Below, piece after piece: positions 1 to 64,000 of a stretch of 64,000 nt of DNA. The position numbers and the translations under genes were made by a program. This stretch comes from Shewanella sediminis HAW-EB3. GTDB lineage: Bacteria > Pseudomonadota > Gammaproteobacteria > Enterobacterales > Shewanellaceae. Numbering within the stretch: position 1 is the first letter of the stretch; each line of letters opens with the position of its first letter. The notes beneath the pieces are model-generated. The model was not told where the DNA came from. It worked only from the letters and a program-made list of their open reading frames with translations, and searched no databases. Location: contig NC_009831.1 of NCBI RefSeq assembly GCF_000018025.1, positions 992,001-1,056,000 on the forward strand, written 5' to 3'.

Positions 1-497
1 AGGAGGTTGAGCTGGTTCAAGGAACCCATCTCCTACTCGATATCTCTCCGCCCGATGGGATTTTGTACTTAGAGTCATGTTTCGATGAAAGGGTTGTGTT
101 TGTTATGCCATGGAAGGGAAAGACCTTACTGGGAACAACAGAAACAAGCATTGAGTGCTTAGTTCATCAACCTGAGCCAACTCGTGAAGAGCAATTCTAC
201 CTGCTGGGTATCTATCGGCATTATTTTCCCGGTTCAGGCAGTGTGGAAAAACTTGAGGCGCTGATTGTCGAGACTTTCTGTGGTGTAAGAGTCTTACCCA
301 AACACAGTGGTAGTGCATTTGAGAGTCCGAGAGAAATATTGCAATTACAGCGCATCTCCCACCCAAGAATATTGAGCCTTTATGGCGGAAAGCTAACGAC
401 ATTCAGAGCAACCTCGAAAGAGGTGGTTACCTGGGTTGAAAGGCTTTTAGGAAAGAGAGTCCTTCTCGATAATGTAGATAAAATGCCACTGTATTAA
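1..497 (+). CDS. GlpD-like FAD-dependent glycerol-3-phosphate dehydrogenase, C-terminal part (5' end cut)
   Basis: The reading frame is open from base 3 and has no start in the window, so this is the 3' part of a gene. The motifs VVFVMPWKGKTLLGTTE and LSLYGGKLTTFRATSKEV match the substrate-side segment and the FAD-contacting C-terminal end of the catalytic domain in GlpD/DAO-family glycerol-3-phosphate dehydrogenases. These oxidise glycerol-3-phosphate to dihydroxyacetone phosphate and pass electrons to quinone at the inner membrane. The protein stops about 35 residues after the GGKLTT motif, so it lacks the extra C-terminal helical domain of E. coli GlpD. It is therefore a short family member or a related DAO oxidase. 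No neighbouring glp genes are visible, so the exact substrate stays open. Confidence 0.75.
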   Translation, partial: EVELVQGTHLLLDISPPDGILYLESCFDERVVFVMPWKGKTLLGTTETSIECLVHQPEPTREEQFYLLGIYRHYFPGSGSVEKLEALIVETFCGVRVLPKHSGSAFESPREILQLQRISHPRILSLYGGKLTTFRATSKEVVTWVERLLGKRVLLDNVDKMPLY

Positions 498-640
498 TTC
501 GTACAGCTCTGGTTTCTTTCGAATCCTCATTCTTAAGACTGAATATCTTTGCTTAAAACATAACCAAATGTACATATCATCTATACTTTATTCACTATGG
601 GTATTTATTACAAAAAAGTTCATGTGGGGAGAGTATAGAG

Positions 641-2305
641 ATGCTAAACATGAGTTTGAAAAATAAACTGTTGTTATTCGCACTGCTTCCTTTGGTGTTA
701 GTCTTTACCTGTTTGATGGCCCTCTCTTACCAGATTGAGTCGAGTAATTTAGAGCAAGATATTGTCTCTTTCAGAGAAAAGTTGCTTGAGAGTCGTCAGC
801 ACCAGCTTCAAGAGGAGGTTGAGATAGCCGTCCAAATCGTGGCTTACCAACTATCCCTGGGTGAGAGAGGAGATCCGAAAGCTGCACTGCGTAAAGTTCG
901 TTTCGGTAAGTCGGGCTATTTCTTCATCTATGATGAGCAGGGGATCAACATCTTTCACGGTGCAACGCCTGAGAAAGAGGGGATGAATAATATTGGGATG
1001 ACAGATCCCAATGGCAAGAAAGTCATAGTCGGTCTGCTGGATGCCGCCAGAAGTGGCGATGGCATTTTCCACTATCACCATAAAAAACCCGGTGTAACCG
1101 AGTTGGTGCCTAAGGTGAGTTATGCCGCGATGATCCCCAATACTAACTGGATGATAGGTACCGGGGCTTATATGGATGATATCGAAGCGGAGATCTCCGG
1201 TTTCCAACAAACGCTCACCGAACATATGAAGAGTAAAGCGATAACCATACTGGTTATTACCTTGGTTTTAGGTTTGCTGACAGTAGTGGGCGTGCTTATT
1301 GCGGCGCAACGTATGGTACACCCCATAAGAAATATGGTGACCAATTTAGAAGATATTGCCAAAGGGGAAGGAGATCTTACTAAGCGACTCGATATTGAGG
1401 GGCGTGATGAGATTGCGCAGCTTGGCCGGGCATTTAACCTGTTTGTCGACAAGCTGCAGGGGATCATCAGGGATGTCGCCAATGTCACCCTAGAGGTCAA
1501 GAGTGGCGCAGATGATATTAATACACAGACACAGGTGATGGCTGAGCAGTTGGCTAACCATAACAATGAGACTGATCAGGTGGTCACTGCTATCACCGAG
1601 ATGTCAGCGACCGCGAGTGAGGTAGCACAAAATACTTCTCAAGTGGCTGAAGCAACACTCGCCGCAACCGGAGATGTGACCACGGCTCAGGACTGTGTTG
1701 ATACTTCATTAACCGAAGTATCGTCACTAATGGCTGAAATAGACACGGCTGCCGAGCATATTAACTCCCTGCGTGAACAATCTCAGAAAATTAATAGTGT
1801 TTTAACCGTGATTGGTGGTATTGCCGAGCAAACTAATCTATTGGCGTTAAATGCAGCCATAGAGGCGGCGAGAGCCGGTGAGCAGGGGCGAGGTTTTGCC
1901 GTGGTTGCCGATGAAGTTCGCAGCCTGGCCAGCAGGACTCAGGCCAGCACATTAGAGATTAATGAGATGCTTAGTGAACTTCACAACCTTGTCTCACAAG
2001 CTGTGAGTACCATGGATGCGAGTCAGCAGAGTTGTTTGCGTTCGGTTGAGTCATCAAGAGCCATCTCTGAGAGTTTGGGTGCGGTGACATCGGCCGTGAC
2101 GTCGATAAATGATATGAGTACGCAGATCGCTACCGCAGCAACGGAGCAAAGTTCAGTGACCGAGGAGATTAATCGTAACGTCTTTGCGATTCAGGATATC
2201 GTCAATGAGTTGATGAGTTCGAGTCAGAGTACCTCTGGTGTGAGTCAGAAGCTGGCGCAGGAGGGAGATAACCTGGGCGATCTGGTCGGGCAGTTTAAGG
2301 TGTAG
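641..2305 (+). CDS. Methyl-accepting chemotaxis protein with single-Cache sensor domain
   Basis: A 554-residue chemoreceptor. It has an N-terminal TM helix (about residues 8-28) and a periplasmic domain carrying the sCache_2 signature ([20 protein letters not shown], then an N-W-M-I-G-T-G-Y segment near residue 175). A second TM helix (about 198-222), a HAMP linker (about 223-277) and a cytoplasmic coiled-coil signalling domain follow. The highly conserved hairpin tip is intact near residues 395-430 ([19 protein letters not shown], then [12 protein letters not shown]). No C-terminal NWETF-like pentapeptide is present. Such receptors control CheA through CheW; Cache domains of this class often bind small carboxylates, but the ligand cannot be read here. 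The gene stands alone and ends in a strong terminator. An ATG 9 bases inside the called start is a possible alternative. Confidence 0.93.
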
Positions 2306-2330
2306 TCGTTAAGCTTTGTGACAAAAAAAT

Positions 2331-2355
2331 GGGAAGCGATTAGCTTCCCTTTTTT
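2331..2355. terminator. Bidirectional intrinsic terminator between the chemoreceptor and the formate dehydrogenase gene
   Basis: A perfect 7-bp stem (GGGAAGC / GCTTCCC) with loop GATTA is followed by T6 on the plus strand and preceded by A7. The A-run gives a T-run on the minus strand. It lies between two convergent genes and can serve both. Confidence 0.85.
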
Positions 2356-2386
2356 GCTGATGGTTTATGTCACGCTCTGAAATGCG

Positions 2387-5300
2387 TTACCCCATTGCCG
2401 GTTCAAGCTTTTCCGCTTTGATGGCACAGATCTTAAACGAGGGGATCTTTGCGATAGGATCGAGTGCATTGATGGTCAGTTTATTGGCTGCCGCTTCTGC
2501 AAAGTGGAAGGGTAAAAACAACACTCCCGCTTGGGCTCGTTTAGTCACAAAGGCCGCGATTTCAATCTCCCCACGGCGAGATGAGATCGTTAGCATATCG
2601 CCATTATTAATCCCTAATATCTCAGCGTCATAGACAGATATCATCACCTTTGGTGCACCAAGCTCATCCAGTCCCGCCGTCTTTCGAGTGAGGGTTCCGG
2701 TGTGAAATTGCTCGAGTAAGCGGCCGGTTGAAAGGATAAGCGGATATTCGCTACACGGCATCTCCGGGGGAAGCGTATGGCTTACAGGCCTCATTTGTGC
2801 CCGGCCACGGGTGAATTGGCTGGTATGCAGTACAGGAGTGCCTGGATGGTTCTGCGTCGGGCAGGGCCATTGAACTCCCTTGATGCCATGTTCAGTGTTA
2901 ATGTCGACTGAGTCCCAACTAATCCCCCGGTATTGAGGGGTAACCTGAGTTATCTCATGCCATATCGCTTTCTCATCTTCATAGTGCCAGTCGGCGCCTA
3001 AACGGTTGGCAACTTGTTGTACTATCTGCCAGTCGTCCATAGCAATTCCCGGAGCTTTTACTGCTACTTGCAGTTGCTGTACCCGGCGCTCGGTATTGGT
3101 GAAGTGTCCTGTTTTTTCTGCGAACGTCAGGGCCGGGAGTACCACATCGGCAAGCTCGGCGGTCTCAGTCAGAAAGATATCTTGCACAATCATAAACTCT
3201 ACAGCCTGCAAAGCTTCGAGTACATGAGTCTGATCGGGATCGCTCAGTACCGGGTTCTCACCCATAATGTAGAGTGCTCTCAGATCTCCCTTGAGAATTG
3301 AAAGCATCATCTCAGTTGCTGCTATGCCCTCCCGGTTGGGGAGTTCCTGATTGTTCCAGGCTTGTCTGAATTGACGCTGCACCAGAGGATCATCGACTCT
3401 TTGATAACCGCTGAAATAATTCGGTAGCGCGCCCATGTCACATGCTCCCTGAACATTACTCTGACCTCGCAGTGGGTTAATGCCTGCGCCACGAACACCT
3501 ATGTTCCCGCAGAGCAACTGCAGATTGGAAATTGCGGTGACATTGTCATGGCCTGAAGTATGCTGGGTGATCCCCATGGCGTAATAGACCGCCGTCTTCT
3601 CTGCAGTTCCTATCATCTGTGCGATAGCGACAATATCTGCTGCATCAACGCCGGTAATAAGTTCTGCATTGCCTAGGTTATAGTCTGGCTTCATCACCTC
3701 GTCGTAAAGGGCGCTAAATCCATCGACTCTGTCCTGAATATAGGCCTGATCGTGCCAGTTATTGGTAATGATCTGCTGCATGATAGCATTGAGCAGCATG
3801 ATGTCAGTGCCGGGTCTCTGTTTGACGTAGAGGCGAGCGTGATCGGCAATATCTACTCGCTTGGGATCGGCAACGATTAGTCTGGCACCATGGTCACGAA
3901 TAGCCGTCTTAATCCGTGAGGCGATGATTGGATGGGCGTTGCTGGTATCGGAGCCTAATATGAAGATCAGATCGGACTCTTTAATGCCCGGAATATCATT
4001 GCTCATGGCTCCGCTGCCTAAGCTGTCATAGAGGGCGGTAACGGTCGATGCATGACACAATCTGGCACAGTGGTCGATATTATTCGTGCCGATAACGCTT
4101 CTGAATAGCTTTTGAAATAGATAGTTATCTTCATTTGTCGCTTTGGCCGAGGCGAGTCCGGCCAGCGCATTACCGCCATGTTTTTCGATAATGGGACTGA
4201 GTTTACTGCCGATATAATCGAAAGCTTCACTCCAGGAAGCTCGAACCAGCTTTCCCTCTTTTCGAATGAGCGGATGAGTCAGCCTCTGTTCACTGGAGAT
4301 AAAGTCAAAACCGAAGCGGCCCTTGACACATAACATCCCCTCATTGACGACTGAGCGGGTATCGCCGGTGATCCGCTTAATTTTATTTTCGGTTTCATCG
4401 ACATGCATATTAAGCCTGCAACCTATACCGCAGTAGGTACAGATGGTCGATACCTGCTTCAGCTCAATCCTTACTCCCTGAGTTTTATCCCGCGCATCGA
4501 CCAGGGCTCCAGTTGGGCAGACTTGAACGCAGCTACCACACTGCACACAATCACTGTCATTCATCGAAGCGCTAAAGCCTGCACGAGGGGCGCGTTTACA
4601 CTGTTGGACTGCAATTTCGGTTGGCAGAGCCTGATAGTTATCGGGCGCAAAGCTGATGGCATTATGGCCATCCTGACCCTGACAAACTTCCACACAGGCA
4701 CCACAGCTGATGCAGCGGTTAGCATCGAAGGTAATGAAAGGGCTGCTGGTATCGATACTGAATTGTCTCGGTGCGTCCGCCGGTTCACTATTGGTGAGGG
4801 AGGTGGAATCAACCTTGTATTCGGTCGCATAGTCGCGCAGCTTACAGTCGGTATTGGCCTGGCATGCACACTCAAGACATCGGGCTGCCTCTTGCATCGC
4901 CTGATCGGGCTCGAAGCCGAGTTCAATTTCATTGAAATTAAAGCTTCTCTCTTGCAGGCCGAGCTCTAACATCTTGGCCTTAGGTCGTTGCTTTATATCA
5001 GGATAAAGTGCCGACGACAACTCAGTGTTGTCACCGGATTTAGTGGCATTGAACTGCTTCGGGCTAAGCTCACAGGCCAGACCTTGTGTCAGCAACTTTT
5101 CGATAGCCTGAGCGGCTTTTCTGCCGTCGGCCACCGCTGCGACGGCCGTAGCCGGTCCCGTTCTGGAATCACCTAATACAAAGAGTTTATCGATGCCTGA
5201 TGACAGGCCCGCCGACATAGTATGATCGCAACCTTCGAATGTATTCCAGCGGGTAAGAGCCAGCTTCCCTGTGGTGAGCTGACTTTCCGGGTGTTTAAGA

Positions 5301-6709
5301 AACTCCATATCCGGCATCTGTGAAACGGCTGGAATAACGGTATCGAAGGCTTGGGTAAAATGCTCTCCGGTAGCGATGGGAGCCCTTCTTCCTGTCGCAT
5401 CGGGTTCCCCTAATGCCATTTTTTCCAGGGTGACACTCTCTACTCTTCCATGGAGATCACTGTGATTCTCTATGGGGTTTGTCAGGAAATGGAAATTAAT
5501 CCCTTCGTGTTCGGCTTCCTCGATCTCAAAAGGCTCGGCAGGCATCTCGTCACGGGTGCGACGATAGATGAGGGTCACATCGGCTCCGTCACGCTTTGCG
5601 GTTCGCGCGCAATCTATGGCGGTGTTTCCCCCTCCGATCACGGCCACCTTATCTCCTGTCCTGTAGCGCTTTTCTGTGCAGTGATCTTTTAGATAGTCGA
5701 CACCTAAGTAACAACCTTCAAGATCGATACCCGGATAGTTCATCGGTACTGCTTTTTGTGCGCCTATGGCTAAGCATACTGCATCGAAATCATCGACAAG
5801 CTGCTTAAGGTGGATCTGCTCACCCAGCCTGATGTTAGTCTGGATGTTTAAACCGTTTTTACACAGCAGGTCGATCTCTTTATCGAGTATCGCCTTAGGG
5901 AGACGGTATTCAGGAATTCCGTAGCGTAACCAGCCGCCGGCTTTTGGCATTGACTCATAGATGGTGACATCGTGTCCCGAATTGGACAGATAATATCCGG
6001 CCGTTATACCTGCGGGTCCACTGCCTATAATGGCGACTTTTTTCCCTGTTGCCGGAGACTTAGGTGGCACATAGCTCTCGCTGTCTTCGATATCCAGGTC
6101 TGCAGCATGTCGCTTGAGCTGTCTTATTGCTACAGGCTCATCAACCAGGCCTCGTCTGCACTCGGTTTCACAAAATGCGGGGCATACTCTGCCGATAGAC
6201 AGAGGGAGTGGCAGGGTCTGCTTAATCACCTTTACGGCTTCTTTATGGTTGCCTTGTGCGATATGAAACAGGTATGACTGTACATCGACGCCTGCCGGGC
6301 AGGCTTGTTGGCAGGGGGCCTCACAGTCTGCAAAGTGGTCACTTAATATTTCTGTCAACGAGGCTTGTCGCTGCTGGCTAAGGTAGGCCGATTGAGTGAC
6401 AACTTCAATCTGAGTTTCGCTGCCTGCGCTCATGTCGGTTGCGGCACTGGCACAAAGCTCACCCAATGTCGTTTCACAGGACCTTACGGTTGAGGGATTG
6501 GCCTCCTCCTCTGTAGTCGTCTCTTGAGAATGGATCTCAACTACACAGAGGTTGCAGTGGCTTTTCTCTTCACTGCCACTCTTGTGTTTACCCGTGCCTG
6601 GCCGCTCGCAAAGACTGGGGATCGCTATCCCCGCATCTCTTGCTATGTCAATCAGGAGTTCTTCGGGATGAGCCGATAGCAAGGTACCATCGATTTTCAG
6701 CTTTTTCAT
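2387..6709 (-). CDS. Formate dehydrogenase-type molybdopterin oxidoreductase fused to a GltD-like NAD(P)H/FAD module
   Basis: A 1440-residue cytoplasmic multidomain redox enzyme with no signal peptide. It has an N-terminal [2Fe-2S]-like segment with Cys clusters. Next comes a Fer4_20/GltD-like module (CEAPCQQACPAGVD, then GSGPAGITAGYYL for FAD and GGGNTAIDCART for NAD(P)), residues about 125-560. Two ferredoxin-type [4Fe-4S] motifs follow (CISCGACVEVC and CVQCGSCVQVCP, about 665-735). A complete MopB catalytic unit begins with CTYCGIGC near residue 760. The active-site motif is DHCARLCHAS near residue 885, so the metal ligand is Cys, not selenocysteine. The C-terminal molybdopterin-dinucleotide domain is present. 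The family assignment suggests NAD(P)-linked formate oxidation or CO2 reduction, with the flavin module replacing separate diaphorase subunits. It is monocistronic here, with no fdhD or chaperone gene adjacent. Confidence 0.85.
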   Translation of the reverse strand: MKKLKIDGTLLSAHPEELLIDIARDAGIAIPSLCERPGTGKHKSGSEEKSHCNLCVVEIHSQETTTEEEANPSTVRSCETTLGELCASAATDMSAGSETQIEVVTQSAYLSQQRQASLTEILSDHFADCEAPCQQACPAGVDVQSYLFHIAQGNHKEAVKVIKQTLPLPLSIGRVCPAFCETECRRGLVDEPVAIRQLKRHAADLDIEDSESYVPPKSPATGKKVAIIGSGPAGITAGYYLSNSGHDVTIYESMPKAGGWLRYGIPEYRLPKAILDKEIDLLCKNGLNIQTNIRLGEQIHLKQLVDDFDAVCLAIGAQKAVPMNYPGIDLEGCYLGVDYLKDHCTEKRYRTGDKVAVIGGGNTAIDCARTAKRDGADVTLIYRRTRDEMPAEPFEIEEAEHEGINFHFLTNPIENHSDLHGRVESVTLEKMALGEPDATGRRAPIATGEHFTQAFDTVIPAVSQMPDMEFLKHPESQLTTGKLALTRWNTFEGCDHTMSAGLSSGIDKLFVLGDSRTGPATAVAAVADGRKAAQAIEKLLTQGLACELSPKQFNATKSGDNTELSSALYPDIKQRPKAKMLELGLQERSFNFNEIELGFEPDQAMQEAARCLECACQANTDCKLRDYATEYKVDSTSLTNSEPADAPRQFSIDTSSPFITFDANRCISCGACVEVCQGQDGHNAISFAPDNYQALPTEIAVQQCKRAPRAGFSASMNDSDCVQCGSCVQVCPTGALVDARDKTQGVRIELKQVSTICTYCGIGCRLNMHVDETENKIKRITGDTRSVVNEGMLCVKGRFGFDFISSEQRLTHPLIRKEGKLVRASWSEAFDYIGSKLSPIIEKHGGNALAGLASAKATNEDNYLFQKLFRSVIGTNNIDHCARLCHASTVTALYDSLGSGAMSNDIPGIKESDLIFILGSDTSNAHPIIASRIKTAIRDHGARLIVADPKRVDIADHARLYVKQRPGTDIMLLNAIMQQIITNNWHDQAYIQDRVDGFSALYDEVMKPDYNLGNAELITGVDAADIVAIAQMIGTAEKTAVYYAMGITQHTSGHDNVTAISNLQLLCGNIGVRGAGINPLRGQSNVQGACDMGALPNYFSGYQRVDDPLVQRQFRQAWNNQELPNREGIAATEMMLSILKGDLRALYIMGENPVLSDPDQTHVLEALQAVEFMIVQDIFLTETAELADVVLPALTFAEKTGHFTNTERRVQQLQVAVKAPGIAMDDWQIVQQVANRLGADWHYEDEKAIWHEITQVTPQYRGISWDSVDINTEHGIKGVQWPCPTQNHPGTPVLHTSQFTRGRAQMRPVSHTLPPEMPCSEYPLILSTGRLLEQFHTGTLTRKTAGLDELGAPKVMISVYDAEILGINNGDMLTISSRRGEIEIAAFVTKRAQAGVLFLPFHFAEAAANKLTINALDPIAKIPSFKICAIKAEKLEPAMG

Positions 6710-7064
6710 CGTATCAGCCTTCGTTATTCATTAGCTATCAGGAGCAAGTTTCTTAGTTGGCATTTCTTTGTTGGTACAATGAGGTCTCTTTATGTGTAGG
6801 GAGGGAGTGCTCTGCAAAGCGCGAGCGATAAAGAGGTCATTTTTAATTCCAATGAGTATAACCATGGCTCATTGTGGATCAGGTCTAAGCAGTATTATCA
6901 AATACTAATTTTGCAAAGACCTTCACAAAGTGTGTGTAGATTGCGGGGTTTGGTCGAGTGTCTCGATTCGCAATGTGATCCAGATCTTGGGAGGGCGGCA
7001 GCGAAGGCTTAGCCAGGAGTCATGAGCAGAGAGTACAATCCAAGGCCAGAATCTGGTTCCCTCT
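6710..7064. other. Intergenic region upstream of the formate dehydrogenase gene
   Basis: About 355 bases hold the promoter region of the leftward dehydrogenase gene and the 3' side of the leftward channel gene. An AAGG about 8 bases before the dehydrogenase ATG is a plausible ribosome-binding site. I see no convincing hairpin, operator palindrome, small ORF or RNA gene. Confidence 0.5.
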
Positions 7065-8048
7065 TTATCTTGTCATCTTTTTCACAAATACCACCACGAA
7101 CAGGGCGATGGTGAAACTGCCGGTAAATGCTTCTATCGCTGCAATGGCTCGGGAGAATCCGATAGGGGTAAAGTCACCGTATCCCAGAGTCGTAAAGGTC
7201 ACCACCGAGTAGTAAATACAGTTGAAAAACAGGTATAAATTGCTGGCAAAGTCATTGCTCAGTTGGAATACATGTATCTTGCCGTCGTAACTCAAGCCGG
7301 TAAAAAGATAGAAAATAGCGCAGACAATAATCAGGCCCATTGAAAACCCAATCACCCGTAACGGTGCTTCACCATAACCACAGAACAGATCGATCATTTT
7401 TGAGATAATTCGGTGGAAGCTATATTTGGGCATTTGATGGCGGCGCATGGTGAGCTCTTTGCGGATATAGTCACCCGACATTGCAAACAGCCCCTCGCGA
7501 TCGGCGGCTTTACGAAGGTCGCGATAGATCTCTTCTGCCTGCTCAAAATAATCTCTGGCTATCTCTTTTTCACCCACACGTACGGCTTCCAAGGCTAACG
7601 TTTCTTGTTTTAATTTTGTCCCGGTGGTGATGTTCTCAATCTTGGCGCCATTCCACTTGATACCCAATAGATTAGTCCCTACTAAGTTTGCGCAGTGAAC
7701 ATTCGAGTCTCTGAGATCCGCCTTCATTAAACTGGCTTTATGAAGATTGAGGTTGAATAGATGTGCACCTTGAAGGTCGGCACGATATAACTCTGCGTGA
7801 GTCATATCGAAACCTACTTTTTGATGATGCCTAACCAGATCTATGCCGGGCAGTTTGGCACGTTTAAGTGCCAAGCCCCTGAGCATGCCGCCATTTCGGG
7901 CGAACAGCTCTAAATTATGGATATCCTCAGGCTTATTTTTAATGATCTTAGGGTCATGCCAATAGCACAATCCAGAGCTTCCTGCGGGTTCTGAGCAGGA
8001 AAAGCCTTCATCTTCGTGATAGCAGCATGTGGGAGTATTTTCGGTCAT
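7065..8048 (-). CDS. Pentapeptide-repeat protein fused to a two-TM potassium-channel domain
   Basis: A 327-residue membrane protein. The N terminus is Cys/His rich (CCYHED, C-x-S, LCYWHD). Residues about 50-130 form pentapeptide repeats of the A(D/N)Lxx type (AELYRADLQGAHLF, ASLMKADL, ANLVGTNL). A charged helical linker follows. The C terminus has two hydrophobic helices around a pore loop with the canonical K+ selectivity filter TTLGYGDFTPIG (near residue 290), as in Ion_trans_2 channels. The quadrilateral beta-helix of pentapeptide repeats presumably serves as a cytoplasmic gating or docking domain. Nothing around it indicates a pathway. The assignment as a K+ channel rests on the intact filter; the ligand or gating signal is unknown. 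Confidence 0.85.
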   Translation of the reverse strand: MTENTPTCCYHEDEGFSCSEPAGSSGLCYWHDPKIIKNKPEDIHNLELFARNGGMLRGLALKRAKLPGIDLVRHHQKVGFDMTHAELYRADLQGAHLFNLNLHKASLMKADLRDSNVHCANLVGTNLLGIKWNGAKIENITTGTKLKQETLALEAVRVGEKEIARDYFEQAEEIYRDLRKAADREGLFAMSGDYIRKELTMRRHQMPKYSFHRIISKMIDLFCGYGEAPLRVIGFSMGLIIVCAIFYLFTGLSYDGKIHVFQLSNDFASNLYLFFNCIYYSVVTFTTLGYGDFTPIGFSRAIAAIEAFTGSFTIALFVVVFVKKMTR

Positions 8049-8268
8049 GTTGGAAGTATAGACAGGAGATTTAAGGTTTGTGCCTTTATTAGCTATTGAT
8101 TAAGGAGGGAATTAGAGAAAAGGTGCTTAGGGAAGCAATTTTAACTGAGTGAAAATAAAGGTTGAAATAACCGCAATTCATCTCCTACATGCTCTGGTCG
8201 AAATGCCTCTATTGAGTTAAAATAGCGGGTTTGCAGTCTCTGCCCAACTTATTTTAAGTAGAAGAGTT

Positions 8269-9367
8269 ATGTTTGAAGTAAATCCGGTTAAATTTAAAAT
8301 CAAAGACCTTGCCGAGCGCACCCTTCTACTCCGGAGGTATCTTTGACTACGATGCTAAGAAAGAGCGTCTGGAAGAAGTTTGTGCGGAATTAGAGAGTGC
8401 TGAAGTATGGAGCAATCCGGAAAATGCCCAGGCTTTAGGTAAAGAGCGTTCCTCTTTAGAGGTCATTGTTAAGACTATCGATGACATGGACTCGGGTCTG
8501 GAAGATGTTCAGGACTTAGTTGAGCTTGCAGTCGAAGAGGATGATGAAGAGACCTTCGATGATGCCAGTACAGAACTCGACGGTCTGGAGAAACGACTCG
8601 AAGAACTCGAATTTCGTCGTATGTTTTCCGGTCCTCATGATGTTGCAGATTGTTATCTGGATATTCAATCCGGCTCGGGTGGCACAGAGGCTCAGGATTG
8701 GGCCAATATGGTGCTACGTATGTTCCTTCGTTGGGGCGATGCCCATGACTATAAGCCTGAACTGATTGAAGTTACCGATGGCGATGTGGCCGGTATTAAA
8801 GGTGCAACCATCAAGTTTACCGGTGAATATGCCTTCGGTTCTTTGAGAACGGAAACCGGGGTACACCGCTTAGTGCGAAAGTCACCATTTGACTCTTCGG
8901 GTAAGCGTCATACCTCTTTCTGTTCAGTATTTGTCTATCCGGAAATTGATGATTCGATTGAGATCGATATTAACCCGTCAGATCTGAGAATAGATACTTA
9001 CCGTGCTTCGGGTGCTGGTGGACAGCACGTCAACAAAACAGAATCGGCGATTCGCATTACTCACGTACCGACGAATACCGTGGTTCAATGCCAGAATGAC
9101 CGTTCGCAGCATAAGAACCGTGATGCTGCCATGAAACAGCTTAAAGCCAAGTTGTATGAGTTAGAGATGCTCAAACAAAATGCCGACAAACAAGCTGCCG
9201 AAGATTCTAAGTCTGATATCGGTTGGGGCAGCCAGATCCGCTCATACGTACTCGATGATGCACGTATTAAAGATCTGCGTACCGGCGTAGAGAGCCGTAA
9301 TACCCAAAGTGTCCTCGATGGCGATTTGGATAAGTTTATCGAAGCCAGCCTGAAATCTGGCTTATAA
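8269..9367 (+). CDS. prfB: Peptide chain release factor 2, made by programmed +1 frameshift
   Basis: RF2 reads UAA and UGA stop codons. The true start is ATG at 8269. Twenty-five codons are read in frame 0 and meet an in-frame TGA at 8344-8346. A +1 shift at CTT-TGA-C moves into the long frame ending at 9367, giving 365 residues, the length of E. coli RF2. The stop-recognition tripeptide SPF ([12 protein letters not shown]) and the peptidyl-hydrolysis GGQ motif ([14 protein letters not shown]) are intact. Low RF2 favours frameshifting, so the gene autoregulates. It is followed after 70 bases by lysS, a common gammaproteobacterial order. No recJ is seen upstream. An annotation starting at 8309 would be wrong at the N terminus. 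Confidence 0.97.
8333..8347 (+). promoter_or_regulatory. prfB: prfB +1 frameshift site
   Basis: An internal Shine-Dalgarno-like GGAGG (8333-8337) sits three bases before the slippery CTT codon (8341-8343). TGA followed by C comes next, the weakest stop context. This is the standard bacterial RF2 recoding arrangement. Confidence 0.95.
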
Positions 9368-9437
9368 GTGATATTTAGCTGAATTAGCTAACTAATTAAT
9401 TTTAACGTGTGATCTGTAACATTTACGAGAGAAGAAG

Positions 9438-10940
9438 ATGACTGAACAAGTACAAGATGAGAATAAATTAATTGCAGAGCGACGTGCCAAGCTTGAGCAC
9501 ATTCGTGAAAACTGCCCTGCAAATGGTCACCCGAATACCTTCGATCGTAAACACAAAGCGGCAGACATTCAGGCTGAATTTGGTAATAACACCAAAGAAG
9601 AGCTTGAAGGCATGGGCATTGTGCGCAGTATCGCTGGCCGTGTCATGGCAAAGCGTGGTCCTTTCCTGGTCATTCAAGATGTCAGTGGACGCATTCAGGC
9701 CTATGCCGGAAAAGATGTTCAAAAAGATCTTAAAGCTAAGTTCCAGGGCTTAGATATTGGTGACATTATCGGCGTGACTGGTCAGCTTCACCTGTCGGGT
9801 AAAGGCGATCTTTATGTGAACATGGAAGAGTATGAGTTGCTGACAAAGGCGCTACGTCCATTGCCTGAAAAGTTCCACGGTCTAACTGACCAGGAGACGC
9901 GTTACCGTCAGCGTTACATCGATCTGATCGTTAATGAAGAGTCTCGTGAAGCCTTCATAATGCGCTCAAAGGTGGTTTCTGCTATTCGTAACTTCATGGT
10001 TAAGAAAGAGTTCATGGAAGTTGAAACGCCTATGATGCACACCATTCCTGGTGGCGCTTCGGCTCGTCCGTTTGAAACGCATCACAATGCACTCGATATC
10101 GCTATGTATCTTCGAATTGCACCAGAGCTTTACCTTAAACGTCTTGTTGTTGGCGGCTTCGAGCGTGTGTTCGAAATTAACCGTAACTTCCGTAACGAAG
10201 GTTTGTCGCCACGCCATAACCCAGAGTTCACTATGATGGAATTCTATATGGCGTATTCAGATTATAAAGATCTGATGGATCTTACCGAAGAGATGCTAAG
10301 TTCTATTGCCACCGAACTGTGTGGTTCTCCAAAACTGCCATACGGTGAGCATGTTGTTGACTTTGGTGGTCCATATGCACGTTTAAGCATGTTGGATGCA
10401 ATCAAGAAGTACAACCCGGACAACGCCACTATTCAGTCTATGACTTACGAAGAAGTGAAAGACGTTGAATTTATGCGTAACCTGGCTAAGAGCCTGGGCA
10501 TGACTATCGAGAAGTTCTGGACCTGTGGTCAGCTTCTTGAAGAGATCTTCGGTGAAACCGCTGAGACTCAGCTTATGCAGCCTACCTTTATTACCGGTTA
10601 CCCTGCGGATATCTCACCGCTTGCACGTCGTAATGACGATAACCATTTCATCACTGACCGTTTCGAGTTTTTCATCGGCGGCCGTGAAGTCGCTAATGGT
10701 TTCTCTGAGCTCAACGATGCAGAAGATCAAGACAACCGCTTCAAGGCACAGGTCGATGCAAAAGATGCCGGTGATGATGAAGCTATGTTCTATGATGCAG
10801 ATTACATTACTGCGCTAGAGCACGGTCTACCACCAACTGCGGGTCAAGGTATCGGAATCGATCGTCTGGTGATGTTATTTACGAACACTCACACGATTCG
10901 TGACGTGATCCTGTTCCCGGCTATGCGTCCTCAGGGGTAG
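9438..10940 (+). CDS. lysS: Lysyl-tRNA synthetase, class II
   Basis: Charges tRNA-Lys. At 500 residues it has the usual length. The N-terminal OB-fold anticodon-binding domain covers about residues 60-150 ([11 protein letters not shown]). The class II catalytic core has motif 2 ([20 protein letters not shown]) and motif 3 ([11 protein letters not shown]) intact. A GAGAGAAG ribosome-binding site lies close to the ATG. It follows prfB by 70 bases, probably in one transcript, and ends at a strong terminator. Confidence 0.97.
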
Positions 10941-11013
10941 CATCTAGTTGAGTTCAAGCCTCGCACTATTGCTTAGAGATATTGCTTAGTGATTGTGGGA
11001 AGGCTTATAAAAG

Positions 11014-11039
11014 AAAACCAGCTTAATCGCTGGTTTTTT
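11014..11039 (+). terminator. Intrinsic terminator of prfB-lysS
   Basis: AAAACCAGC / GCTGGTTTT stem with a 6-base loop and a T6 run, starting about 75 bases after the lysS stop. Confidence 0.9.
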
Positions 11040-11203
11040 CTTTTCTGCTTCCCGCTGATATTTGAAATATTCCTATTATTCTTTTCTTAGTTGAAGTTTC
11101 ACTCCTATTTTTATAGTGTAAAGAGTAATAATCATTGGTTTGTACTGCTGTTAATCGTCATTTATCTGTTTTTAAGTAAGACATTGTTTAAGTTGGTTTC
11201 CTC

Positions 11204-13657
11204 ATGATTGATATTAACGTTCCTCAAGATACTTGGCTAAAATGGCAAGCGTCAATTGACCTTATTACCCGCATCTCTCACTGCGTGGGCGTATTGAGTG
11301 TCGTGGATGCAGAGAATCAACTATGTGCGAAAATCAGTGCAGGGCTAAAAGATGAAGACACCGCCTCTTACGAAGCCATTTCTCTCAATATTAAGGAAAC
11401 CAGTGAAAGGGTCTCTATTGCCTTACTATGGCCATCGAAAGCCATCTTTGGTGAGCTCTCTTTCTACTTAATCGAACAAACCGATAAAGCCGAGGGACCG
11501 ACGGATTGTTTAGTACAAACCAAGCAACTTGCACGGCTTACTGCGGACAATATAGAACTACAACTGGCTGAGCTTTATCGTCAGTATCGTTGCCAAGAAT
11601 CTCAGGTTAGAGGTCGTGTCTCTAACGGGGATGTTATCGATCTACAGCTCTTTATCGATAGTTTGAAAGAACATGTTTGGATGAAAGATATTGAAGGACG
11701 TTACGTCATTTTCAACCGAAGCGTCGAAAAATCATGGGGGAAAACCCGTGAAGAGATCATGAACAAGACGGATGAAGAGTTATTTGTTGCCGATTTAGCT
11801 GAAGAGTTTATTCAAGCCGATACGGAAGCCATTAATAAGGGCGAGCAGATCACGGCTGGTGAGTGTGAGGGACAACATGCCGAAATCGATAGATACTGGT
11901 TAGAGACCGCAAAAGTTCCTGTGGTGACAGATGATGGTTGCCTTAAGGGGGTCATAGGACTCTCCAGAAATATCTCTCAACATAAGGCTGTACAAGAGCA
12001 GTTAGAGCTTTCCGGACGGGTATTTGAAAACTCTGTCGAAGGGGTGATGATCACCGACCGGGATGGCAAGATCATAGAAACTTATGGGGCTTTCTCTGAA
12101 ATTACCGGGTATTCGAGGGAGGAGGTGTTAGGTAAAAATCCCAGCATGTTCAGCTCCGGTCGACACGATAAAGCCTTCTATGATGACCTGTGGACAGGTT
12201 TGTTGCACAAGGGGAGATGGCACGGTGAGATCTGGAATCGACGCAAGAATGGCGCCATCTTCCCGCAGTTGGTTACCCTTAGCTCGATGCTTGGTGATGA
12301 TGGGTTGGTGCGATATTTCGTTGCCGTGTTTACAGATATTTCGGCGCAGAAGAAAAATGAAGAGCAGCTGGCCCACCTTGCTTACCATGATCCTTTAACC
12401 AACCTGCCTAACAGGATGACGTTAACTGCCCAGATTGAGCAGGAGCTCCGTCATGCTCAGTATCAAGGCTCTCAGTTGGCTATCGTGTTTATCGATGTGG
12501 ACCTGTTTAAGCAGATCAATGATAGTTTCGGTCATCTTATGGGTGATGAAATCTTGGTGGAGCTGGCCAACAGGTTAACGGCTCAAAAAGGCGCCGAGGA
12601 TACACTGGCGCGTATTGGCGGCGATGAATTTGTCGTGTTGTTTCCAGGGGGCGGAGGCAGTGAAGAGCTCACTTTAGCCCTGAGTAAGTTAAGGGAAGCG
12701 TTCGAACAGCCTTTTTCTGTCGGGGAGAACGATCAGGTCAGGTTGACTGCCAGTATGGGCGTCTCTGTTTACCCCCATGATGGTAAGGATGGTTATACAC
12801 TGTTAAGAAATGCGGATGCTGCTAAACACAGGGCTAAGCAGGACAGTCGTAACAGTTATGCTTTTTATACCGAGTCGCTGACCTTAGAGTCACGAGAGCA
12901 CCTTAAGCTGCAAAGTGCACTGCATATGGCTCTGGAGGAGGGGAACTTCCACCTGGTTTACCAGCCGAAACTTAACTTTAACAGTCTTAAAACTGTGGGT
13001 TTCGAGGCCTTACTTAGGTGGCGAGACCCTGTTTTAGGCGATATTTCTCCTGGGGTATTTATTCCCATCGCGGAAAAAATAGGTCTGATTAATGCTATTG
13101 GCAGCTGGGTGCTGAGAGCCGCATGCCTGCAAGGCGTTAAGTGGATCGAGCAGGGCAAAACATTTGGTCGTATTGCGGTGAATATCGCCGGTCAACAGAT
13201 AAAGCGGAGCTCATTTGTTGAAGAGGTCAAACAGATCCTGAATGAGACAGGCTTTCCTGCTCAGTCGTTGGAGCTTGAGGTTACCGAGAGCTTTATGATG
13301 TCGGATCCCGAAGTGGCTATTCGTGATCTCAGGGTGTTAGGTGACTTAGGCATTGAGCTCTCTGTCGATGATTTTGGTACCGGCTATTCTTCACTTAATT
13401 ACCTGAAAAAACTGCCTATTCATAAGTTAAAAATCGATCAGTCCTTTGTCAGGGATATACCTTCTGACGCTAATAACACCGCCATCGCTAAGGCTGTGAT
13501 TGCCCTGGGCCATGCCTTGAATTTACAAGTTATTGCGGAGGGAGTTGAAACTGAGGAACAAGCCGATTTCTTACGTGAAAGCGGCTGTGATGAAGTGCAG
13601 GGATACCTCTATAGCAGGCCTCAGTTACCCGAAGCGTTGCAGCAATTTTTGTACTGA
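11204..13657 (+). CDS. GAF-like/PAS/PAS/GGDEF/EAL cyclic-di-GMP signalling protein
   Basis: An 817-residue soluble protein. Residues 1-140 resemble a GAF-like sensor, including a WPSKAIFGELSF segment like the WPDG-FG-I motif of that domain. Two PAS domains follow (about 147-263 and 266-385), then GGDEF (about 395-550) with an intact active-site loop RIGGDEFVVLF near residue 467. The EAL domain (about 560-815) has intact FEALLRW near residue 600 and DDFGTGYSSLNYL. Both synthesis and hydrolysis of c-di-GMP are possible from the motifs. Which one dominates cannot be told. The gene is monocistronic. The same GAF-like start appears in the two degenerate GGDEF proteins at 37-39 kb. Confidence 0.92.
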   Translation: MIDINVPQDTWLKWQASIDLITRISHCVGVLSVVDAENQLCAKISAGLKDEDTASYEAISLNIKETSERVSIALLWPSKAIFGELSFYLIEQTDKAEGPTDCLVQTKQLARLTADNIELQLAELYRQYRCQESQVRGRVSNGDVIDLQLFIDSLKEHVWMKDIEGRYVIFNRSVEKSWGKTREEIMNKTDEELFVADLAEEFIQADTEAINKGEQITAGECEGQHAEIDRYWLETAKVPVVTDDGCLKGVIGLSRNISQHKAVQEQLELSGRVFENSVEGVMITDRDGKIIETYGAFSEITGYSREEVLGKNPSMFSSGRHDKAFYDDLWTGLLHKGRWHGEIWNRRKNGAIFPQLVTLSSMLGDDGLVRYFVAVFTDISAQKKNEEQLAHLAYHDPLTNLPNRMTLTAQIEQELRHAQYQGSQLAIVFIDVDLFKQINDSFGHLMGDEILVELANRLTAQKGAEDTLARIGGDEFVVLFPGGGGSEELTLALSKLREAFEQPFSVGENDQVRLTASMGVSVYPHDGKDGYTLLRNADAAKHRAKQDSRNSYAFYTESLTLESREHLKLQSALHMALEEGNFHLVYQPKLNFNSLKTVGFEALLRWRDPVLGDISPGVFIPIAEKIGLINAIGSWVLRAACLQGVKWIEQGKTFGRIAVNIAGQQIKRSSFVEEVKQILNETGFPAQSLELEVTESFMMSDPEVAIRDLRVLGDLGIELSVDDFGTGYSSLNYLKKLPIHKLKIDQSFVRDIPSDANNTAIAKAVIALGHALNLQVIAEGVETEEQADFLRESGCDEVQGYLYSRPQLPEALQQFLY

Positions 13658-13696
13658 TCACAAGAGTCCTGTTACAACAGTTTAGATGCTAAGGCT

Positions 13697-14353
13697 TCAG
13701 ATACTCTCAGGGTTTTTCAGTAGAATGACTTCGCCGGACTGCATCCTATCGAGATGAATATTGCCAATTCTCACTCTGACCAACCTAAGAGTTGGAAAAC
13801 CAGCCGCCGCCGTCATTTTTCTTATCTGACGGTTTTTTCCTTCGCCTATAGTGATCGATACCCAGCTCATTGGCCCATGCTTAGGATCACGAGGCTTACG
13901 TCCATTAGACGGTAATTCGGGTTCATTCTCCAGTTTAAAAACTTTGCAGGGCAGGGTGAGATATTTTTCGCCTTTGATGCCAATCTCGACCCCGGTTTGT
14001 AGCTTCAGTATTGCGGCGTCATCGATGTCGCCATCAACCTGCACATAATACTCCTTTTCTACTTTTTTACTGCGAACCTGGTGGCTGACCATGCCATCGG
14101 TAGTCAATAACAGTAGCCCCTCAGAGTCATGATCGAGTCTGCCGATTGCCATTGTGCCGGCTGGGAATAGGGCTAGTTCTGCCAGCAGTTTTTTACTCTT
14201 TCTTCTTTCCGGTACAAATTGACTCAGGTAGCCATAGGGCTTGAAAATTTTATAGTGGTGATGGGGTTGAGAAGCATCCCTTATCGACAGACACTCAGTA
14301 TTGAACTCATAAGAGGTATCGTTATTCGTTGGTAGCGGTTTATTTTCAGGCAT
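13697..14353 (-). CDS. rluE: 23S rRNA pseudouridine synthase, RluE type
   Basis: A 218-residue RsuA/RluB-family synthase. The catalytic motif GRLDHDSEGLLLLTTDG carries the nucleophilic Asp. The protein lacks an N-terminal S4 domain and begins almost at once with HYKIFKPYG, which together with its length points to RluE (U2457 of 23S rRNA in E. coli). The C-terminal IGEGKNRQIRKMTAAAGFPTLRLVR segment is typical. The exact target is transferred from the E. coli family member. Confidence 0.88.
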   Translation of the reverse strand: MPENKPLPTNNDTSYEFNTECLSIRDASQPHHHYKIFKPYGYLSQFVPERRKSKKLLAELALFPAGTMAIGRLDHDSEGLLLLTTDGMVSHQVRSKKVEKEYYVQVDGDIDDAAILKLQTGVEIGIKGEKYLTLPCKVFKLENEPELPSNGRKPRDPKHGPMSWVSITIGEGKNRQIRKMTAAAGFPTLRLVRVRIGNIHLDRMQSGEVILLKNPESI

Positions 14354-14505
14354 CTATGGTTTAGTCATCTGTTTAGAGCTGCACAGAGTATAACCTGAAC
14401 AGAGAATAGGAGGGGAGCCGTGAGCGAATTAAAGATAATGGGGAACTCTCTAAATCGTTTGTTACCACCTTGGGTTAAGGGTCTGTCACTCGATTTACAA
14501 TTAGT

Positions 14506-14523
14506 AATGACAGCGTTGTCATT
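14506..14523. promoter_or_regulatory. Putative NagR-type (LacI family) operator upstream of nagB
   Basis: AATGACAGCGTTGTCATT is an 18-bp near-perfect palindrome (one mismatched pair) centred on CG, 67 bases before the chosen nagB ATG. LacI-family operators have this form. As I recall it, the published Shewanella NagR motif is very similar; no search was run. Confidence 0.6.
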
Positions 14524-14589
14524 TGAGGTTATAGTAATGTTATAAAGTATTGGTTATGTGTCTAACTGGGTGTGGGTGGTTCTGAAATT

Positions 14590-15378
14590 ATGCAAATCGT
14601 CATTTTAAAAGATAGTGCCGAAGTCGCTGCTTATGGCGCTAATATCTTTATTAAGCAATTACAAAAGAAGACGAATTCTGTTTTAGGCCTGGCGACAGGA
14701 TCGACACCGGTCTCATTATATCGAGGTCTGATCGAGGCATGTGATGCTGAGTTGATCTCTTTTAAGGATGTGACCAGCTTTAATCTCGATGAATATCTGG
14801 GGCTGAAGGGGACACACCCACAAAGTTATCGTTATTTCATGAATGAGCAGCTGTTTAACCATATCGATATCATTAAGGCACAAACTTACGTTCCACCCGG
14901 AGATGCCGAGAATCCACTCGAAGCCTGTGTGGGTTATGAGGAGAAGATAAAAGCCGCCGGCGGTATCGATATTCAGTTGCTGGGTATAGGCCGTAATGGA
15001 CACATAGGGTTCAATGAGCCCTCGTCAGGCTTAATGTCACGTACTCGTGTAAAGACATTAACCAAGGCCACTATCGAAGATAATGCCCGATTCTTTCACG
15101 ATGATGAATACCAGCCTCACCTGTCGATTACTATGGGGATTGGTACTATCTTAGATGCTAAGAAGGTGGTGTTATTGGCAACGGGTGAGAATAAAGCCGA
15201 TGCCATTTTGGCTACGGTGGAAGGGCCCTTGATGGCCGCGTGCCCCGCCTCTGCGTTGCAACTGCACACCGACGCCGTCTTGGTGATCGATGAGGCCGCA
15301 GCATCAAAATTGTCAGACCGTGATTTTTATAAGCATATCGAAAATGAAAATCAGAAGCTGATGGCTAAACTTCCCTAG
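14590..15378 (+). CDS. nagB: Glucosamine-6-phosphate deaminase
   Basis: Converts glucosamine-6-phosphate to fructose-6-phosphate and ammonia in amino-sugar catabolism. The SIS-like fold begins at [16 protein letters not shown] (phosphate binding). The active-site region [17 protein letters not shown] includes the conserved Asn-Gly-His. From the ATG at 14590 the protein is 262 residues, close to the 266 of E. coli NagB. An in-frame GTG at 14572 would add six unusual residues. This is the classical NagB fold, and no nagA, nagK or transporter lies next to it. The upstream operator is the only visible link to a nag regulon. It converges tail to tail with the next gene with no gap. Confidence 0.9.
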
Positions 15379-17115
15379 TCAATTACAAGTTCCGCCTGGG
15401 ACATCTGGGCTATTTTCATAACTTATTTGATTCTTTCCGCGTTGTTTGGCCCGATAGAGTTGCTGATCGGCAAGTGAAATCAGTTGCTCTAAGGTGAACT
15501 GAGCCGGACTCCCGTGTGCCAGCCCTATACTTGCGGTTACCTGAAGTTCATTACGGTCAGCAATAAATGCATGCTTTGAAATGCTCTCACACAGGTGTTT
15601 AGAGATAGTCGAAGCCTCTTTGAGCCGAGTCTTGGGAAGCAATAGAATAAACTCCTCACCTCCCCAGCGAGCTACGATATCTTGCTGCCTGAGATTCTTG
15701 TTCAATAGTGTTGCAAATTGAACAAGAACCTCATCACCGACAGTATGACCATATGTGTCGTTGATGGCCTTGAAATAATCAATGTCGATAATGATCATCG
15801 ATACTCCAACTCTTGTCCTCTTTTGCTTCCAGAAAGATGGAGTTATCTCATAGAAGGCCCGGCGATTTTTGAGTCCTGTCAGAGGGTCGATCTTGGCCTG
15901 ATGTTCGGCAATGAGCTTCTCTCTTTCTGTGGCGCGAAATTTGACAGCCAGCGCCAATGCCAATAACACTATGTCGATAATAATGCCGATTTCCGCGGCG
16001 CGATAGGTTAAGTCAGTAAATGGAATAAAGCCCCAAACCGCCATACCTGTGACGGCGGCACCTGTCATCGAAGATGTCGATGCCAGTAAAAATACCTTAG
16101 CGCTTGGGTTGCCGACATTAAATGCCATGATACCAAGCAGTATCATCATAAATGAGAATAGAAGCATAAAGTCGAAGGCAAAAATGAGCCCAAGAACCTG
16201 ATCGTCGGCGATGAAGGCCATAAGCAGGAGTAGAGGGAACAGGATGCAGATAAGCTTGGTGAGTTTATAGGTGCCCGGCAGGAAGGATTTTACCCGCAGA
16301 AAACGTAATGCAAACAGCAGGCCAGTCACATTGAACAGCATCATCAATACCGGGTTTGCCCACTGCTGCCATCGTGGGAACTCAGGCCATAGCCACTGAT
16401 AACCATGGCCTGTATAGGACAAGTTCATCAATAGAAATCCAAATAAAAACATCGAGTATAAGAGGTAGCTGATGCTTCTCATCCCGATAAATAACATCAG
16501 GTTGTAGATAAGCAGGCAGAGTACTGCACCATAGAGGAAGCCATAGCTATAACTTTGGAATTGGGATCTATCCAGTGCTGTATCCAGACTTGAAAAGTAT
16601 ATCGGCAACACCATAGGATCAGGAGATTCTATACGAATTAATACCGTCGTTTTTCCCGGTGTGAAGTCATGGTCGAAGCTGAAATACCTATCGTTTAAAT
16701 TGCGGTCGGTGAAAGAACTTCTATCACCAGAATATTGAGTCAAAATCTGACTGTATGCGGTAGTTTGTGTCGGAATATAGTGAATGTCGACACTGTCCAG
16801 CCAGGATGTCGCTATCTGGATCCGCCTATTAACCGGGAAGGTTAGTGGATTTTCAACATCAAAGGCCAACCAGACGGGTTTAGATCCAATACCGAAGCTG
16901 AGAACCCTTGAATGAGAGGCTGTAAAACCCCCTTGCAGATAGTTTGATAAGGCTGAGTTAACACAGAGCGGCTGCTGCTCTTGAAAGAAGAGGAGCTCTC
17001 TACCTATCGGTTGTTTAGACACGTTTGACGTATCTAAAGGTGCAGCGAGTACTGGCAATAGGCTTGATAATATTGCTAGTAATGTGGATATGAGTGTGAG
17101 AGTAACACGCCGCAT
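15379..17115 (-). CDS. 7TMR-DISM diguanylate cyclase
   Basis: A membrane diguanylate cyclase. From the ATG at 17115 a signal peptide (MRRVTLTLISTLLAILSS...) starts a 578-residue protein; an in-frame GTG at 17169 is less likely because it precedes the signal sequence. A periplasmic 7TMR-DISMED2-type beta domain (about 40-170) is followed by seven hydrophobic helices (about 185-390). A GGDEF domain (about 410-570) follows with DPLTGLKNRRAF and an intact active-site loop RWGGEEFILLLP. DISMED2 domains are thought to bind carbohydrates or similar ligands. The gene is monocistronic and abuts nagB convergently; no functional link is implied by this alone. Confidence 0.9.
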   Translation of the reverse strand: MRRVTLTLISTLLAILSSLLPVLAAPLDTSNVSKQPIGRELLFFQEQQPLCVNSALSNYLQGGFTASHSRVLSFGIGSKPVWLAFDVENPLTFPVNRRIQIATSWLDSVDIHYIPTQTTAYSQILTQYSGDRSSFTDRNLNDRYFSFDHDFTPGKTTVLIRIESPDPMVLPIYFSSLDTALDRSQFQSYSYGFLYGAVLCLLIYNLMLFIGMRSISYLLYSMFLFGFLLMNLSYTGHGYQWLWPEFPRWQQWANPVLMMLFNVTGLLFALRFLRVKSFLPGTYKLTKLICILFPLLLLMAFIADDQVLGLIFAFDFMLLFSFMMILLGIMAFNVGNPSAKVFLLASTSSMTGAAVTGMAVWGFIPFTDLTYRAAEIGIIIDIVLLALALAVKFRATEREKLIAEHQAKIDPLTGLKNRRAFYEITPSFWKQKRTRVGVSMIIIDIDYFKAINDTYGHTVGDEVLVQFATLLNKNLRQQDIVARWGGEEFILLLPKTRLKEASTISKHLCESISKHAFIADRNELQVTASIGLAHGSPAQFTLEQLISLADQQLYRAKQRGKNQISYENSPDVPGGTCN

Positions 17116-17499
17116 AGTTGAAGCCAGTGTAAACCTTAGGTGTGAGTTTCGTTTGTTTAATGTTAACACTAAAGCGGCGAAGGAAAAATGTACAGACTTA
17201 CTCGCTAAAAGTTGCTGTGGTTTTATTTGCTGGTTTTTTGCTCTCTTTGAGTTATGGTAAACAGAGTATAAGAATACAAGGAAGAGAGATGACAGAAACT
17301 GAAGCCCACTTTCCTCTGGAGGGTTTTGTTGAATACAGCGAATGCTGATTGTCGTCGGATATCCGGATAAAGGGGCGACGATTCCGGCTCACTCAATGCA
17401 GAAAAAATCCCTTGATGAGATCACCATCTTTCTTTAATCGTTTTACGTCTTTTACCGTTAACATAGCCTATTCAATGATGAGTTTGATATTGAGGAAAT
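17116..17499. other. Intergenic region between the 7TMR GGDEF gene and the cupin gene
   Basis: About 384 bases. It holds the promoter of the leftward GGDEF gene, a possible small rightward ORF (listed separately) and the leader of the cupin gene. No terminator or clear operator was seen. Confidence 0.4.
17160..17348 (+). CDS. Possible small secreted or membrane protein, doubtful
   Basis: A 62-codon frame from ATG 17160. It has a basic N-terminal stretch (LKRRRK), a hydrophobic core (VAVVLFAGFLLSLSYG) and a short polar tail ending in Cys, as in a small exported protein. No good ribosome-binding site precedes ATG 17160. The only well-placed one (AAGGA) serves an internal ATG at 17289 that would give just 19 residues. 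It may be chance. No family was recognised. Confidence 0.25.
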   Translation: MLTLKRRRKNVQTYSLKVAVVLFAGFLLSLSYGKQSIRIQGREMTETEAHFPLEGFVEYSEC

Positions 17500-17817
17500 A
17501 TGAATAAGAGTAATATTTTGAGTGAGCTTCCATCAGACCTTTCTATGGAAGTGTTCGAGCAGATCGGCGGCAACGACAAGGTGTTAATCGAACGTATTAT
17601 CTCTAAGGCTCATGTGACTCCTGAGGGGCAATGGTACGATCAAGATAGAAGCGAGTGGGTGATGGTGTTGAAGGGGGAAGCCAAGTTACAGTTTGAGCAT
17701 GGTGAGCTTATACACCTGCAAGCGGGTGATTATGTCGATATTGAGGCACATAGAAAACATAGGGTGAGCTGGACCAGCGAAGAGACCGAAACTGTATGGT
17801 TAGCAGTGCATTACTGA
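17500..17817 (+). CDS. Cupin-domain protein
   Basis: A 105-residue single-domain cupin_2 protein. Motif 1 is seen as EWVMVLKGEAKLQFE and motif 2 as LQAGDYVDIEAHRKHRV. Two of the usual metal-binding His in motif 1 are not obvious, so metal binding is uncertain. Small cupins of this type are of unknown function or act as isomerase- or dioxygenase-like domains. It precedes rlhA by 133 bases on the same strand. Confidence 0.75.
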   Translation: MNKSNILSELPSDLSMEVFEQIGGNDKVLIERIISKAHVTPEGQWYDQDRSEWVMVLKGEAKLQFEHGELIHLQAGDYVDIEAHRKHRVSWTSEETETVWLAVHY

Positions 17818-17950
17818 GCAAAGCCGGGTGAGTTCGTATTATCTTTCTTTGGTTAAAAAATGAATTTATATTAGCTAATCCCAATCGAGTAAACTTCTTT
17901 GCTATAATATCCCACCAAAATTTACGCGTTAACCTTTTGAGTGACTTTTT

Positions 17951-19867
17951 ATGAGCAAAGCTGCCATCTTTACCCCCGATGATATCTCGCATATATCGAA
18001 CCGATTAGAACTGCTTGCCCCGGCTAAAAATGCCGAATTTGGTATGGAAGCGATTCTTCATGGTGCCGATGCGGTCTATATCGGTGGCCCTGATTTTGGC
18101 GCTCGTGCAACGGCGGGCAATAGCGTGGAAGATATCGCCAGGCTGTGCAGTTTTGCCCATAAATACCATGCTCAGGTGTTTGTCGCCCTCAATACCATCT
18201 TGATGGATGATGAGCTGGCCGATGCTGAAAAGTTGATCTGGCAGCTCTATGAAGCCGGCGCCGATGCCCTCATCGTACAGGATATGGGGGTACTGCAGCT
18301 CGACCTTCCTCCTATCGCGTTGCATGCCAGCACCCAGATGGATAACCGCACCGCCGAAAAAGCGGTTTTTCTTGAGCAGGTTGGTTTCTCTCAGGTCGTA
18401 CTGGCTCGCGAACTGGGGCTGAGTCAGATACGCGAAGTGGCCGCTCATACCAAGATGCAACTCGAGTTCTTCATTCATGGAGCCCTGTGTGTGGCTTACA
18501 GTGGTCTGTGTAACTTAAGTCATGCATTCAGTAATCGCAGCGCTAACCGAGGTGAATGCTCACAGATGTGTCGTCTTCCGGGCGAGCTTAAGACCCGTCA
18601 GGGCGAGGTACTTGCCGAAAATGAGCATCTGCTATCGCTAAAGGATAATAATCAGACCGATAACCTTGAAGCCTTGATCGATGCCGGTGTGCGCTCATTT
18701 AAAATTGAAGGCCGACTCAAAGATATCAACTATGTGAAAAACGTGACCGCCCATTACAGGCAGGAGTTGGACAAGATCATCGCCCGACGTCCGGAATTGA
18801 AAGCCTCATCACATGGGCGCAGCGTGCATAACTTCACTCCAAATCCGGAGAAGACCTTTAACCGTGGACGAACGGATTACTTTGTTCATGAGCGCAGTCA
18901 GGGGGTCAGTGATTTTCGCTCACCAAAATATATCGGTGAAGAGGTCGCCACCGTTAAGGCCTTAGGCAAAGATTACATCGAGGTTAACTCTACCCATAGT
19001 TTTAATAATGGTGATGGCTTATGTTACTTCCCCGCCAACTATGCCAGTGCCAAGCAGTCCGATGATAAGCTGAGAGGGTTACGACTCAATCGCGCCGAAG
19101 GTAATAAACTGCATGTATTGGCTGTGCCAGGCGATCTTGAAGTGGGTATGACTATCTATCGTAACCGAGATCAGGCTTTCGAGGCGGTGTTAGCCAAAGA
19201 GTCATCGAAGCGCTCTATCGAAGTCGATATTAAGCTGACAGACACCGCAGATGGCATCATGCTGACAATGACAGATATCTATGGTCATCAGGGCGTGGTG
19301 ACTCTGGCTTTAGATAAACAGGCTGCCAATGAACCAGAAAGCGCTGGAGCAAAGCTACGTAAACAGTTAGGAAAACTTGGCAGTACCGATTTTGTTGCCC
19401 GTGAGATCACTGTCGAGACTGAGCAAGTTTGGTTTGCGCCTGCCTCGGTGATTAACGGACTTCGCCGTGATGCGGTAGCGGCGCTCGAGCAAGCACGAGT
19501 CGATGAGTATCAAAGGCCACAGCCTTGGAAGCATAATCAAAACGCCATGTATCCGACCAAGCACCTTAGTTACCTGGCTAATGTGGCCAATCAAAAATCG
19601 AAAGATTTCTATCAGCAGCATGGTGTGATTGAGATTGAGGATACCTATGAGAAGAACGGTATCACCGAAGAGGTCCCATTGATGGTGACTAAACACTGCT
19701 TGCGCTTCAACTTCAACCTCTGTCCAAAAGAGGTGCCTGGCATAAAGGCTGATCCTATGGTACTTGAGATAGGTAAAGATGTATTAAAGCTGGTTTTCGA
19801 CTGCCCTAAGTGTGAAATGATGGTGGTCGGCGCCAATCGCCAGGTGAAGAGCGACGGCAGAGGCTAG
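17951..19867 (+). CDS. rlhA: 23S rRNA 5-hydroxycytidine synthase, U32 peptidase family
   Basis: A 638-residue U32-family protein. Length and the motifs ILHGADAVYIGG, LIVQDMGVLQLD, EFFIHGALCVAYSGLC, SANRGECSQMCRLP and SFKIEGRLKDINYVKN match E. coli RlhA (YdcP). RlhA makes 5-hydroxycytidine at C2501 of 23S rRNA, dependent on prephenate and iron. The shorter tRNA-modifying relative TrhP (YegQ) is about 450 residues and does not fit. Conserved Cys pairs in the centre and CPKC near the C terminus may hold a metal cluster. A TATAAT-like -10 lies near 17903. Confidence 0.9.
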   Translation: MSKAAIFTPDDISHISNRLELLAPAKNAEFGMEAILHGADAVYIGGPDFGARATAGNSVEDIARLCSFAHKYHAQVFVALNTILMDDELADAEKLIWQLYEAGADALIVQDMGVLQLDLPPIALHASTQMDNRTAEKAVFLEQVGFSQVVLARELGLSQIREVAAHTKMQLEFFIHGALCVAYSGLCNLSHAFSNRSANRGECSQMCRLPGELKTRQGEVLAENEHLLSLKDNNQTDNLEALIDAGVRSFKIEGRLKDINYVKNVTAHYRQELDKIIARRPELKASSHGRSVHNFTPNPEKTFNRGRTDYFVHERSQGVSDFRSPKYIGEEVATVKALGKDYIEVNSTHSFNNGDGLCYFPANYASAKQSDDKLRGLRLNRAEGNKLHVLAVPGDLEVGMTIYRNRDQAFEAVLAKESSKRSIEVDIKLTDTADGIMLTMTDIYGHQGVVTLALDKQAANEPESAGAKLRKQLGKLGSTDFVAREITVETEQVWFAPASVINGLRRDAVAALEQARVDEYQRPQPWKHNQNAMYPTKHLSYLANVANQKSKDFYQQHGVIEIEDTYEKNGITEEVPLMVTKHCLRFNFNLCPKEVPGIKADPMVLEIGKDVLKLVFDCPKCEMMVVGANRQVKSDGRG

Positions 19868-19884
19868 GCTTGTCGAACGTAAGG

Positions 19885-19921
19885 CAACCTATGGTGATTC
19901 TTTGAGTGTCCCCATAGGTTG
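19885..19921 (+). terminator. Stem-loop after rlhA, possible terminator
   Basis: CAACCTATGG / CCATAGGTTG, a perfect 10-bp stem with a 17-base loop, 18 bases after the stop. The T-run is poor, so it may protect the 3' end rather than terminate. Confidence 0.45.
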
Positions 19922-20023
19922 TTCTGATCTTACTGTATTTGTCTATTCTTAAGACTCTTCTCAGCTTTTATCGCTCCGAAAATCCATCCGGTTCACAGTT
20001 AAACTTTCACGCTTTTTGATTCT

Positions 20024-20040
20024 CTTATACCGATTGGTAT
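20024..20040. repeat. Solo terminal-repeat end (CTTATACCGATTGGTAT)
   Basis: The 17 bases are the exact reverse complement of the left end of the MITE-like element at 56482-56747. No second end was found nearby, so it is probably a remnant. Confidence 0.45.
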
Positions 20041-20123
20041 TAACCCCAACGGAATGTGCTATCTTGAGACTCATCCAATACAGATGGGCACCAAGGTGGC
20101 CAAACACTTTTTAAGGAAGAAAG

Positions 20124-20498
20124 ATGGGATTATTAGATTCACTGATGGGGAATGCATCTGAAGTTAATTTAGAGGAGCTAGCCGAAGAGTTAAATCCAAT
20201 TATGGGCGATAACGAGCAGCTGCACCTAGCCTATAAGGTTATCAGGGACATGTTTGTCTTTACCAATAAACGACTCATCCTGATCGACAAGCAGGGGATG
20301 ACGGGCAAGAAAGTCAGCTATCACTCCATTCCCTATAAGGCTATCACCCATTTCGAAGTTGAAACTGCCGGCCGATTCGATATGGACTCTGAGCTTAAGT
20401 TATGGATCTCGGGTCAGAAAGATCCCTTGGTTAAAGAGCTTAAGAAGGGCACCGATGTGGTCGGTATTCAGAAGACGATCGCAAACTTCTCGCTATAG
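20124..20498 (+). CDS. Bacterial PH-domain protein
   Basis: A 124-residue protein of the bacterial PH-domain family (bPH_1 type): short N-terminal helix, then beta-strand segments DMFVFTNKRLILIDKQG, KVSYHSIPYKAITHFEVETA and ELKLWISG, and a C-terminal helix. These small proteins have a pleckstrin-homology fold, often as oligomers; their role is unknown. A GGAAG ribosome-binding site precedes the ATG. Alone in its transcript. Confidence 0.82.
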   Translation: MGLLDSLMGNASEVNLEELAEELNPIMGDNEQLHLAYKVIRDMFVFTNKRLILIDKQGMTGKKVSYHSIPYKAITHFEVETAGRFDMDSELKLWISGQKDPLVKELKKGTDVVGIQKTIANFSL

Positions 20499-20519
20499 GG
20501 GATTATTGCTAGGAGCTGC

Positions 20520-20561
20520 GGGCTACGGGCTACGGGCTACGAGCTACGAGCTACGAGCCAG
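20520..20561. repeat. Heptamer tandem array (GRGCTAC, five copies plus a partial)
   Basis: Three GGGCTAC and two GAGCTAC units run at exact 7-base spacing from 20520, then a degenerate unit. The array is bracketed by AGGAGCTGC (20511) and GCAGCTCC (20571), an inverted repeat. It lies just after the PH-domain gene. Confidence 0.85.
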
Positions 20562-20610
20562 GAGTTACCAGCAGCTCCCGGCTCTTCCTCTCTTGCCCTT
20601 GAGGCAGTGG

Positions 20611-21843
20611 TTAAGTGCGGCTCTGCCAGTTCCAGCTGGGCTTGCTTAAAATATCCTGACCGACTATCTCCGTCTGCCCCAGCTGCTTATCCAGTTCAAT
20701 CAGATTGCAGTGTTCGAATTCATTGAGGGCGTTGATCAAACGGTTGGCGTGAGAGACGACCCATAGTTGACACTGTTGTGATGCCTTGGCTATCAGACGA
20801 GATAGTGCGGGTAACAGATCCGGGTGTAAACTGGTTTCCGGTTCATTGAGCACCATCAGCTCGGGTGGCCTGGGCGTTAACAGGGCAGCGACGAGCTGCA
20901 GGTACCTGAGTGTCCCGTCGGAGAGCTCAGCCGCATTGAGCGGGCGTAACAGCCCCTCTTGATTAAATCGCACGTTTAACATGCCGTTAGATTCATATTC
21001 GATATGCACTCTGGCGCCGGGGAAGGCATCGCTAACCGCCTCATCGAATCCTGCTCTGTCACCCACCTCAAATATCGTTTGAATAGCCGAAGCCAGATCC
21101 CTGCCATCGTGATGCAATACCGGTGTGCGAGTGCCGAGTCGAGGCTTACGTGCCGGCGCATCACTATCGCTTCGAAAGTGATCGTAGAAGCGCCAGGCTC
21201 TGATGTTATCTCTAAGCTTGATGACCTCCGGCGTACGCTCGGGATCGGCAAGCTCGGTGAAGATGCTGTCACCGTGCTGCATATGTAAATTTAACACCTG
21301 CCAGCCCGCTTGACCGCTATTTTCGGCCCTGTTTTTCACCAAAGCTCCCCGGCGTTCAACCAGTACAGAGGCTGGACGATACTTATTACCGACCCAGATA
21401 GACTCACGTTTTATCTGGGGATCTAAACCAAACAGGGTTGTCGAGTCAGGCTTAGGAAGCCCTAGCTCGATAAGGTAACTGTATTCATCGCCGGCAAACC
21501 CCAGTTTGAGGCGTTTAGCTTGTTGACGAACGGTGGGTTCGATAGCGGTAGTGCCATCGAGCATTCCTTTAGTCACATTTTCTGGCCCGGCCCAGAAGCT
21601 GGAATCCAGCCCACCTTCCAACGCCAGGGCATTAACTACTCCGCCCTGGGCTGTTTGTGCGAGTAAACGCAGCGCTTTATAGAGATTTGACTTACCGCTA
21701 CCATTAGCCCCCGTGACGAGATTGAGTTGTTTAAGAGGCACTCTTATCTCACGTAAAGAGCGGTAATTTTGAATGGCTAAAGTGGTGAGCATAGGTGGTG
21801 AGTTATCTCTGAGATTGAGTTTGCTTGAGGCCGATAGTGACAT
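20611..21843 (-). CDS. AAA/RecF-like ATPase (AAA_21 family)
   Basis: A 410-residue ABC/SMC-type ATPase. The Walker A motif TGANGSGKSNLYKALR is near residue 45 and starts from FKN-like IQNYRSLREI. The signature-like AELSDGTLRYLQLVAALL comes before the Walker B PPELMVLNEPETSLHP, and an H-loop-like LWVVSHANRLI follows. The family includes RecF-like repair proteins and ATPase halves of OLD-type defence systems. No TOPRIM or nuclease partner gene is adjacent, so a defence role is not supported. An internal ATG at 21792 (MLTTLAIQNYRSL) is a plausible start, because the residues before it look non-conserved. Confidence 0.82.
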   Translation of the reverse strand: MSLSASSKLNLRDNSPPMLTTLAIQNYRSLREIRVPLKQLNLVTGANGSGKSNLYKALRLLAQTAQGGVVNALALEGGLDSSFWAGPENVTKGMLDGTTAIEPTVRQQAKRLKLGFAGDEYSYLIELGLPKPDSTTLFGLDPQIKRESIWVGNKYRPASVLVERRGALVKNRAENSGQAGWQVLNLHMQHGDSIFTELADPERTPEVIKLRDNIRAWRFYDHFRSDSDAPARKPRLGTRTPVLHHDGRDLASAIQTIFEVGDRAGFDEAVSDAFPGARVHIEYESNGMLNVRFNQEGLLRPLNAAELSDGTLRYLQLVAALLTPRPPELMVLNEPETSLHPDLLPALSRLIAKASQQCQLWVVSHANRLINALNEFEHCNLIELDKQLGQTEIVGQDILSKPSWNWQSRT

Positions 21844-22124
21844 TTTTTTCTATTGTGAGCCATGGATGGGAGATTAATTTGCATCTATATCTGAGTCCGT
21901 TAGAGATCTGGGCTCAGAACCTTGTCTAAACCTGGGTCTATGGTTATTCGGGAGGCCCTATTCAACGAGCCCTCTTCAATGAGTTCTTTTCAACCAGCTA
22001 TCTTCGACTAAGTCTCCTAGTAATGCGTAGTAACCCTTTCTTAATTAGATTATGCCGCAGCAGGCAATTGTTTGTGTAGGCCTTGGGCATATGACCCACG
22101 CTATGAATTAACCAAATAAGGAAT

Positions 22125-22511
22125 ATGATGAAGAAACTACTTATCGCAGCTTTACTCTCAATGACATCTTTATCGGCTTTAGCTGAGACTATCTATATTA
22201 CAGCGGTTGAACATATCGATTTAGGATCCAGCAGTGCGGGCTCTGGTGCCATGATTGGTGGTGTGACTGGTGCGGTAGCGGGGGATAGCTGGGGCGACAT
22301 TGCGGTGGGGGTTATTGGTGGAGCCATAGTTGGAGATGTGGTTTCCGATAGTCGTGACGGGGTTAAAATTAGCATTGAATACTTAGATGGACGTCAGCGA
22401 GTGGTTATACAAGACGGTAATATAAAGAATTTCCGATTAGGTACTGCAGAACTTGAAGAGATACATCATGGTTCCAGCGTGAAACTAGAAATACGCCCTA
22501 ACCGAAGATAG
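22125..22511 (+). CDS. Exported glycine-zipper protein
   Basis: A 128-residue protein with a signal peptide (MMKKLLIAALLSMTSLSALA). It has a Gly/Ala-rich glycine-zipper segment (SGAMIGGVTGAVAGD, GVIGGAIVGDVVSD; residues 40-70) and a beta-rich C terminus. The pattern recalls SlyB/YmgG-like envelope proteins, but there is no lipobox Cys. AAGGA precedes tandem ATGs at 22125 and 22128. Confidence 0.75.
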   Translation: MMKKLLIAALLSMTSLSALAETIYITAVEHIDLGSSSAGSGAMIGGVTGAVAGDSWGDIAVGVIGGAIVGDVVSDSRDGVKISIEYLDGRQRVVIQDGNIKNFRLGTAELEEIHHGSSVKLEIRPNRR

Positions 22512-22522
22512 ATTACCTTCAC

Positions 22523-22554
22523 CAAGCATGGGAACCTGTTGTTTCCCGTGCTTG
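22523..22554 (+). terminator. Stem-loop after the glycine-zipper gene
   Basis: CAAGCATGGGAA / TTCCCGTGCTTG, 12-bp stem with one G-T pair and an 8-base loop. The T-run after it is weak. Confidence 0.5.
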
Positions 22555-22678
22555 TATCAAGACATTGAATAAAGTGGAGTCATGTTTTGGTTGGGATAAA
22601 GATTGAACCTGTTTTAATGGCTTGATAAGTTAAATATATTAGGGATGTAGGATCGCACCTTAGTCAAAGGAATGACCC

Positions 22679-24313
22679 ATGACACTAAAAACTATTCATT
22701 CACTTCTTTTATCATGCTTTTTGTTAGGGCTCTATCTACCTTCAGCACTCGCTCAAGTTTATAAATGGGTGGACGAAGATGGTGTCGTACATTTTAGTGA
22801 TAAGCCGCCAGTCGAGCAGCCTAAAGAAACAGACTCTCCCTCAAATCAATCAAAACATATATCCGAAAGCAGAGCCGCAGAGCGGTTAGTGTCTAAGTCT
22901 ACTCGTTGGTTTCAAAGTATGAGCCAATCTCAGGGGATCACCTTAACGATTAGACAGTTGCTGCGTCAGCGTAAGTATGAATATCTTAATATTGTGCTGG
23001 AAGATCTGCAGTCAGCTAGCGAATTAAGCTATGACAAGGAACTAGAGCTCTTTACCGCTTATAAAGCCTTCAGGTTGGATAGCAATGCTTACATTAGCTT
23101 ATTGGATGAATGGATAACTTATGACCCCAGTCAATATTATGGGTACTTAGCCAAGGCCGAATATTTTTACGGCGCGGCTTGGCGTGCCAGAGGCACTAAG
23201 GCAATTAAAGATACCAGTGCAGATCAGCTTACAAATATGAAAGAGGTGATGTTAGAAGCTAAAGAACAGCTAGAACTGGTGCAGAATCTTTTCGCTGACT
23301 CCATGGTGAGCTATGGGTTACAGATTGCCATGGCCAATAGTTTAGGCGATGAATCTGAAGTTGCCATCATCGCTAAAAAAGCACTTGAGATAAAACCCGC
23401 ATCATATTATGTCCGAGCAATCTATTTGCGAACGCTTACCCCCAGATGGGGGGGCTCATTTGAGAAGATGGAGCTGTTTTTTAAAGAGAGCTCTGAATTC
23501 ATCAGAGACAATCCAAAGTTGACTCAACTACAAGGTCTCATCTTTCTGGAAGCTGGTCAGCTAGCTTCTTTGCAGAAACGTTATGATCAAGCTGAGAGTA
23601 TTTTTGATCGTGCACTGCTTTACGGAGATAACGATGAAGTGCTGGCAAATCGTGGAAAGAGTCGGTATAGGCAAGGGAAGTATCAAGAAGCTTTAGATGA
23701 TCTAAACCGTGCTATTGGTATGAGTCGAGAGTACGGAGAGTATTACCATTGGCGCGGAAAAATCTATAGCGCAATGAAACAATATAGTAACTCCTTGAGT
23801 GACTTTGAGCGTGCCGCTCAACTTATGCCAAATGATAAAGATCTTAAGCAGCACCGTCAGCGAATAGAAACCTTACTAGCTAAACAGAGTGAGGGTAAAG
23901 CGGTGGCATTCAAGCGTAGTAAGGCATTAGACCAACTTGATGATGCAATAAAAAAAGAGCCAAGCAATGCTTTGCATTATTACAGTCGATCACTCGCTTA
24001 CATAGAGTTAAAGCAATATGACTCAGCAGTGGAAGATCTGAAGAAAGCGATAACGCATAACCCTCATGAATACCAATATTACCTTTCCATGGATTGGCTG
24101 CTAATTAAGAGGAGGGATTGGAAACAAATAATCTATTACTGGGATATCTACCTCAATTTATACCCAAAAGATCATCAAGCCTACCTTGAGCGCAGTGGAG
24201 CATACTTTCATCAAGGTAATATTCAGGCTGCAGCCAGAGATGCAAAAATGTCTGCAAAGCTTGGTAATAAGGAAGCACTGGCTTTCTATGAAGAGTTAAA
24301 ACAGAAGTTATAA
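22679..24313 (+). CDS. DUF4124 and TPR-repeat periplasmic protein
   Basis: A 544-residue protein with a signal peptide cleaved near SALA-QVYKW. The mature N terminus is a DUF4124 domain (VYKWVDEDGVVHFSDKPP). The rest is helical with several TPR units, clearest at residues about 300-390 (AESIFDRALLYGDN, YQEALDDLNRAIG, YSNSLSDFERAAQLMP) and 415-470 (YDSAVEDLKKAITHNP). A scaffold or envelope-assembly role is possible but not shown. Alone; its stop codon lies inside a palindromic terminator. Confidence 0.8.
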   Translation: MTLKTIHSLLLSCFLLGLYLPSALAQVYKWVDEDGVVHFSDKPPVEQPKETDSPSNQSKHISESRAAERLVSKSTRWFQSMSQSQGITLTIRQLLRQRKYEYLNIVLEDLQSASELSYDKELELFTAYKAFRLDSNAYISLLDEWITYDPSQYYGYLAKAEYFYGAAWRARGTKAIKDTSADQLTNMKEVMLEAKEQLELVQNLFADSMVSYGLQIAMANSLGDESEVAIIAKKALEIKPASYYVRAIYLRTLTPRWGGSFEKMELFFKESSEFIRDNPKLTQLQGLIFLEAGQLASLQKRYDQAESIFDRALLYGDNDEVLANRGKSRYRQGKYQEALDDLNRAIGMSREYGEYYHWRGKIYSAMKQYSNSLSDFERAAQLMPNDKDLKQHRQRIETLLAKQSEGKAVAFKRSKALDQLDDAIKKEPSNALHYYSRSLAYIELKQYDSAVEDLKKAITHNPHEYQYYLSMDWLLIKRRDWKQIIYYWDIYLNLYPKDHQAYLERSGAYFHQGNIQAAARDAKMSAKLGNKEALAFYEELKQKL

Positions 24314-24325
24314 CTTCTGTTTTAA
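24301..24325 (+). terminator. Palindromic terminator overlapping a stop codon
   Basis: ACAGAAGTTATAACTTCTGT is a perfect 20-bp palindrome followed by TTTT. The TAA of the TPR gene is in its centre. Confidence 0.65.
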
Positions 24326-24451
24326 CTATGGAAGACTAACAACTCTTTATTGACAAAAATATTTTGAAAGTGTGCTGGATATTGGTGTCTTTATCTTTGA
24401 GTGTGGCTCTCTATAATTGTTGCTAATTCGAACAAGTATAGAGAGTGAATT

Positions 24452-24742
24452 ATGAGTGTATTAACTGTTGTTGCCCGTATCGAAGCGAAACAAGATCGAG
24501 TGGAACTCGTGAGATCTGAGCTGCTGAAACTGATTGAGCCGACACGTAAGGAGCAAGGCTGTCTGCAGTACGATCTGCATCAAGATAACGAACGCCCTGA
24601 ACTCTTTGTGTTTTATGAAGGCTGGGAAAGCAAGGTACTATTGCAGACTCACCTTGCTAGTGGTCATATTGAGGCATACCTGAAAGCCGTTGAGGGGGCG
24701 GTAGCAAGCTTTGTTATCAGCGAGATGACAAAAATTGGCTAA
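24452..24742 (+). CDS. Antibiotic biosynthesis monooxygenase (ABM) domain protein
   Basis: A 96-residue ABM ferredoxin-like protein, similar to YgiN-type quinol monooxygenases: LTVVARIEAKQDRVELVRSE, then CLQYDLHQDNERPELFVFYE and a final AYLKAVEGAV helix. The His in CLQYDLHQD is typical. The substrate is unknown. It converges on csdE. Confidence 0.82.
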   Translation: MSVLTVVARIEAKQDRVELVRSELLKLIEPTRKEQGCLQYDLHQDNERPELFVFYEGWESKVLLQTHLASGHIEAYLKAVEGAVASFVISEMTKIG

Positions 24743-24762
24743 CGATTGGGCGCCATTCGCTT

Positions 24763-25200
24763 CTAAGCTGACGCCTTAATCGCCTTGGCCAAGGCGAACA
24801 ATCCATTGGTGCGAGACGGGCTAAGTTGACCCGTTAATCCTAGCTGGTCAAAGTAGCCCTCTATATCAAAATTGGCTATCTCTTCTGAGCTTTTACCATG
24901 ACAAGCGGCTAGCAGCAGAGCAACCAATCCTTTTACGATACGGGCATCGCTGTCGGCCAGGAAATAATGTTTGTTGTCGATCTTTTGGTGGTACAGCCAG
25001 GCATTACTCTCGCATCCTCTGACTTGAGCCTGTTCTATACGAAACTCCTCGCCTAGCTTAGGCAGAGTTTTCCCAAGCAGCATTATTTGACGATAGCGCT
25101 CTTGCCAATTATTGGCGTTCTCAAACAGAGGTAATATCTCACTGCTGTCGAGTTTCAGTGCTAAAAAAGCTTCTGTGGCGGGCTGTGCAGCTTGACTCAT
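24763..25200 (-). CDS. csdE: SufE-family sulfur acceptor, CsdE type
   Basis: A 145-residue SufE-fold protein that takes persulfide sulfur from a cysteine desulfurase. The acceptor Cys is in QVRGCESNAWLYHQ, near residue 59. The partner desulfurase gene lies just upstream on the same strand, as in csdA-csdE. No sufBCD genes are near, so the Csd system fits better than Suf. A 129-bp heptamer array separates the two genes and sits immediately upstream of this start. Confidence 0.88.
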   Translation of the reverse strand: MSQAAQPATEAFLALKLDSSEILPLFENANNWQERYRQIMLLGKTLPKLGEEFRIEQAQVRGCESNAWLYHQKIDNKHYFLADSDARIVKGLVALLLAACHGKSSEEIANFDIEGYFDQLGLTGQLSPSRTNGLFALAKAIKASA

Positions 25201-25234
25201 ACTTGACCTGAATGCTGTTAATTAAAATAATTTG

Positions 25235-25363
25235 CTAGAACCTAGAACCTAGAACCTAGAACCTAGAACCTAGAACCTAGAACCTAGAACCTAGAACCTA
25301 GAACCTAGAACCTAGAACCTAGAACCTAGAACCTAGAACCTAGAACCTGGAACCTGGAACCTG
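25235..25363. repeat. Heptanucleotide tandem array (CTAGAAC), about 18 copies
   Basis: A continuous 7-bp repeat between csdE and csdA. The last copies change to CTGGAAC. The same unit in the same orientation forms the array at 51181-51299. Because 7 is not a multiple of 3, TAG stops occur in every plus-strand frame, so it is not coding. Confidence 0.97.
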
Positions 25364-25371
25364 AAATTTTA

Positions 25372-26583
25372 TTATAACAGCAACTCTTTTACCGATGTGA
25401 GTGCGGTGATAAAGTTGTCGATATCATCTTTGCTGGTATAGACGCCGACCGACGCTCGACAGCAGCCTTTGATCTGCAGACTCTGCATCAATGGCATGGC
25501 GCAATGATGACCACAACGAACCGCGATACCCTGTTGATCTAATAGTATCCCTACGTCCTGATGATGCTCCCCTGCCAGATTAAATGCCACAGCACCGATA
25601 TTATCCTTATGAGCACCATATAGGGTGATGTCGCCTAACTGCTCGAGTTGTGATTGTAAGTAACAGATTAACTCACTTTCCTGCCTGGCTGTTTCAACGC
25701 TCGGCAGTTCATCGATAAAGGCAATGGCTTCGCCCAGACCTATCACTTCGGCGATCGGCGGTGTTCCCGCTTCCAGCCTGTTCGGCAGAATGTTGAATTC
25801 GGTTGCCTCGAAGCTGACGGATTTGATCATCTCACCGCCGCTTATCAAGGGGGCAAGGGTATCTAATATTTCATAACGGCCATAAAGCACGCCAAGCCCC
25901 GTCGGGCCATACATTTTATGGGCGGAGAACACGTAGAAATCACAATCGATACTTCGGACATCGACAGCCAGATGAGCAATTGCCTGCGCGCCGTCGACTA
26001 AAGTGAGCGCGCCGGCTTGTTTGGCGCGAGCTATCAGGGAGCTAACCGGATTGAGCGTCCCCAAGGCGTTAGAGACATGGCTCAGTGCGACAATCGCTGG
26101 CTTGTCTCGCAGCAGGGTGTCATAGGCTGTTTCATCTAAGCGGCAATCTTCAGTCAGAGGAATGGGTTTGACAATTGCGCCGGTACGCTGGGCCAACTGC
26201 TGCCAAGGGACGATATTGGCGTGATGGGCCGCGGTATCGATTAGGATTAGGTCGCCCTTTTTAATCTGAGTCGTTAATCCATAGGCCACCATATTGATAG
26301 CTTCGGTGGTGCCGTGAGTGAAGATTACCTCTTCCCGGCGCTCTGCATTGATGAAGCGCCTAAGAGTGTCACGCACCGCTTCATATTGACTCGTGGCCCT
26401 GCTTGACAGTTGATGCGCGGCTCTGTGAACGTTCGCATTATCTTTCTCATAATATTGAACCATGGCATCCAGGACTCGCTTGGGCTTCTGGCTGGTGGCC
26501 GCCGTGTCCAGGTAGCACAGTGGATACCCCTCTAAGGTCTGCTCGAGAGTAGGGAATTGAGCACGCAGCTGGGTAAAGTCCAT
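25372..26583 (-). CDS. csdA: Cysteine desulfurase, CsdA/SufS class
   Basis: A 403-residue PLP enzyme that removes sulfur from cysteine to give an enzyme persulfide and alanine. The N terminus YLDTAATSQKPKRVLDAM, the PLP-lysine motif FVFSAHKMYGPTGLGVLYG (near residue 223) and the active-site Cys region AVRCGHHCAMPLM are all class II (CsdA/SufS). The protein ends within 10 bases of the repeat array. Group II enzymes need a SufE-type acceptor, encoded next door. SufS is the alternative name. Confidence 0.9.
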   Translation of the reverse strand: MDFTQLRAQFPTLEQTLEGYPLCYLDTAATSQKPKRVLDAMVQYYEKDNANVHRAAHQLSSRATSQYEAVRDTLRRFINAERREEVIFTHGTTEAINMVAYGLTTQIKKGDLILIDTAAHHANIVPWQQLAQRTGAIVKPIPLTEDCRLDETAYDTLLRDKPAIVALSHVSNALGTLNPVSSLIARAKQAGALTLVDGAQAIAHLAVDVRSIDCDFYVFSAHKMYGPTGLGVLYGRYEILDTLAPLISGGEMIKSVSFEATEFNILPNRLEAGTPPIAEVIGLGEAIAFIDELPSVETARQESELICYLQSQLEQLGDITLYGAHKDNIGAVAFNLAGEHHQDVGILLDQQGIAVRCGHHCAMPLMQSLQIKGCCRASVGVYTSKDDIDNFITALTSVKELLL

Positions 26584-26605
26584 GGTTTAATCCGCTAGTT
26601 CATAA

Positions 26606-26643
26606 CAAAAAAGGCGTTGTGATCTTCGGAGATCTCAACGCCT
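26606..26643 (-). terminator. Minus-strand hairpin terminator just upstream of csdA
   Basis: AGGCGTTG / CAACGCCT outer stem with an inner GATCT / AGATC stem, followed on the minus strand by T6-7. It lies 23 bases before the csdA ATG and about 137 bases after the tas stop, so it ends tas transcripts or acts as an attenuator in the csdA leader. Confidence 0.75.
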
Positions 26644-26779
26644 ATTGCAAGTGGCTTTTATGTTTGACTCTTAATGAGTCACTCGTCGCATTTTATCTAA
26701 TCAGCCGGAGTATGTTTCAGGACTCCGCTTTTGACTCTGCTTATAACTCAAAGCTTATAACTGTCTTTACTCTTACTTT

Positions 26780-27823
26780 TTACGGGCAAGGTAGTCTATA
26801 AATCTGAGCCAGCTCATCCAGACGAATAAGTAACTCGGGTGAGATACAGGTATTGATGCTGTCGATGTTCTCCTTTAACTGCTCGATACTCGTTGCGCCA
26901 ATGATATTGGAGGCGACAAATTTACGTGAGTTAACGAATGCCAGGGCCATCTGGGCTGGGCTCATATGGAACTCTCTAGCCAACTCGACATAAGCCTTGG
27001 TCGCTTCGAGTGCCATCTGACTGCCGGTATAGCGTGCAAAGCGTTTAAACAGGGTCAGTCGTGCGCCTTCTGGCCATTGGTCATCGAGGTATTTACCGCT
27101 TAGTGCCCCGAATGCCATAGGTGAGTAGGCTAAAAGTGGCACCTCTTCTCGATGGCTTATCTCTGCCATGCCCACCTCAAAACTGCGGTTTAGCAAGTTA
27201 TAGGGATTTTGGACACTAATGACACGGGGGAGATCGTGCTTTTCTGCCAACTGCAGGTACTTCATCAGACCCCAAGGCGTTTCATTGGATACGCCTATGT
27301 AGCGGATTTTTCCTGACTTGACCAAGTCGGCCAATGCTTCAAGCGTGTCTATGATAGGGGTTTGTTTCTCATTATCATCGATCTGTTGATAAGAGAGCTC
27401 ACCGAAAAAGTTAGTGTTTCTGTCCGGCCAGTGGATCTGATATAGGTCTATGGTGTCGATTTGAAGTCGTTCCAGTGAGGCATCGACCGCTTCATGAATA
27501 TTACGCCAGTCCAGGGCCATATTCGGTCGAATATAGTCACTCTTGCCACCGGGGGCCGAGACCTTAGTGGCGATGACAAGATTATTACGATTGCCACTTT
27601 TCTTAAGGTAGTTACCTAATATTCGCTCTGTCTCTCCCTGAGTCTCTGCCTTGGGAGGGACCGGATACATCTCTGCCGTGTCGATAAAGTTGATCCCTTC
27701 ACCTATGGCATAGTCGAGTTGGGAAAAAGCTTCCTGTTGGGTATTCTGCTCACCCCAAGTCATGGTACCTAAGCAGAGTTCACTTACATCAAGGCTGGAA
27801 TGTGGGATACGTCTATATTCCAT
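26780..27823 (-). CDS. tas: Aldo/keto reductase Tas
   Basis: A 347-residue NADP(H)-dependent aldo-keto reductase matching E. coli Tas in length and sequence (RRIPHSSLDVSELCLGTMTW, FIDTAEMYPVPPKAETQGET, LYQIHWPDRNTNFFG, YIGVSNETPWGLMKYL). The catalytic Asp/Tyr/Lys/His set is present (DTAEMY, the Lys in VIATKVS, and IHWP). The natural substrate is not known. GGAG precedes the ATG at good spacing. Confidence 0.9.
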   Translation of the reverse strand: MEYRRIPHSSLDVSELCLGTMTWGEQNTQQEAFSQLDYAIGEGINFIDTAEMYPVPPKAETQGETERILGNYLKKSGNRNNLVIATKVSAPGGKSDYIRPNMALDWRNIHEAVDASLERLQIDTIDLYQIHWPDRNTNFFGELSYQQIDDNEKQTPIIDTLEALADLVKSGKIRYIGVSNETPWGLMKYLQLAEKHDLPRVISVQNPYNLLNRSFEVGMAEISHREEVPLLAYSPMAFGALSGKYLDDQWPEGARLTLFKRFARYTGSQMALEATKAYVELAREFHMSPAQMALAFVNSRKFVASNIIGATSIEQLKENIDSINTCISPELLIRLDELAQIYRLPCP

Positions 27824-27843
27824 AAAATCTCCACTCTATTTTG

Positions 27844-27856
27844 GCGCAAATTGCGC
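27844..27856. promoter_or_regulatory. Short palindrome upstream of tas
   Basis: GCGCAA-A-TTGCGC, perfect 6-bp arms, about 20 bases before the tas ATG and upstream of its ribosome-binding site. It could be an operator; no regulator is identified. Confidence 0.35.
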
Positions 27857-28047
27857 AACGAGAATCATTTGAGGCTAACAAGGTTTTGGGGGAAAGACTA
27901 GATATATTGGAAGGCGGCGGTGCCCATTCGACGGCTTCGCAAGCTTTAGTCTTTTTCAATAGCCCGAAGGGCGTCGTCTTAGGTTCTGCAGCGAAGCGTC
28001 GATTAGCCCTTAGGGCATCGCATTGGTTTATATAGCGAAGCGTCGTC

Positions 28048-29106
28048 TCAGTTTTTCGTTAACTTCAATAACATCGGCATTTCACAGGCGTCATGGCCGG
28101 TATTGCCTAGGTGAGACTGCAGATGTTCGAAGCCAATTGATTCATACAGCTTAACGGCTTCATTTAGGCAAGCAGTGGTCTCTAAGTAACAGGAGTGATA
28201 ACCGCGTTCACGAGCGAAGTCGATCGCCTGATAGGCGAGGCGTCTCGCTAACCCCTTACCGCGAAGTTGGTGTGAAAAATACATCTTCTGAAGCTCGCAA
28301 ACTCCATCTTCGAAAGCGCTCTTTGACTCAGGCTCTGATTTAATACCATCACTTTCAACAGGGTTCGCTTTAGCGTTTAGTGGTGCAATCCCCCCGCCGC
28401 CCAGTAATACACCATCCTCCTCTATCACCCAGTAGCAGGCATTTTCGGCTCGATACTCCTGGCTGAGGGAGTCCAGAGTGGGATCTGATACACCATAGCC
28501 TTTGTCAGCAGTGAGACCATATTCGGCAGATACTTCGCGAATGATCTGAGCCATAGCTTCATCATCTTTTGGCTTTATCTCGCGGATGGTCAATCCCTGT
28601 TGAGCTTGAGAGCGGCAAATCGCTTTGTGATATAGGGTTATTGCACTCTCTATCTGTTTTGTCTCTTCGGTTGAAAGTTGCGACAGGATCTGTTCGAACA
28701 CAATGTTTTGCTGCAGATCCAGCTTGTGAAGCAACTTTTTCCCCTGGGGGGTCAGGTGGGCGAGTAAACTTCTGCTGTCTTTGGGGTTGCTCTTAGTTTG
28801 CGCAAGCCCTTTTTCCACCAAGTTTGTGATGGCTCTACTGGCATTAGACTTATCTATGTTGAGTGTTTGGGCGAGTTGTTTTATTGGAATTGCCTGATGC
28901 CTGAGCTCGATCAACGCGTGGGCTTGAACCGGAGAGAGTGGCAGATCGCCACACGCCGAATTGAGCATGCCTAATTGCCTGACTAAGTGTCTCGATAGTG
29001 TTCTAAGGCCAGAGCCCTGTACCTGCTCAGCCTTGTCTTTGCTAAAAATATCACTTTTGCTATTCAACACTGCTACCCAACCCTCTTGATTAGTTGCGAC
29101 TAACAT
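28048..29106 (-). CDS. MarR-type regulator fused to a GNAT acetyltransferase
   Basis: A 352-residue fusion. Residues about 30-165 form a MarR winged helix (PLSPVQAHALIELRHQ, then LNIDKSNASRAITNLVEKGL as recognition helix). Residues about 175-350 form a GNAT domain with the acetyl-CoA loop QLRGKGLARRLAYQAIDFAR and a typical YESIGFEHL end. Such MarR-GNAT fusions are widespread in proteobacteria; the target promoter and acetyl acceptor are unknown. The GNAT part has an unusual acidic/serine insert (AKANPVESDGIKSEPESKSAFED). It lies upstream of tas on the same strand, separated by 224 bases. Confidence 0.88.
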   Translation of the reverse strand: MLVATNQEGWVAVLNSKSDIFSKDKAEQVQGSGLRTLSRHLVRQLGMLNSACGDLPLSPVQAHALIELRHQAIPIKQLAQTLNIDKSNASRAITNLVEKGLAQTKSNPKDSRSLLAHLTPQGKKLLHKLDLQQNIVFEQILSQLSTEETKQIESAITLYHKAICRSQAQQGLTIREIKPKDDEAMAQIIREVSAEYGLTADKGYGVSDPTLDSLSQEYRAENACYWVIEEDGVLLGGGGIAPLNAKANPVESDGIKSEPESKSAFEDGVCELQKMYFSHQLRGKGLARRLAYQAIDFARERGYHSCYLETTACLNEAVKLYESIGFEHLQSHLGNTGHDACEMPMLLKLTKN

Positions 29107-29220
29107 CTAAATGCCTAACCTAGAGGGTAATGAGAAAGAATGCAAGTGATTTGCGAATCAGATTTTTCTTGAAGGCGGTCCTGGTGAATAGCATATGGCG
29201 ATGAGCTAAATAATTTCAGT

Positions 29221-29256
29221 CTAAACACTCTATCTCTAAACACTCTATCTCTAAAC
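29221..29256. repeat. 15-bp tandem repeat, 2.4 copies
   Basis: CTAAACACTCTATCT occurs twice head to tail and then CTAAAC. It sits between the MarR-GNAT gene and yjjX; no role is apparent. Confidence 0.8.
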
Positions 29257-29298
29257 TAGGGAGTTACCGGTAAAAATGCAAGTCATTACTGATTGGTA

Positions 29299-29868
29299 TT
29301 AGTCTTGATATAGCTCAGGGTTTAATAGTGGAGCCATGGCAAGGATGAGTGCCTGAGTATAGATACTTTCACGGGTTGCGTGCCCTTTAGTCAATAGTCC
29401 TATAGCCCCACCTTGTTGCTTAATATTTTTGGTATTAAATAGTCTATCCATGACATCGCCAAGTTCTTCACCTGCGGCTAATGAGCGGTAGATGCATGAG
29501 GGGAGTGGCAAGAGTGCGCTGCGACCGACGGAAACTTGATTGGCTGTGGCAACAACAATATAGGCAAACGTTGCCGGGCCATGTTCAAAGTTATCGACTC
29601 CACCTTCCATCGCAACAAACAGCTCTGCTGAGTGAACGTTTGAATTGACTAATGATTGGCAGTAGGTGACTCGGTTGATTGCACCCTGTCGGGTTTCCAC
29701 TTCGGTCATTGGCTGGTCGGGAACCATGGAGGGAGCGTGAATACCTATGCACTCAATATGTGTTTCCGGAAAGATCTGACAAATGGCCACTTTGGCAGCA
29801 TTGATCTTTACCGGATTGGTCGAACCAATCAGCACCCTTATTTTCTTCAGATTGGCGATCTCTTGCAT
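29299..29868 (-). CDS. yjjX: Inosine/xanthosine triphosphatase, YjjX family
   Basis: A 189-residue NTPase_1 family protein that removes non-canonical ITP and XTP. Signature segments are VLIGSTNPVKINAAKVAI (N-terminal nucleotide loop), FVAMEGGVDNF and KQQGGAIGLLTKGHATRESIYTQALILA. Length agrees with E. coli YjjX (about 170) plus a short tail. It is oriented leftward and stands alone. Confidence 0.88.
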   Translation of the reverse strand: MQEIANLKKIRVLIGSTNPVKINAAKVAICQIFPETHIECIGIHAPSMVPDQPMTEVETRQGAINRVTYCQSLVNSNVHSAELFVAMEGGVDNFEHGPATFAYIVVATANQVSVGRSALLPLPSCIYRSLAAGEELGDVMDRLFNTKNIKQQGGAIGLLTKGHATRESIYTQALILAMAPLLNPELYQD

Positions 29869-30468
29869 GTTTATCTCTTTCCTATTTGTCGATTATCGTG
29901 TCTGACTCGAGTGAGTCATAGCTAAAACATGGGGTTAGGTCTTCTTTGAAAAATATACTACTCCCCGTCACTAAAAGTGTCACTAAAAGCGATGTCTGCT
30001 AGTTGAACTTTTTATATGAAAACTTATTTCAGAGGGTATCGCTAGCCCTGTCTATTTTTATAGCGAAAACAACTGTGATTTATCTCAAGCTTTACGGTTT
30101 GATTGCTGGGTGGCTTCTCGAAATACTCCGTTTCTGCGATGTCGCTCGTAACTCGGGGTTAAATCTCTGATTCCAGAATATCACCGATAGGTAATACATG
30201 TGATTCCCATGTTAACCCCAGGTTCAACCAGGTTGCTCAAGTGGATGTAACATGAAAATTTAGAACATCATAAATTAGACATTGATCCCAATATCAGCTT
30301 GTTCTGAAATTTGATTACAAAACCCGGTTCTAGATCAATTTTTCACGATTTCATATCTATATTCTTGCCCCGAAATTTGCTCTTACTTCGAAGTGAGCGA
30401 TTCATCTCGAAGTTACTGTTTATACCAAGAACACCAAAGGTGTCATTAGCACCTCAAAGGTAATATTT
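29869..30468. other. 600-base regulatory region upstream of sdaC
   Basis: Separates leftward yjjX from rightward sdaC. It contains a weak CRP-like site (TGTGATTTATCTCAAG at 30074) and a small hairpin (AGGTGTCATTAGCACCT) shortly before the sdaC ribosome-binding site. No ORF of interest or RNA gene was recognised. Confidence 0.4.
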
Positions 30469-31740
30469 ATGCAAGAAGAAGCGATTAATACCCAAGTGCA
30501 AGAAGCTGGCCGTCAGGGTTGGACACGTCAGGATACAACTTGGATGTTGAGTCTATTTGGCACCGCGGTAGGTGCAGGTATTCTTTTCCTACCAATTAAT
30601 GCCGGTATGGGAGGCTTTTGGCCGTTGGTCATGATGGCGGTCATCATCGGTCCTATGACCTATCTGGCTCACCGTGGTTTGTCTCGATTTGTCTGTTCTT
30701 CACAGAGGGAGAGCAGCGATATCACTCACGTAGTTGAAGAGTATTTTGGTGTTGGGGCCGGTAAGGCGATAACCTTACTTTACTTCTTTGCTATCTTCCC
30801 AATCGTTTTGATCTATGGTGTCGGTATTACCAACACTATCGATAGTTTCATCGTTAACCAACTTGGAATGGCTTCACCTCCACGTTGGATATTATCGGGT
30901 GTGCTTATCTTGGGTATGATGTCGGTGATGGTTTCCGGCGAGAAGTTCATGTTGAAAGTGACTCAATTCCTGGTATACCCACTGGTTGCAATTTTGGCCT
31001 TTATGTCTTTCTACCTTATTCCTAGCTGGAAGATGGATGCACTGACACAGGTGCCTGCTGCCGGAGAGTTCTTAGGTACAGTTTGGCTAACCATTCCGGT
31101 ACTCGTGTTTGCTTTTAACCATTCTCCTGCCATTTCACAGTTCTCTGTCTCTTTGAAGCGTGAGCACGGTAAGAATGCATCAAATAAAGCCGATGTGATT
31201 CTACGTAATACAACTATGATGTTGGTTGGTTTCGTGATGCTGTTCGTCTTCTCTTGTGTGCTTTCCCTAAGCCCCGAGCAGCTTGCAGAGTCTAAAGAGC
31301 AGAACTTAGCGATCCTATCTTATCTGGCAAACGTTCATGAGAGCGGTTTTGTGAGCTACTTTGGTCCTATCATTGCGACTATTGCAATTCTGTCTTCTTT
31401 CTTCGGTCACTACATGGGTGCTGCTGAAGGTCTGAAAGGACTTATCACTAAGCAACTGGCCAGCAGTAAGAAAGAAGTCTCTGGTAAGAAAGTGGATAAG
31501 TTTATTCTTGGCTTCATGTACTTCACCATTTGGGGTGTCGCCATCATCAACCCAAGCATCTTAGGTATGATTGAAGCGTTAGGTGGTCCAATCATCGCCG
31601 CAATTCTTTACCTGATGCCAATGTATGCTGTTTACAAAGTGCCGGCACTGAAAGCTTATCGCGGTCGTATCAGTAACATCTTCGTTGTCATTGCAGGCCT
31701 GTTAGCCATGACGGCAATTCTATTCGGCATGTTGTCTTAA
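30469..31740 (+). CDS. sdaC: Serine/proton symporter of the HAAAP family
   Basis: A 423-residue inner-membrane transporter with about 11 hydrophobic helices. The start, with [20 protein letters not shown], is characteristic of SdaC/TdcC. SdaC imports L-serine with protons. The next gene encodes serine dehydratase, so the pair takes up serine and breaks it down. A 27-base hairpin lies in the intergenic gap and may reduce read-through. AAAGG precedes the ATG. Confidence 0.93.
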
Positions 31741-31769
31741 TTTCTAAGTCATTCATCATGCTTGTTATA

Positions 31770-31800
31770 GGGTCAGTACTGTTTTAGTACTGACCCTTTC
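31770..31800 (+). terminator. Hairpin between sdaC and sdaA
   Basis: GGGTCAGTACT / AGTACTGACCC, perfect 11-bp stem with loop GTTTT, followed by TTTC and, after a short gap, T6. It may terminate or attenuate transcription between the two genes. Confidence 0.75.
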
Positions 31801-31824
31801 CTGCTTTTTTAGAGGTTGTTTATT

Positions 31825-33192
31825 ATGTTTAGCGCATTTGATATTTTTAAGATAGGTGTGGGTCCATCGAGTTCACACACTGTCGGGCCGATGAAGGCCG
31901 CCAAAGAGTTTGTCGATGAGTTACGTCAACGCGGTGAGTTGAAACAGATCACTCGCGTGAGTGTCGATATCTATGGTTCACTCTCCCTGACGGGCAAGGG
32001 ACACCATACCGATACCGCCATCTTAGTCGGCTTGGGAGGTAACCTTCCCGAGAGTGTCGATATCGAGTCTATTCCAGAATATATACGTCAGATTGAGCTG
32101 ACTTCAACCTTACCTTTAGGTGAAGAAGCCCTCAATGTCGCATTTCCACAAGGTTCAGTTACATTCCATGAACATGCGCTTCCATTGCATGAAAATGGTA
32201 TGTCACTGCACGCCTGGATTGGGGATACTTGTGCATTTAGTAAGACTTACTATTCGACGGGTGGTGGCTTTATTGTCGATGAAGAGCATTTCGGACTGGC
32301 TGCGGCTAATGAAGTGATCCTTCCCTACCCATTTGCCTATGCGTCAGAGCTGCTTGAGACCTGTAAGCGTGAAGGGCTCAGTATTAGCGCGCTGATGATG
32401 GAAAATGAGAAGGTTTTCCACAGCGAAGCGGCCATCTATGAAGGCTTTGGTGCCGTTTGGGATACCATGAAAGCGGGTATCGAAAGAGGTTGTCAGACTG
32501 AGGGGGTGCTTGCCGGTCCTTTGAGAGTCCCACGCCGAGCGCCTGCACTTTATCGTCAACTGGTTACTGGTGAGCGCCTCTCTTCAGATCCTATGGTTAT
32601 TATCGACTGGGTTAATATGTTTGCCCTTGCGGTCAGTGAAGAAAATGCCGCTGGCGGTCGTGTTGTGACCTCTCCAACCAACGGCGCTGCGGGTATCATT
32701 CCTGCGGTAATGGCGTATTACGATAAGTTTATTCAGCCTATGGGCAAGCAAGAGTATACGCGCTTCTATCTTGCCGCTTCTGCAGTCGGTTCGCTCTATA
32801 AGCGTAACGCTTCGATTTCCGGTGCCGAAGTGGGCTGCCAGGGAGAAGTTGGTGTTGCTTGTTCGATGGCGGCCGCTGGTTTAGCTGAGATCATGGGGGC
32901 TAGCCCTTCTCAGGTGTGTATCGCAGCAGAAATCGGTATGGAGCATAACTTGGGCTTAACCTGTGACCCGGTAGCCGGCCAGGTGCAGGTACCTTGTATC
33001 GAGCGTAATGCGATAGCATCTGTTAAGGCTATCAACTCATCTCGCATGGCTATGCGCCGTAACAGTGAGCCCACAGTGAGCCTGGATAAGGTGATCGAAA
33101 CCATGTACGAGACGGGGAAGGATATGCATGTTAAGTATCGTGAAACCAGTCAAGGTGGTTTAGCGATAAAGGTCACCAGCATCTGTGCTTAA
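31825..33192 (+). CDS. sdaA: L-serine dehydratase, iron-sulfur type
   Basis: Deaminates L-serine to pyruvate and ammonia using a [4Fe-4S] cluster. ATG 31825 gives 455 residues ([20 protein letters not shown]), the usual length, with AGAGG at good spacing; an upstream TTG at 31816 is unlikely. The N-terminal beta domain begins with the conserved [10 protein letters not shown]. The alpha domain has cluster-type Cys in [16 protein letters not shown] and [19 protein letters not shown]. It is the single-chain form; SdaA and SdaB cannot be separated by eye. Confidence 0.93.
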
Positions 33193-33199
33193 AAATGCC

Positions 33200-33226
33200 C
33201 CTAGGTTCTAGTTTCTAGAACCTAGG
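33200..33226. terminator. Perfect 12-bp inverted repeat after sdaA
   Basis: CCTAGGTTCTAG / CTAGAACCTAGG with loop TTT. The arms are the heptamer-array motif in opposite orientations. It may terminate sdaA; the T-run is short (CTTT). Confidence 0.6.
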
Positions 33227-33254
33227 CTTTAAACCCGGCAGTTGGATACTTTAA

Positions 33255-33698
33255 TTACTTCTCTTCGTACATCAGATAGTAACTTTGCTCCATGCCCAGA
33301 GCTTGGTATGTCTGTTGAGCCTTGGTGTTTTCCTTTTCGACATAGAGTCTGAAACTCGCGGCTCCACCATTTTCTTCTGCAATATCTTTTACCGCTTGAT
33401 AGAGTTTTCCATAGATCCCCTGACGACGATTTTCAGGACGAATGTAGACGCTCTGGATCCAGTAGTAGTCCTTAGCTCTCCAATCACTCCATTCGAACGT
33501 GACCATGAGCGAACCGACGATCTCATTGTCTGCTTCAGCGACCAGATAGAAACCTTTTTCGGGATGACTAAGTAAGGTATTCACGCCTTTATTTAGTAAG
33601 TTACTATCTAAAGCAAGCTCTTCAGTTTCCATGGCCATGGCCTGATTAAACTGAATTAAAGCGCTAAGGTCTGACTGTTGGCCTTTTCTTATTTTCAT
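33255..33698 (-). CDS. GNAT-family N-acetyltransferase
   Basis: From the ATG at 33698, chosen because GGAG lies 6 bases before it, the protein has 147 residues. The GNAT core is clear: VAEADNEIVGSLMVTFEW, then the acetyl-CoA loop PENRRQGIYGKLYQAV and YVEKENTKAQQTYQALGM. The acceptor substrate is unknown. It converges on sdaA. Confidence 0.82.
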   Translation of the reverse strand: MKIRKGQQSDLSALIQFNQAMAMETEELALDSNLLNKGVNTLLSHPEKGFYLVAEADNEIVGSLMVTFEWSDWRAKDYYWIQSVYIRPENRRQGIYGKLYQAVKDIAEENGGAASFRLYVEKENTKAQQTYQALGMEQSYYLMYEEK

Positions 33699-33773
33699 TA
33701 TCGACTCCATTTTTTTCGAATACTCTACCATGTTCCATAACCGCCTGTTTAGCTTTTATGCTGGCTTGGACTT

Positions 33774-34041
33774 TAGGGCCTGTTGACCTTTCATGGTTGC
33801 TTTTGCAGCGAGTTGTTGACCGTTTATACAAGGCGTAGCTTGTGTGATGTAGTTACTCTACATAAATAAGCGATAACGCAGTAGAAATGGCCAACAAACG
33901 CTGCCCTACTGGCTCATCTCAATGAGCTTATTGCTGTGTTACGAGCTTTTCGCTTAACTCATTAGGCGTCATCGCTCGATGCCTTGCACTAAACCCATTG
34001 AGATTGAGCAAAATTCAAGCTCGAAAGATAAACAGGCCCTA
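33774..34041. mobile_element. MITE-like element with 19-bp terminal inverted repeats
   Basis: The 268-bp interval starts with TAGGGCCTGTTGACCTTTC and ends with the inverse of TAGGGCCTGTTTATCTTTC, matching at 17 of 19 positions. It holds no transposase or plausible gene. A clear target-site duplication was not found. Size and ends suggest a non-autonomous transposable element. Confidence 0.7.
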
Positions 34042-34118
34042 GGTCATTTGGTCTTTTTTATTCGACTAAAGTCTAACTCTGCTAAACTTTTTAGTAGAGA
34101 GGAAAACTGGAGGCGATT

Positions 34119-34481
34119 ATGGCCGCGACTCATCATAAATACCGTGTACATCGTAATTTGTCAGGAAAATTGATAAATAACAGCCATGAGCGAGTGGTTA
34201 ATAACAGTCATGAGCGAGTCGTTTATCGGAGCCATGAAGCGCGTTCCCCTGGTTATGAGAGGAATAAAGTGGTTCACTTTGCGCTGACTATACTCACTTT
34301 TGGTCTGTGGGGGCTGGTATGGTGGTGGTTAATTTTAAAATCTGAAGGCAGAACCGATCAGCTATTTCGCGGTTTCGATGATGCCTATTGGAGTTATTTA
34401 ATTGAGAGAGAACAACCTCCGGCTGCACTACATAAAATGAAATTTGATGATGAGGGTAGCAAAGGTTTTTTCGATGCTTGA
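34119..34481 (+). CDS. Hypothetical single-TM protein with an internal octapeptide duplication
   Basis: A 120-residue protein not recognised. The start is supported by GGAGG five bases before the ATG. The basic N-terminal half contains NNSHERVV twice in tandem, then a related YRSHEAR; the DNA repeat is 24 bp. A Trp-rich TM helix follows (VVHFALTILTFGLWGLVWWW, residues about 51-73), then a charged C terminus. It begins 78 bases after the MITE-like element. Confidence 0.6.
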   Translation: MAATHHKYRVHRNLSGKLINNSHERVVNNSHERVVYRSHEARSPGYERNKVVHFALTILTFGLWGLVWWWLILKSEGRTDQLFRGFDDAYWSYLIEREQPPAALHKMKFDDEGSKGFFDA

Positions 34482-34797
34482 TGCATGACTCTACTTAATA
34501 TTTAGACGTTTGTTTTATACTTATTGTCATTCCTGACCTATGCTGTTTCTGGTTTGTTACACACTTGACGTTGTAATGGGCTGACGCTTAACTTTCCTTG
34601 TCTGGTAGGAGTTGCAAGCCTTCTCTGCTTGATATTGATCACTCTCGGTTATTACTGGCTATGGTAAAATCTCGCCCCGTTTTAGTTTGATCCATTAGTC
34701 GCCCTGTAAATTTCGCTATCGAGCGGATTTAATGGCTCGCCTCTTCAAATTGACGCATCCAAAACTCTATCGCTTTCTACACTCAAGGTTGAAAATA
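34482..34797 (+). promoter_or_regulatory. Leader of the dicarboxylate symporter gene
   Basis: About 316 bases without a gene. The only promoter-like element seen is an extended -10, TGGTAAAAT, at 34662-34670, which would give a leader of about 120 bases. No good -35 was found. Confidence 0.35.
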
Positions 34798-36147
34798 ATG
34801 TCTGAACAAAAATCGTCGATCGTTGGCCGTGTCTGGTCACGCTGGATGTCTGTGCCTCTTTGGCTACAAATTCTTATCGGTATGCTTTTAGGTATTGCCA
34901 CGGGACTCGGTTTAGGTGAGCAAGCGGTTGTACTAAAGCCGATAGGCACGCTTTTTGTTAATACCATTAAGATGTTGATAGTTCCGCTGGTATTTTGCTC
35001 TCTTATTGTGGGGGTCACCTCCATGCAAGATACCGCTAAGATGGGAAGGATCGGTTTTAAATCATTTGTTTTTTATCTCGGTACCACTTCGATAGCAATC
35101 ACCTTAGGGCTAGCGGTCGGACACTTTATGCAGCCAGGTTCAGGCTTGGGAATGCAGGCCGATGCAAGTCTTACTGTGGCCAAAGAAGTGCCCTCAGTGA
35201 TGGAGACCTTAATTAATATTGTACCGACTAACCCCATTGCTGCTTTAGCGAGTGGACAGATCTTGCAAGTGATTGTGTTTGCGGTCGCCTTAGGTATCTC
35301 TCTAGTGTTGATCGGCGATCATGGAAAACCGGCTATTAAGGTGTTTGAAAGTTTAGCCGAAGCCATGTACAAGTTAACCGATATGATCATGAAGCTGGCG
35401 CCTTATGGGGTGTTTGGTTTAATGGCATGGGTGGCGGGTGAGTATGGTATTGAGATGCTGCTGCCGTTGATAAAAGTCATTATTGCCGTCTATATCGGTT
35501 GTTTCATACACGTCGTGGGCTTTTACAGTGTGGTGCTGAGTGTATTTGCTAAGCTCAATCCTGTGCAGTTTTTTAAGGGGATCAGTAACGCATTGGCAGT
35601 GGCATACACCACATCAAGCTCCGCTGGCAGCCTGCCAGCCAGCATGAAATGCGCCAGTGAGTCTTTAGGGATTAACAAGAAGATCTCCAGTTTCGTTTTG
35701 CCACTGGGGACGACCATCAACATGGATGGAACGGCACTCTATCAGGGGGTAACAGCCCTGTTTGTTGCGCAGGCCTTTGGCATCGACCTGACCTGGGTGG
35801 ATTACATCACCATCATTTTAACCGCTACGCTGGCCTCTATTGGTACAGCCGGTGTACCTGGTGCGGGTCTGGTGATGTTGACTCTTGTGCTGACCACCGT
35901 CGGCTTACCTCTCGAAGGGGTTGCGTTAATCGCTGGTATCGATAGGGTCCTGGATATGGCACGCACCGTTGTAAATGTATCTGGTGATTTAGTGGCGACG
36001 ACTGTTATCGCTAAATCGGAAGGTGAGCTTAATGTCGCTCACTATAATGCAGATATGGAACAGAGTGCATTGATAGCGGAGCAGTTAGCCATACAAAATG
36101 ATGAAGCGGCCATGAACACCAAGTTCAAGGGAGTGGAGCGCGCCTAG
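34798..36147 (+). CDS. Dicarboxylate/amino acid:cation symporter (DAACS family)
   Basis: ATG 34798 (MSEQKSSIVGR) is preferred over an in-frame ATG at 34732: an AAGG precedes it and residues before it are unlike the family. The 449-residue protein has about eight TM helices plus two re-entrant loops. Signature motifs are the serine-rich YTTSSSAGSLPASM, GTTINMDGTALYQG (NMDGT cation/substrate motif) and ASIGTAGVPGAGLVML. GltP/DctA-type proteins import glutamate, aspartate or C4-dicarboxylates with Na+ or H+; the substrate cannot be fixed. Confidence 0.9.
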   Translation: MSEQKSSIVGRVWSRWMSVPLWLQILIGMLLGIATGLGLGEQAVVLKPIGTLFVNTIKMLIVPLVFCSLIVGVTSMQDTAKMGRIGFKSFVFYLGTTSIAITLGLAVGHFMQPGSGLGMQADASLTVAKEVPSVMETLINIVPTNPIAALASGQILQVIVFAVALGISLVLIGDHGKPAIKVFESLAEAMYKLTDMIMKLAPYGVFGLMAWVAGEYGIEMLLPLIKVIIAVYIGCFIHVVGFYSVVLSVFAKLNPVQFFKGISNALAVAYTTSSSAGSLPASMKCASESLGINKKISSFVLPLGTTINMDGTALYQGVTALFVAQAFGIDLTWVDYITIILTATLASIGTAGVPGAGLVMLTLVLTTVGLPLEGVALIAGIDRVLDMARTVVNVSGDLVATTVIAKSEGELNVAHYNADMEQSALIAEQLAIQNDEAAMNTKFKGVERA

Positions 36148-36205
36148 TTGCCGGGAGATTGAGACAAAATTAATGCAGAGCAGAGTCTCTTAATCAAATC
36201 GTGAG

Positions 36206-36237
36206 AAAAAAAACCGCCGAATGGCGGTTTTTTTTAA
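36206..36237. terminator. Bidirectional terminator after the symporter
   Basis: ACCGCC / GGCGGT stem with loop GAAT, flanked by A7 and T8, between two convergent genes. Confidence 0.9.
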
Positions 36238-36261
36238 TGTTCTTAAATAGGGGCGTCAGTG

Positions 36262-36675
36262 CTATATCTTACTTAAAACTAACTGGGTGTTTCCTGCTGC
36301 ATCTTTAAGAAGTAACTTACCCTTGGCAAGCTCCCCGGAGGCAACTTCAGGCATGGCTGCCATCACTCTGCGCTCTTGATCCATTAATGCATCGACGCAG
36401 GCTTTCATTGTACTGCCTGCAGGAGTCAGCGTTATCTTATTACCATCAATCGAGTATTGGCCGAAGAAGTTATTGCAGCTGTTATTGCCTGTCAATTTGC
36501 CGTCTGGAGCAAAAGTGAGTTGAGCCGGGCTGTAATCGATAACAGGTTTTTCAGTGACCACCTCAATATGCCAGCTTCCCTGAAGAGCAATATCTTGTGG
36601 CTGAGTTTCAATGGTACTTTGGCAGGCGGTTAAACCGAGGAGAGCTGCGGCAATCGCATATGATTTTATAGACAT
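36262..36675 (-). CDS. META-domain lipoprotein, HslJ-like
   Basis: A 137-residue lipoprotein. The signal sequence ends in a lipobox (LLGLTAC, Cys18). The META domain (DUF306) is recognised by LTFAPDGKLTGNNSCNNFFGQY and a later STMKAC. HslJ-like proteins are tied to envelope stress or novobiocin sensitivity in E. coli. The residue after the lipid-Cys is Gln, so sorting to the outer membrane is expected. Confidence 0.82.
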   Translation of the reverse strand: MSIKSYAIAAALLGLTACQSTIETQPQDIALQGSWHIEVVTEKPVIDYSPAQLTFAPDGKLTGNNSCNNFFGQYSIDGNKITLTPAGSTMKACVDALMDQERRVMAAMPEVASGELAKGKLLLKDAAGNTQLVLSKI

Positions 36676-36764
36676 TACTGGGATCCAAATTAATATTCAC
36701 CATATTGTGACAATATTAGTGCAATATAAAAAGCGATAAGTCTTTTTTTGGAGTTAAAAGAGCA

Positions 36765-36980
36765 ATGAAAACCTTAAAGGTGATGCATTGGGTAGGATTA
36801 TTCATGTTTATCATTGGAGTTTTAGCCTACTTATTTACAGACATGGCATTAGTGATAAGCGGGATGGTACTGGTATCGAGTTTAATCGGTTTAGGCTTGG
36901 TGATGATGTCACCCTTTCCCATTGTCATTTTTATACAATGGGCAAGGGAACAGGATAAGAAACGAGACGAGCCAATATAG
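36765..36980 (+). CDS. Small two-TM membrane protein, unknown
   Basis: A 71-residue protein not recognised. Two hydrophobic helices (about 8-26 and 30-60) are followed by a charged tail (WAREQDKKRDEPI). The nearest GGAG is 14 bases from the ATG, so initiation is poorly supported. It is tail to tail with the first degenerate GGDEF gene. Confidence 0.55.
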   Translation: MKTLKVMHWVGLFMFIIGVLAYLFTDMALVISGMVLVSSLIGLGLVMMSPFPIVIFIQWAREQDKKRDEPI

Positions 36981-36997
36981 GGCTACTCAGTATAGGG

Positions 36998-37942
36998 CTA
37001 GCGGGTCGTTTTCTGATGCTCAAGTTTGTTCATGTTTAAGTTCTCTTTAGCCTTTGCCTGCATAGGATCCAGACTGATTTGAATATCTGGCGTAAAGTAA
37101 CTCTGTCCTGTAACAAGTTTTAAGTTTGGATCCTCTTTAGCTATCTGCTTTTTCAATCTGGAAACAAGGGCATCGAGATTAGATTCATTATCGATGAAGC
37201 AGAGGATGATAAATTGCCGGTGACCTACTCTGGCTGACACATCGGCATCTCTGAGGTTGTCGTGAATGATCCTGGCCAGCATGCGTATTCTCTGTCCCTC
37301 ATCGTCCTTGGAAGACTCGGGTGACTCGTTCATCATCTCTTCGATTAAAATGATCCCGGCGTGGGAGCCAAAACGTCGGCTTAGACTGAGTTGCCTTGGA
37401 GCCATTAAGCTGAAACCGTAAGGGTTGAGCATACAGGTTTGCTCGTCCTGTACCGAGAGCATTTTTACCTGCTGCATGAGAAAGACATGCTTCAATTCAC
37501 CCTGGATCAATGAGGTTGCAGTTTCGACGAGAGGGGTTAATCGCTCACGGTATTTAGCCTGCAGCGGGTCACAGACCAAGATACAACCGAATAGCTCGCC
37601 ATCTGGCCAAAATATGGGGCGGGATAACACCTGATTAAATTGAGAAAGCTCAGAAGTAAAGTCAGCCCCTGAGGACTTAGTTAGGTTGTAGCCATCGTAG
37701 TTATGGATCACGGCTAACAAGCCGGCATCTTCAAAGCCTGTGCCTCCGTTTAAGTGGAAGTTTTGACTCTGACGGGCGCAGACAATTTGAACGCTATCGT
37801 TGACCACTTGAAGGATCAGGCAAGCCTGGGATTGGTAAAAATTACTTAATAACTCTACTTGTTGTTGCCACCTTGGCAGGCTAATAGCCGGATGATCTTG
37901 CTCCCTTAGCCAAAGTAGGTGATGTGTGCTTTGGGCTAACAT
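36998..37942 (-). CDS. GAF-like sensor with degenerate GGDEF domain, copy A
   Basis: ATG 37942 gives 314 residues; a GTG four codons earlier is possible. The N-terminal half is a GAF-like domain (RPIFWPDGELFGCILVCD). The C-terminal half keeps the GGDEF fold start (MLNPYGFSLMAPRQLSLSRR) and the metal-strand hydrophobics. The GG(D/E)EF loop is replaced by ARVGHRQFIIL, so diguanylate cyclase activity is not expected. It is a clear paralogue of the next gene upstream. It may be a c-di-GMP or partner-binding receptor rather than an enzyme. Confidence 0.8.
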   Translation of the reverse strand: MLAQSTHHLLWLREQDHPAISLPRWQQQVELLSNFYQSQACLILQVVNDSVQIVCARQSQNFHLNGGTGFEDAGLLAVIHNYDGYNLTKSSGADFTSELSQFNQVLSRPIFWPDGELFGCILVCDPLQAKYRERLTPLVETATSLIQGELKHVFLMQQVKMLSVQDEQTCMLNPYGFSLMAPRQLSLSRRFGSHAGIILIEEMMNESPESSKDDEGQRIRMLARIIHDNLRDADVSARVGHRQFIILCFIDNESNLDALVSRLKKQIAKEDPNLKLVTGQSYFTPDIQISLDPMQAKAKENLNMNKLEHQKTTR

Positions 37943-38173
37943 AGGCTTTCTCACTTAATGGTGTTTTCATGCTGACTCGTTTATAACCCGTGCCCTGACT
38001 TTAAAAATTGATCAGTCAGACTTTTGTTGTAAACGAAAACTTGGTGTTAGCATACCCAACTTAAGTGGTTACCTAAATGTAAACTTGTTGTTTCTTTGAA
38101 AAAGATCCACATTCAAATGCTCATCGGATGAGTTGCAGTTAAAATTGAGGTAAGTGCATACTTTGTACAGTTG

Positions 38174-39184
38174 TTAGTGGCTAATCCGATCATTCTCCTC
38201 TCTGTGTTCGGCTTGGGTCTCTTGTGAAGCCTTGGCTTTAACTTGGGCCGCCTCAAGTTTGTGGAGCTCAGATTTGAGTCCTTTTTTCGACTCTTCCAGC
38301 ATAGGAGCTAGTTTTACTGACGAATCAGGGGTGAAATAATTACAGCTTGAGTCTACATTGAGCTTATCATTTTGTTGAAAAAGCAGTTTTTCTACGCGTT
38401 TACCTATGTGAATAAGGTCGCGCTCCGAATCCACAAATACCAGAACAACAAATTGTGTCTCACTATAGTGCGCCGCTATGTCTGCGGTTCGTATCGTATC
38501 CTGGATAATGGAACCTAATAAGCGGTTATGTTTATCCTCGATATGTTCTAAAGGGGGCGTTGGGTACAGCTCGAAAAATATTATGCCAGCGGATGCGCCA
38601 AAACGCCGACCGAGGCTGAGTTGCCGCGGGGCCATCATGATAAAGCCATACCTATTCAGCATGCCTGTCTCTCTGTCTCTCATCGATAGCGACTCGATAC
38701 GCTGAGTTTGGCAATAGAGGGTGAGCTCTTGCTGCAATAATATTTGAAAAGGCTCAAGCATAAAGGAGTTTGTTTCATTTGAGGATATTCTGGTGTTGAG
38801 CACGCAAATACAACCGAAGTGAGTCCCGTCGGGCCATAAGATTGGGCGGGTCAGCATATTGTCCGCATTGGCAAACACATCCGGCAAAATTAATTTCTTT
38901 TGATTGGTCAGGTCGATATTCAACCCTTCTGGCTGTGAGTGAACCAGGCGCTGGAATATTTTATCATCGGGTTCGAAGAGAGTGCCGGTGGTTAATAAGC
39001 GGTTCTGACTGATGGAGCTGACGATAACCTCGAAACCACTGCTGGTTTCTTGAATAACAAATACGACATCGGCTTGATAATAGCGTTTCATCAATTCACA
39101 TTGGTGCATCCAGCGAACTAAATTGAGTTGGGTATTGTCACTCTCAAGTAAACTGATACTTGTATCGACATTTTCAGGAAGCAT
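38174..39184 (-). CDS. GAF-like sensor with degenerate GGDEF domain, copy B
   Basis: ATG 39184 (AGGG five bases before) gives 336 residues; an upstream TTG at 39199 is less likely. The order is the same as in copy A: GAF-like domain with RPILWPDGTHFGCICVLN, then a GGDEF-like half with GMLNRYGFIMMAPRQLSLGRR. The active loop is AAHYSETQFVVLV instead of GGDEF, so it is catalytically degenerate. A charged Lys/Glu/Gln-rich tail follows. Copies A and B share MAPRQLSLxRRFG and YFTPDxxxxLxPM, showing tandem duplication. They are separated by 231 bases, long enough for a second promoter. Confidence 0.8.
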   Translation of the reverse strand: MLPENVDTSISLLESDNTQLNLVRWMHQCELMKRYYQADVVFVIQETSSGFEVIVSSISQNRLLTTGTLFEPDDKIFQRLVHSQPEGLNIDLTNQKKLILPDVFANADNMLTRPILWPDGTHFGCICVLNTRISSNETNSFMLEPFQILLQQELTLYCQTQRIESLSMRDRETGMLNRYGFIMMAPRQLSLGRRFGASAGIIFFELYPTPPLEHIEDKHNRLLGSIIQDTIRTADIAAHYSETQFVVLVFVDSERDLIHIGKRVEKLLFQQNDKLNVDSSCNYFTPDSSVKLAPMLEESKKGLKSELHKLEAAQVKAKASQETQAEHREENDRISH

Positions 39185-39358
39185 GGGAACCCTGGCCAAG
39201 GTCTGTGGATATTTAGTTAAGTGTGGTAGCCATATCGGATTTATGCAAACTATTGGCAGCAGAAACAGGGGATAGTGAAAGCGTTATAAATGTGGGCTAG
39301 GGCTGGTATAATCAGCCCTATCTCAATAAATTTACATTATCAAATCTAGAGTAGAGTG

Positions 39359-39916
39359 ATGAATATCAGATTAGCTCATCTTGGCGATCTCAATCAGCTT
39401 CAAGAACTTGAACAAACCAACCTTAACGATGAGTTGAGTGGCTCAGAGCAATCATATGGATTAGATGGGCAAACGTTTGGCTCGGCCGAGCTTAAACTGC
39501 TTATTTCAGAGCATTGGATAGTCGTTGCCGAACAGGATAATGGCGAAGGGAAGGAAATTGTCGGTTATGTTATTGCTGGTGGGTGGCGATTCTTTGAATC
39601 CTGGCCTGTGTACCGGAATATTCTGAGAAGACTAGGCGACTTCACTGTCGGCGGTACTAAAATAACTAAAGCGAACTCATGTCAATATGGCCCCATTTGG
39701 ATTAAAAAATCCTGTCGAGGTAAGGGGATTTTTGAGGCCATGGTTAACTACCTTAAGTTACAGGTTCAGCCCAGGTTTCAGTTTATGCTGACGTTTATCG
39801 CTGAAGATAACTTGGTATCATTTTCGGCTCATACCAATAAGGCATCGATGCAGGTGCTGGATTTCTTTACCTTCGATGACAGAGACTATTACCTGCTTGC
39901 TTTAGCGGCGAAATAA
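39359..39916 (+). CDS. GNAT-family N-acetyltransferase
   Basis: A 185-residue GNAT protein. IVVAEQDNGEGKEIVGYVIAG forms the central strands and IWIKKSCRGKGIFEAMVNYL the acetyl-CoA loop (CRGKGIF in place of the usual Q/RxxGxG/A). ATG 39359 is preferred to an overlapping GTG at 39356. It is 13 bases before the next gene, so the two are probably cotranscribed. Substrate unknown. Confidence 0.8.
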   Translation: MNIRLAHLGDLNQLQELEQTNLNDELSGSEQSYGLDGQTFGSAELKLLISEHWIVVAEQDNGEGKEIVGYVIAGGWRFFESWPVYRNILRRLGDFTVGGTKITKANSCQYGPIWIKKSCRGKGIFEAMVNYLKLQVQPRFQFMLTFIAEDNLVSFSAHTNKASMQVLDFFTFDDRDYYLLALAAK

Positions 39917-39929
39917 ATAGGAGTTTATC

Positions 39930-40319
39930 ATGCACGAGCAACTTAAACGCCTACTGGCTCCCTACGTTGGTGTCACTCTATCTGCGTTCGATAACCTTAA
40001 GTTAGTGGTATCTGTGTTAAGCGCCGAAGTGTCCGCGAATCATTCGAGCGAAGAACCACCGGAGCTAAAGCCTGTCGCCTATGAAGCACAGCGTAAATCG
40101 GATGTTGGCCTCGAGGTGTTCTATTGTGTCAAATGGCAGGGGGTATGGATCGATTGCGGTCGAATCAATGACTATGCAGCAAGCCCGGCTCTACTCAGTT
40201 GTGAGGAGGAGAGCGAAATCGAGATGTCATCACTAAGGGAGCTTAATGTTCCGGTAATGACGATGCAACAAGTGTCGTTTATGTGTATGGAAAGTGCCCA
40301 TTTCGATCACTGCGAATAG
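39930..40319 (+). CDS. Hypothetical protein downstream of the acetyltransferase
   Basis: A 129-residue soluble protein not recognised. AGGAG six bases before the ATG supports the start. It is acidic and Cys-containing (five Cys, several near the C terminus), with no signal or TM helix. The tight spacing suggests a shared function with the GNAT gene, perhaps as its substrate or partner; this is inference only. Confidence 0.65.
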   Translation: MHEQLKRLLAPYVGVTLSAFDNLKLVVSVLSAEVSANHSSEEPPELKPVAYEAQRKSDVGLEVFYCVKWQGVWIDCGRINDYAASPALLSCEEESEIEMSSLRELNVPVMTMQQVSFMCMESAHFDHCE

Positions 40320-40396
40320 GCGGCCTTGAGCCTTTAAACTATCCCCTTTTGGGCCTGTTTACTAGTTGGGCTCTGGTATTGATGGCTTATCAACGG

Positions 40397-41362
40397 TTAG
40401 TCGTACTGGGAAAATTCGCAGTTGTTGGCAATCAGTATCAATTCACTGCGGGTATGTATCCCTAACTTCATGTAGATACGGTACAGGTGGTTAGAAACGG
40501 TTGAGGGTGACAGTTCGAGATCCCGGGCTATCTGTTTGAAAGTCCCTCCTTTGCAAACCCCTGCAACGATCTGTTTCTCTCTCGTCGTGAGCTCATCGAG
40601 CTGATTCTTTATCCGTAGGGATATCCGGTAGAGATCGCCCATTCGGGTCTGGTTGAATTGAAGTTCTCCTTCGGTGAACCGGTTATCCTGTGTCGCTATT
40701 GGGAATGGAAACTTCTGCTGTGTGGGTGTTTGCAGGTGAGACTCTAAGGTATCGAGAAAACTTGAATCGACACTATGATAGATACCTTCGCAATCACAGA
40801 TGGCGCAGCAGTGATCGCTCAGGTCTTTCTCCTGTTCATTCAGAGCTAAAAGTTGTCGATGAGAAGCGGCGCTGAGCAGGTGATAGAGTAATCGATTCTG
40901 AATGTTTTTCTCATCGGCTGTAAAGCCTTCCTCCCGGTTGTAACGGTAGAGGGTGAGCAAGGTAAAAATACCGCTTCGCTCATCAATATGCAGCGAGCTT
41001 AGTATTCGTTCAATGCCAAATGGTTTGAAACAGTTGTGATAAAGCGCGGAGTCATAGAACTCTTCATCCGGGAGTACATCACGCATATCTACCGCTCCTC
41101 CCTGAGTCGAAAAGAGCGTTTCAAAGATAGGGTTGATGGCTAAGTTCGCCTTCAACTGGTCGAAGATATCACTCGAGATATCGATGGCGGTTTGTGTATG
41201 GAAAGCCTTGGTAGAGACATGCCCCGTTCCCCAGATAGCGCCATCAAAATTGATGACCTGTCGCAGAAAACTTAATGCCCACACCGGAAAATCCTCGAGT
41301 GATACTCGCGACGACTCCCGATAGAGCCGACTGATAAACTTGTCGGGGGACACTTTTTTCAT
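40397..41362 (-). CDS. LuxR-family transcriptional regulator
   Basis: A 321-residue regulator with a C-terminal LuxR/FixJ helix-turn-helix (LTTREKQIVAGVCKGGTFKQ, IARDLELSPSTVSNHLYRIY, residues about 245-310). The N-terminal 230 residues have no recognised domain and lack clear acyl-homoserine-lactone pocket residues. It is divergent from the FAD dehydrogenase-ThDP gene pair across a 69-base gap, the usual position of a local regulator. Confidence 0.88.
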   Translation of the reverse strand: MKKVSPDKFISRLYRESSRVSLEDFPVWALSFLRQVINFDGAIWGTGHVSTKAFHTQTAIDISSDIFDQLKANLAINPIFETLFSTQGGAVDMRDVLPDEEFYDSALYHNCFKPFGIERILSSLHIDERSGIFTLLTLYRYNREEGFTADEKNIQNRLLYHLLSAASHRQLLALNEQEKDLSDHCCAICDCEGIYHSVDSSFLDTLESHLQTPTQQKFPFPIATQDNRFTEGELQFNQTRMGDLYRISLRIKNQLDELTTREKQIVAGVCKGGTFKQIARDLELSPSTVSNHLYRIYMKLGIHTRSELILIANNCEFSQYD

Positions 41363-41431
41363 ATTTAACCCATTAGGTAATTTTTACTATGGCCAGAAGG
41401 TGCTATTCATAACAGTATAAATATCATCCAT

Positions 41432-43081
41432 ATGCTAGCAGCTGGTAAGAGAATGAGACAAGCTGAAAATTATCAATGCGATACAGTCATCGCCGGAGCC
41501 GGTGTCGCTGGTCTGGTTACGGCTCTCGAATTACTCGAGCATGGGCAGACAGTCTATCTTGTCGACCGTGATACTCCGGAGAGGATCGGTGGCCTGGCCA
41601 GGTGGGCATTCGGTGGCATGGCATTGTCCGGAACCCCTCAGCAAAGGCAGATGAATATCCACGACGACTCGACCCTTCTGCTTCGGGATTGGCACAGTTT
41701 TGCCGAATTTGGTGAAGGTGATATCTGGCCTAAGGCTTGGGCAAAAGAGTATGCCGAACATAATAATGAAAAGGTCTATCGGTGGTTAACTCACTTGGGT
41801 CTGAAGTTTTTGCCTGCGGTTAACTGGGTGGAGCGAGGGTTATTTGTCCCCGGTAATTCAGTGCCCCGGTATCATGTGCTGTGGGGGACAGGCAGGGAGT
41901 TAGTAGAGACCATAATGGTTAAGTTGGCCCCCTATATCAGACAGGGAAAGCTCGATATTTTTTACCGACATAAGGTTGTGCGCCCCATTAATGATGAGGG
42001 GGCCGTCGTCGGCATAGAAGTTGAAAATGAACAGAGCAAGGCTATTTTTTCGATCTCAGCCTCTCATATCGTCATTGCCTGCGGTGGTATCAATGGCAGC
42101 AGTGAAAGGGTGAAACAAAACTGGAATGTCCCATGGGAAGAGGTGCCAGAGACGCTGTTAAATGGTGCCAACCCCATCTCCGATGGCCTGCTTCATGACG
42201 AGGTTGAGGCACTGGGAGCTCGGGTAACTCATGTCGATAAGATGTGGAATTATGCGGCTGGAATCGCACATCCTCAGGCAGAATTTGAGGGGCATGGTCT
42301 AAGCTTGATTCCCTGTAAATCAGCCCTGTGGCTCGATCACCTTGGAAGGCGAATAGGTCCACAACCTCTGGTTACCGGGTTCGACACTCACTATCTGTGT
42401 CGGCAGGTCGCAAGGCAGAGTAAGCCCTGGACCTGGCAGGTATTGAACTGGACCATAGCCGTGAAAGAGTTGGCGGTATCGGGGGCTGAGCATAACCCTT
42501 CGATCAGAGATAAAAAAATATTCAGCTTTCTCAATGAGATATTGTTCGGTAATCACCGCTTAGTGGAAGAGTTGGCGGAGCAATGTGAAGATTTCATCTG
42601 TGCCGACACACTCGATGACCTGACGCATAAGATGAACCTCCTGACAAAGCAAAGCTATATCGATAGTGTAGATTTGGCGCGAGAGATAACTCTGTACGAT
42701 CAACGAACGGTCGATACCCGGTTGCAAAATGATGAGCAGCTAAGACGTATTAACCATGCCAGACAATGGAGGCCCGATAGGTTGCGAACCCGTAAACCCG
42801 GACCTATCTTGTCGGTGGGAACGGGAAAGAGAGATAAGCTTATTGCCATCAGGCTTAAGTTGATTAGCCGTAAGAGCCTTGGTGGGGTACAGACTAACTT
42901 ATCCAGCCAGGTACTGGATCGGCAAGGCGAGCCCATTGTGGGTTTATATTGTGTCGGCGAGGCCGCTGGGTTTGGTGGCGGCGGTGCCAACGGGGTTCGC
43001 TCTTTAGAGGGAACATTCCTGTCGGCTTGTATCTTAACGGCCCGCAATGCGGCGGCTGCGATTATCGACAGTCATAAATAA
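41432..43081 (+). CDS. FAD-binding dehydrogenase of the KstD-like/PRK12834 family
   Basis: A 549-residue flavoprotein, the typical length of this family. The Rossmann motif VIAGAGVAGLVTALELLEHG is followed by GGLARWAFGGMAL and later GNSVPRYHVLWGTG. The C-terminal FAD loop GEAAGFGGGGANGVRSLEGT is intact. Relatives include 3-ketosteroid delta-1-dehydrogenases and fumarate-reductase-type flavoproteins, but this subfamily has no firm substrate. There is no signal peptide. An alternative ATG lies at 41453. The next gene follows after 26 bases. Confidence 0.87.
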   Translation: MLAAGKRMRQAENYQCDTVIAGAGVAGLVTALELLEHGQTVYLVDRDTPERIGGLARWAFGGMALSGTPQQRQMNIHDDSTLLLRDWHSFAEFGEGDIWPKAWAKEYAEHNNEKVYRWLTHLGLKFLPAVNWVERGLFVPGNSVPRYHVLWGTGRELVETIMVKLAPYIRQGKLDIFYRHKVVRPINDEGAVVGIEVENEQSKAIFSISASHIVIACGGINGSSERVKQNWNVPWEEVPETLLNGANPISDGLLHDEVEALGARVTHVDKMWNYAAGIAHPQAEFEGHGLSLIPCKSALWLDHLGRRIGPQPLVTGFDTHYLCRQVARQSKPWTWQVLNWTIAVKELAVSGAEHNPSIRDKKIFSFLNEILFGNHRLVEELAEQCEDFICADTLDDLTHKMNLLTKQSYIDSVDLAREITLYDQRTVDTRLQNDEQLRRINHARQWRPDRLRTRKPGPILSVGTGKRDKLIAIRLKLISRKSLGGVQTNLSSQVLDRQGEPIVGLYCVGEAAGFGGGGANGVRSLEGTFLSACILTARNAAAAIIDSHK

Positions 43082-43107
43082 TAAAAACAAAAAACGAGGA
43101 TATTACA

Positions 43108-44838
43108 TTGAAAAAAACCGCAGCCTGGCTTGTTCGTTATGCACTGGAGCAACTAAATATTAAGTACACCTTCGGTATCCCTGGTGTGCATAACACTGAA
43201 ATATATGATGAATTGGCACAATCTGACAGCATCGAACCTGTGCTGGTGACCCATGAGGGCCATGGGGCCTTTATGGCCGATGCCGTCAGCAGAAGCAGCG
43301 ATAGTACTGGTACATTACTTATCGTTCCCGCCGCCGGAGCCACCCATGCCGCCAGCGGTATTGCGGAAGCGTCGTTAGATGGCATCCCTATGTTAGTCAT
43401 CAGCGGCGGCGTGAGAACCGACTCGAAATATTCCTACCAGCTGCACGACATGGATCAGCATAAGATGCTCGAGCCCATCACGAAAAAAACCTTTAAAGTG
43501 ACTCGTCATCAGGAGGTGGTAGCCACACTTTTTGAAGCCTTCAGACTTGCCAATGATGGCGAACCCGGGCCTGTGTTTGTGGAGATCCCCGTGAACCTTC
43601 AGCTCGATAAGGGGGAGGTCTCAGACCTACCAGTCTACCGGGCGCCGGTAAAGTCATTGAGTCATTCACTCGATGCTCAATTGACTCAAGCGGTAACGCT
43701 ATTAGCTAACGCAAAAAATCCAGCCATATTTGTGGGGTGGGGGGGCGTAGAGACGAGTGGATGTACCGAGCAGATTGCCGCCTTACTTGGCACTCCGGTT
43801 GCGACAACCCTGCAGGGACTCAGCGCATTCCCCGCCAAACATCCGCTTCATACCGGGATGGGTTTTGGCCCCGCCGCGGTTCCGGCTGCGACCAATGCCT
43901 TTAAAGCGTGTGATTGTCTGCTCGCCATAGGTACCCGTTTTGCAGAGATTGGCACGGGAAGCTTTGGGGTGACCGTGCCGGAAAATCTGATCCATATCGA
44001 TATTAATCCGGACGTTTTTAACGCTAATTACCCTGCCAAAGTTGCCATCGAGGGAGATGCGGGCGCAGTGTTAGCCGCTTTGTTGGAGAAGCTCCAAAAA
44101 ACGCATATCAGGGCGAAAGATGCCGCTGTCATTGAACAGGCAATCAAGCGGGATAAGAAGAGCTATATGGATGAGTGGTTAGCTCACGACAGTGGCGACA
44201 GAGTCAATCCGGGGGCATTTTTTCAGCAGCTAAGAGCATCGCTCGATGACGATGCCTATGTGGTTGCCGATGACGGGAACCATACTTTTTTAACCGCCGA
44301 GCTCATGCCTTGCTATCTTCCTAAGCATTTTTTCAGCCCCACAGATTTTAACTGTATGGGTTATGCGATCCCTGCTGTCATAGGCACTAAGCTTGCTAAC
44401 CCCGATAAGCAGGTGGTCGGCATCATAGGTGATGGGGCATTTATGATGACCCAGGCCGAGCTCTTTACTGCATCCTCTCTCGGCATCGGGGCTATCTTTA
44501 CCATCTTTAACGACGGCGAGCTGGCTCAGATCTCCCAGGCGCAGAAAGTCCCTTACAATGCCGAGACCTGTACTGTACTCCCCGAGTTTAAGTTTAAGGC
44601 CTTAGTCGAGGCTGCGGGATGCCGGTACATTCGACTGCAGAGCAATGAGGAGATAAGTGAAAAGATAGCTGAAGCACTGGCCTTGTCTGAAGAGAATATT
44701 CCAGTGGTACTCGATGTGAATATTGATTACAGCAAGAAGACCCGCTTTACCAAAGGGATCATCTCAACCAATCTGAACCGAATGAATCTGCCGACCAAAG
44801 TCAGGATGATCAGCAGGGCGTTGTGGCGAAGGCTATAG
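43108..44838 (+). CDS. Thiamine-diphosphate enzyme of the acetolactate synthase/decarboxylase superfamily
   Basis: A 576-residue ThDP enzyme with the three usual domains. The PYR domain has catalytic Glu in VTHEGHGAFMADAVSR (near residue 51). A central Rossmann domain follows. The PP domain has GDGAFMMTQAELFTASSLGI as ThDP/Mg2+ motif. The start is TTG at 43108, supported by AGGA seven bases upstream and by the family-like KTAAWLVRYALEQLN start. It could be a decarboxylase, a carboligase or an acetyltransferase of keto acids. Coupling with the upstream FAD dehydrogenase suggests successive steps on one substrate (inference). Confidence 0.85.
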   Translation: MKKTAAWLVRYALEQLNIKYTFGIPGVHNTEIYDELAQSDSIEPVLVTHEGHGAFMADAVSRSSDSTGTLLIVPAAGATHAASGIAEASLDGIPMLVISGGVRTDSKYSYQLHDMDQHKMLEPITKKTFKVTRHQEVVATLFEAFRLANDGEPGPVFVEIPVNLQLDKGEVSDLPVYRAPVKSLSHSLDAQLTQAVTLLANAKNPAIFVGWGGVETSGCTEQIAALLGTPVATTLQGLSAFPAKHPLHTGMGFGPAAVPAATNAFKACDCLLAIGTRFAEIGTGSFGVTVPENLIHIDINPDVFNANYPAKVAIEGDAGAVLAALLEKLQKTHIRAKDAAVIEQAIKRDKKSYMDEWLAHDSGDRVNPGAFFQQLRASLDDDAYVVADDGNHTFLTAELMPCYLPKHFFSPTDFNCMGYAIPAVIGTKLANPDKQVVGIIGDGAFMMTQAELFTASSLGIGAIFTIFNDGELAQISQAQKVPYNAETCTVLPEFKFKALVEAAGCRYIRLQSNEEISEKIAEALALSEENIPVVLDVNIDYSKKTRFTKGIISTNLNRMNLPTKVRMISRALWRRL

Positions 44839-44978
44839 TGTCCTACTCGATCATTGGTTTTTACGAATCAGATGAAGGCTGTAGTGCCTTCTGGAACACT
44901 GGTTTTTACCAGTCAGGCGGAGAGTATAGTGCCAACTAAATTATTGGTTTTTACCAATCAGATGAAGAGGAGCGGCGC
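44829..44978. repeat. Three 45-bp tandem repeats with hairpins between convergent genes
   Basis: The segments starting near 44852, 44897 and 44942 repeat at exactly 45 bases. Each centres on a hairpin: ATTGGT-TTTT-ACGAAT, ACTGGT-TTTT-ACCAGT, ATTGGT-TTTT-ACCAAT. The array begins in the last codons of the ThDP gene and ends within the bax 3' end. It probably terminates both transcripts. Confidence 0.85.
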
Positions 44979-45969
44979 TACTGAGGTAAGCCTGGTCTAC
45001 CTGATCCAGCTGGTTATAGCGGATCATCTCTCTGATCCCGTCGATATAGGCCTGGCCTCGCTCAGAATATTTGTCCAGGGTACCTGCGAGTAACACTCCT
45101 GTGATAGCTTGCTTGTTCTGCCTGAGTTCTGCGCGAAGATGGCGCAGTTTCTGGTAGGCATTATTAGTGTTGAGGTTAACCATATAACCTTCAACCGATG
45201 CCAGTGGGCTATCGAACCGTGCCAGTCCATAGTTCCCCAGCTCTTTACGTTGCTGTTTGGGCACCATCCCATTTCCACTGAAGTCCCATTGGCCAAAGAA
45301 GGCGTTCCCCTCTAAGGTAAATCTGGATGTTGCCCATCCACTCTCCTCTGCGGCTTGGGCCAGTACCAGAGAAGGCGGCATGATATCGACTCGCGCTAAC
45401 AAAGCTTGACGCTGGCCCTCATTCAGGGGGGCTGCTTGCTTCGTGAGCACCTTGTATTTGATCGCGATTGCTTGCAGCTTTTTGTCGCTGAGTTGAGCCG
45501 TTTCGACTATCTGACGCTCTAATAGAATGTTTTCGTTGGCAACCAAAATAAGGGGGGCCATCAGACGAAAGAACACCATCTTCTTCTGTTGTACGGGGAT
45601 CTCATTGGAGGTCTTATGCCAACTGTCGCTGACCCGCTCGAAGGTGAGGCGTGGGACTTCACGATTACCTTCAATCCAGCTTTGAGTGTTGTAATCGAGC
45701 GAGTCGAACAGGGCCATAAGATCGTCCAACGAACCTAGTCTGACATCTTTGGCCGCTTCGGTTGGACGGTTTTGCGCCAGCTGAATCAAAATATTTTCAG
45801 CCGAACTTAAGTTTATCGCCTTGCCTGAAGCCGTAGCGGCGACAGGAGCGACCTCACTCGAACTGACATCACCAGACTCAGGGGGCTCAGATAACCAGGA
45901 CTCGCCCCAATAGAGTGAGGTGCCTATTAGCAGTAGCGCTATGATGAATTTACCGCTATTGAGATCCAT
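44941..45969 (-). CDS. bax: Bax-like glucosaminidase
   Basis: A 342-residue protein with an N-terminal membrane anchor or signal (FIIALLLIGTSLYWGESW). It has a C-terminal glucosaminidase domain related to E. coli Bax and FlgJ: VLAQAAEESGWATSRF holds the presumed catalytic Glu, followed by FFGQWDFSGNGMVP and YMVNLNTNNAYQKLR. It should cleave peptidoglycan glycan strands in the periplasm. The last codons lie inside the third 45-bp repeat, so the C terminus may have been reshaped by it. Confidence 0.85.
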   Translation of the reverse strand: MDLNSGKFIIALLLIGTSLYWGESWLSEPPESGDVSSSEVAPVAATASGKAINLSSAENILIQLAQNRPTEAAKDVRLGSLDDLMALFDSLDYNTQSWIEGNREVPRLTFERVSDSWHKTSNEIPVQQKKMVFFRLMAPLILVANENILLERQIVETAQLSDKKLQAIAIKYKVLTKQAAPLNEGQRQALLARVDIMPPSLVLAQAAEESGWATSRFTLEGNAFFGQWDFSGNGMVPKQQRKELGNYGLARFDSPLASVEGYMVNLNTNNAYQKLRHLRAELRQNKQAITGVLLAGTLDKYSERGQAYIDGIREMIRYNQLDQVDQAYLSSAAPLHLIGKNQ

Positions 45970-46158
45970 GGCTTATCCTTTTCTGTTACTGAATCTTGTT
46001 GATATTTTGCTGTATCAATTCACTCTATCGAATAGGTGATATCAATACAAATACCAGTCTTGGCTTTCCTGTGTGGTATAGCGGGCGAAGTATAATGGCC
46101 CTCAGCTTAATAGGAACTTAATTGAGCTCATGCTACAACCCCGCTAACTTTCAGGCAT

Positions 46159-46183
46159 AAAAAAACCGCCCAAAGGCGGCTTC
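46159..46183 (-). terminator. metK terminator
   Basis: On the minus strand, a GCCGCC-TTTG-GGCGGT stem is followed by T7, about 40 bases after the metK stop. Confidence 0.9.
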
Positions 46184-46222
46184 TTAACTGTTAGCTCAAC
46201 GCTGACTATAGCTTAATGCTGA

Positions 46223-47374
46223 TTAGAGCTTAGCATCGGCTCTAAGGGCTTCGGCTTTATCGGTGCGTTCCCACGGGAACTCATTGCGACCGAAGTGACC
46301 GTATGCTGCCGTTGACTGGTAGATAGGACGAGCCAAATCTAACATCTCAGTCAGGCCATAAGGGCGCAGGTCGAAATGCTGACGAACGAGAGCGATTAGC
46401 GCCTCTTCAGAAACTTTGCCGGTACCGAATGTTTCGATACTGATAGAAGTCGGCTCAGCTACGCCGATAGCGTAAGAGACCTGTAGTTCACAACGATCGG
46501 CAAGGCCGGCAGCAACGATGTTCTTCGCTACATAACGGGCTGCGTACGCGGCACTACGGTCAACTTTAGAAGGATCTTTACCAGAGAATGCGCCGCCACC
46601 GTGACGAGCCATGCCGCCGTAGGTATCAACGATAATCTTACGACCCGTAAGACCACAATCACCCATAGGACCGCCGATAACGAAACGACCGGTAGGGTTG
46701 ATAAAGTACTTAGTATCTTTGTTCAACCATTGCGCCGGAAGAACTGGCTTGATGATAGTTTCCATCACGCCTTCGATCAGATCGGCTTGGCTAACACTGT
46801 CACAATGTTGAGTCGACAGTACGATAGCGTCGATGCCAACAATCTTGTGGTCTTCGTAGGCAAACGTTACCTGGCTTTTTGCATCGGGGCGCAACCAAGG
46901 CAGTGTCTTAGCTTTACGAACTTCAGACTGACGTTTAACCAATGCGTGAGCATAGGTGATAGGGGCAGGCATTAGCAGCTCAGTCTCATTGTTGGCATAA
47001 CCAAACATTAGACCCTGGTCACCGGCACCTTGTTCTTTAGGATCTGCGCGATCAACACCTTGGTTGATGTCAGGCGATTGCTTACCAATGGCATTTAATA
47101 CAGCACAAGAATCGGCATCGAAGCCCATGTCTGAGTGAGTGTAGCCAATTTCGCGAACCGTCTTACGGGTGATCTCTTCGATATCAACCCAGGCTGAAGT
47201 AGTGACTTCACCACCAACCATGACCATGCCGGTCTTTACGTATGTTTCACACGCAACACGAGCCTTTGGATCTTGCTCTAGGATTGCGTCTAGTACCGCA
47301 TCAGAAATCTGATCGGCGATTTTATCAGGATGACCTTCTGAGACCGACTCAGAGGTAAACAGGTGCTTTGCCAT
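46223..47374 (-). CDS. metK: S-adenosylmethionine synthetase
   Basis: Makes S-adenosylmethionine from methionine and ATP. 383 residues, full length. The motifs [20 protein letters not shown] (ATP binding), [12 protein letters not shown] (loop with Asp) and [19 protein letters not shown] (P-loop) are all intact. The gene is divergent from tkt. Tandem MetJ-box-like octamers lie 30-61 bases upstream of the start. Confidence 0.97.
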
Positions 47375-47403
47375 GGTGGTAAATCTCGTCGTTAAACAAT
47401 ATG

Positions 47404-47435
47404 AAGTGTGTAGAAGTATCTACATCTAGACGGCC
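47404..47435. promoter_or_regulatory. Possible tandem MetJ boxes upstream of metK
   Basis: Four adjacent octamers compare with the consensus AGACGTCT at 4, 5, 5 and 6 of 8 positions (the best is AGACGGCC at 47428). Tandem imperfect boxes are typical of MetJ sites, but the match is modest. Confidence 0.4.
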
Positions 47436-47799
47436 ATTTTAGTTGAAAACAGATCGGATGACACCCTTTTCGATAAATTTTGTGGAGTAAGGCTCAGTAT
47501 TCCTGTCATAAGCTCAGGATAACTTGGGCATCTGTTTTTATTATCTCTTTGTTATTTAAGTGGTTGTTCATTTTTTGCTTGGCTGTCTATTAATCATAAA
47601 CTTTGTTTGTGATTACCTATTCAATTTTTCGAGTAAAAGAGATCCGATGACTTTTCACTCAACGTCCTGAAAAAAAAGCTAACAGTTTGTTGTTACGGTA
47701 TTAATTCACCTTAGTTTTACTGACTACGATTAAGAAAGTGTTGAATATTTTCGATATGAGCGAATTTTAATTGCGTCACACAGCCTAGTAGGGGAAAAT

Positions 47800-47832
47800 A
47801 TGCGTCCACAATTGCCCGCAACCCCCCAATAA
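47800..47832 (+). CDS. Possible 10-codon leader ORF upstream of tkt
   Basis: ATG 47800 encodes MRPQLPATPQ and stops 15 bases before the tkt ATG. AGGGG five bases before it is a good ribosome-binding site. It is Pro-rich, so translation could pause. It could be chance. Confidence 0.3.
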   Translation: MRPQLPATPQ

Positions 47833-47847
47833 TAAGCAGGAGAGAGC

Positions 47848-49839
47848 ATGTCATCTCGCAAAGAACTCGCAAACGCTATCCGCGCATTAACTATGGATGC
47901 CGTTCAGAAAGCCAAATCTGGTCACCCAGGTGCACCAATGGGGATGGCGGATATTGCTGAAGTGCTATGGAATGATTTCCTTAAGCACAACCCAAACAAC
48001 CCTGAATGGGTTGATCGCGACCGTTTCATTCTATCAAACGGCCACGGCTCAATGCTTATCTACTCTTTGCTTCACCTTACGGGTTATGCATTGCCAATCG
48101 AAGAGCTGCAAAACTTCCGTCAACTTCACTCTAAAACGCCTGGTCACCCGGAATATGGTTACACACCGGGTGTTGAAACGACGACAGGTCCATTAGGCGC
48201 CGGTATCAGTAACGCTGTAGGTATGGCTATTGCTGAGAAGACATTGGCTGCTCAGTTTAACCGCCCGGGTCACGACATCGTCGATCACTTCACCTATTGC
48301 TTCCTTGGCGATGGCTGTTTGATGGAAGGTATCTCCCACGAAGCCTGTTCACTGGCCGGCACTTTAGGTCTGGGTAAGCTGGTCGCATTTTGGGATGACA
48401 ACGGTATCTCTATCGACGGACACGTCGAAGGTTGGTTCACCGATGACACGCCTAAGCGTTTCGAATCATATGGCTGGCATGTGATTGCTAACGTCGATGG
48501 CCACGATAGTGATGCTATCCGCGCGGCGATCGAAGAAGCTAAATCTGTTACCGATAAGCCAACAATGATCTGCTGTAAGACAACAATTGGTTTTGGTTCA
48601 CCAAACAAGTCTGGTAGCCACGATTGTCACGGCGCACCATTAGGCGATGCTGAAATCCAAGCGACTCGTGAGTTCCTTGGCTGGGAGCATGGCGCATTTG
48701 AAATCCCTGAAAATGTTTATACGGGTTGGGATGCAAAAGATATTGGCGCGACCAGAGAGTCTGCGTGGAATGAAAAGCTAGCCTCATATAAGGCTGAATT
48801 CCCTGAATTGGCCAGTGAATATGAACGTCGTGTTATTACCGGCGAGCTCCCTGCTGATTTCGAAACGAAGGCACAAGCTTTCATTCAAGAGTGTCAGGAT
48901 AAAGCGGAAGGCATTGCCAGCCGCAAAGCATCACAAAATGCTATCGCAACATTCGGAGCTATCTTACCTGAAATGTTAGGCGGATCGGCTGACCTGGCAG
49001 GGTCTAACCTGACACTTTGGTCTGGTTCTAAAGGTATTCAAGATGACGCCGCGGGTAACTACATCTATTACGGTGTACGTGAATTCGGTATGAGCGGCAT
49101 CATGAATGGTGTATCACTGCACGGTGGTTTCATCAACTTCGGTGCGACCTTCATGATGTTTATGGAATACGCTCGTAACGCGGTACGTATGTCTGCGCTG
49201 ATGGGCATTCAAAACATCTTCGTCTATACCCATGATTCAATTGGTCAGGGGGAAGATGGTCCTACTCATCAGCCTGTAGAACAATTGGCTAACCTGCGTA
49301 TGACTCCGAATATGACTGTGTGGCGTCCATGTGATGCTGCTGAAACGGCTGTATCATGGAAGAACGCTATTGAACGTCGCGAGGCGCCAACATCATTGAT
49401 CTTCAGCCGTCAAGGCCTGAAGGCTCAACCACGTAGCGCTCAGCAGTTAGCGGATGTGGCGAAAGGTGGCTATGTCTTAGTCGATTGCGCCGGTACTCCG
49501 GATCTGATCCTTATCGCTACAGGCTCTGAAGTACAGTTAGCTATCGATTCAGCTGCAGTGCTTACAGAACAGGGTCAGAAGGTACGTGTAGTGTCTATGC
49601 CGTCAACTAACGAGTTTGATAAGCAAGATGCGGCATATAAAGAGTCAGTACTGCCAAGCACTGTGACTAAGCGTGTTGCTATCGAAGCGGCTCACGTCGA
49701 TTTCTGGCATAAGTACGTTGGATTCGGTGGCGCTGTGGTTGGTATGACTACGTTCGGTGAGTCGGCTCCGGGTGGAGAGTTGATGAAGCACTTTGGCTTT
49801 ACTGTCGAGAATGTAGTTGAAACGGCTAAAGGACTCTAA
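47848..49839 (+). CDS. tkt: Transketolase
   Basis: Transfers two-carbon ketol units in the pentose phosphate pathway. 663 residues. ThDP-binding motif [20 protein letters not shown] near residue 152 and catalytic [18 protein letters not shown] near 468 are intact. CAGGAG precedes the ATG. It is the first gene of the tkt-epd-pgk-fba order, which links pentose phosphate, erythrose-4-phosphate and glycolytic steps. Confidence 0.96.
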
Positions 49840-49917
49840 ATTAAAGAGCTCAAATTAAAGGGCTTTGAAAAAGATTTTAAAAAGTCCTTTAATCAGTTTT
49901 AGCCAAAGCAAATCGTG

Positions 49918-49954
49918 ATGCACTTTGATTATCAAGCTTGATAACTAAGTGCAT
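49918..49954. terminator. Long hairpin after tkt
   Basis: ATGCACTT / AAGTGCAT outer arms surround TTATCAAGCTTGATAA, a perfect 16-bp palindrome, making a nearly continuous 37-base hairpin. It is about 80 bases after the tkt stop; only CCCTTT follows, so it may be a processing or stability element. Confidence 0.55.
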
Positions 49955-50030
49955 CCCTTTGCTGATAAAGATACGAAAATATTGAGCACTTCAGACTTTC
50001 AGTTTCTTTAAGTCTCTATGCACATGTTAT

Positions 50031-50058
50031 AACGGCTTACCTAGGAAGGTAGGCCGTT
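50031..50058 (+). repeat. Second hairpin before epd
   Basis: AACGGCTTACCT / AGGTAGGCCGTT, a 12-bp stem with one G-T pair and loop AGGA, 42 bases before the epd ATG. No T-run follows; it is a leader structure rather than a terminator. Confidence 0.55.
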
Positions 50059-50099
50059 GTTGTATCAAAAAATGAGTATGAAAGGATAGAATTAGTTTA

Positions 50100-51122
50100 A
50101 TGATCAGAGTCGCAATCAATGGATATGGCCGTATCGGTCGTTCAATTCTTCGTGCTCTTTACGAGTCGGGTAAACGCGATCAGATTCAGATCGTGGCCAT
50201 CAATGAACTCGCAACACCAGAAGCCATGCTTCATCTTACTCAATACGATACGACCCACGGACGCTTTCAATCTCAGGCTGCTCTCGATGCTGACGGCCAT
50301 AAAATGGTTATCGGTGATGATGCCATTACGCTTTTACATGAAAGTGATCCTAGTCAGCTCCCGTGGCGGGAGATGGATATCGATATTGTTTATGAAGCGA
50401 CGGGAGCGTTTTCCGACAGAGCAAGCTGTGAAGCTCATGTCCATGCCGGTGCGAAACAAGTATTGATAAGTCACCCCTCCTCGAGCGATGTCGATGCGAC
50501 GATTGTCTATGGGGTCAATCACCACCTTCTTAAAGCAGAGCATACAGTGGTCTCCAATGCCTCATGTACAACAAACTGTATTGTGCCTGTCATCGAAGTG
50601 TTAGATGAACACTTTAAAGTGAAAAGCGGAGCCATAACGACGATTCACTCCGCGATGAATGACCAGCAAGTGATCGATGCCTATCATGTCGATCTGCGAA
50701 GAACGCGCGCTGCAGGTCAGTCAATTATTCCGGTCGATACCAAGTTAGCCAGAGGAATCGAGCGCATATTGCCTCAGATGAAAGATAAATTTGAAGCTAT
50801 TTCGGTGCGGGTACCCACGATCAATGTCACAGCTATCGATCTTTCTGTGACTCTGGAATCAAGAGTTGACATTGCTCACGTAAATCGGGTGCTTTCTACT
50901 TCCTCTACAGGCCTCTATAAGGGCGTTTTAGGCTATACTAATGAGCCATTAGTATCGTGTGATTTTAACCACGATCCAAGATCCAGCATAGTCGATGGTA
51001 CTCAGACCCGAGTCAGTGATGGCCATTTAGTGAAGCTGCTCCTATGGTGCGACAACGAATGGGGCTTCGCTAACCGCATGTTAGATACCAGTTTAGAGAT
51101 GATAAAGGCGATAAGAGCTTAA
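50100..51122 (+). CDS. epd: D-erythrose-4-phosphate dehydrogenase
   Basis: Oxidises erythrose-4-phosphate to 4-phosphoerythronate in pyridoxal-phosphate synthesis. A 340-residue GAPDH-family protein: [15 protein letters not shown] for NAD, active-site [13 protein letters not shown] (Cys near 156), and [20 protein letters not shown], which together with the gene position before pgk separates Epd from GapA. The best ribosome-binding site (AAGGA) is rather far, 14 bases from the ATG. Confidence 0.93.
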
Positions 51123-51180
51123 AAAAAGGTACTAGGAAAAGCAGATACGAGTGAAAGCATTATAGCTTTGGTATTATGCA

Positions 51181-51299
51181 GAACCTAGAACCTAGAACCT
51201 AGAACCTAGAACCTAGAACCTAGAACCTAGAACCTAGAACCTAGAACCTAGAACCTAGAACCTAGAACCTAGAACCTAGAACCTAGAACCTAGAACCTA
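51181..51299. repeat. Heptanucleotide tandem array (GAACCTA), 17 exact copies
   Basis: 119 bases of perfect 7-bp repeats between epd and pgk, about 100 bases before the pgk start. Same unit and orientation as the array at 25235-25363. Confidence 0.98.
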
Positions 51300-51399
51300 A
51301 ATTTTTAACCTGATGGCTTGGTGTTGTGTCCCGGCGTTCAGGAAACCAGTTTATTTTTAACCTTTAACTTTTAATTTTAAACATTTGAGGAAACATAAA

Positions 51400-52575
51400 A
51401 TGGCTATTATCAATATGTCAGAGTTAGATCTCCAAGGTAAGCGAGTGCTTATTCGTGAAGATCTTAATGTACCAGTCAGCGACGGCGTGGTGACCAGTGA
51501 TGCGCGTCTTCGTGCTGCACTGCCTACTATCAAGCTTGCACTCGAGAAGGGTGCCGCCGTTATGGTCATGTCTCACCTTGGTCGTCCGACTGAAGGTGAA
51601 TTCAATGCAGAGTTTTCACTGCAACCTGTCGTTAATTACCTGACCAAAGCGCTAGAGTGCCCGGTGCGTCTGGCTAACGATTACCTCGATGGCGTCGAAG
51701 CCAATGTGGGCGAACTTGTTGTATTTGAAAACGTTCGCTTCAATGTCGGTGAGAAGAAAAACGACGAAGCTTTAGCTAAGAAACTAGCCGCACTATGTGA
51801 TGTCTATGTGATGGATGCCTTCGGTACCGCTCATCGTGCACAGGCATCGACTCATGGCGTCGGTCTGCATGCCCCTGTGGCTTGTGCGGGTCCGCTACTT
51901 GCCGGTGAGCTTGAAGCACTGGGTAAGGCGATGGATAATCCTGCTCGTCCATTAGTTGCCATCGTTGGTGGCTCAAAAGTGTCGACTAAGCTTACCGTTC
52001 TCGAGAGCCTTTCCGGCATCGTAGATCAGCTTGTTGTTGGTGGCGGAATCGCGAATACCTTTATTGCAGCAGCGGGACACGAAGTGGGTAAATCACTTTA
52101 CGAAGCCAATCTGATTGAAGAAGCTAAGCGTCTTGTGGCTAACGCTCAGAGCCGTGGTGGCGATATCCCGGTACCGACCGATGTGGTTGTAGCCGGTGAG
52201 TTTAGCCCAACAGCGAGTGCGACACTTAAAGACGTTAGTGAAGTCACCAGCGACGATATGATCTTCGATATCGGTCCTGATAGCGCAGAAGCATTATCTG
52301 AAATATTAAAGAATGCAGGAACCATCGTATGGAATGGTCCTGTCGGCGTATTCGAGTTCGATCAGTTTGGTGAAGGTACCAAGCGTATCGCTCAAGCGAT
52401 TGCTGAGTCTGATGCATTCTCGATTGCCGGTGGTGGTGATACGTTAGCGGCTGTTGATAAGTACGATATTGCAGACAAAGTTTCATATATCTCAACGGGT
52501 GGCGGTGCATTCCTCGAGTTCCTCGAAGGAAAAGAGTTGCCAGCCGTTGCTATGCTTGAGTCTCGCGGCGAATAG
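51400..52575 (+). CDS. pgk: Phosphoglycerate kinase
   Basis: Glycolytic kinase forming ATP from 1,3-bisphosphoglycerate. ATG 51400 ([16 protein letters not shown]) is chosen because TGAGG lies 9 bases upstream and the sequence then matches the family; this gives 391 residues. The signature [16 protein letters not shown], the [11 protein letters not shown] loop and the ATP-side [13 protein letters not shown] and [12 protein letters not shown] motifs are intact. It is separated from epd by the heptamer array. Confidence 0.97.
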
Positions 52576-52804
52576 CAAATACAGAGCAAGTAAACAGCTG
52601 AAAAAATAATAAAAATCAGCAAAATAGTTTAAACCAAAATAAAAAAAACCGTGCTTTTACTCGTGTTAATGAACCACTTTTATAGGTGGGGATAAGAGAT
52701 TTCAGATCTTTTATTCATTCATTTTCATGGGTTAAAGCATATAAAAATCAATCCAAACGATAGTGACCTCGGTGATGCCAATCACCCTATTATTGGAGTA
52801 AAAA

Positions 52805-53869
52805 ATGGCTTTAATTTCCCTACGTCAAATGCTAGATCATGCTGCAGAACATGGTTATGGCGTCCCCGCTTTTAACGTAAACAACCTTGAGCAGATGCGT
52901 GCCATCATGCAAGCTGCTGAGGCGACCGATAGCCCTGTTATCGTTCAGGCTTCGGCAGGTGCACGTAAGTATGCTCGTCCTCAGTTTCTTAAGTATCTGA
53001 TGGCCGCTGCACTTGAGCAGTACCCTGATATCCCTGTGTGTATTCACCAGGACCATGGTACCGATCCTGATATTTGTCAGCGTTCGATTCAGTTAGGCAT
53101 GTCATCGGTAATGATGGACGGTTCATTGATGGCAGACGGTAAGACTCCTGCTTCATATGAGTATAACGTCGACGTTACCCGCAAGACGGTAGCTTTTGCT
53201 CACGCTTGTGGTGTCTCAGTTGAAGGTGAAATCGGTTGTTTGGGTAGCCTTGAAACGGGTGAAGCCGGTGAAGAAGATGGGATCGGTGCTGCAGGTATTT
53301 TGAGCATGGACCAGATGCTAACCACACCTGAAGAGGCAGCGCGTTTCGTTGCCGATACTCATGTCGATGCATTGGCTATTGCCATTGGTACCAGTCATGG
53401 TGCGTATAAGTTTAGCCGTAAACCTACCGGCGATGTACTGCGTATCGACCGCATTAAAGAGATCCACGCGCGTATTCCTAACACTCACCTGGTGATGCAT
53501 GGTTCTTCATCGGTACCTCAGGAGTGGCTCAAGGTCATCAATGAGTACGGTGGTGAGATGCCTGAAACTTACGGTGTTCCTCTAGAGGAGATCGTTGAAG
53601 GTATCAAGCATGGCGTTCGTAAGGTCAATATCGATACCGATCTGCGCTTGGCATCTACGGGAGCTGTGCGTAAATTCCTTGCAGAAAACCCAAGTGAATT
53701 TGATCCACGTAAATTCCTTAAGGCGTCTATGGAAGCGATGGCTGACATCTGTACTACGCGCTATGAAGCCTTTGGTTGTGCCGGCATGGGCTCTAAGATT
53801 AAGCCTAAGTCACTGCAGGCTATGTATAAAGCATACCAGTCAGGTGAACTTGATCCGCAGATTAAATAA
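52805..53869 (+). CDS. fba: Fructose-1,6-bisphosphate aldolase, class II (Calvin-cycle-type)
   Basis: 354 residues. The zinc-binding [12 protein letters not shown] (His near 81 and 84), the phosphate-binding Gly loop region, [12 protein letters not shown] and [17 protein letters not shown] mark class II aldolase. The Calvin-type subgroup is indicated by the start [26 protein letters not shown] precedes the ATG. Ends in a clear terminator, closing the tkt-epd-pgk-fba set. Confidence 0.96.
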
Positions 53870-53900
53870 GTCGTTCTAATCTAAAAGACAACTTATCTTA

Positions 53901-53931
53901 AATGCCCGCCTAGTGCGGGTATTTTTATTTC
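53901..53931 (+). terminator. Terminator after fba
   Basis: CCCGC-CTAGT-GCGGG stem-loop, extended by weak outer pairs, followed by TATTTTTATTT. Confidence 0.85.
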
Positions 53932-54083
53932 TGTCACTTTTAGTTTATTCCGCACTATCAATATGATAGGTGTCGTTCGTGAGTAAGTCATATTTGAACT
54001 GTATCAAGCATTTTCATTTCTGTTTTGTGAGTGTTAATATTGCGCCGATTTTAAGGGATATGATCTTTCGGAGTGGTATAAAA

Positions 54084-54824
54084 ATGAAAAAATTGCTTAT
54101 TGCATCTGCTATTTTAATGGCTGCACCTTTTGCTGCTCAAGCGGGTGCTAACTTTGTCGAAGGCGATAAAACATTCGGCGGAGATGCCGAGCTGGGTGCA
54201 ACGCTGACTACCGGTAATACCGAAACCACATCGGTTAAAGGCCGTCTTGATATGAAGCATGAACTGGGTAACTGGGAAAACCAGTACCTGTTGGAAGCTT
54301 TATATAAAGAGGACACCGGTGAGGTGACGGGTAAGCGTTACTACGGCTTAATTCAGGCGGATTATAAGTTCGATGAAAAGAGCTATACGTTCGTTAACGG
54401 TAACCATGAGATAGACCCATTTACCGGTTTCGATTCAAAATCTACAGTCTCTGCCGGTTATGGTCATAAATTTATCGATACAGGCAAGACCCTTTTCAAT
54501 GTTGAAGTCGGTCCGGGTTATCAGTATAAACGTCTGGACGATGAAAGCGCTGCGGCTGCCGGTTACGAAACTGAGGATAGCTGGGTTGCTCATGGTGTGG
54601 TTAACTTTGAGAAGCAGATAACAGAGTCTTCAAAGTTTAAGCAGATGTTTGTGGCTGACTATGGTGACAGTTTAGAGGGGCGTTCGGAAACTTCTATCAC
54701 AGCTAACATTATCGGAGCACTGGCGATGAAGTTTGCCGTTATTGTCCGTTATAACAGTGAGCCGTTAGACGATAAGAAAAGCACAGATACCGAAACTAAT
54801 ATGACCTTGCTGTATGCATTTTAA
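54084..54824 (+). CDS. DUF481 outer-membrane beta-barrel protein (YdiY-like)
   Basis: ATG 54084 is chosen because it begins a signal peptide (MKKLLIASAILMAAPFAAQA) and has GGAG upstream. The 246-residue protein has alternating beta-strands with aromatic girdle residues and ends in LLYAF, an outer-membrane C-terminal Phe signature. DUF481 motifs include GAELGATLTTGNTETTS-like strands and FDEKSYTFVNGNHEIDPFTGF. YdiY-type proteins are acid- or salt-induced in other bacteria; the function is unknown. Confidence 0.85.
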   Translation: MKKLLIASAILMAAPFAAQAGANFVEGDKTFGGDAELGATLTTGNTETTSVKGRLDMKHELGNWENQYLLEALYKEDTGEVTGKRYYGLIQADYKFDEKSYTFVNGNHEIDPFTGFDSKSTVSAGYGHKFIDTGKTLFNVEVGPGYQYKRLDDESAAAAGYETEDSWVAHGVVNFEKQITESSKFKQMFVADYGDSLEGRSETSITANIIGALAMKFAVIVRYNSEPLDDKKSTDTETNMTLLYAF

Positions 54825-54846
54825 GTCATACTAAGTGACATCTGAT

Positions 54847-54870
54847 AAGCACCTTCGGGTGCTTTTTTAT
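54847..54870 (+). terminator. Terminator after the DUF481 gene
   Basis: AAGCACC-TTCG-GGTGCTT, a UUCG tetraloop hairpin followed by T6ATT. Confidence 0.9.
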
Positions 54871-55091
54871 TGTAAAAATTAAGCTTGAATATGAGTTTTA
54901 CCCCCCCTGTTTATTTACCTTTAGTTAACCGATGTAACCTTTCAGCTATAGCTATCTTGTTAATTTTAAAGTATTAACGTGTTCCTTGTCACGAATTTGC
55001 TCTTTGCTCATGCATAACTTATTGCGATCACAGATTGACGTGCTAGGAATGGTTACAATGTTTTGCCATATACTTGATTTGAGGCAGATAA

Positions 55092-55838
55092 ATGCAAATT
55101 GGTTGCTGTTGGTTTGATATGAGTCGAAAGACTTTGTCCAATCTGATTAATGACACCAGTTGGAAAATGTCTGCAGTTGAATTCTCTGTGCTGGAGATGC
55201 TGGTTAAACATCGCGGTAAGGTGCTCTCTATTCAGGAATTACTGCAGGGGATGCCTGTCGAAAATCGTAAGGTAGAGATATTAACCGAATCTATAGAGCG
55301 GATCTGTTTTTACCTTGAGAAGCGATATGCCTCCTTGATCGAACGCGTCGATGATCAAGGTTATGTCTTACATAATAAGCCTTCGGTTAAATCAGGCGAG
55401 CTTTCCTCTACACCTTTTAGAAGCATCTCTAAGAAGCACTACAGCATATTGGTTGCTCAAATCTTATTATTGATAGTTCTGATCTACTCATTTTTTGAGC
55501 CTGCAGTGGATATCAAGCCCGAAAATAAACATGTGCTGACAACACAATCCGGTACCCTCTCCTATTTCCCATCCTTTAGTTCAGAGGAGCAGGAACTAGC
55601 CTATTTTTATCAGAATAATCATTTTATAGAGTCTATCGAAACCTGCTCTGTTACGACGTGGCGACAGATTTTTTTATCTGTCTCCTCTGATAACCCGGAA
55701 AATGGCGTTATCAGTATTGCGCTTAGAAATGATACTGGTGGAAAAGCCGAAATGAAGACTCTGAAGATAGTGCCAATAGATGGACAGTGGAATTTCATCA
55801 ATCATGCCTGGTTAAAAAAAGTTGGGATCTGTGATTAA
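55092..55838 (+). CDS. ToxR/CadC-like membrane-anchored winged-helix regulator, module 1
   Basis: A 248-residue bitopic regulator. Residues 1-95 form a Trans_reg_C winged helix (WKMSAVEFSVLEMLVKHRGK, LIERVDDQGYVLHN). A basic linker and one TM helix (about 118-135, ILVAQILLLIVLIYSFF) lead to a periplasmic domain of about 110 residues. Cys185 (ETCSVTTWRQIFLS) and the penultimate Cys247 are conserved in module 2 and could form a disulfide, as in ToxR. The next gene overlaps by 8 bases. It would bind DNA from the inner membrane in response to a periplasmic signal; the target is unknown. Confidence 0.85.
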   Translation: MQIGCCWFDMSRKTLSNLINDTSWKMSAVEFSVLEMLVKHRGKVLSIQELLQGMPVENRKVEILTESIERICFYLEKRYASLIERVDDQGYVLHNKPSVKSGELSSTPFRSISKKHYSILVAQILLLIVLIYSFFEPAVDIKPENKHVLTTQSGTLSYFPSFSSEEQELAYFYQNNHFIESIETCSVTTWRQIFLSVSSDNPENGVISIALRNDTGGKAEMKTLKIVPIDGQWNFINHAWLKKVGICD

Positions 55839-56364
55839 TCGCTTTACCGGTAGCCTTAGAGATGAAGTTAAAATCTGGCCACTTATCATCACCTTCTTGA
55901 TGATTGTCGGCTTCTGTATGGGACTTAACTACTACGTGATGAATGGCGAGAACCTCACCGCATCCTGCAGAGCGAATATCTACAATACCATCGAGGATAG
56001 ACCCACGGACGTTGTTATCGATATCACCACTAAAGGAAAGCGGATGGAACTTCAGTACCGGTTTCTCGAAGAGGAGATCGAACAGAGCAGCATCATCATG
56101 AGAGGAACACTTCTCGATCTCGACCTTGAGACAATGACCTATCGATTGACACTAGATAGTGGCGAGTTGCTTTCACATATCTCTCCACCCCGCTTTCCGG
56201 AGCGGATGAGCAGGCTCATCGATTATAGTCGCAACGCGCTCTCTGGAGATACTCCCGACTCTATCCCACTCGATATCCATGTACTGGATATGAATGCAGT
56301 GCAAGGCAATGCGATCATTCAGTTTCACCCCGGTAATGGCATCTGGGCCTGTGAGCTAAATTAA
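55831..56364 (+). CDS. Small bitopic membrane partner of the regulator, module 1
   Basis: The most likely start is the GTG at 55831, inside the final Cys codon of the upstream gene; a TTG at 55822 is the alternative. The 177-residue product has one TM helix near the N terminus (about 17-34) and a periplasmic domain. Cys46 and Cys174 are shared with the module 2 homologue, as are the VVIDITTKGK and MRGTLLDLD segments. Topology, size and overlap with a ToxR-like gene recall ToxS, a stabiliser of ToxR. Sequence similarity to ToxS could not be tested. Confidence 0.75.
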   Translation: MINRFTGSLRDEVKIWPLIITFLMIVGFCMGLNYYVMNGENLTASCRANIYNTIEDRPTDVVIDITTKGKRMELQYRFLEEEIEQSSIIMRGTLLDLDLETMTYRLTLDSGELLSHISPPRFPERMSRLIDYSRNALSGDTPDSIPLDIHVLDMNAVQGNAIIQFHPGNGIWACELN

Positions 56365-56481
56365 CTTACTCATTGCTATATTCTCTCTGCGCCGCTTCCC
56401 AGCCCCCCTTTATTTTTAATACTCCATCAGAAGCATACACCGCGATAAACATTGCCTGTAATGGCTTGGATGTTAGGCATG

Positions 56482-56747
56482 ATACCAATCGGTATAAGAA
56501 AGTGATCTACTCAGAGTCTTTTTGGCAAACTAATTCAAGGCGAATGAATGAGGGAATGGTGATCCCTTCTAAAGTCATTCAACGTAGAAGTAGGCAGCCA
56601 AAAACACTCCTGAAAGGCGAGTTTTAGCGCACCTGATGCTGTGTTAACGAGCTTAAACGTAGAATAACTATGTTCCTCACTCGTTACCTTACCTCAGAAG
56701 CGCTAAATCGCTCGCTGAGCGATCACATCTTTATACGGATTGGTATT
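56482..56747. mobile_element. MITE-like element with 26-bp terminal inverted repeats
   Basis: Left end ATACCAATCGGTATAAGAAA continuing to GTGATC, and the inverted right end, match at 22 of 26 positions over a 266-bp interval with no gene of its own. A solo end occurs at 20024-20040. No transposase is present and no clear target duplication was seen. Confidence 0.75.
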
Positions 56748-57027
56748 TGCTCCATATTCTAGAGCTTTCGAGAAGGTGTTAAGTCATTCTTTAATGCAGT
56801 CGAAAGCCATGATCTCCGTAGCCCCCAAGTTTATCGCATCTGGTTTGTGGGCATTGGGCCAAGTCTTCACTAAGCCGTTCAGCCAATGCTTTAATTCATA
56901 TTGTGGTTGTAAAGAGAAGGATGTGAGTGATGAGCAATAGCTTATGCTCCATGTACTATGACTCGTGACCTATGACCTTAAGCATATGCCTGCCCAGAAT
57001 TGTGAGAGACTGACGGCTTCAACTTAT

Positions 57028-57087
57028 GTCTCAGTTAACTCACTTTTGTCTCTGTTAACTTATTTTAGGCTCAGTTAATGTATTTTG
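57028..57087. repeat. Three 20-bp imperfect tandem repeats
   Basis: Units at 57028, 57048 and 57068, each of the form GKCTCWGTTAAYKYAYTTTN, at exact 20-base spacing. They carry a TCWGTTAA core and might be binding sites or a repeat remnant. Confidence 0.75.
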
Positions 57088-57112
57088 TATTAGTGAAGGG
57101 ATTTATGAGCAC

Positions 57113-57138
57113 AAAAAAAGGAGAGGGGATACCTCTCC
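57113..57138 (-). terminator. Minus-strand terminator of the cytochrome-lipoprotein operon
   Basis: GGAGAGG / CCTCTCC stem followed on the minus strand by T7, about 190 bases after the lipoprotein stop. Confidence 0.85.
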
Positions 57139-57206
57139 AAAGTGGGGACGATAGCAATCTAATTAATATGTCGCCAATTTGATGATAAAAGGCGGCTAAC
57201 GTTTAA

Positions 57207-57302
57207 CGATGGGGAACTGCTTTACACTAAGTCATGGTGATGAACCCAGGCTCGCGATGGCGACAAACACCATGCTATGTAAAGCAGCTCCAATTCCCAT
57301 CG
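57207..57302. repeat. 96-bp nested inverted repeat in the operon 3' region
   Basis: Three paired blocks: CGATGGG / CCCATCG, CTGCTTTACA / TGTAAAGCAG and CATGGTG / CACCATG. They form 24 pairs around a 28-base loop, with small bulges. It starts about 25 bases after the lipoprotein stop on the minus strand and would be transcribed. Confidence 0.8.
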
Positions 57303-57327
57303 GTGGAACACATTAAAACATTTACTC

Positions 57328-57864
57328 TTATACAGCTGGTGGTGGAAGAAGCTCCAACTCACTGCTGCTTAACGCTCCTTTTATTTCAATAGCAACTTTA
57401 TACTTCTGTACCGCACCAGGAGTTGCACCGCTATCCCAATCTAGTCCCGGAGCCTCGAAGGTGTAGGTTCCTTTCGTTTCCGTCTCTGTCAGCAGGCCTT
57501 CGCACTCGTTGGCTTCACTGTCGCACTGATAAGACTTGCTCAGGTGCCAACGTTTCCATGCTTTAGGTTTAGTTGACTTATCATCATGGTCGGGAAAACC
57601 AAAGTAGACAATTCGATAGTCTTTAGCGTTAGTGATAGCCATTTCATCGGCATCGCTGAGGCTAAAGCTTAAGGCGCCGCTTACACCATCAAAAGTTGCT
57701 AGTTTCAACCCTATGGTAGCAGCCTCATTAACATCTATCGTTGTCGCTACCGGTGGCAATACCGGCTCTTCAGGCAATACAGTATCGTTATCGTTATCGT
57801 CACTGCTACAGCCTGTAGTCAGCAGCGCTCCGGTTAAGAGTACGCTTAATAATTTATATTTCAT
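57328..57864 (-). CDS. Lipoprotein following the split-Soret-like cytochrome
   Basis: ATG 57864 is chosen because GAGGAG lies 6 bases upstream. The 178-residue product has a lipoprotein signal (LLTGALLTTGC). Next come an acidic linker with SSDDNDND and a beta-rich domain (IGLKLATFDGVSGALSFSLS, KGTYTFEAPGLD, KYKVAIEIKG). Style and spacing of this domain recall the non-haem N-terminal domain of OmcA/MtrC cytochromes, but it has no CXXCH. It has two Cys in a YQCDSEANECEG loop. Probably an outer-membrane or periplasmic partner of the cytochrome, encoded 11 bases upstream. Confidence 0.72.
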   Translation of the reverse strand: MKYKLLSVLLTGALLTTGCSSDDNDNDTVLPEEPVLPPVATTIDVNEAATIGLKLATFDGVSGALSFSLSDADEMAITNAKDYRIVYFGFPDHDDKSTKPKAWKRWHLSKSYQCDSEANECEGLLTETETKGTYTFEAPGLDWDSGATPGAVQKYKVAIEIKGALSSSELELLPPPAV

Positions 57865-57875
57865 GACGCGCTCCT

Positions 57876-58700
57876 CTAGTTGAAGTGGCCAGTATGACAA
57901 GTTGTACATTCCATATCTGCTTTAACGCTGGCAGCTGAGCCCATCGTTGAATCTACGCCGTGACAACTCTGACAGGCTTGTGCTTCTTCTGAAGGCTTAG
58001 CCTCAGGAAGGACACTCAGGTCCTCACCGTCATAGGCGCGGTTCAATAGCTCTACAAGGTGGTAGGCGATAGAAGCCGACAGACGCTTACAGCGCTCACC
58101 CTTCTGGGCGAAGGTCTTGCCCGAAGCCTTAGACCAGTTACTGATAGATGAGTGACAAAGGATGCTGTTTGCTACAGAAGAGGTGACAACTTCATCTGTT
58201 GTCTTCTCGGCAGTAGAGCCGATACCGGCGACGAACTCAGGAGATGAGAGAGGTAGTTCGGTATTCTCGTAGTATCTGAATAATGAGCCGATAACCGCCC
58301 CATTTTGACCATTGATATCACCAAGGATATTCACCAGCATACCGGTTGCGTTGATGTTACCGCAGACGGTGCCCTGGCCAATAATACCTGCCCAACCATA
58401 TCCGGCCAGTGCCGTTGGAATAGAATCGAACTTGGCTTTATCTTCACTATCTGAGTCGGCTAACATAGTAACAAGAGAGTGGAAAATTTGGTGCATACAG
58501 CCACCAGGTGTTTCATAGGCGATTTTAGCCGCTGTCATTGGGTCGAGTGGCACATACTTGAGCGTTTCTTTTAGCGCTAATTTGTAGTTTCCGGCTTCAT
58601 CTGTCGCCGCGAAAGCCGAAGTACCCATAAGCGTCGCACCTGCGGCCGCTGTGCTGATACCGATGATTTTTGTTAATGCTTGTCGTCTGTTAATAGTCAT
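57876..58700 (-). CDS. Tat-exported dihaem cytochrome, split-Soret-like (C_GCAxxG_C_C family)
   Basis: ATG 58700 is chosen over 58706 because AAGGA is then 6 bases upstream. The 274-residue precursor has a twin-arginine signal (INRRQALTKIIG then a hydrophobic stretch). The middle has the Cys pattern of the C_GCAxxG_C_C family (GGCMHQIFHSL, GTVCGN, ILCHSS, ERCKRL). The C terminus has two c-type haem motifs, CQSCH and CTTCH. This combination resembles split-Soret cytochrome c of Desulfovibrio, which also binds an iron-sulfur cluster; Tat export fits a folded cofactor. First gene of a two-gene operon with the lipoprotein. Confidence 0.82.
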   Translation of the reverse strand: MTINRRQALTKIIGISTAAAGATLMGTSAFAATDEAGNYKLALKETLKYVPLDPMTAAKIAYETPGGCMHQIFHSLVTMLADSDSEDKAKFDSIPTALAGYGWAGIIGQGTVCGNINATGMLVNILGDINGQNGAVIGSLFRYYENTELPLSSPEFVAGIGSTAEKTTDEVVTSSVANSILCHSSISNWSKASGKTFAQKGERCKRLSASIAYHLVELLNRAYDGEDLSVLPEAKPSEEAQACQSCHGVDSTMGSAASVKADMECTTCHTGHFN

Positions 58701-59174
58701 AATCATTCCTTACTTAATAAGCGTTATTTTTGTATGGCTTACTTACTTAAAGTGGCTCTGCCTGGGTTGACTTCGCCGCCGTTTGACTTGAGTTAAGTTT
58801 GCGCCGTCAGATTTATAAATAGTGTGATCTTCGCCATATGAATATTGAGGTTGATTAGAAAAATCTTTTGAATCAAATGAGAGCAGGAATGATGTGATTT
58901 ATAGATTGAAGGTGGCTGTTAACATCGGTTTTACAGTGGTGAAACAGGTGCAGATCACTATATTTGTTAAATTCATGTTAATTTGTCCATTGTGAATATA
59001 AACTCAGAGTCTTCTTCATCTATTCAACAGTGTGATTTTGTTCGCAAAATTGTCATCATCTTGCCGCTAAGTGTATATTTTTTAGCGAACTTTTATAGGA
59101 GATAGGGGGGATCACAGAAATTATTAGTTTTATTGAATATGATTTAATTGTTATCTGTTAAGGAATCTAGATAT
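58701..59174. promoter_or_regulatory. Divergent promoter region of the cytochrome operon and regulator module 2
   Basis: 474 bases between divergent starts. A CRP-like site TGTGA-TTTTGT-TCGCA lies at 59031-59046, about 130 bases before the regulator start. The rest is AT-rich with no ORF. Any site for the module regulators would be expected here. Confidence 0.5.
59031..59046. promoter_or_regulatory. CRP-like binding site
   Basis: TGTGA-N6-TCGCA matches the CRP core TGTGA-N6-TCACA at 9 of 10 positions. CRP controls anaerobic respiration genes in Shewanella, so a role here is plausible. Confidence 0.45.
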
Positions 59175-59909
59175 ATGCAATTGGGCAGTTGTCAGTTTGA
59201 TATTGAGCGAGCGCAACTAACGAATCTGGAAAATGGCGATGTTTGGCACTTACCCAGGGCCGAGTTACAAGTACTTAAGTTACTTATTGCCAATCGTAAC
59301 AGGATTGTTGCGAAGCAGAAATTAGGTGCTGCCGATGAAGAGCACCCCCCTTTAAGTGATTCTTCCGTGACTCGCGCCGTATTTATGTTGCGCTCTTTCT
59401 TGGGGCCGGAACACGAGCAGTTGATTGAAACGGTAAAGAGTAAAGGTTATCGGCTACGGGGCGAAGCTAAACGTACCCAATGGGCACAGATGGTCAAACT
59501 CAAGCGTGGCTTGATCCTGGCCTTGATGATTGTCTGTATATTCGCATCCATAGGACTCGTTACCCAGTTTTCAAAGTGTGGTTCGACTACCGAACCATAC
59601 AATGTTACTCCGATAACTCTCTTGTCCGGTCAACAGATAAACTTAATCAGTTACTCTAAATCGAAGACAAATACTGAGTCATTGATGAGTGTTATCACGC
59701 AATTTTCTGCCGGATTCAAAGGGTGTTATTCGGCGCCCTGGCAAGATATCTATCTATCTTTATCCCATGATGAGCAGGTGTTTAATATCACCATGAGAGG
59801 GGAGAAGTTGGGCCAGTCGGTGGTGAGAAACCTTAAGTTATCTGACTTTCGCCAACAGAAACAATTTATCTCTGAAGCTTGGTTAGATGAGGTGGCGCTT
59901 TGTGAATAG
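59175..59909 (+). CDS. ToxR/CadC-like membrane-anchored winged-helix regulator, module 2
   Basis: ATG 59175 (AAGGA 11 bases upstream) gives 244 residues; a TTG at 59148 adds nine unlikely residues. The winged helix (WHLPRAELQVLKLLIANRNR, SSVTRAVFMLRSFLG, LIETVKSKGYRLRG) is the more canonical of the two modules. One TM helix (about 112-130) and a periplasmic domain follow with Cys184 and Cys243, aligned with Cys185 and Cys247 of module 1. Shared segments are W(R/Q)(Q/D)I(F/Y)LS(V/L)S and a terminal FI-x-x-AWL-x-x-V-x-x-C. Divergent from the cytochrome operon; its partner gene overlaps by 8 bases. Confidence 0.86.
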   Translation: MQLGSCQFDIERAQLTNLENGDVWHLPRAELQVLKLLIANRNRIVAKQKLGAADEEHPPLSDSSVTRAVFMLRSFLGPEHEQLIETVKSKGYRLRGEAKRTQWAQMVKLKRGLILALMIVCIFASIGLVTQFSKCGSTTEPYNVTPITLLSGQQINLISYSKSKTNTESLMSVITQFSAGFKGCYSAPWQDIYLSLSHDEQVFNITMRGEKLGQSVVRNLKLSDFRQQKQFISEAWLDEVALCE

Positions 59910-60423
59910 AAAATTACTCTGGGGAGTCAACTCAATCATCTTAGTCTTGCTGATAATCAGTATCTCTATCAGCTATCGTTATCTGAACCCGAGCGAGACC
60001 TTGATGTTAAATTGCAGCTCTGAGCTATTCGATAGACATAAGGGCGATAGCGATAAGGGACGTCATTATCTACTCGTCGATGTGATTGCTAAGGGGAAGC
60101 AGGCACAGTTTAATTACCGATACTTCAACTTAGATGGCAGCTTGGCGGGTAACATTCGCATGAAGGGGAATCTGTTAAAATACGATAGCGATGCCCACAG
60201 GTACTCTTTTTCTGTGAAGACTAAAGAGGAGTCCGAGGTCAATGATGATCAGCGCCAGCCTGAGCATATGCAATACCTCTCCTATGTCAGCTCCTTTAAC
60301 CTGGATAATAAGGGGATGCACAATCTGAGTATTGAAACATTAGATCTCGATGAGCAGAAGGATTATGCCATCGTACTGTTTCAACCTAGTAATACGGTCT
60401 GTGGCTGTCGTCTGGTGCATTAG
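59902..60423 (+). CDS. Small bitopic membrane partner of the regulator, module 2
   Basis: GTG 59902 begins inside the last Cys codon of the regulator and has GAGGTGG upstream, giving 173 residues; ATG 59887 is an alternative. One N-terminal TM helix (about 8-25) leads into a periplasmic domain. Cys38, Cys167 and Cys169 align with the module 1 Cys pair. Shared blocks are VDVIAKGKQ / VIDITTKGK and RMKGNLLKYDSD / MRGTLLDLDLE. Layout equals ToxS; homology to ToxS is untested. Confidence 0.77.
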   Translation: MNRKLLWGVNSIILVLLIISISISYRYLNPSETLMLNCSSELFDRHKGDSDKGRHYLLVDVIAKGKQAQFNYRYFNLDGSLAGNIRMKGNLLKYDSDAHRYSFSVKTKEESEVNDDQRQPEHMQYLSYVSSFNLDNKGMHNLSIETLDLDEQKDYAIVLFQPSNTVCGCRLVH

Positions 60424-60604
60424 TCGCCTGAGGCACTCGTCATCAGACGCTGTCGAATCTTAATGTTTGATGAGCAGCTTCTAAGCTTCTCGATATTGCT
60501 GTGACTCTCAGGAGCCACAGCGTCAAATCTGAAAGAACAACCGGTCCTGATAGGCTATAATAAAAGTAACTATTTGATTTAATTTCTCAATATTCAGGAG
60601 TTCA

Positions 60605-61990
60605 GTGGCTAAAATTCGAGTCAAACAGGAAGAATCTCTCTCTATTAAGTTTATCCACCAGATGAAGGTGGGCGCTAACCGACGTCTGGATCTCTATTTT
60701 TTTCTCCCTAAAGAGATGGGTATTGGCCCACATAGCCTCAATGAGGAGGAGTATTACCACTCAGCCATTACCGGTCGTCGTTCATATTACTCCTCCGCCT
60801 TACACCTTCCCTTGGTGCAGAGTCGTTTCGCGAGTCAGAAGAAGCGTACGGTTGAAGAGTTTCGTCTCTATCTGAACCTGTTTGCTTACCAATTTGCGGT
60901 CGCCATCGAAACAGACAGCAAGGAGTTGGGGCAGATAGAGGATGCTGAGGAGTTTTATGGAGCACTTAATGCCCTTTATGAGCTGGTTATTCAACTGCTG
61001 AAGAAGTTCCGTCGTAATGAGCCCAGCGATCCTAAGTGGAAATCGTATTTTGAAAATGCAGATAACTACCTCTCCTGGTTCTGTGAACAGCGATTATTGA
61101 AGCTGTTATCGAGAGCGCCAAGAAGCAGCGAATTCAGCGAAATCGTCGAGAATGTCATCGGCTTGTGTCGCTCTGAACATGAGCATAGAAAGTCGAAACG
61201 ATATAACTCACTCCACACAGTTGAAGATCCGAATCGTATCTCTAATAAGATGCTATTACTGAGGCGGTTAATTCAACAGGGCGTAGTATTAAAAGATGAA
61301 TTTAAGGTATTAGGTGTTGGCCTGAAGAAGATGACCACAGGCTTTGCCACGGCTATGGTGATGTTGGTCGTTTCCGCCTTGATTATTAAGGCTCAGGGCG
61401 TGTTCAGTGGGCTTACGATAGCATTGGTGCTGACACTAGCGGTTATTTATGGATTTCGAGAAATATTTAAGGAAGATATCCGTAACGCTCTATGGCGAGT
61501 GATTCAGAAAGGGCGTCCTAAATGGAGTCGCATTCTCAGGGATACCACTAGTCAGGCTCCGATTGCGAAACAACTCGTCTGGATGGACTTTATGAAATCG
61601 GCGGAGTTGCCTGCTAAGGTTTCTGAGATTTTGAAGAGGCGTCATAGCCAGAATAAACTCGATGCTGAAGTGCTGCATTACGGCATACACACCAGGGTGA
61701 CACAGAAAGATTTTTTAGCCGGATACACTACGATTCAGGAACAGGTGAACTTCAGCCTTGCGCCATTTGCACGTTATCTTGAGCGTGGTAAAGCCAAAAT
61801 CTATAGAGAGCAAGATGGCAAAATCAGTAATGACTCTGTCGAGCGTAGATATCAGATAAACATGATCTTGGCTGTCAGAGATGATAAGGATGAGGTTCAA
61901 TATGCTCGCTACAAGATCACCATGAATCGCTCGACCATAATAGATGTGAGCCAAAGTGATCTCCCCGATGGGATCCCGGAGATGGATTAA
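60605..61990 (+). CDS. Unknown two-TM cytoplasmic-facing protein
   Basis: A 461-residue protein not recognised. The GTG start is supported by AGGAG four bases upstream. An N-terminal 240-residue helical region (EEFRLYLNLFAYQFAVAIET, LLKKFRR) precedes a hairpin of two TM helices (about 247-285, FATAMVMLVVSALIIKAQG and TIALVLTLAVIYGFREIF). A basic C-terminal half of about 170 residues ends acidic. No catalytic motif is visible. It lies alone between module 2 and a convergent sensor gene. Confidence 0.7.
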   Translation: MAKIRVKQEESLSIKFIHQMKVGANRRLDLYFFLPKEMGIGPHSLNEEEYYHSAITGRRSYYSSALHLPLVQSRFASQKKRTVEEFRLYLNLFAYQFAVAIETDSKELGQIEDAEEFYGALNALYELVIQLLKKFRRNEPSDPKWKSYFENADNYLSWFCEQRLLKLLSRAPRSSEFSEIVENVIGLCRSEHEHRKSKRYNSLHTVEDPNRISNKMLLLRRLIQQGVVLKDEFKVLGVGLKKMTTGFATAMVMLVVSALIIKAQGVFSGLTIALVLTLAVIYGFREIFKEDIRNALWRVIQKGRPKWSRILRDTTSQAPIAKQLVWMDFMKSAELPAKVSEILKRRHSQNKLDAEVLHYGIHTRVTQKDFLAGYTTIQEQVNFSLAPFARYLERGKAKIYREQDGKISNDSVERRYQINMILAVRDDKDEVQYARYKITMNRSTIIDVSQSDLPDGIPEMD

Positions 61991-62002
61991 GTTGTCGAAC
62001 GA

Positions 62003-62028
62003 GTTCCTAGTTTCTATTTCCTAGGAAC
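62003..62028. terminator. Inverted repeat between convergent genes
   Basis: GTTCCTAG / CTAGGAAC with a 10-base loop, 12 bases after one stop and 7 before the other. The arms resemble the AACCTAG heptamer family. Confidence 0.5.
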
Positions 62029-62034
62029 CAGGAA

Positions 62035-64000
62035 TCAACTCAGTCTCGTAAATGCCTGACAGATCCGCTGTTCGCCCGTTTGTTTCGCGCGTTTGAGCGC
62101 CACCTCTGCATTACTCAGGTATTGCTCCAGACTTTGGTTATCCTGATAGGCGGCGATGCCCATACAGATACCTTCGCCTAATCCCATATCGTTGAGACTA
62201 CTCATAGATTTTATGGCGAAGTGATGGGCATTATCGGCATCGGTGTCCGGCAGTATGATGATTAACTTGCCCAGTTGCCAATGGGACATCTGGTAGCCTG
62301 TCGGTAGCTCTCTGAGAAGTTGTATCTCTACCTCTTTCTGGCGGCTTTCCAATTGACCAATATCACTCATATGGCTGAGCATGCTCTCGGCTGTGATATC
62401 GATAAGCAGGAGGCTGGAGTGATCTCTGCTGTATTCAGTCAGAGACTTAAAATAACTGTCGAGATCCCTTAGGTTAACTAGGATGGTTGTGCGGTGAGGC
62501 ACTAAGTCGCCGCTGTCATGCATGCTGGCCTTGGGCGTCGCTTGCTCGAAGGTGCAGACGATGTATTCGATATCACCGGACGAGTCTAAATTACCTTTAA
62601 GGGTCGCTTGTAAACACGCACTATCGACGCTATTGGGTGAGCAAAGTACCTGCCCCTTCCAACTTCCCTGAAGAATGATCTGCTGTAAAATCTGTGACCA
62701 TTTATTGCCTAAATTATGGTCCAATATTTCGGTTAACTTTTTGCTGCTGCACTCTTTAAGTTGGATCTGTTCGTCGAAGGCTGTGTTGGTTCTTTGCAGA
62801 GTTCCATCTGCTGTGATCAACGCCGTTGCAACCGCGCTTTCATTGAGAAGTTGATTAAGGTTGGCCTCATCTTGTGCCTTTTTAAGCTCAGTCACATCTT
62901 CAAAAGTGATCAACAGATATTGGTTTTTCTTATCCGGAGTATGCTGTGTTTTGATGTGAGCTATCAGTTTTGCCTGACTCTCAGAACCTGCATCGAATTC
63001 ACCCTTCCATTCATTCTCTTGTTGTAGCTGGTTCATTATCAAGGAGTAGTCTTCATCTTCCAGATGCAAGATCCGCTGTAAACTCCGATCCAACAGATCA
63101 TCATTGGGCAGGGCTAATAGTTGAGCCGCCATCTGATTCGCCGAGATAACCCGGTTCTTATCGTTGACTATGATGCTGCCTACATCCCTGTGGAAGAGAC
63201 TGTTTGACAGTTCTATACTGTATTGTCTGGAGCGCTGCTCGAGTCTATAGGAGTGGCTGAGAATGATCAGCATCGAAGCCAGAAAGGTGAGTACCGTAGC
63301 TCCGCCGATAAGGATACTTCGCCATTGAGAGAAGTTTGCAGCAATGTCATCGTTACGAACATAAGAGACCAGAAAATATTCTCTTCGGGTTTCATATTGT
63401 GTTGTCAGTTCAACCTTAAGATAAACAAAGGTGGCATTATCGCCGTGGAATTGGCCGAAGTTACTCATGGCCATTTTTCGCCAAAGGGCAGGATAACTTT
63501 GTTTGAGGCTCCCTCCCATGGTATCCGGGACTCGCTTCAATGAGGGGCGTGAATCGGCGCCCGCATAGACCAGTCCCTGCGTATCTAACATCAGTAGTGG
63601 AGACTCTGTGCTTGAATAGGCGGGCTTGATGCTTTTGAGCATTTTTGACATCGAGTTATAGGTGACTAAGTAGCCCCTGATACTCTGATCGGGATTTTCG
63701 AGCCAGGCTAGTTGATACAGATAGGGTTCAAGCTTGCCATTGATAGGACTAAACTCCAGTGGAGAAGTATAGATTTCGTTCCCCCCCATATTACGGGAGC
63801 CACCGAGCAAAGAGGGGGGCAAGGGATCATGACTAAAATCATCTGTGGTGGCAAATTTAAAGCTGCCTTGGGGGTCAAATAGTGCAATATCCAGTAATTC
63901 GGGAATATTCTTAGTAATAACCTGCCAATTGCTCTTTAACTTATCTTGCCTCTCTATGTTGGGAATATTCAGGTAACGGTTGAGAAGTTCAGATTTGGCA
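62035..64000 (-). CDS. Membrane sensor with PAS domains and degenerate GGDEF end (5' end cut)
   Basis: The minus-strand frame stays open to the window edge, so the N terminus is missing; about 655 residues are seen. The visible part starts in an extracytoplasmic sensor domain (LFDPQGSFKFATTDDF). One TM helix follows (SILIGGATVLTFLASMLIIL). Next are two PAS-like domains: the first with IIVNDKNRVISANQMAAQLL, the second with VATALITADGTLQRTNTAF. The last 170 residues have the GGDEF fold outline, including YLSNAEVALKRAKQTGEQRI, but the signature is replaced by HWQLGKLIIILP. Cyclase activity is not expected; there is no EAL domain. Confidence 0.8.
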   Translation of the reverse strand, partial: AKSELLNRYLNIPNIERQDKLKSNWQVITKNIPELLDIALFDPQGSFKFATTDDFSHDPLPPSLLGGSRNMGGNEIYTSPLEFSPINGKLEPYLYQLAWLENPDQSIRGYLVTYNSMSKMLKSIKPAYSSTESPLLMLDTQGLVYAGADSRPSLKRVPDTMGGSLKQSYPALWRKMAMSNFGQFHGDNATFVYLKVELTTQYETRREYFLVSYVRNDDIAANFSQWRSILIGGATVLTFLASMLIILSHSYRLEQRSRQYSIELSNSLFHRDVGSIIVNDKNRVISANQMAAQLLALPNDDLLDRSLQRILHLEDEDYSLIMNQLQQENEWKGEFDAGSESQAKLIAHIKTQHTPDKKNQYLLITFEDVTELKKAQDEANLNQLLNESAVATALITADGTLQRTNTAFDEQIQLKECSSKKLTEILDHNLGNKWSQILQQIILQGSWKGQVLCSPNSVDSACLQATLKGNLDSSGDIEYIVCTFEQATPKASMHDSGDLVPHRTTILVNLRDLDSYFKSLTEYSRDHSSLLLIDITAESMLSHMSDIGQLESRQKEVEIQLLRELPTGYQMSHWQLGKLIIILPDTDADNAHHFAIKSMSSLNDMGLGEGICMGIAAYQDNQSLEQYLSNAEVALKRAKQTGEQRICQAFTRLS

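Follow-up and report, generated by a model that had tools for sequence, protein, structure and literature searches.

Within the window, the 64,000-nucleotide stretch of Shewanella sediminis HAW-EB3 DNA analysed here, the gene pair R2-P2 appears to encode a membrane receptor of the co-component type that stands beside, and likely controls, an operon of a split-Soret cytochrome and a lipoprotein, and the related pair R1-P1 is best read as a paralogue belonging to the neighbouring locus. We put the probability of this reading as a whole at roughly 0.68. The two two-gene units described in the first-pass annotation (55092-56364 and 59175-60423) are both present and all four of their reading frames are open, and the cytochrome and lipoprotein operon that it placed between them on the opposite strand is also there. 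The Tat-like and lipobox-like calls below follow the usual sequence motifs. An Rfam scan of 53000-62000 returned nothing at the gathering score.

55026..55032, + strand: candidate operator GATCACA, 66 bp ahead of R1, resembling a CRP half-site as well
55092..55838, + strand: R1, winged-helix regulator with one TM helix and a periplasmic domain, paralogue of R2 (248 aa)
55831..56364, + strand: P1, bitopic partner of R1; its GTG start at 55831 overlaps the last Cys codon of R1 (TGT, 55830-55832)
57328..57864, - strand: L, predicted lipoprotein, lipobox-like LTTGC; adjoins the cytochrome in 114/114 loci
57876..58706, - strand: C, dihaem, Tat-type relative of split-Soret cytochrome c; Tat-like NRRQALT start, two CxxCH
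58707..59174, no strand: 468-bp intergenic control region shared by the divergent C and R2, with four conserved blocks
58823..58829, - strand: block a, GATCACA towards C (TGTGATC on the + strand)
58953..58985, no strand: block b, GATCACTATATTTGTTAAATTCATGTTAATTTG, conserved middle block
59031..59046, no strand: block c, one mismatch away from the CRP-like TGTGA-N6-TCACA
59110..59116, + strand: block d, a GATCACA 65 bp ahead of R2
59175..59909, + strand: R2, ToxR-like regulator transcribed divergently from the cytochrome (244 aa)
59902..60423, + strand: P2, bitopic partner, predicted VtrC/ToxS-type lipocalin-like barrel; its GTG start overlaps the last Cys codon of R2 (TGT, 59901-59903)

The two modules are homologous, as had been proposed. 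R1 and R2 are 27% identical over their full length (E 2e-27), and P1 and P2 are 27% identical over 117 positions (E 8e-13, with P1 taken, as in the profile searches, from its second codon at 55834 instead of the correct start at 55831). PF00486 (Trans_reg_C) matches R2 at 38.7 bits and R1 at 26.2 bits, which is exactly the cut-off. The paired cysteines claimed for the regulators exist and are conserved among relatives, C185 in 89/89 and C247 in 88/89 for R1, and C184 and C243 each in 98/98 for R2. The partners likewise share an N-terminal and a C-terminal cysteine, C46 and C174 in P1 (88/89 and 89/89) and C38 and C169 in P2 (98/98 each). P2 carries a second C-terminal cysteine (C167, 97/98, giving CGC) that is missing from P1 and had been overlooked. 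A partner start codon is reached no later than the regulator stop in 80 of 98 R2 pairs and 84 of 90 R1 pairs, and the regulator's C-terminal Cys codon overlaps it in 74/98 and 81/90, respectively; these counts leave out the minus-strand pairs of two cytochrome-free stretches (G073, G094). At both junctions in the window the GTG begins one base downstream of the TGT. In a tree of 94 of the 188 pairs, R1 and R2 form separate, deep clades, with a recognition helix that is hypervariable in R1 and conserved in R2.

The resemblance to ToxR/ToxS suggested from family knowledge is borne out by the overlap of start and Cys codons and, for R2 and P2, the pair that was modelled, by predicted fold. The P2 model is a lipocalin-like periplasmic barrel of the VtrC/ToxS type, in which C38 lies in strand 33-42 and C169 in strand 165-171, and the model places these first- and last-strand cysteines where a disulfide could form. 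In the R2 model the order of periplasmic elements fits beta2-alpha-beta3-alpha. Since the winged-helix DNA-binding domain filled the R2 fold-search list, the lack of a VtrA or ToxR periplasmic chain among the matches listed excludes nothing. With a winged-helix regulator anchored in the membrane, a small bitopic partner gene that follows and usually overlaps it, a regulator Cys codon that tends to overlap the partner start, and the modelled P2 barrel, R2-P2 has the predicted make-up of a VtrA/VtrC and ToxR/ToxS ('co-component') type membrane receptor.

Cytochrome C aligns with the split-Soret cytochrome of Desulfovibrio desulfuricans (PDB 1H21) over residues 53-273 (E 1.4e-20) and has two CxxCH haem sites. 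It reaches 112.5 bits against NF047622, under the 400-bit equivalog cut-off. Judged by its sequence, it is a distant relative of split-Soret cytochrome c and not an NF047622 equivalog, differing from the D. desulfuricans protein in this and in its lipoprotein partner. Going by the shared description, C is probably the counterpart of S. oneidensis SO0939. Excerpts of three sources bear on such proteins: PMC3623810 includes SO0939, as a split-soret diheme cytochrome c, in its list of predicted Tat substrates, PMC5701242 gives D. desulfuricans ssc a 'fold change' of -1.74 in a listing of genes that respond to nitric oxide, and split-Soret mutants of D. alaskensis had no phenotype (PMC4215793). 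In the open-access literature we found no function for a Shewanella split-Soret cytochrome, and no paper naming SO_0940, SO_0941, SO_0938 or SO_0936.

The cytochrome matched in 106 of 129 genomes, and the stretches around all listed matches were compared; one (G104) holds cytochrome fragments only and stands outside the 114 loci. R2-P2 divergently adjoins 98 of the 99 cytochromes that are at least 51% identical to that of the window, at differing genomic sites, and an R-linked cytochrome of this kind is found in 98/129 genomes. The linkage thus outlasts relocation of the cassette. Among the matches listed, two genomes (G012 and G038) have R2-P2 with no detectable cytochrome; P2 was not found in plasmids. 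The co-occurrence with the cytochrome expected of both modules therefore holds for R2-P2 and fails for R1-P1, which has a locus of its own.

Before motifs were counted, a divergent R2 group of 16 (one being the second cassette of G037) was set apart from bit scores and alignment, leaving 82 main-clade loci. Block a (TGTGAT 40-160 bp from C) and block d (GATCACA 55-85 bp from R2) each occur in 73/82 of the latter. Both elements change with the R2 clade; helix and operator changed together, in a single evolutionary event. Linkage and the conserved GATCACA elements together indicate that R2-P2 likely controls the cytochrome operon. A search of the window's own genome with GGATCACAGAAATNATTAG at up to 3 mismatches gave 3 places, versus 6 for the reversed control, and only the site already in view (0 mismatches) stands out. 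GATCACA as an operator of R2 only was considered and rejected as proof: TGTGATC lies within 450 bp upstream of 11/14 second-type cytochromes that have no R alongside and equals a CRP half-site, so the element itself does not prove control by R2.

We propose that the periplasmic domain of R2 would complete the lipocalin-like barrel of P2, and that the pair could be altered by a small ligand in the periplasm or by changes at the conserved cysteines. The winged helices of R2 would then pair up on GATCACA-type elements in the shared control region and could raise or lower expression of both the cytochrome operon and the R2 gene itself, in addition to the action of CRP.

The first-pass annotation had instead seen both modules as one duplicated redox switch governing the cytochrome between them. 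The modules do flank it in the window and, with R1-P1 intact and abutting the cassette, in 31/99 R-linked loci, and the R1-promoter GATCACA lies at an R2-like distance and occurs in 20 of the 62 genomes whose R2 is of the main clade and in none of 13 lacking R2. However, it also occurs in 4/15 genomes with the divergent R2 clade, and R1-P1 keeps to the fba-DUF481-o461 locus wherever the cassette lies. Among the matches listed, o461 follows R1-P1 at 62/62 sites away from the cytochrome (sites chosen for lying outside cytochrome stretches, so that its absence there is by selection), and for 47 R-linked loci outside fba/o461 the genome's R1 is found at fba/o461 (our locus rule counts G011 and G053 as elsewhere, though both adjoin o461). 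In 18 of the 49 cassettes that do sit at fba/o461, R1-P1 is truncated or lost and R2-P2 is kept; twelve R1 copies have neither sensor domain nor P1. Modules in unrelated positions with no cytochrome, named beforehand as evidence against the switch, are thus what we see for R1 and not for R2. R1-P1 is a separate module of the neighbouring locus that lies beside the cassette in some genomes only, and because it stays there, R1 and R2 form separate deep clades and the R1 helix is hypervariable, we reject the duplicated switch as very improbable. In a different account the cytochrome is actually regulated by CRP, possibly together with ArcA or FNR, and R2-P2 is a linked passenger with targets elsewhere. 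With standard consensus sequences, CRP-like sites (at most 1 mismatch) occur in 46/82 main-clade and 7/16 divergent-clade control regions (1.3 and 1.0 in resampled sequences), and FNR-like sites (at most 1 mismatch) in 7/16 divergent-clade regions (resampled 1.0) but in 2/82 of the main clade (5.7); ArcA-like sites (at most 3 mismatches) occur in 12/82 main-clade regions (1.3). These controls were first-order resampled sequences, those for GATCACA and TGTGAT single-base shuffles. CRP remains a rival because elements of this kind also precede second-type cytochromes without R. We nevertheless regard the passenger account as unlikely: the linkage survives relocation, elements a and d mostly want a good second CRP half, and they vary with the R2 clade, which counts against CRP on the assumption that CRP itself is constant.

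What P2 does is a further question. It may be a ToxS-like protector that only guards R2 against proteolysis, with structural cysteines and no sensing of ligand or redox state. PMC9214523 states that ToxS is thought to shield ToxR from degradation and that, VtrA aside, conserved disulfides are found in the co-component regulators; the C-terminal Cys disulfide is common in the superfamily and does not on its own speak for redox sensing. Against this, the third conserved cysteine, C167, would be superfluous for a single structural disulfide, and we hold the protector role to be possible though somewhat doubtful. It is compatible with control of the cytochrome by R2-P2. Alternatively, with its extra CGC cysteine and odd number of thiols, the P2 barrel might be a periplasmic redox sensor, such that the cytochrome or a redox partner would set the P2 disulfide and P2, via R2, would set cytochrome transcription; we offer this as speculative and rather improbable. 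If true, it would make R2-P2 a ToxR/ToxS-type receptor devoted to respiration, in a feedback loop lying wholly at the inner membrane.

Shewanella is a genus known for respiration, and a co-component architecture appears widespread in it, outside the enteric virulence setting and tied to one candidate target. One linked candidate operon, a conserved control region and the existence of laboratory strains make the question of the signal easier to approach; P2 is present, for instance, in the laboratory strain Shewanella sp. ANA-3. Natural contrasts are at hand in short regulators without sensor and partner, in split modules, and in a paralogue with another site and a drifting DNA-binding helix. 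Since we found little on the function of split-Soret cytochromes, the linkage also gives a way into their study.

PMC9214523 presents co-component receptors as virulence cassettes of enteric bacteria that evolve fast, and its main text holds no occurrence of Shewanella or cytochrome; PMC10269533 contains neither Shewanella nor FidL. The open-access literature yielded no paper combining FidL and Shewanella, nor one in which ToxR, Shewanella, transmembrane, winged helix and cytochrome all occur. Some P2 relatives are labelled 'FidL-like membrane protein' in UniRef. A sequence-level relation of P2 to the FidL/YqeJ family did not emerge: hhalign of the P2 profile against the single E. coli K-12 YqeJ sequence gave a probability of 0.6, with no significant match, and FidL is absent from the 25 Pfam families listed for 56 P2 relatives. 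The R2 profile likewise had no significant match to the single K-12 YqeI sequence, and P2 against PDB sequences reached at best a non-significant E of 0.38 (iron-regulated surface proteins).

Among the closest known systems is VtrA/VtrC of Vibrio parahaemolyticus (PDB 5kev, 5kew, 8dml). VtrA, as described in PMC9214523, lacks a disulfide, whereas C184 and C243 of R2 are conserved, and its neighbour is a type III secretion system, in contrast to the cytochrome operon next to R2-P2, which has no known bile acid context. ToxR/ToxS of Vibrio (PDB 8b4d, 8alo, 8u2f) is another, by predicted fold. The same source names ToxR/ToxS as an exception to gene overlap, which R2 and P2 do show, and places the overlapping ATG one base upstream of the Cys codon, unlike the downstream GTG of the window. 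MarT/FidL, GrvA/FidL and YqeI/YqeJ, also from that source, resemble R2-P2 in having partner cysteines on adjacent first and last strands together with a regulator disulfide, and in the MarT/FidL group Typhi phenotypes need both partners (excerpt of PMC2827545). These are enteric systems; R2-P2 is linked instead to a cytochrome.

The first-pass annotation described two paralogous regulator-partner pairs flanking an opposite-strand dihaem cytochrome and lipoprotein operon, and both gene order and homology bear this out. At the right end of the window, the genes run as follows:

left of R1: epd-pgk-fba-DUF481
55092-55838, plus strand: R1, regulator of the first pair, after DUF481
from R1 to 56364, plus strand: P1, its partner
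57328-57864, minus strand: lipoprotein gene, between P1 and R2
57876-58706, minus strand: dihaem cytochrome gene, between P1 and R2
59175-59909, plus strand: R2, regulator of the second pair, right of the cytochrome
from R2 to 60423, plus strand: P2, its partner
60605-61990, plus strand: o461, a 461-codon gene right of P2
beyond o461, minus strand: PAS/GGDEF gene

In pairwise comparisons R1 and R2 are 27% identical over their full length (E 2e-27), and P1 and P2 are 27% identical over 117 positions (E 8e-13). An R1 query of the S. sediminis genome (one contig, 5,517,674 bases) at E 0.01 matches R1 and R2 only. The cytochrome has two CxxCH motifs and a Tat-like start and is related to split-Soret cytochromes (1H21, E 1.4e-20). 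The gap between P1 and the lipoprotein gene (56365-57327, ~960 bp) fully contains a single listed ORF of at least 80 codons (84 codons, 56373-56627). No Pfam family matched o461 up to E 1; in many mapped stretches this gene adjoins R1-P1 or the cassette (cytochrome, lipoprotein, R2, P2) on the right.

Gene families were mapped with profiles in 120 regions, of which 114 surround a cytochrome match and 6 an R1 match, and in a further 56 around R1 matches away from cytochromes. The lipoprotein adjoins the cytochrome in 114/114 loci (113 fetched plus the window). Of the 99 loci with a cytochrome sharing at least 51% identity with that of the window, 98 have a regulator divergently beside it; at 36-46% identity this holds for 1/15 loci. 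The partner follows the regulator in 98/99 R-linked loci; in the remaining one, G067, R2 is in two frames, then the partner. By a script rule, 49 of these 99 cassettes are in the fba-DUF481-...-o461 neighbourhood (fba/o461 locus) and 48 elsewhere; two more (G011, G053) adjoin o461 in opposite orientation. R2-P2 occurs without a detectable cytochrome in two genomes, G012 and G038; stretches L256 (7174-8527) and L257 (6559-7894) have it at the fba/o461 locus, with neither cytochrome nor lipoprotein detectable. R2-P2 is most likely the dedicated receptor-regulator of this cytochrome operon. We infer complex formation, DNA binding, a signal and a direction of control; redox sensing is possible, and the third cysteine of P2 makes it testable. 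Stretches L138 (8138-9122) and L139 (4369-5338), which also have a complete divergent R2-P2, carry an R2-like gene without winged helix plus a partner behind the cytochrome and lipoprotein genes, in the same direction.

Searches with P2 and R2 returned 77 and 63 proteins, all those with an organism in the source name being from Shewanella, as were all 57 loci, by title, in a scan of named genomes. The cytochrome occurs in 18/295 genomes of the order and 2/99 genera; G157, the sole genome of the second genus with it, has the same four-gene cassette.

The proposed co-occurrence of both modules with the cytochrome holds for R2-P2 and not for R1-P1, which is intact in a twin arrangement in 31/99 R-linked loci. 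Among the matches listed, all 62 R1 sites retrieved from places other than the cytochrome loci have o461 on the right, and 58/62 have fba or DUF481 on their left side. For 47 R-linked loci outside the fba/o461 locus, the R1 of the same genomes was fetched at that locus. In a tree of 94 regulators, the 44 R1 sequences are apart from the 49 R2 sequences, which the G067 half joins, with support of 100/99 on both sides. R1-P1 is a separate paralogue. Since R1 is resident at the fba/o461 locus and splits from R2 in the tree, in the twin arrangement two old modules have come to lie next to each other; the locus R1 keeps, the separate clades and the hypervariable recognition helix of R1 speak against the one duplicated switch first suggested.

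In some genomes R1-P1 is also shortened or lost. Beside the cassette, R1 has 143-166 aa and ends after the TM helix in eight genomes, and has 134-137 aa in three more; G035 has a short R1 (141 aa) and no cassette. Profile mapping detected P1 in none of these twelve genomes, and R1 periplasmic-domain and P1 queries gave no match in the interval from the short R1 to the gene that follows. Where the sensor domain is missing, so is the partner, as would be expected of a sensor in two parts. G074, where P1 is partly readable, and G111, whose genome is 52% complete, have a full-length R1 but no intact P1. At the fba/o461 locus, six more cassettes have no R1 left, and that of G084 has R1 fragments only. 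At the DUF481/o461 locus of three genomes (L258 5520-7309, L259 6323-8060, L260 5823-7562) a regulator-partner module occurs in split form: one gene encodes the winged helix and a TM helix, another, closer to R2, encodes a TM helix and the periplasmic domain, and a partner gene follows.

The recognition helix is hypervariable in R1 and conserved in R2, and altered in a divergent R2 group of 16. The cytochrome-R2 gaps (n=98, 347-641 bp) have blocks in common. Exact GATCACA occurs in 81/82 main-clade control regions (1.3 in resampled sequence), 55-85 bp before R2 in 73/82 (shuffle 0.13), and TGTGAT lies 40-160 bp from the cytochrome in 73/82 (shuffle 5.4); the corresponding counts in the divergent group are 2, 0 and 1, and 15/16 of its control regions contain TAATNCTNATTAC. 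With at most one mismatch, CRP-like palindromes occur in 46/82 main-clade and 7/16 divergent regions (resampled 1.3 and 1.0), and FNR-like palindromes in 2/82 and 7/16 (5.7 and 1.0). At the R1 promoter, 27/90 stretches of 140 bp contain GATCACA (shuffle 0.6). TGTGATC within 450 bp of 11/14 second-type cytochromes (relatives less like that of the window), none with an adjoining regulator, counts against a simple reading of the element. About 420 kb away in the S. sediminis genome, L170 (6498-8034) encodes another split-Soret-like cytochrome (43% identity) that has a lipoprotein of its own and no regulator-partner pair; directly upstream on the same strand is a 314-aa gene, LysR-like by eye. Ferredoxin-like and NrfD-like genes (by eye) come next, on the other strand. 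GATCACA may serve as an operator for R2, as a half-site for CRP, or as both.
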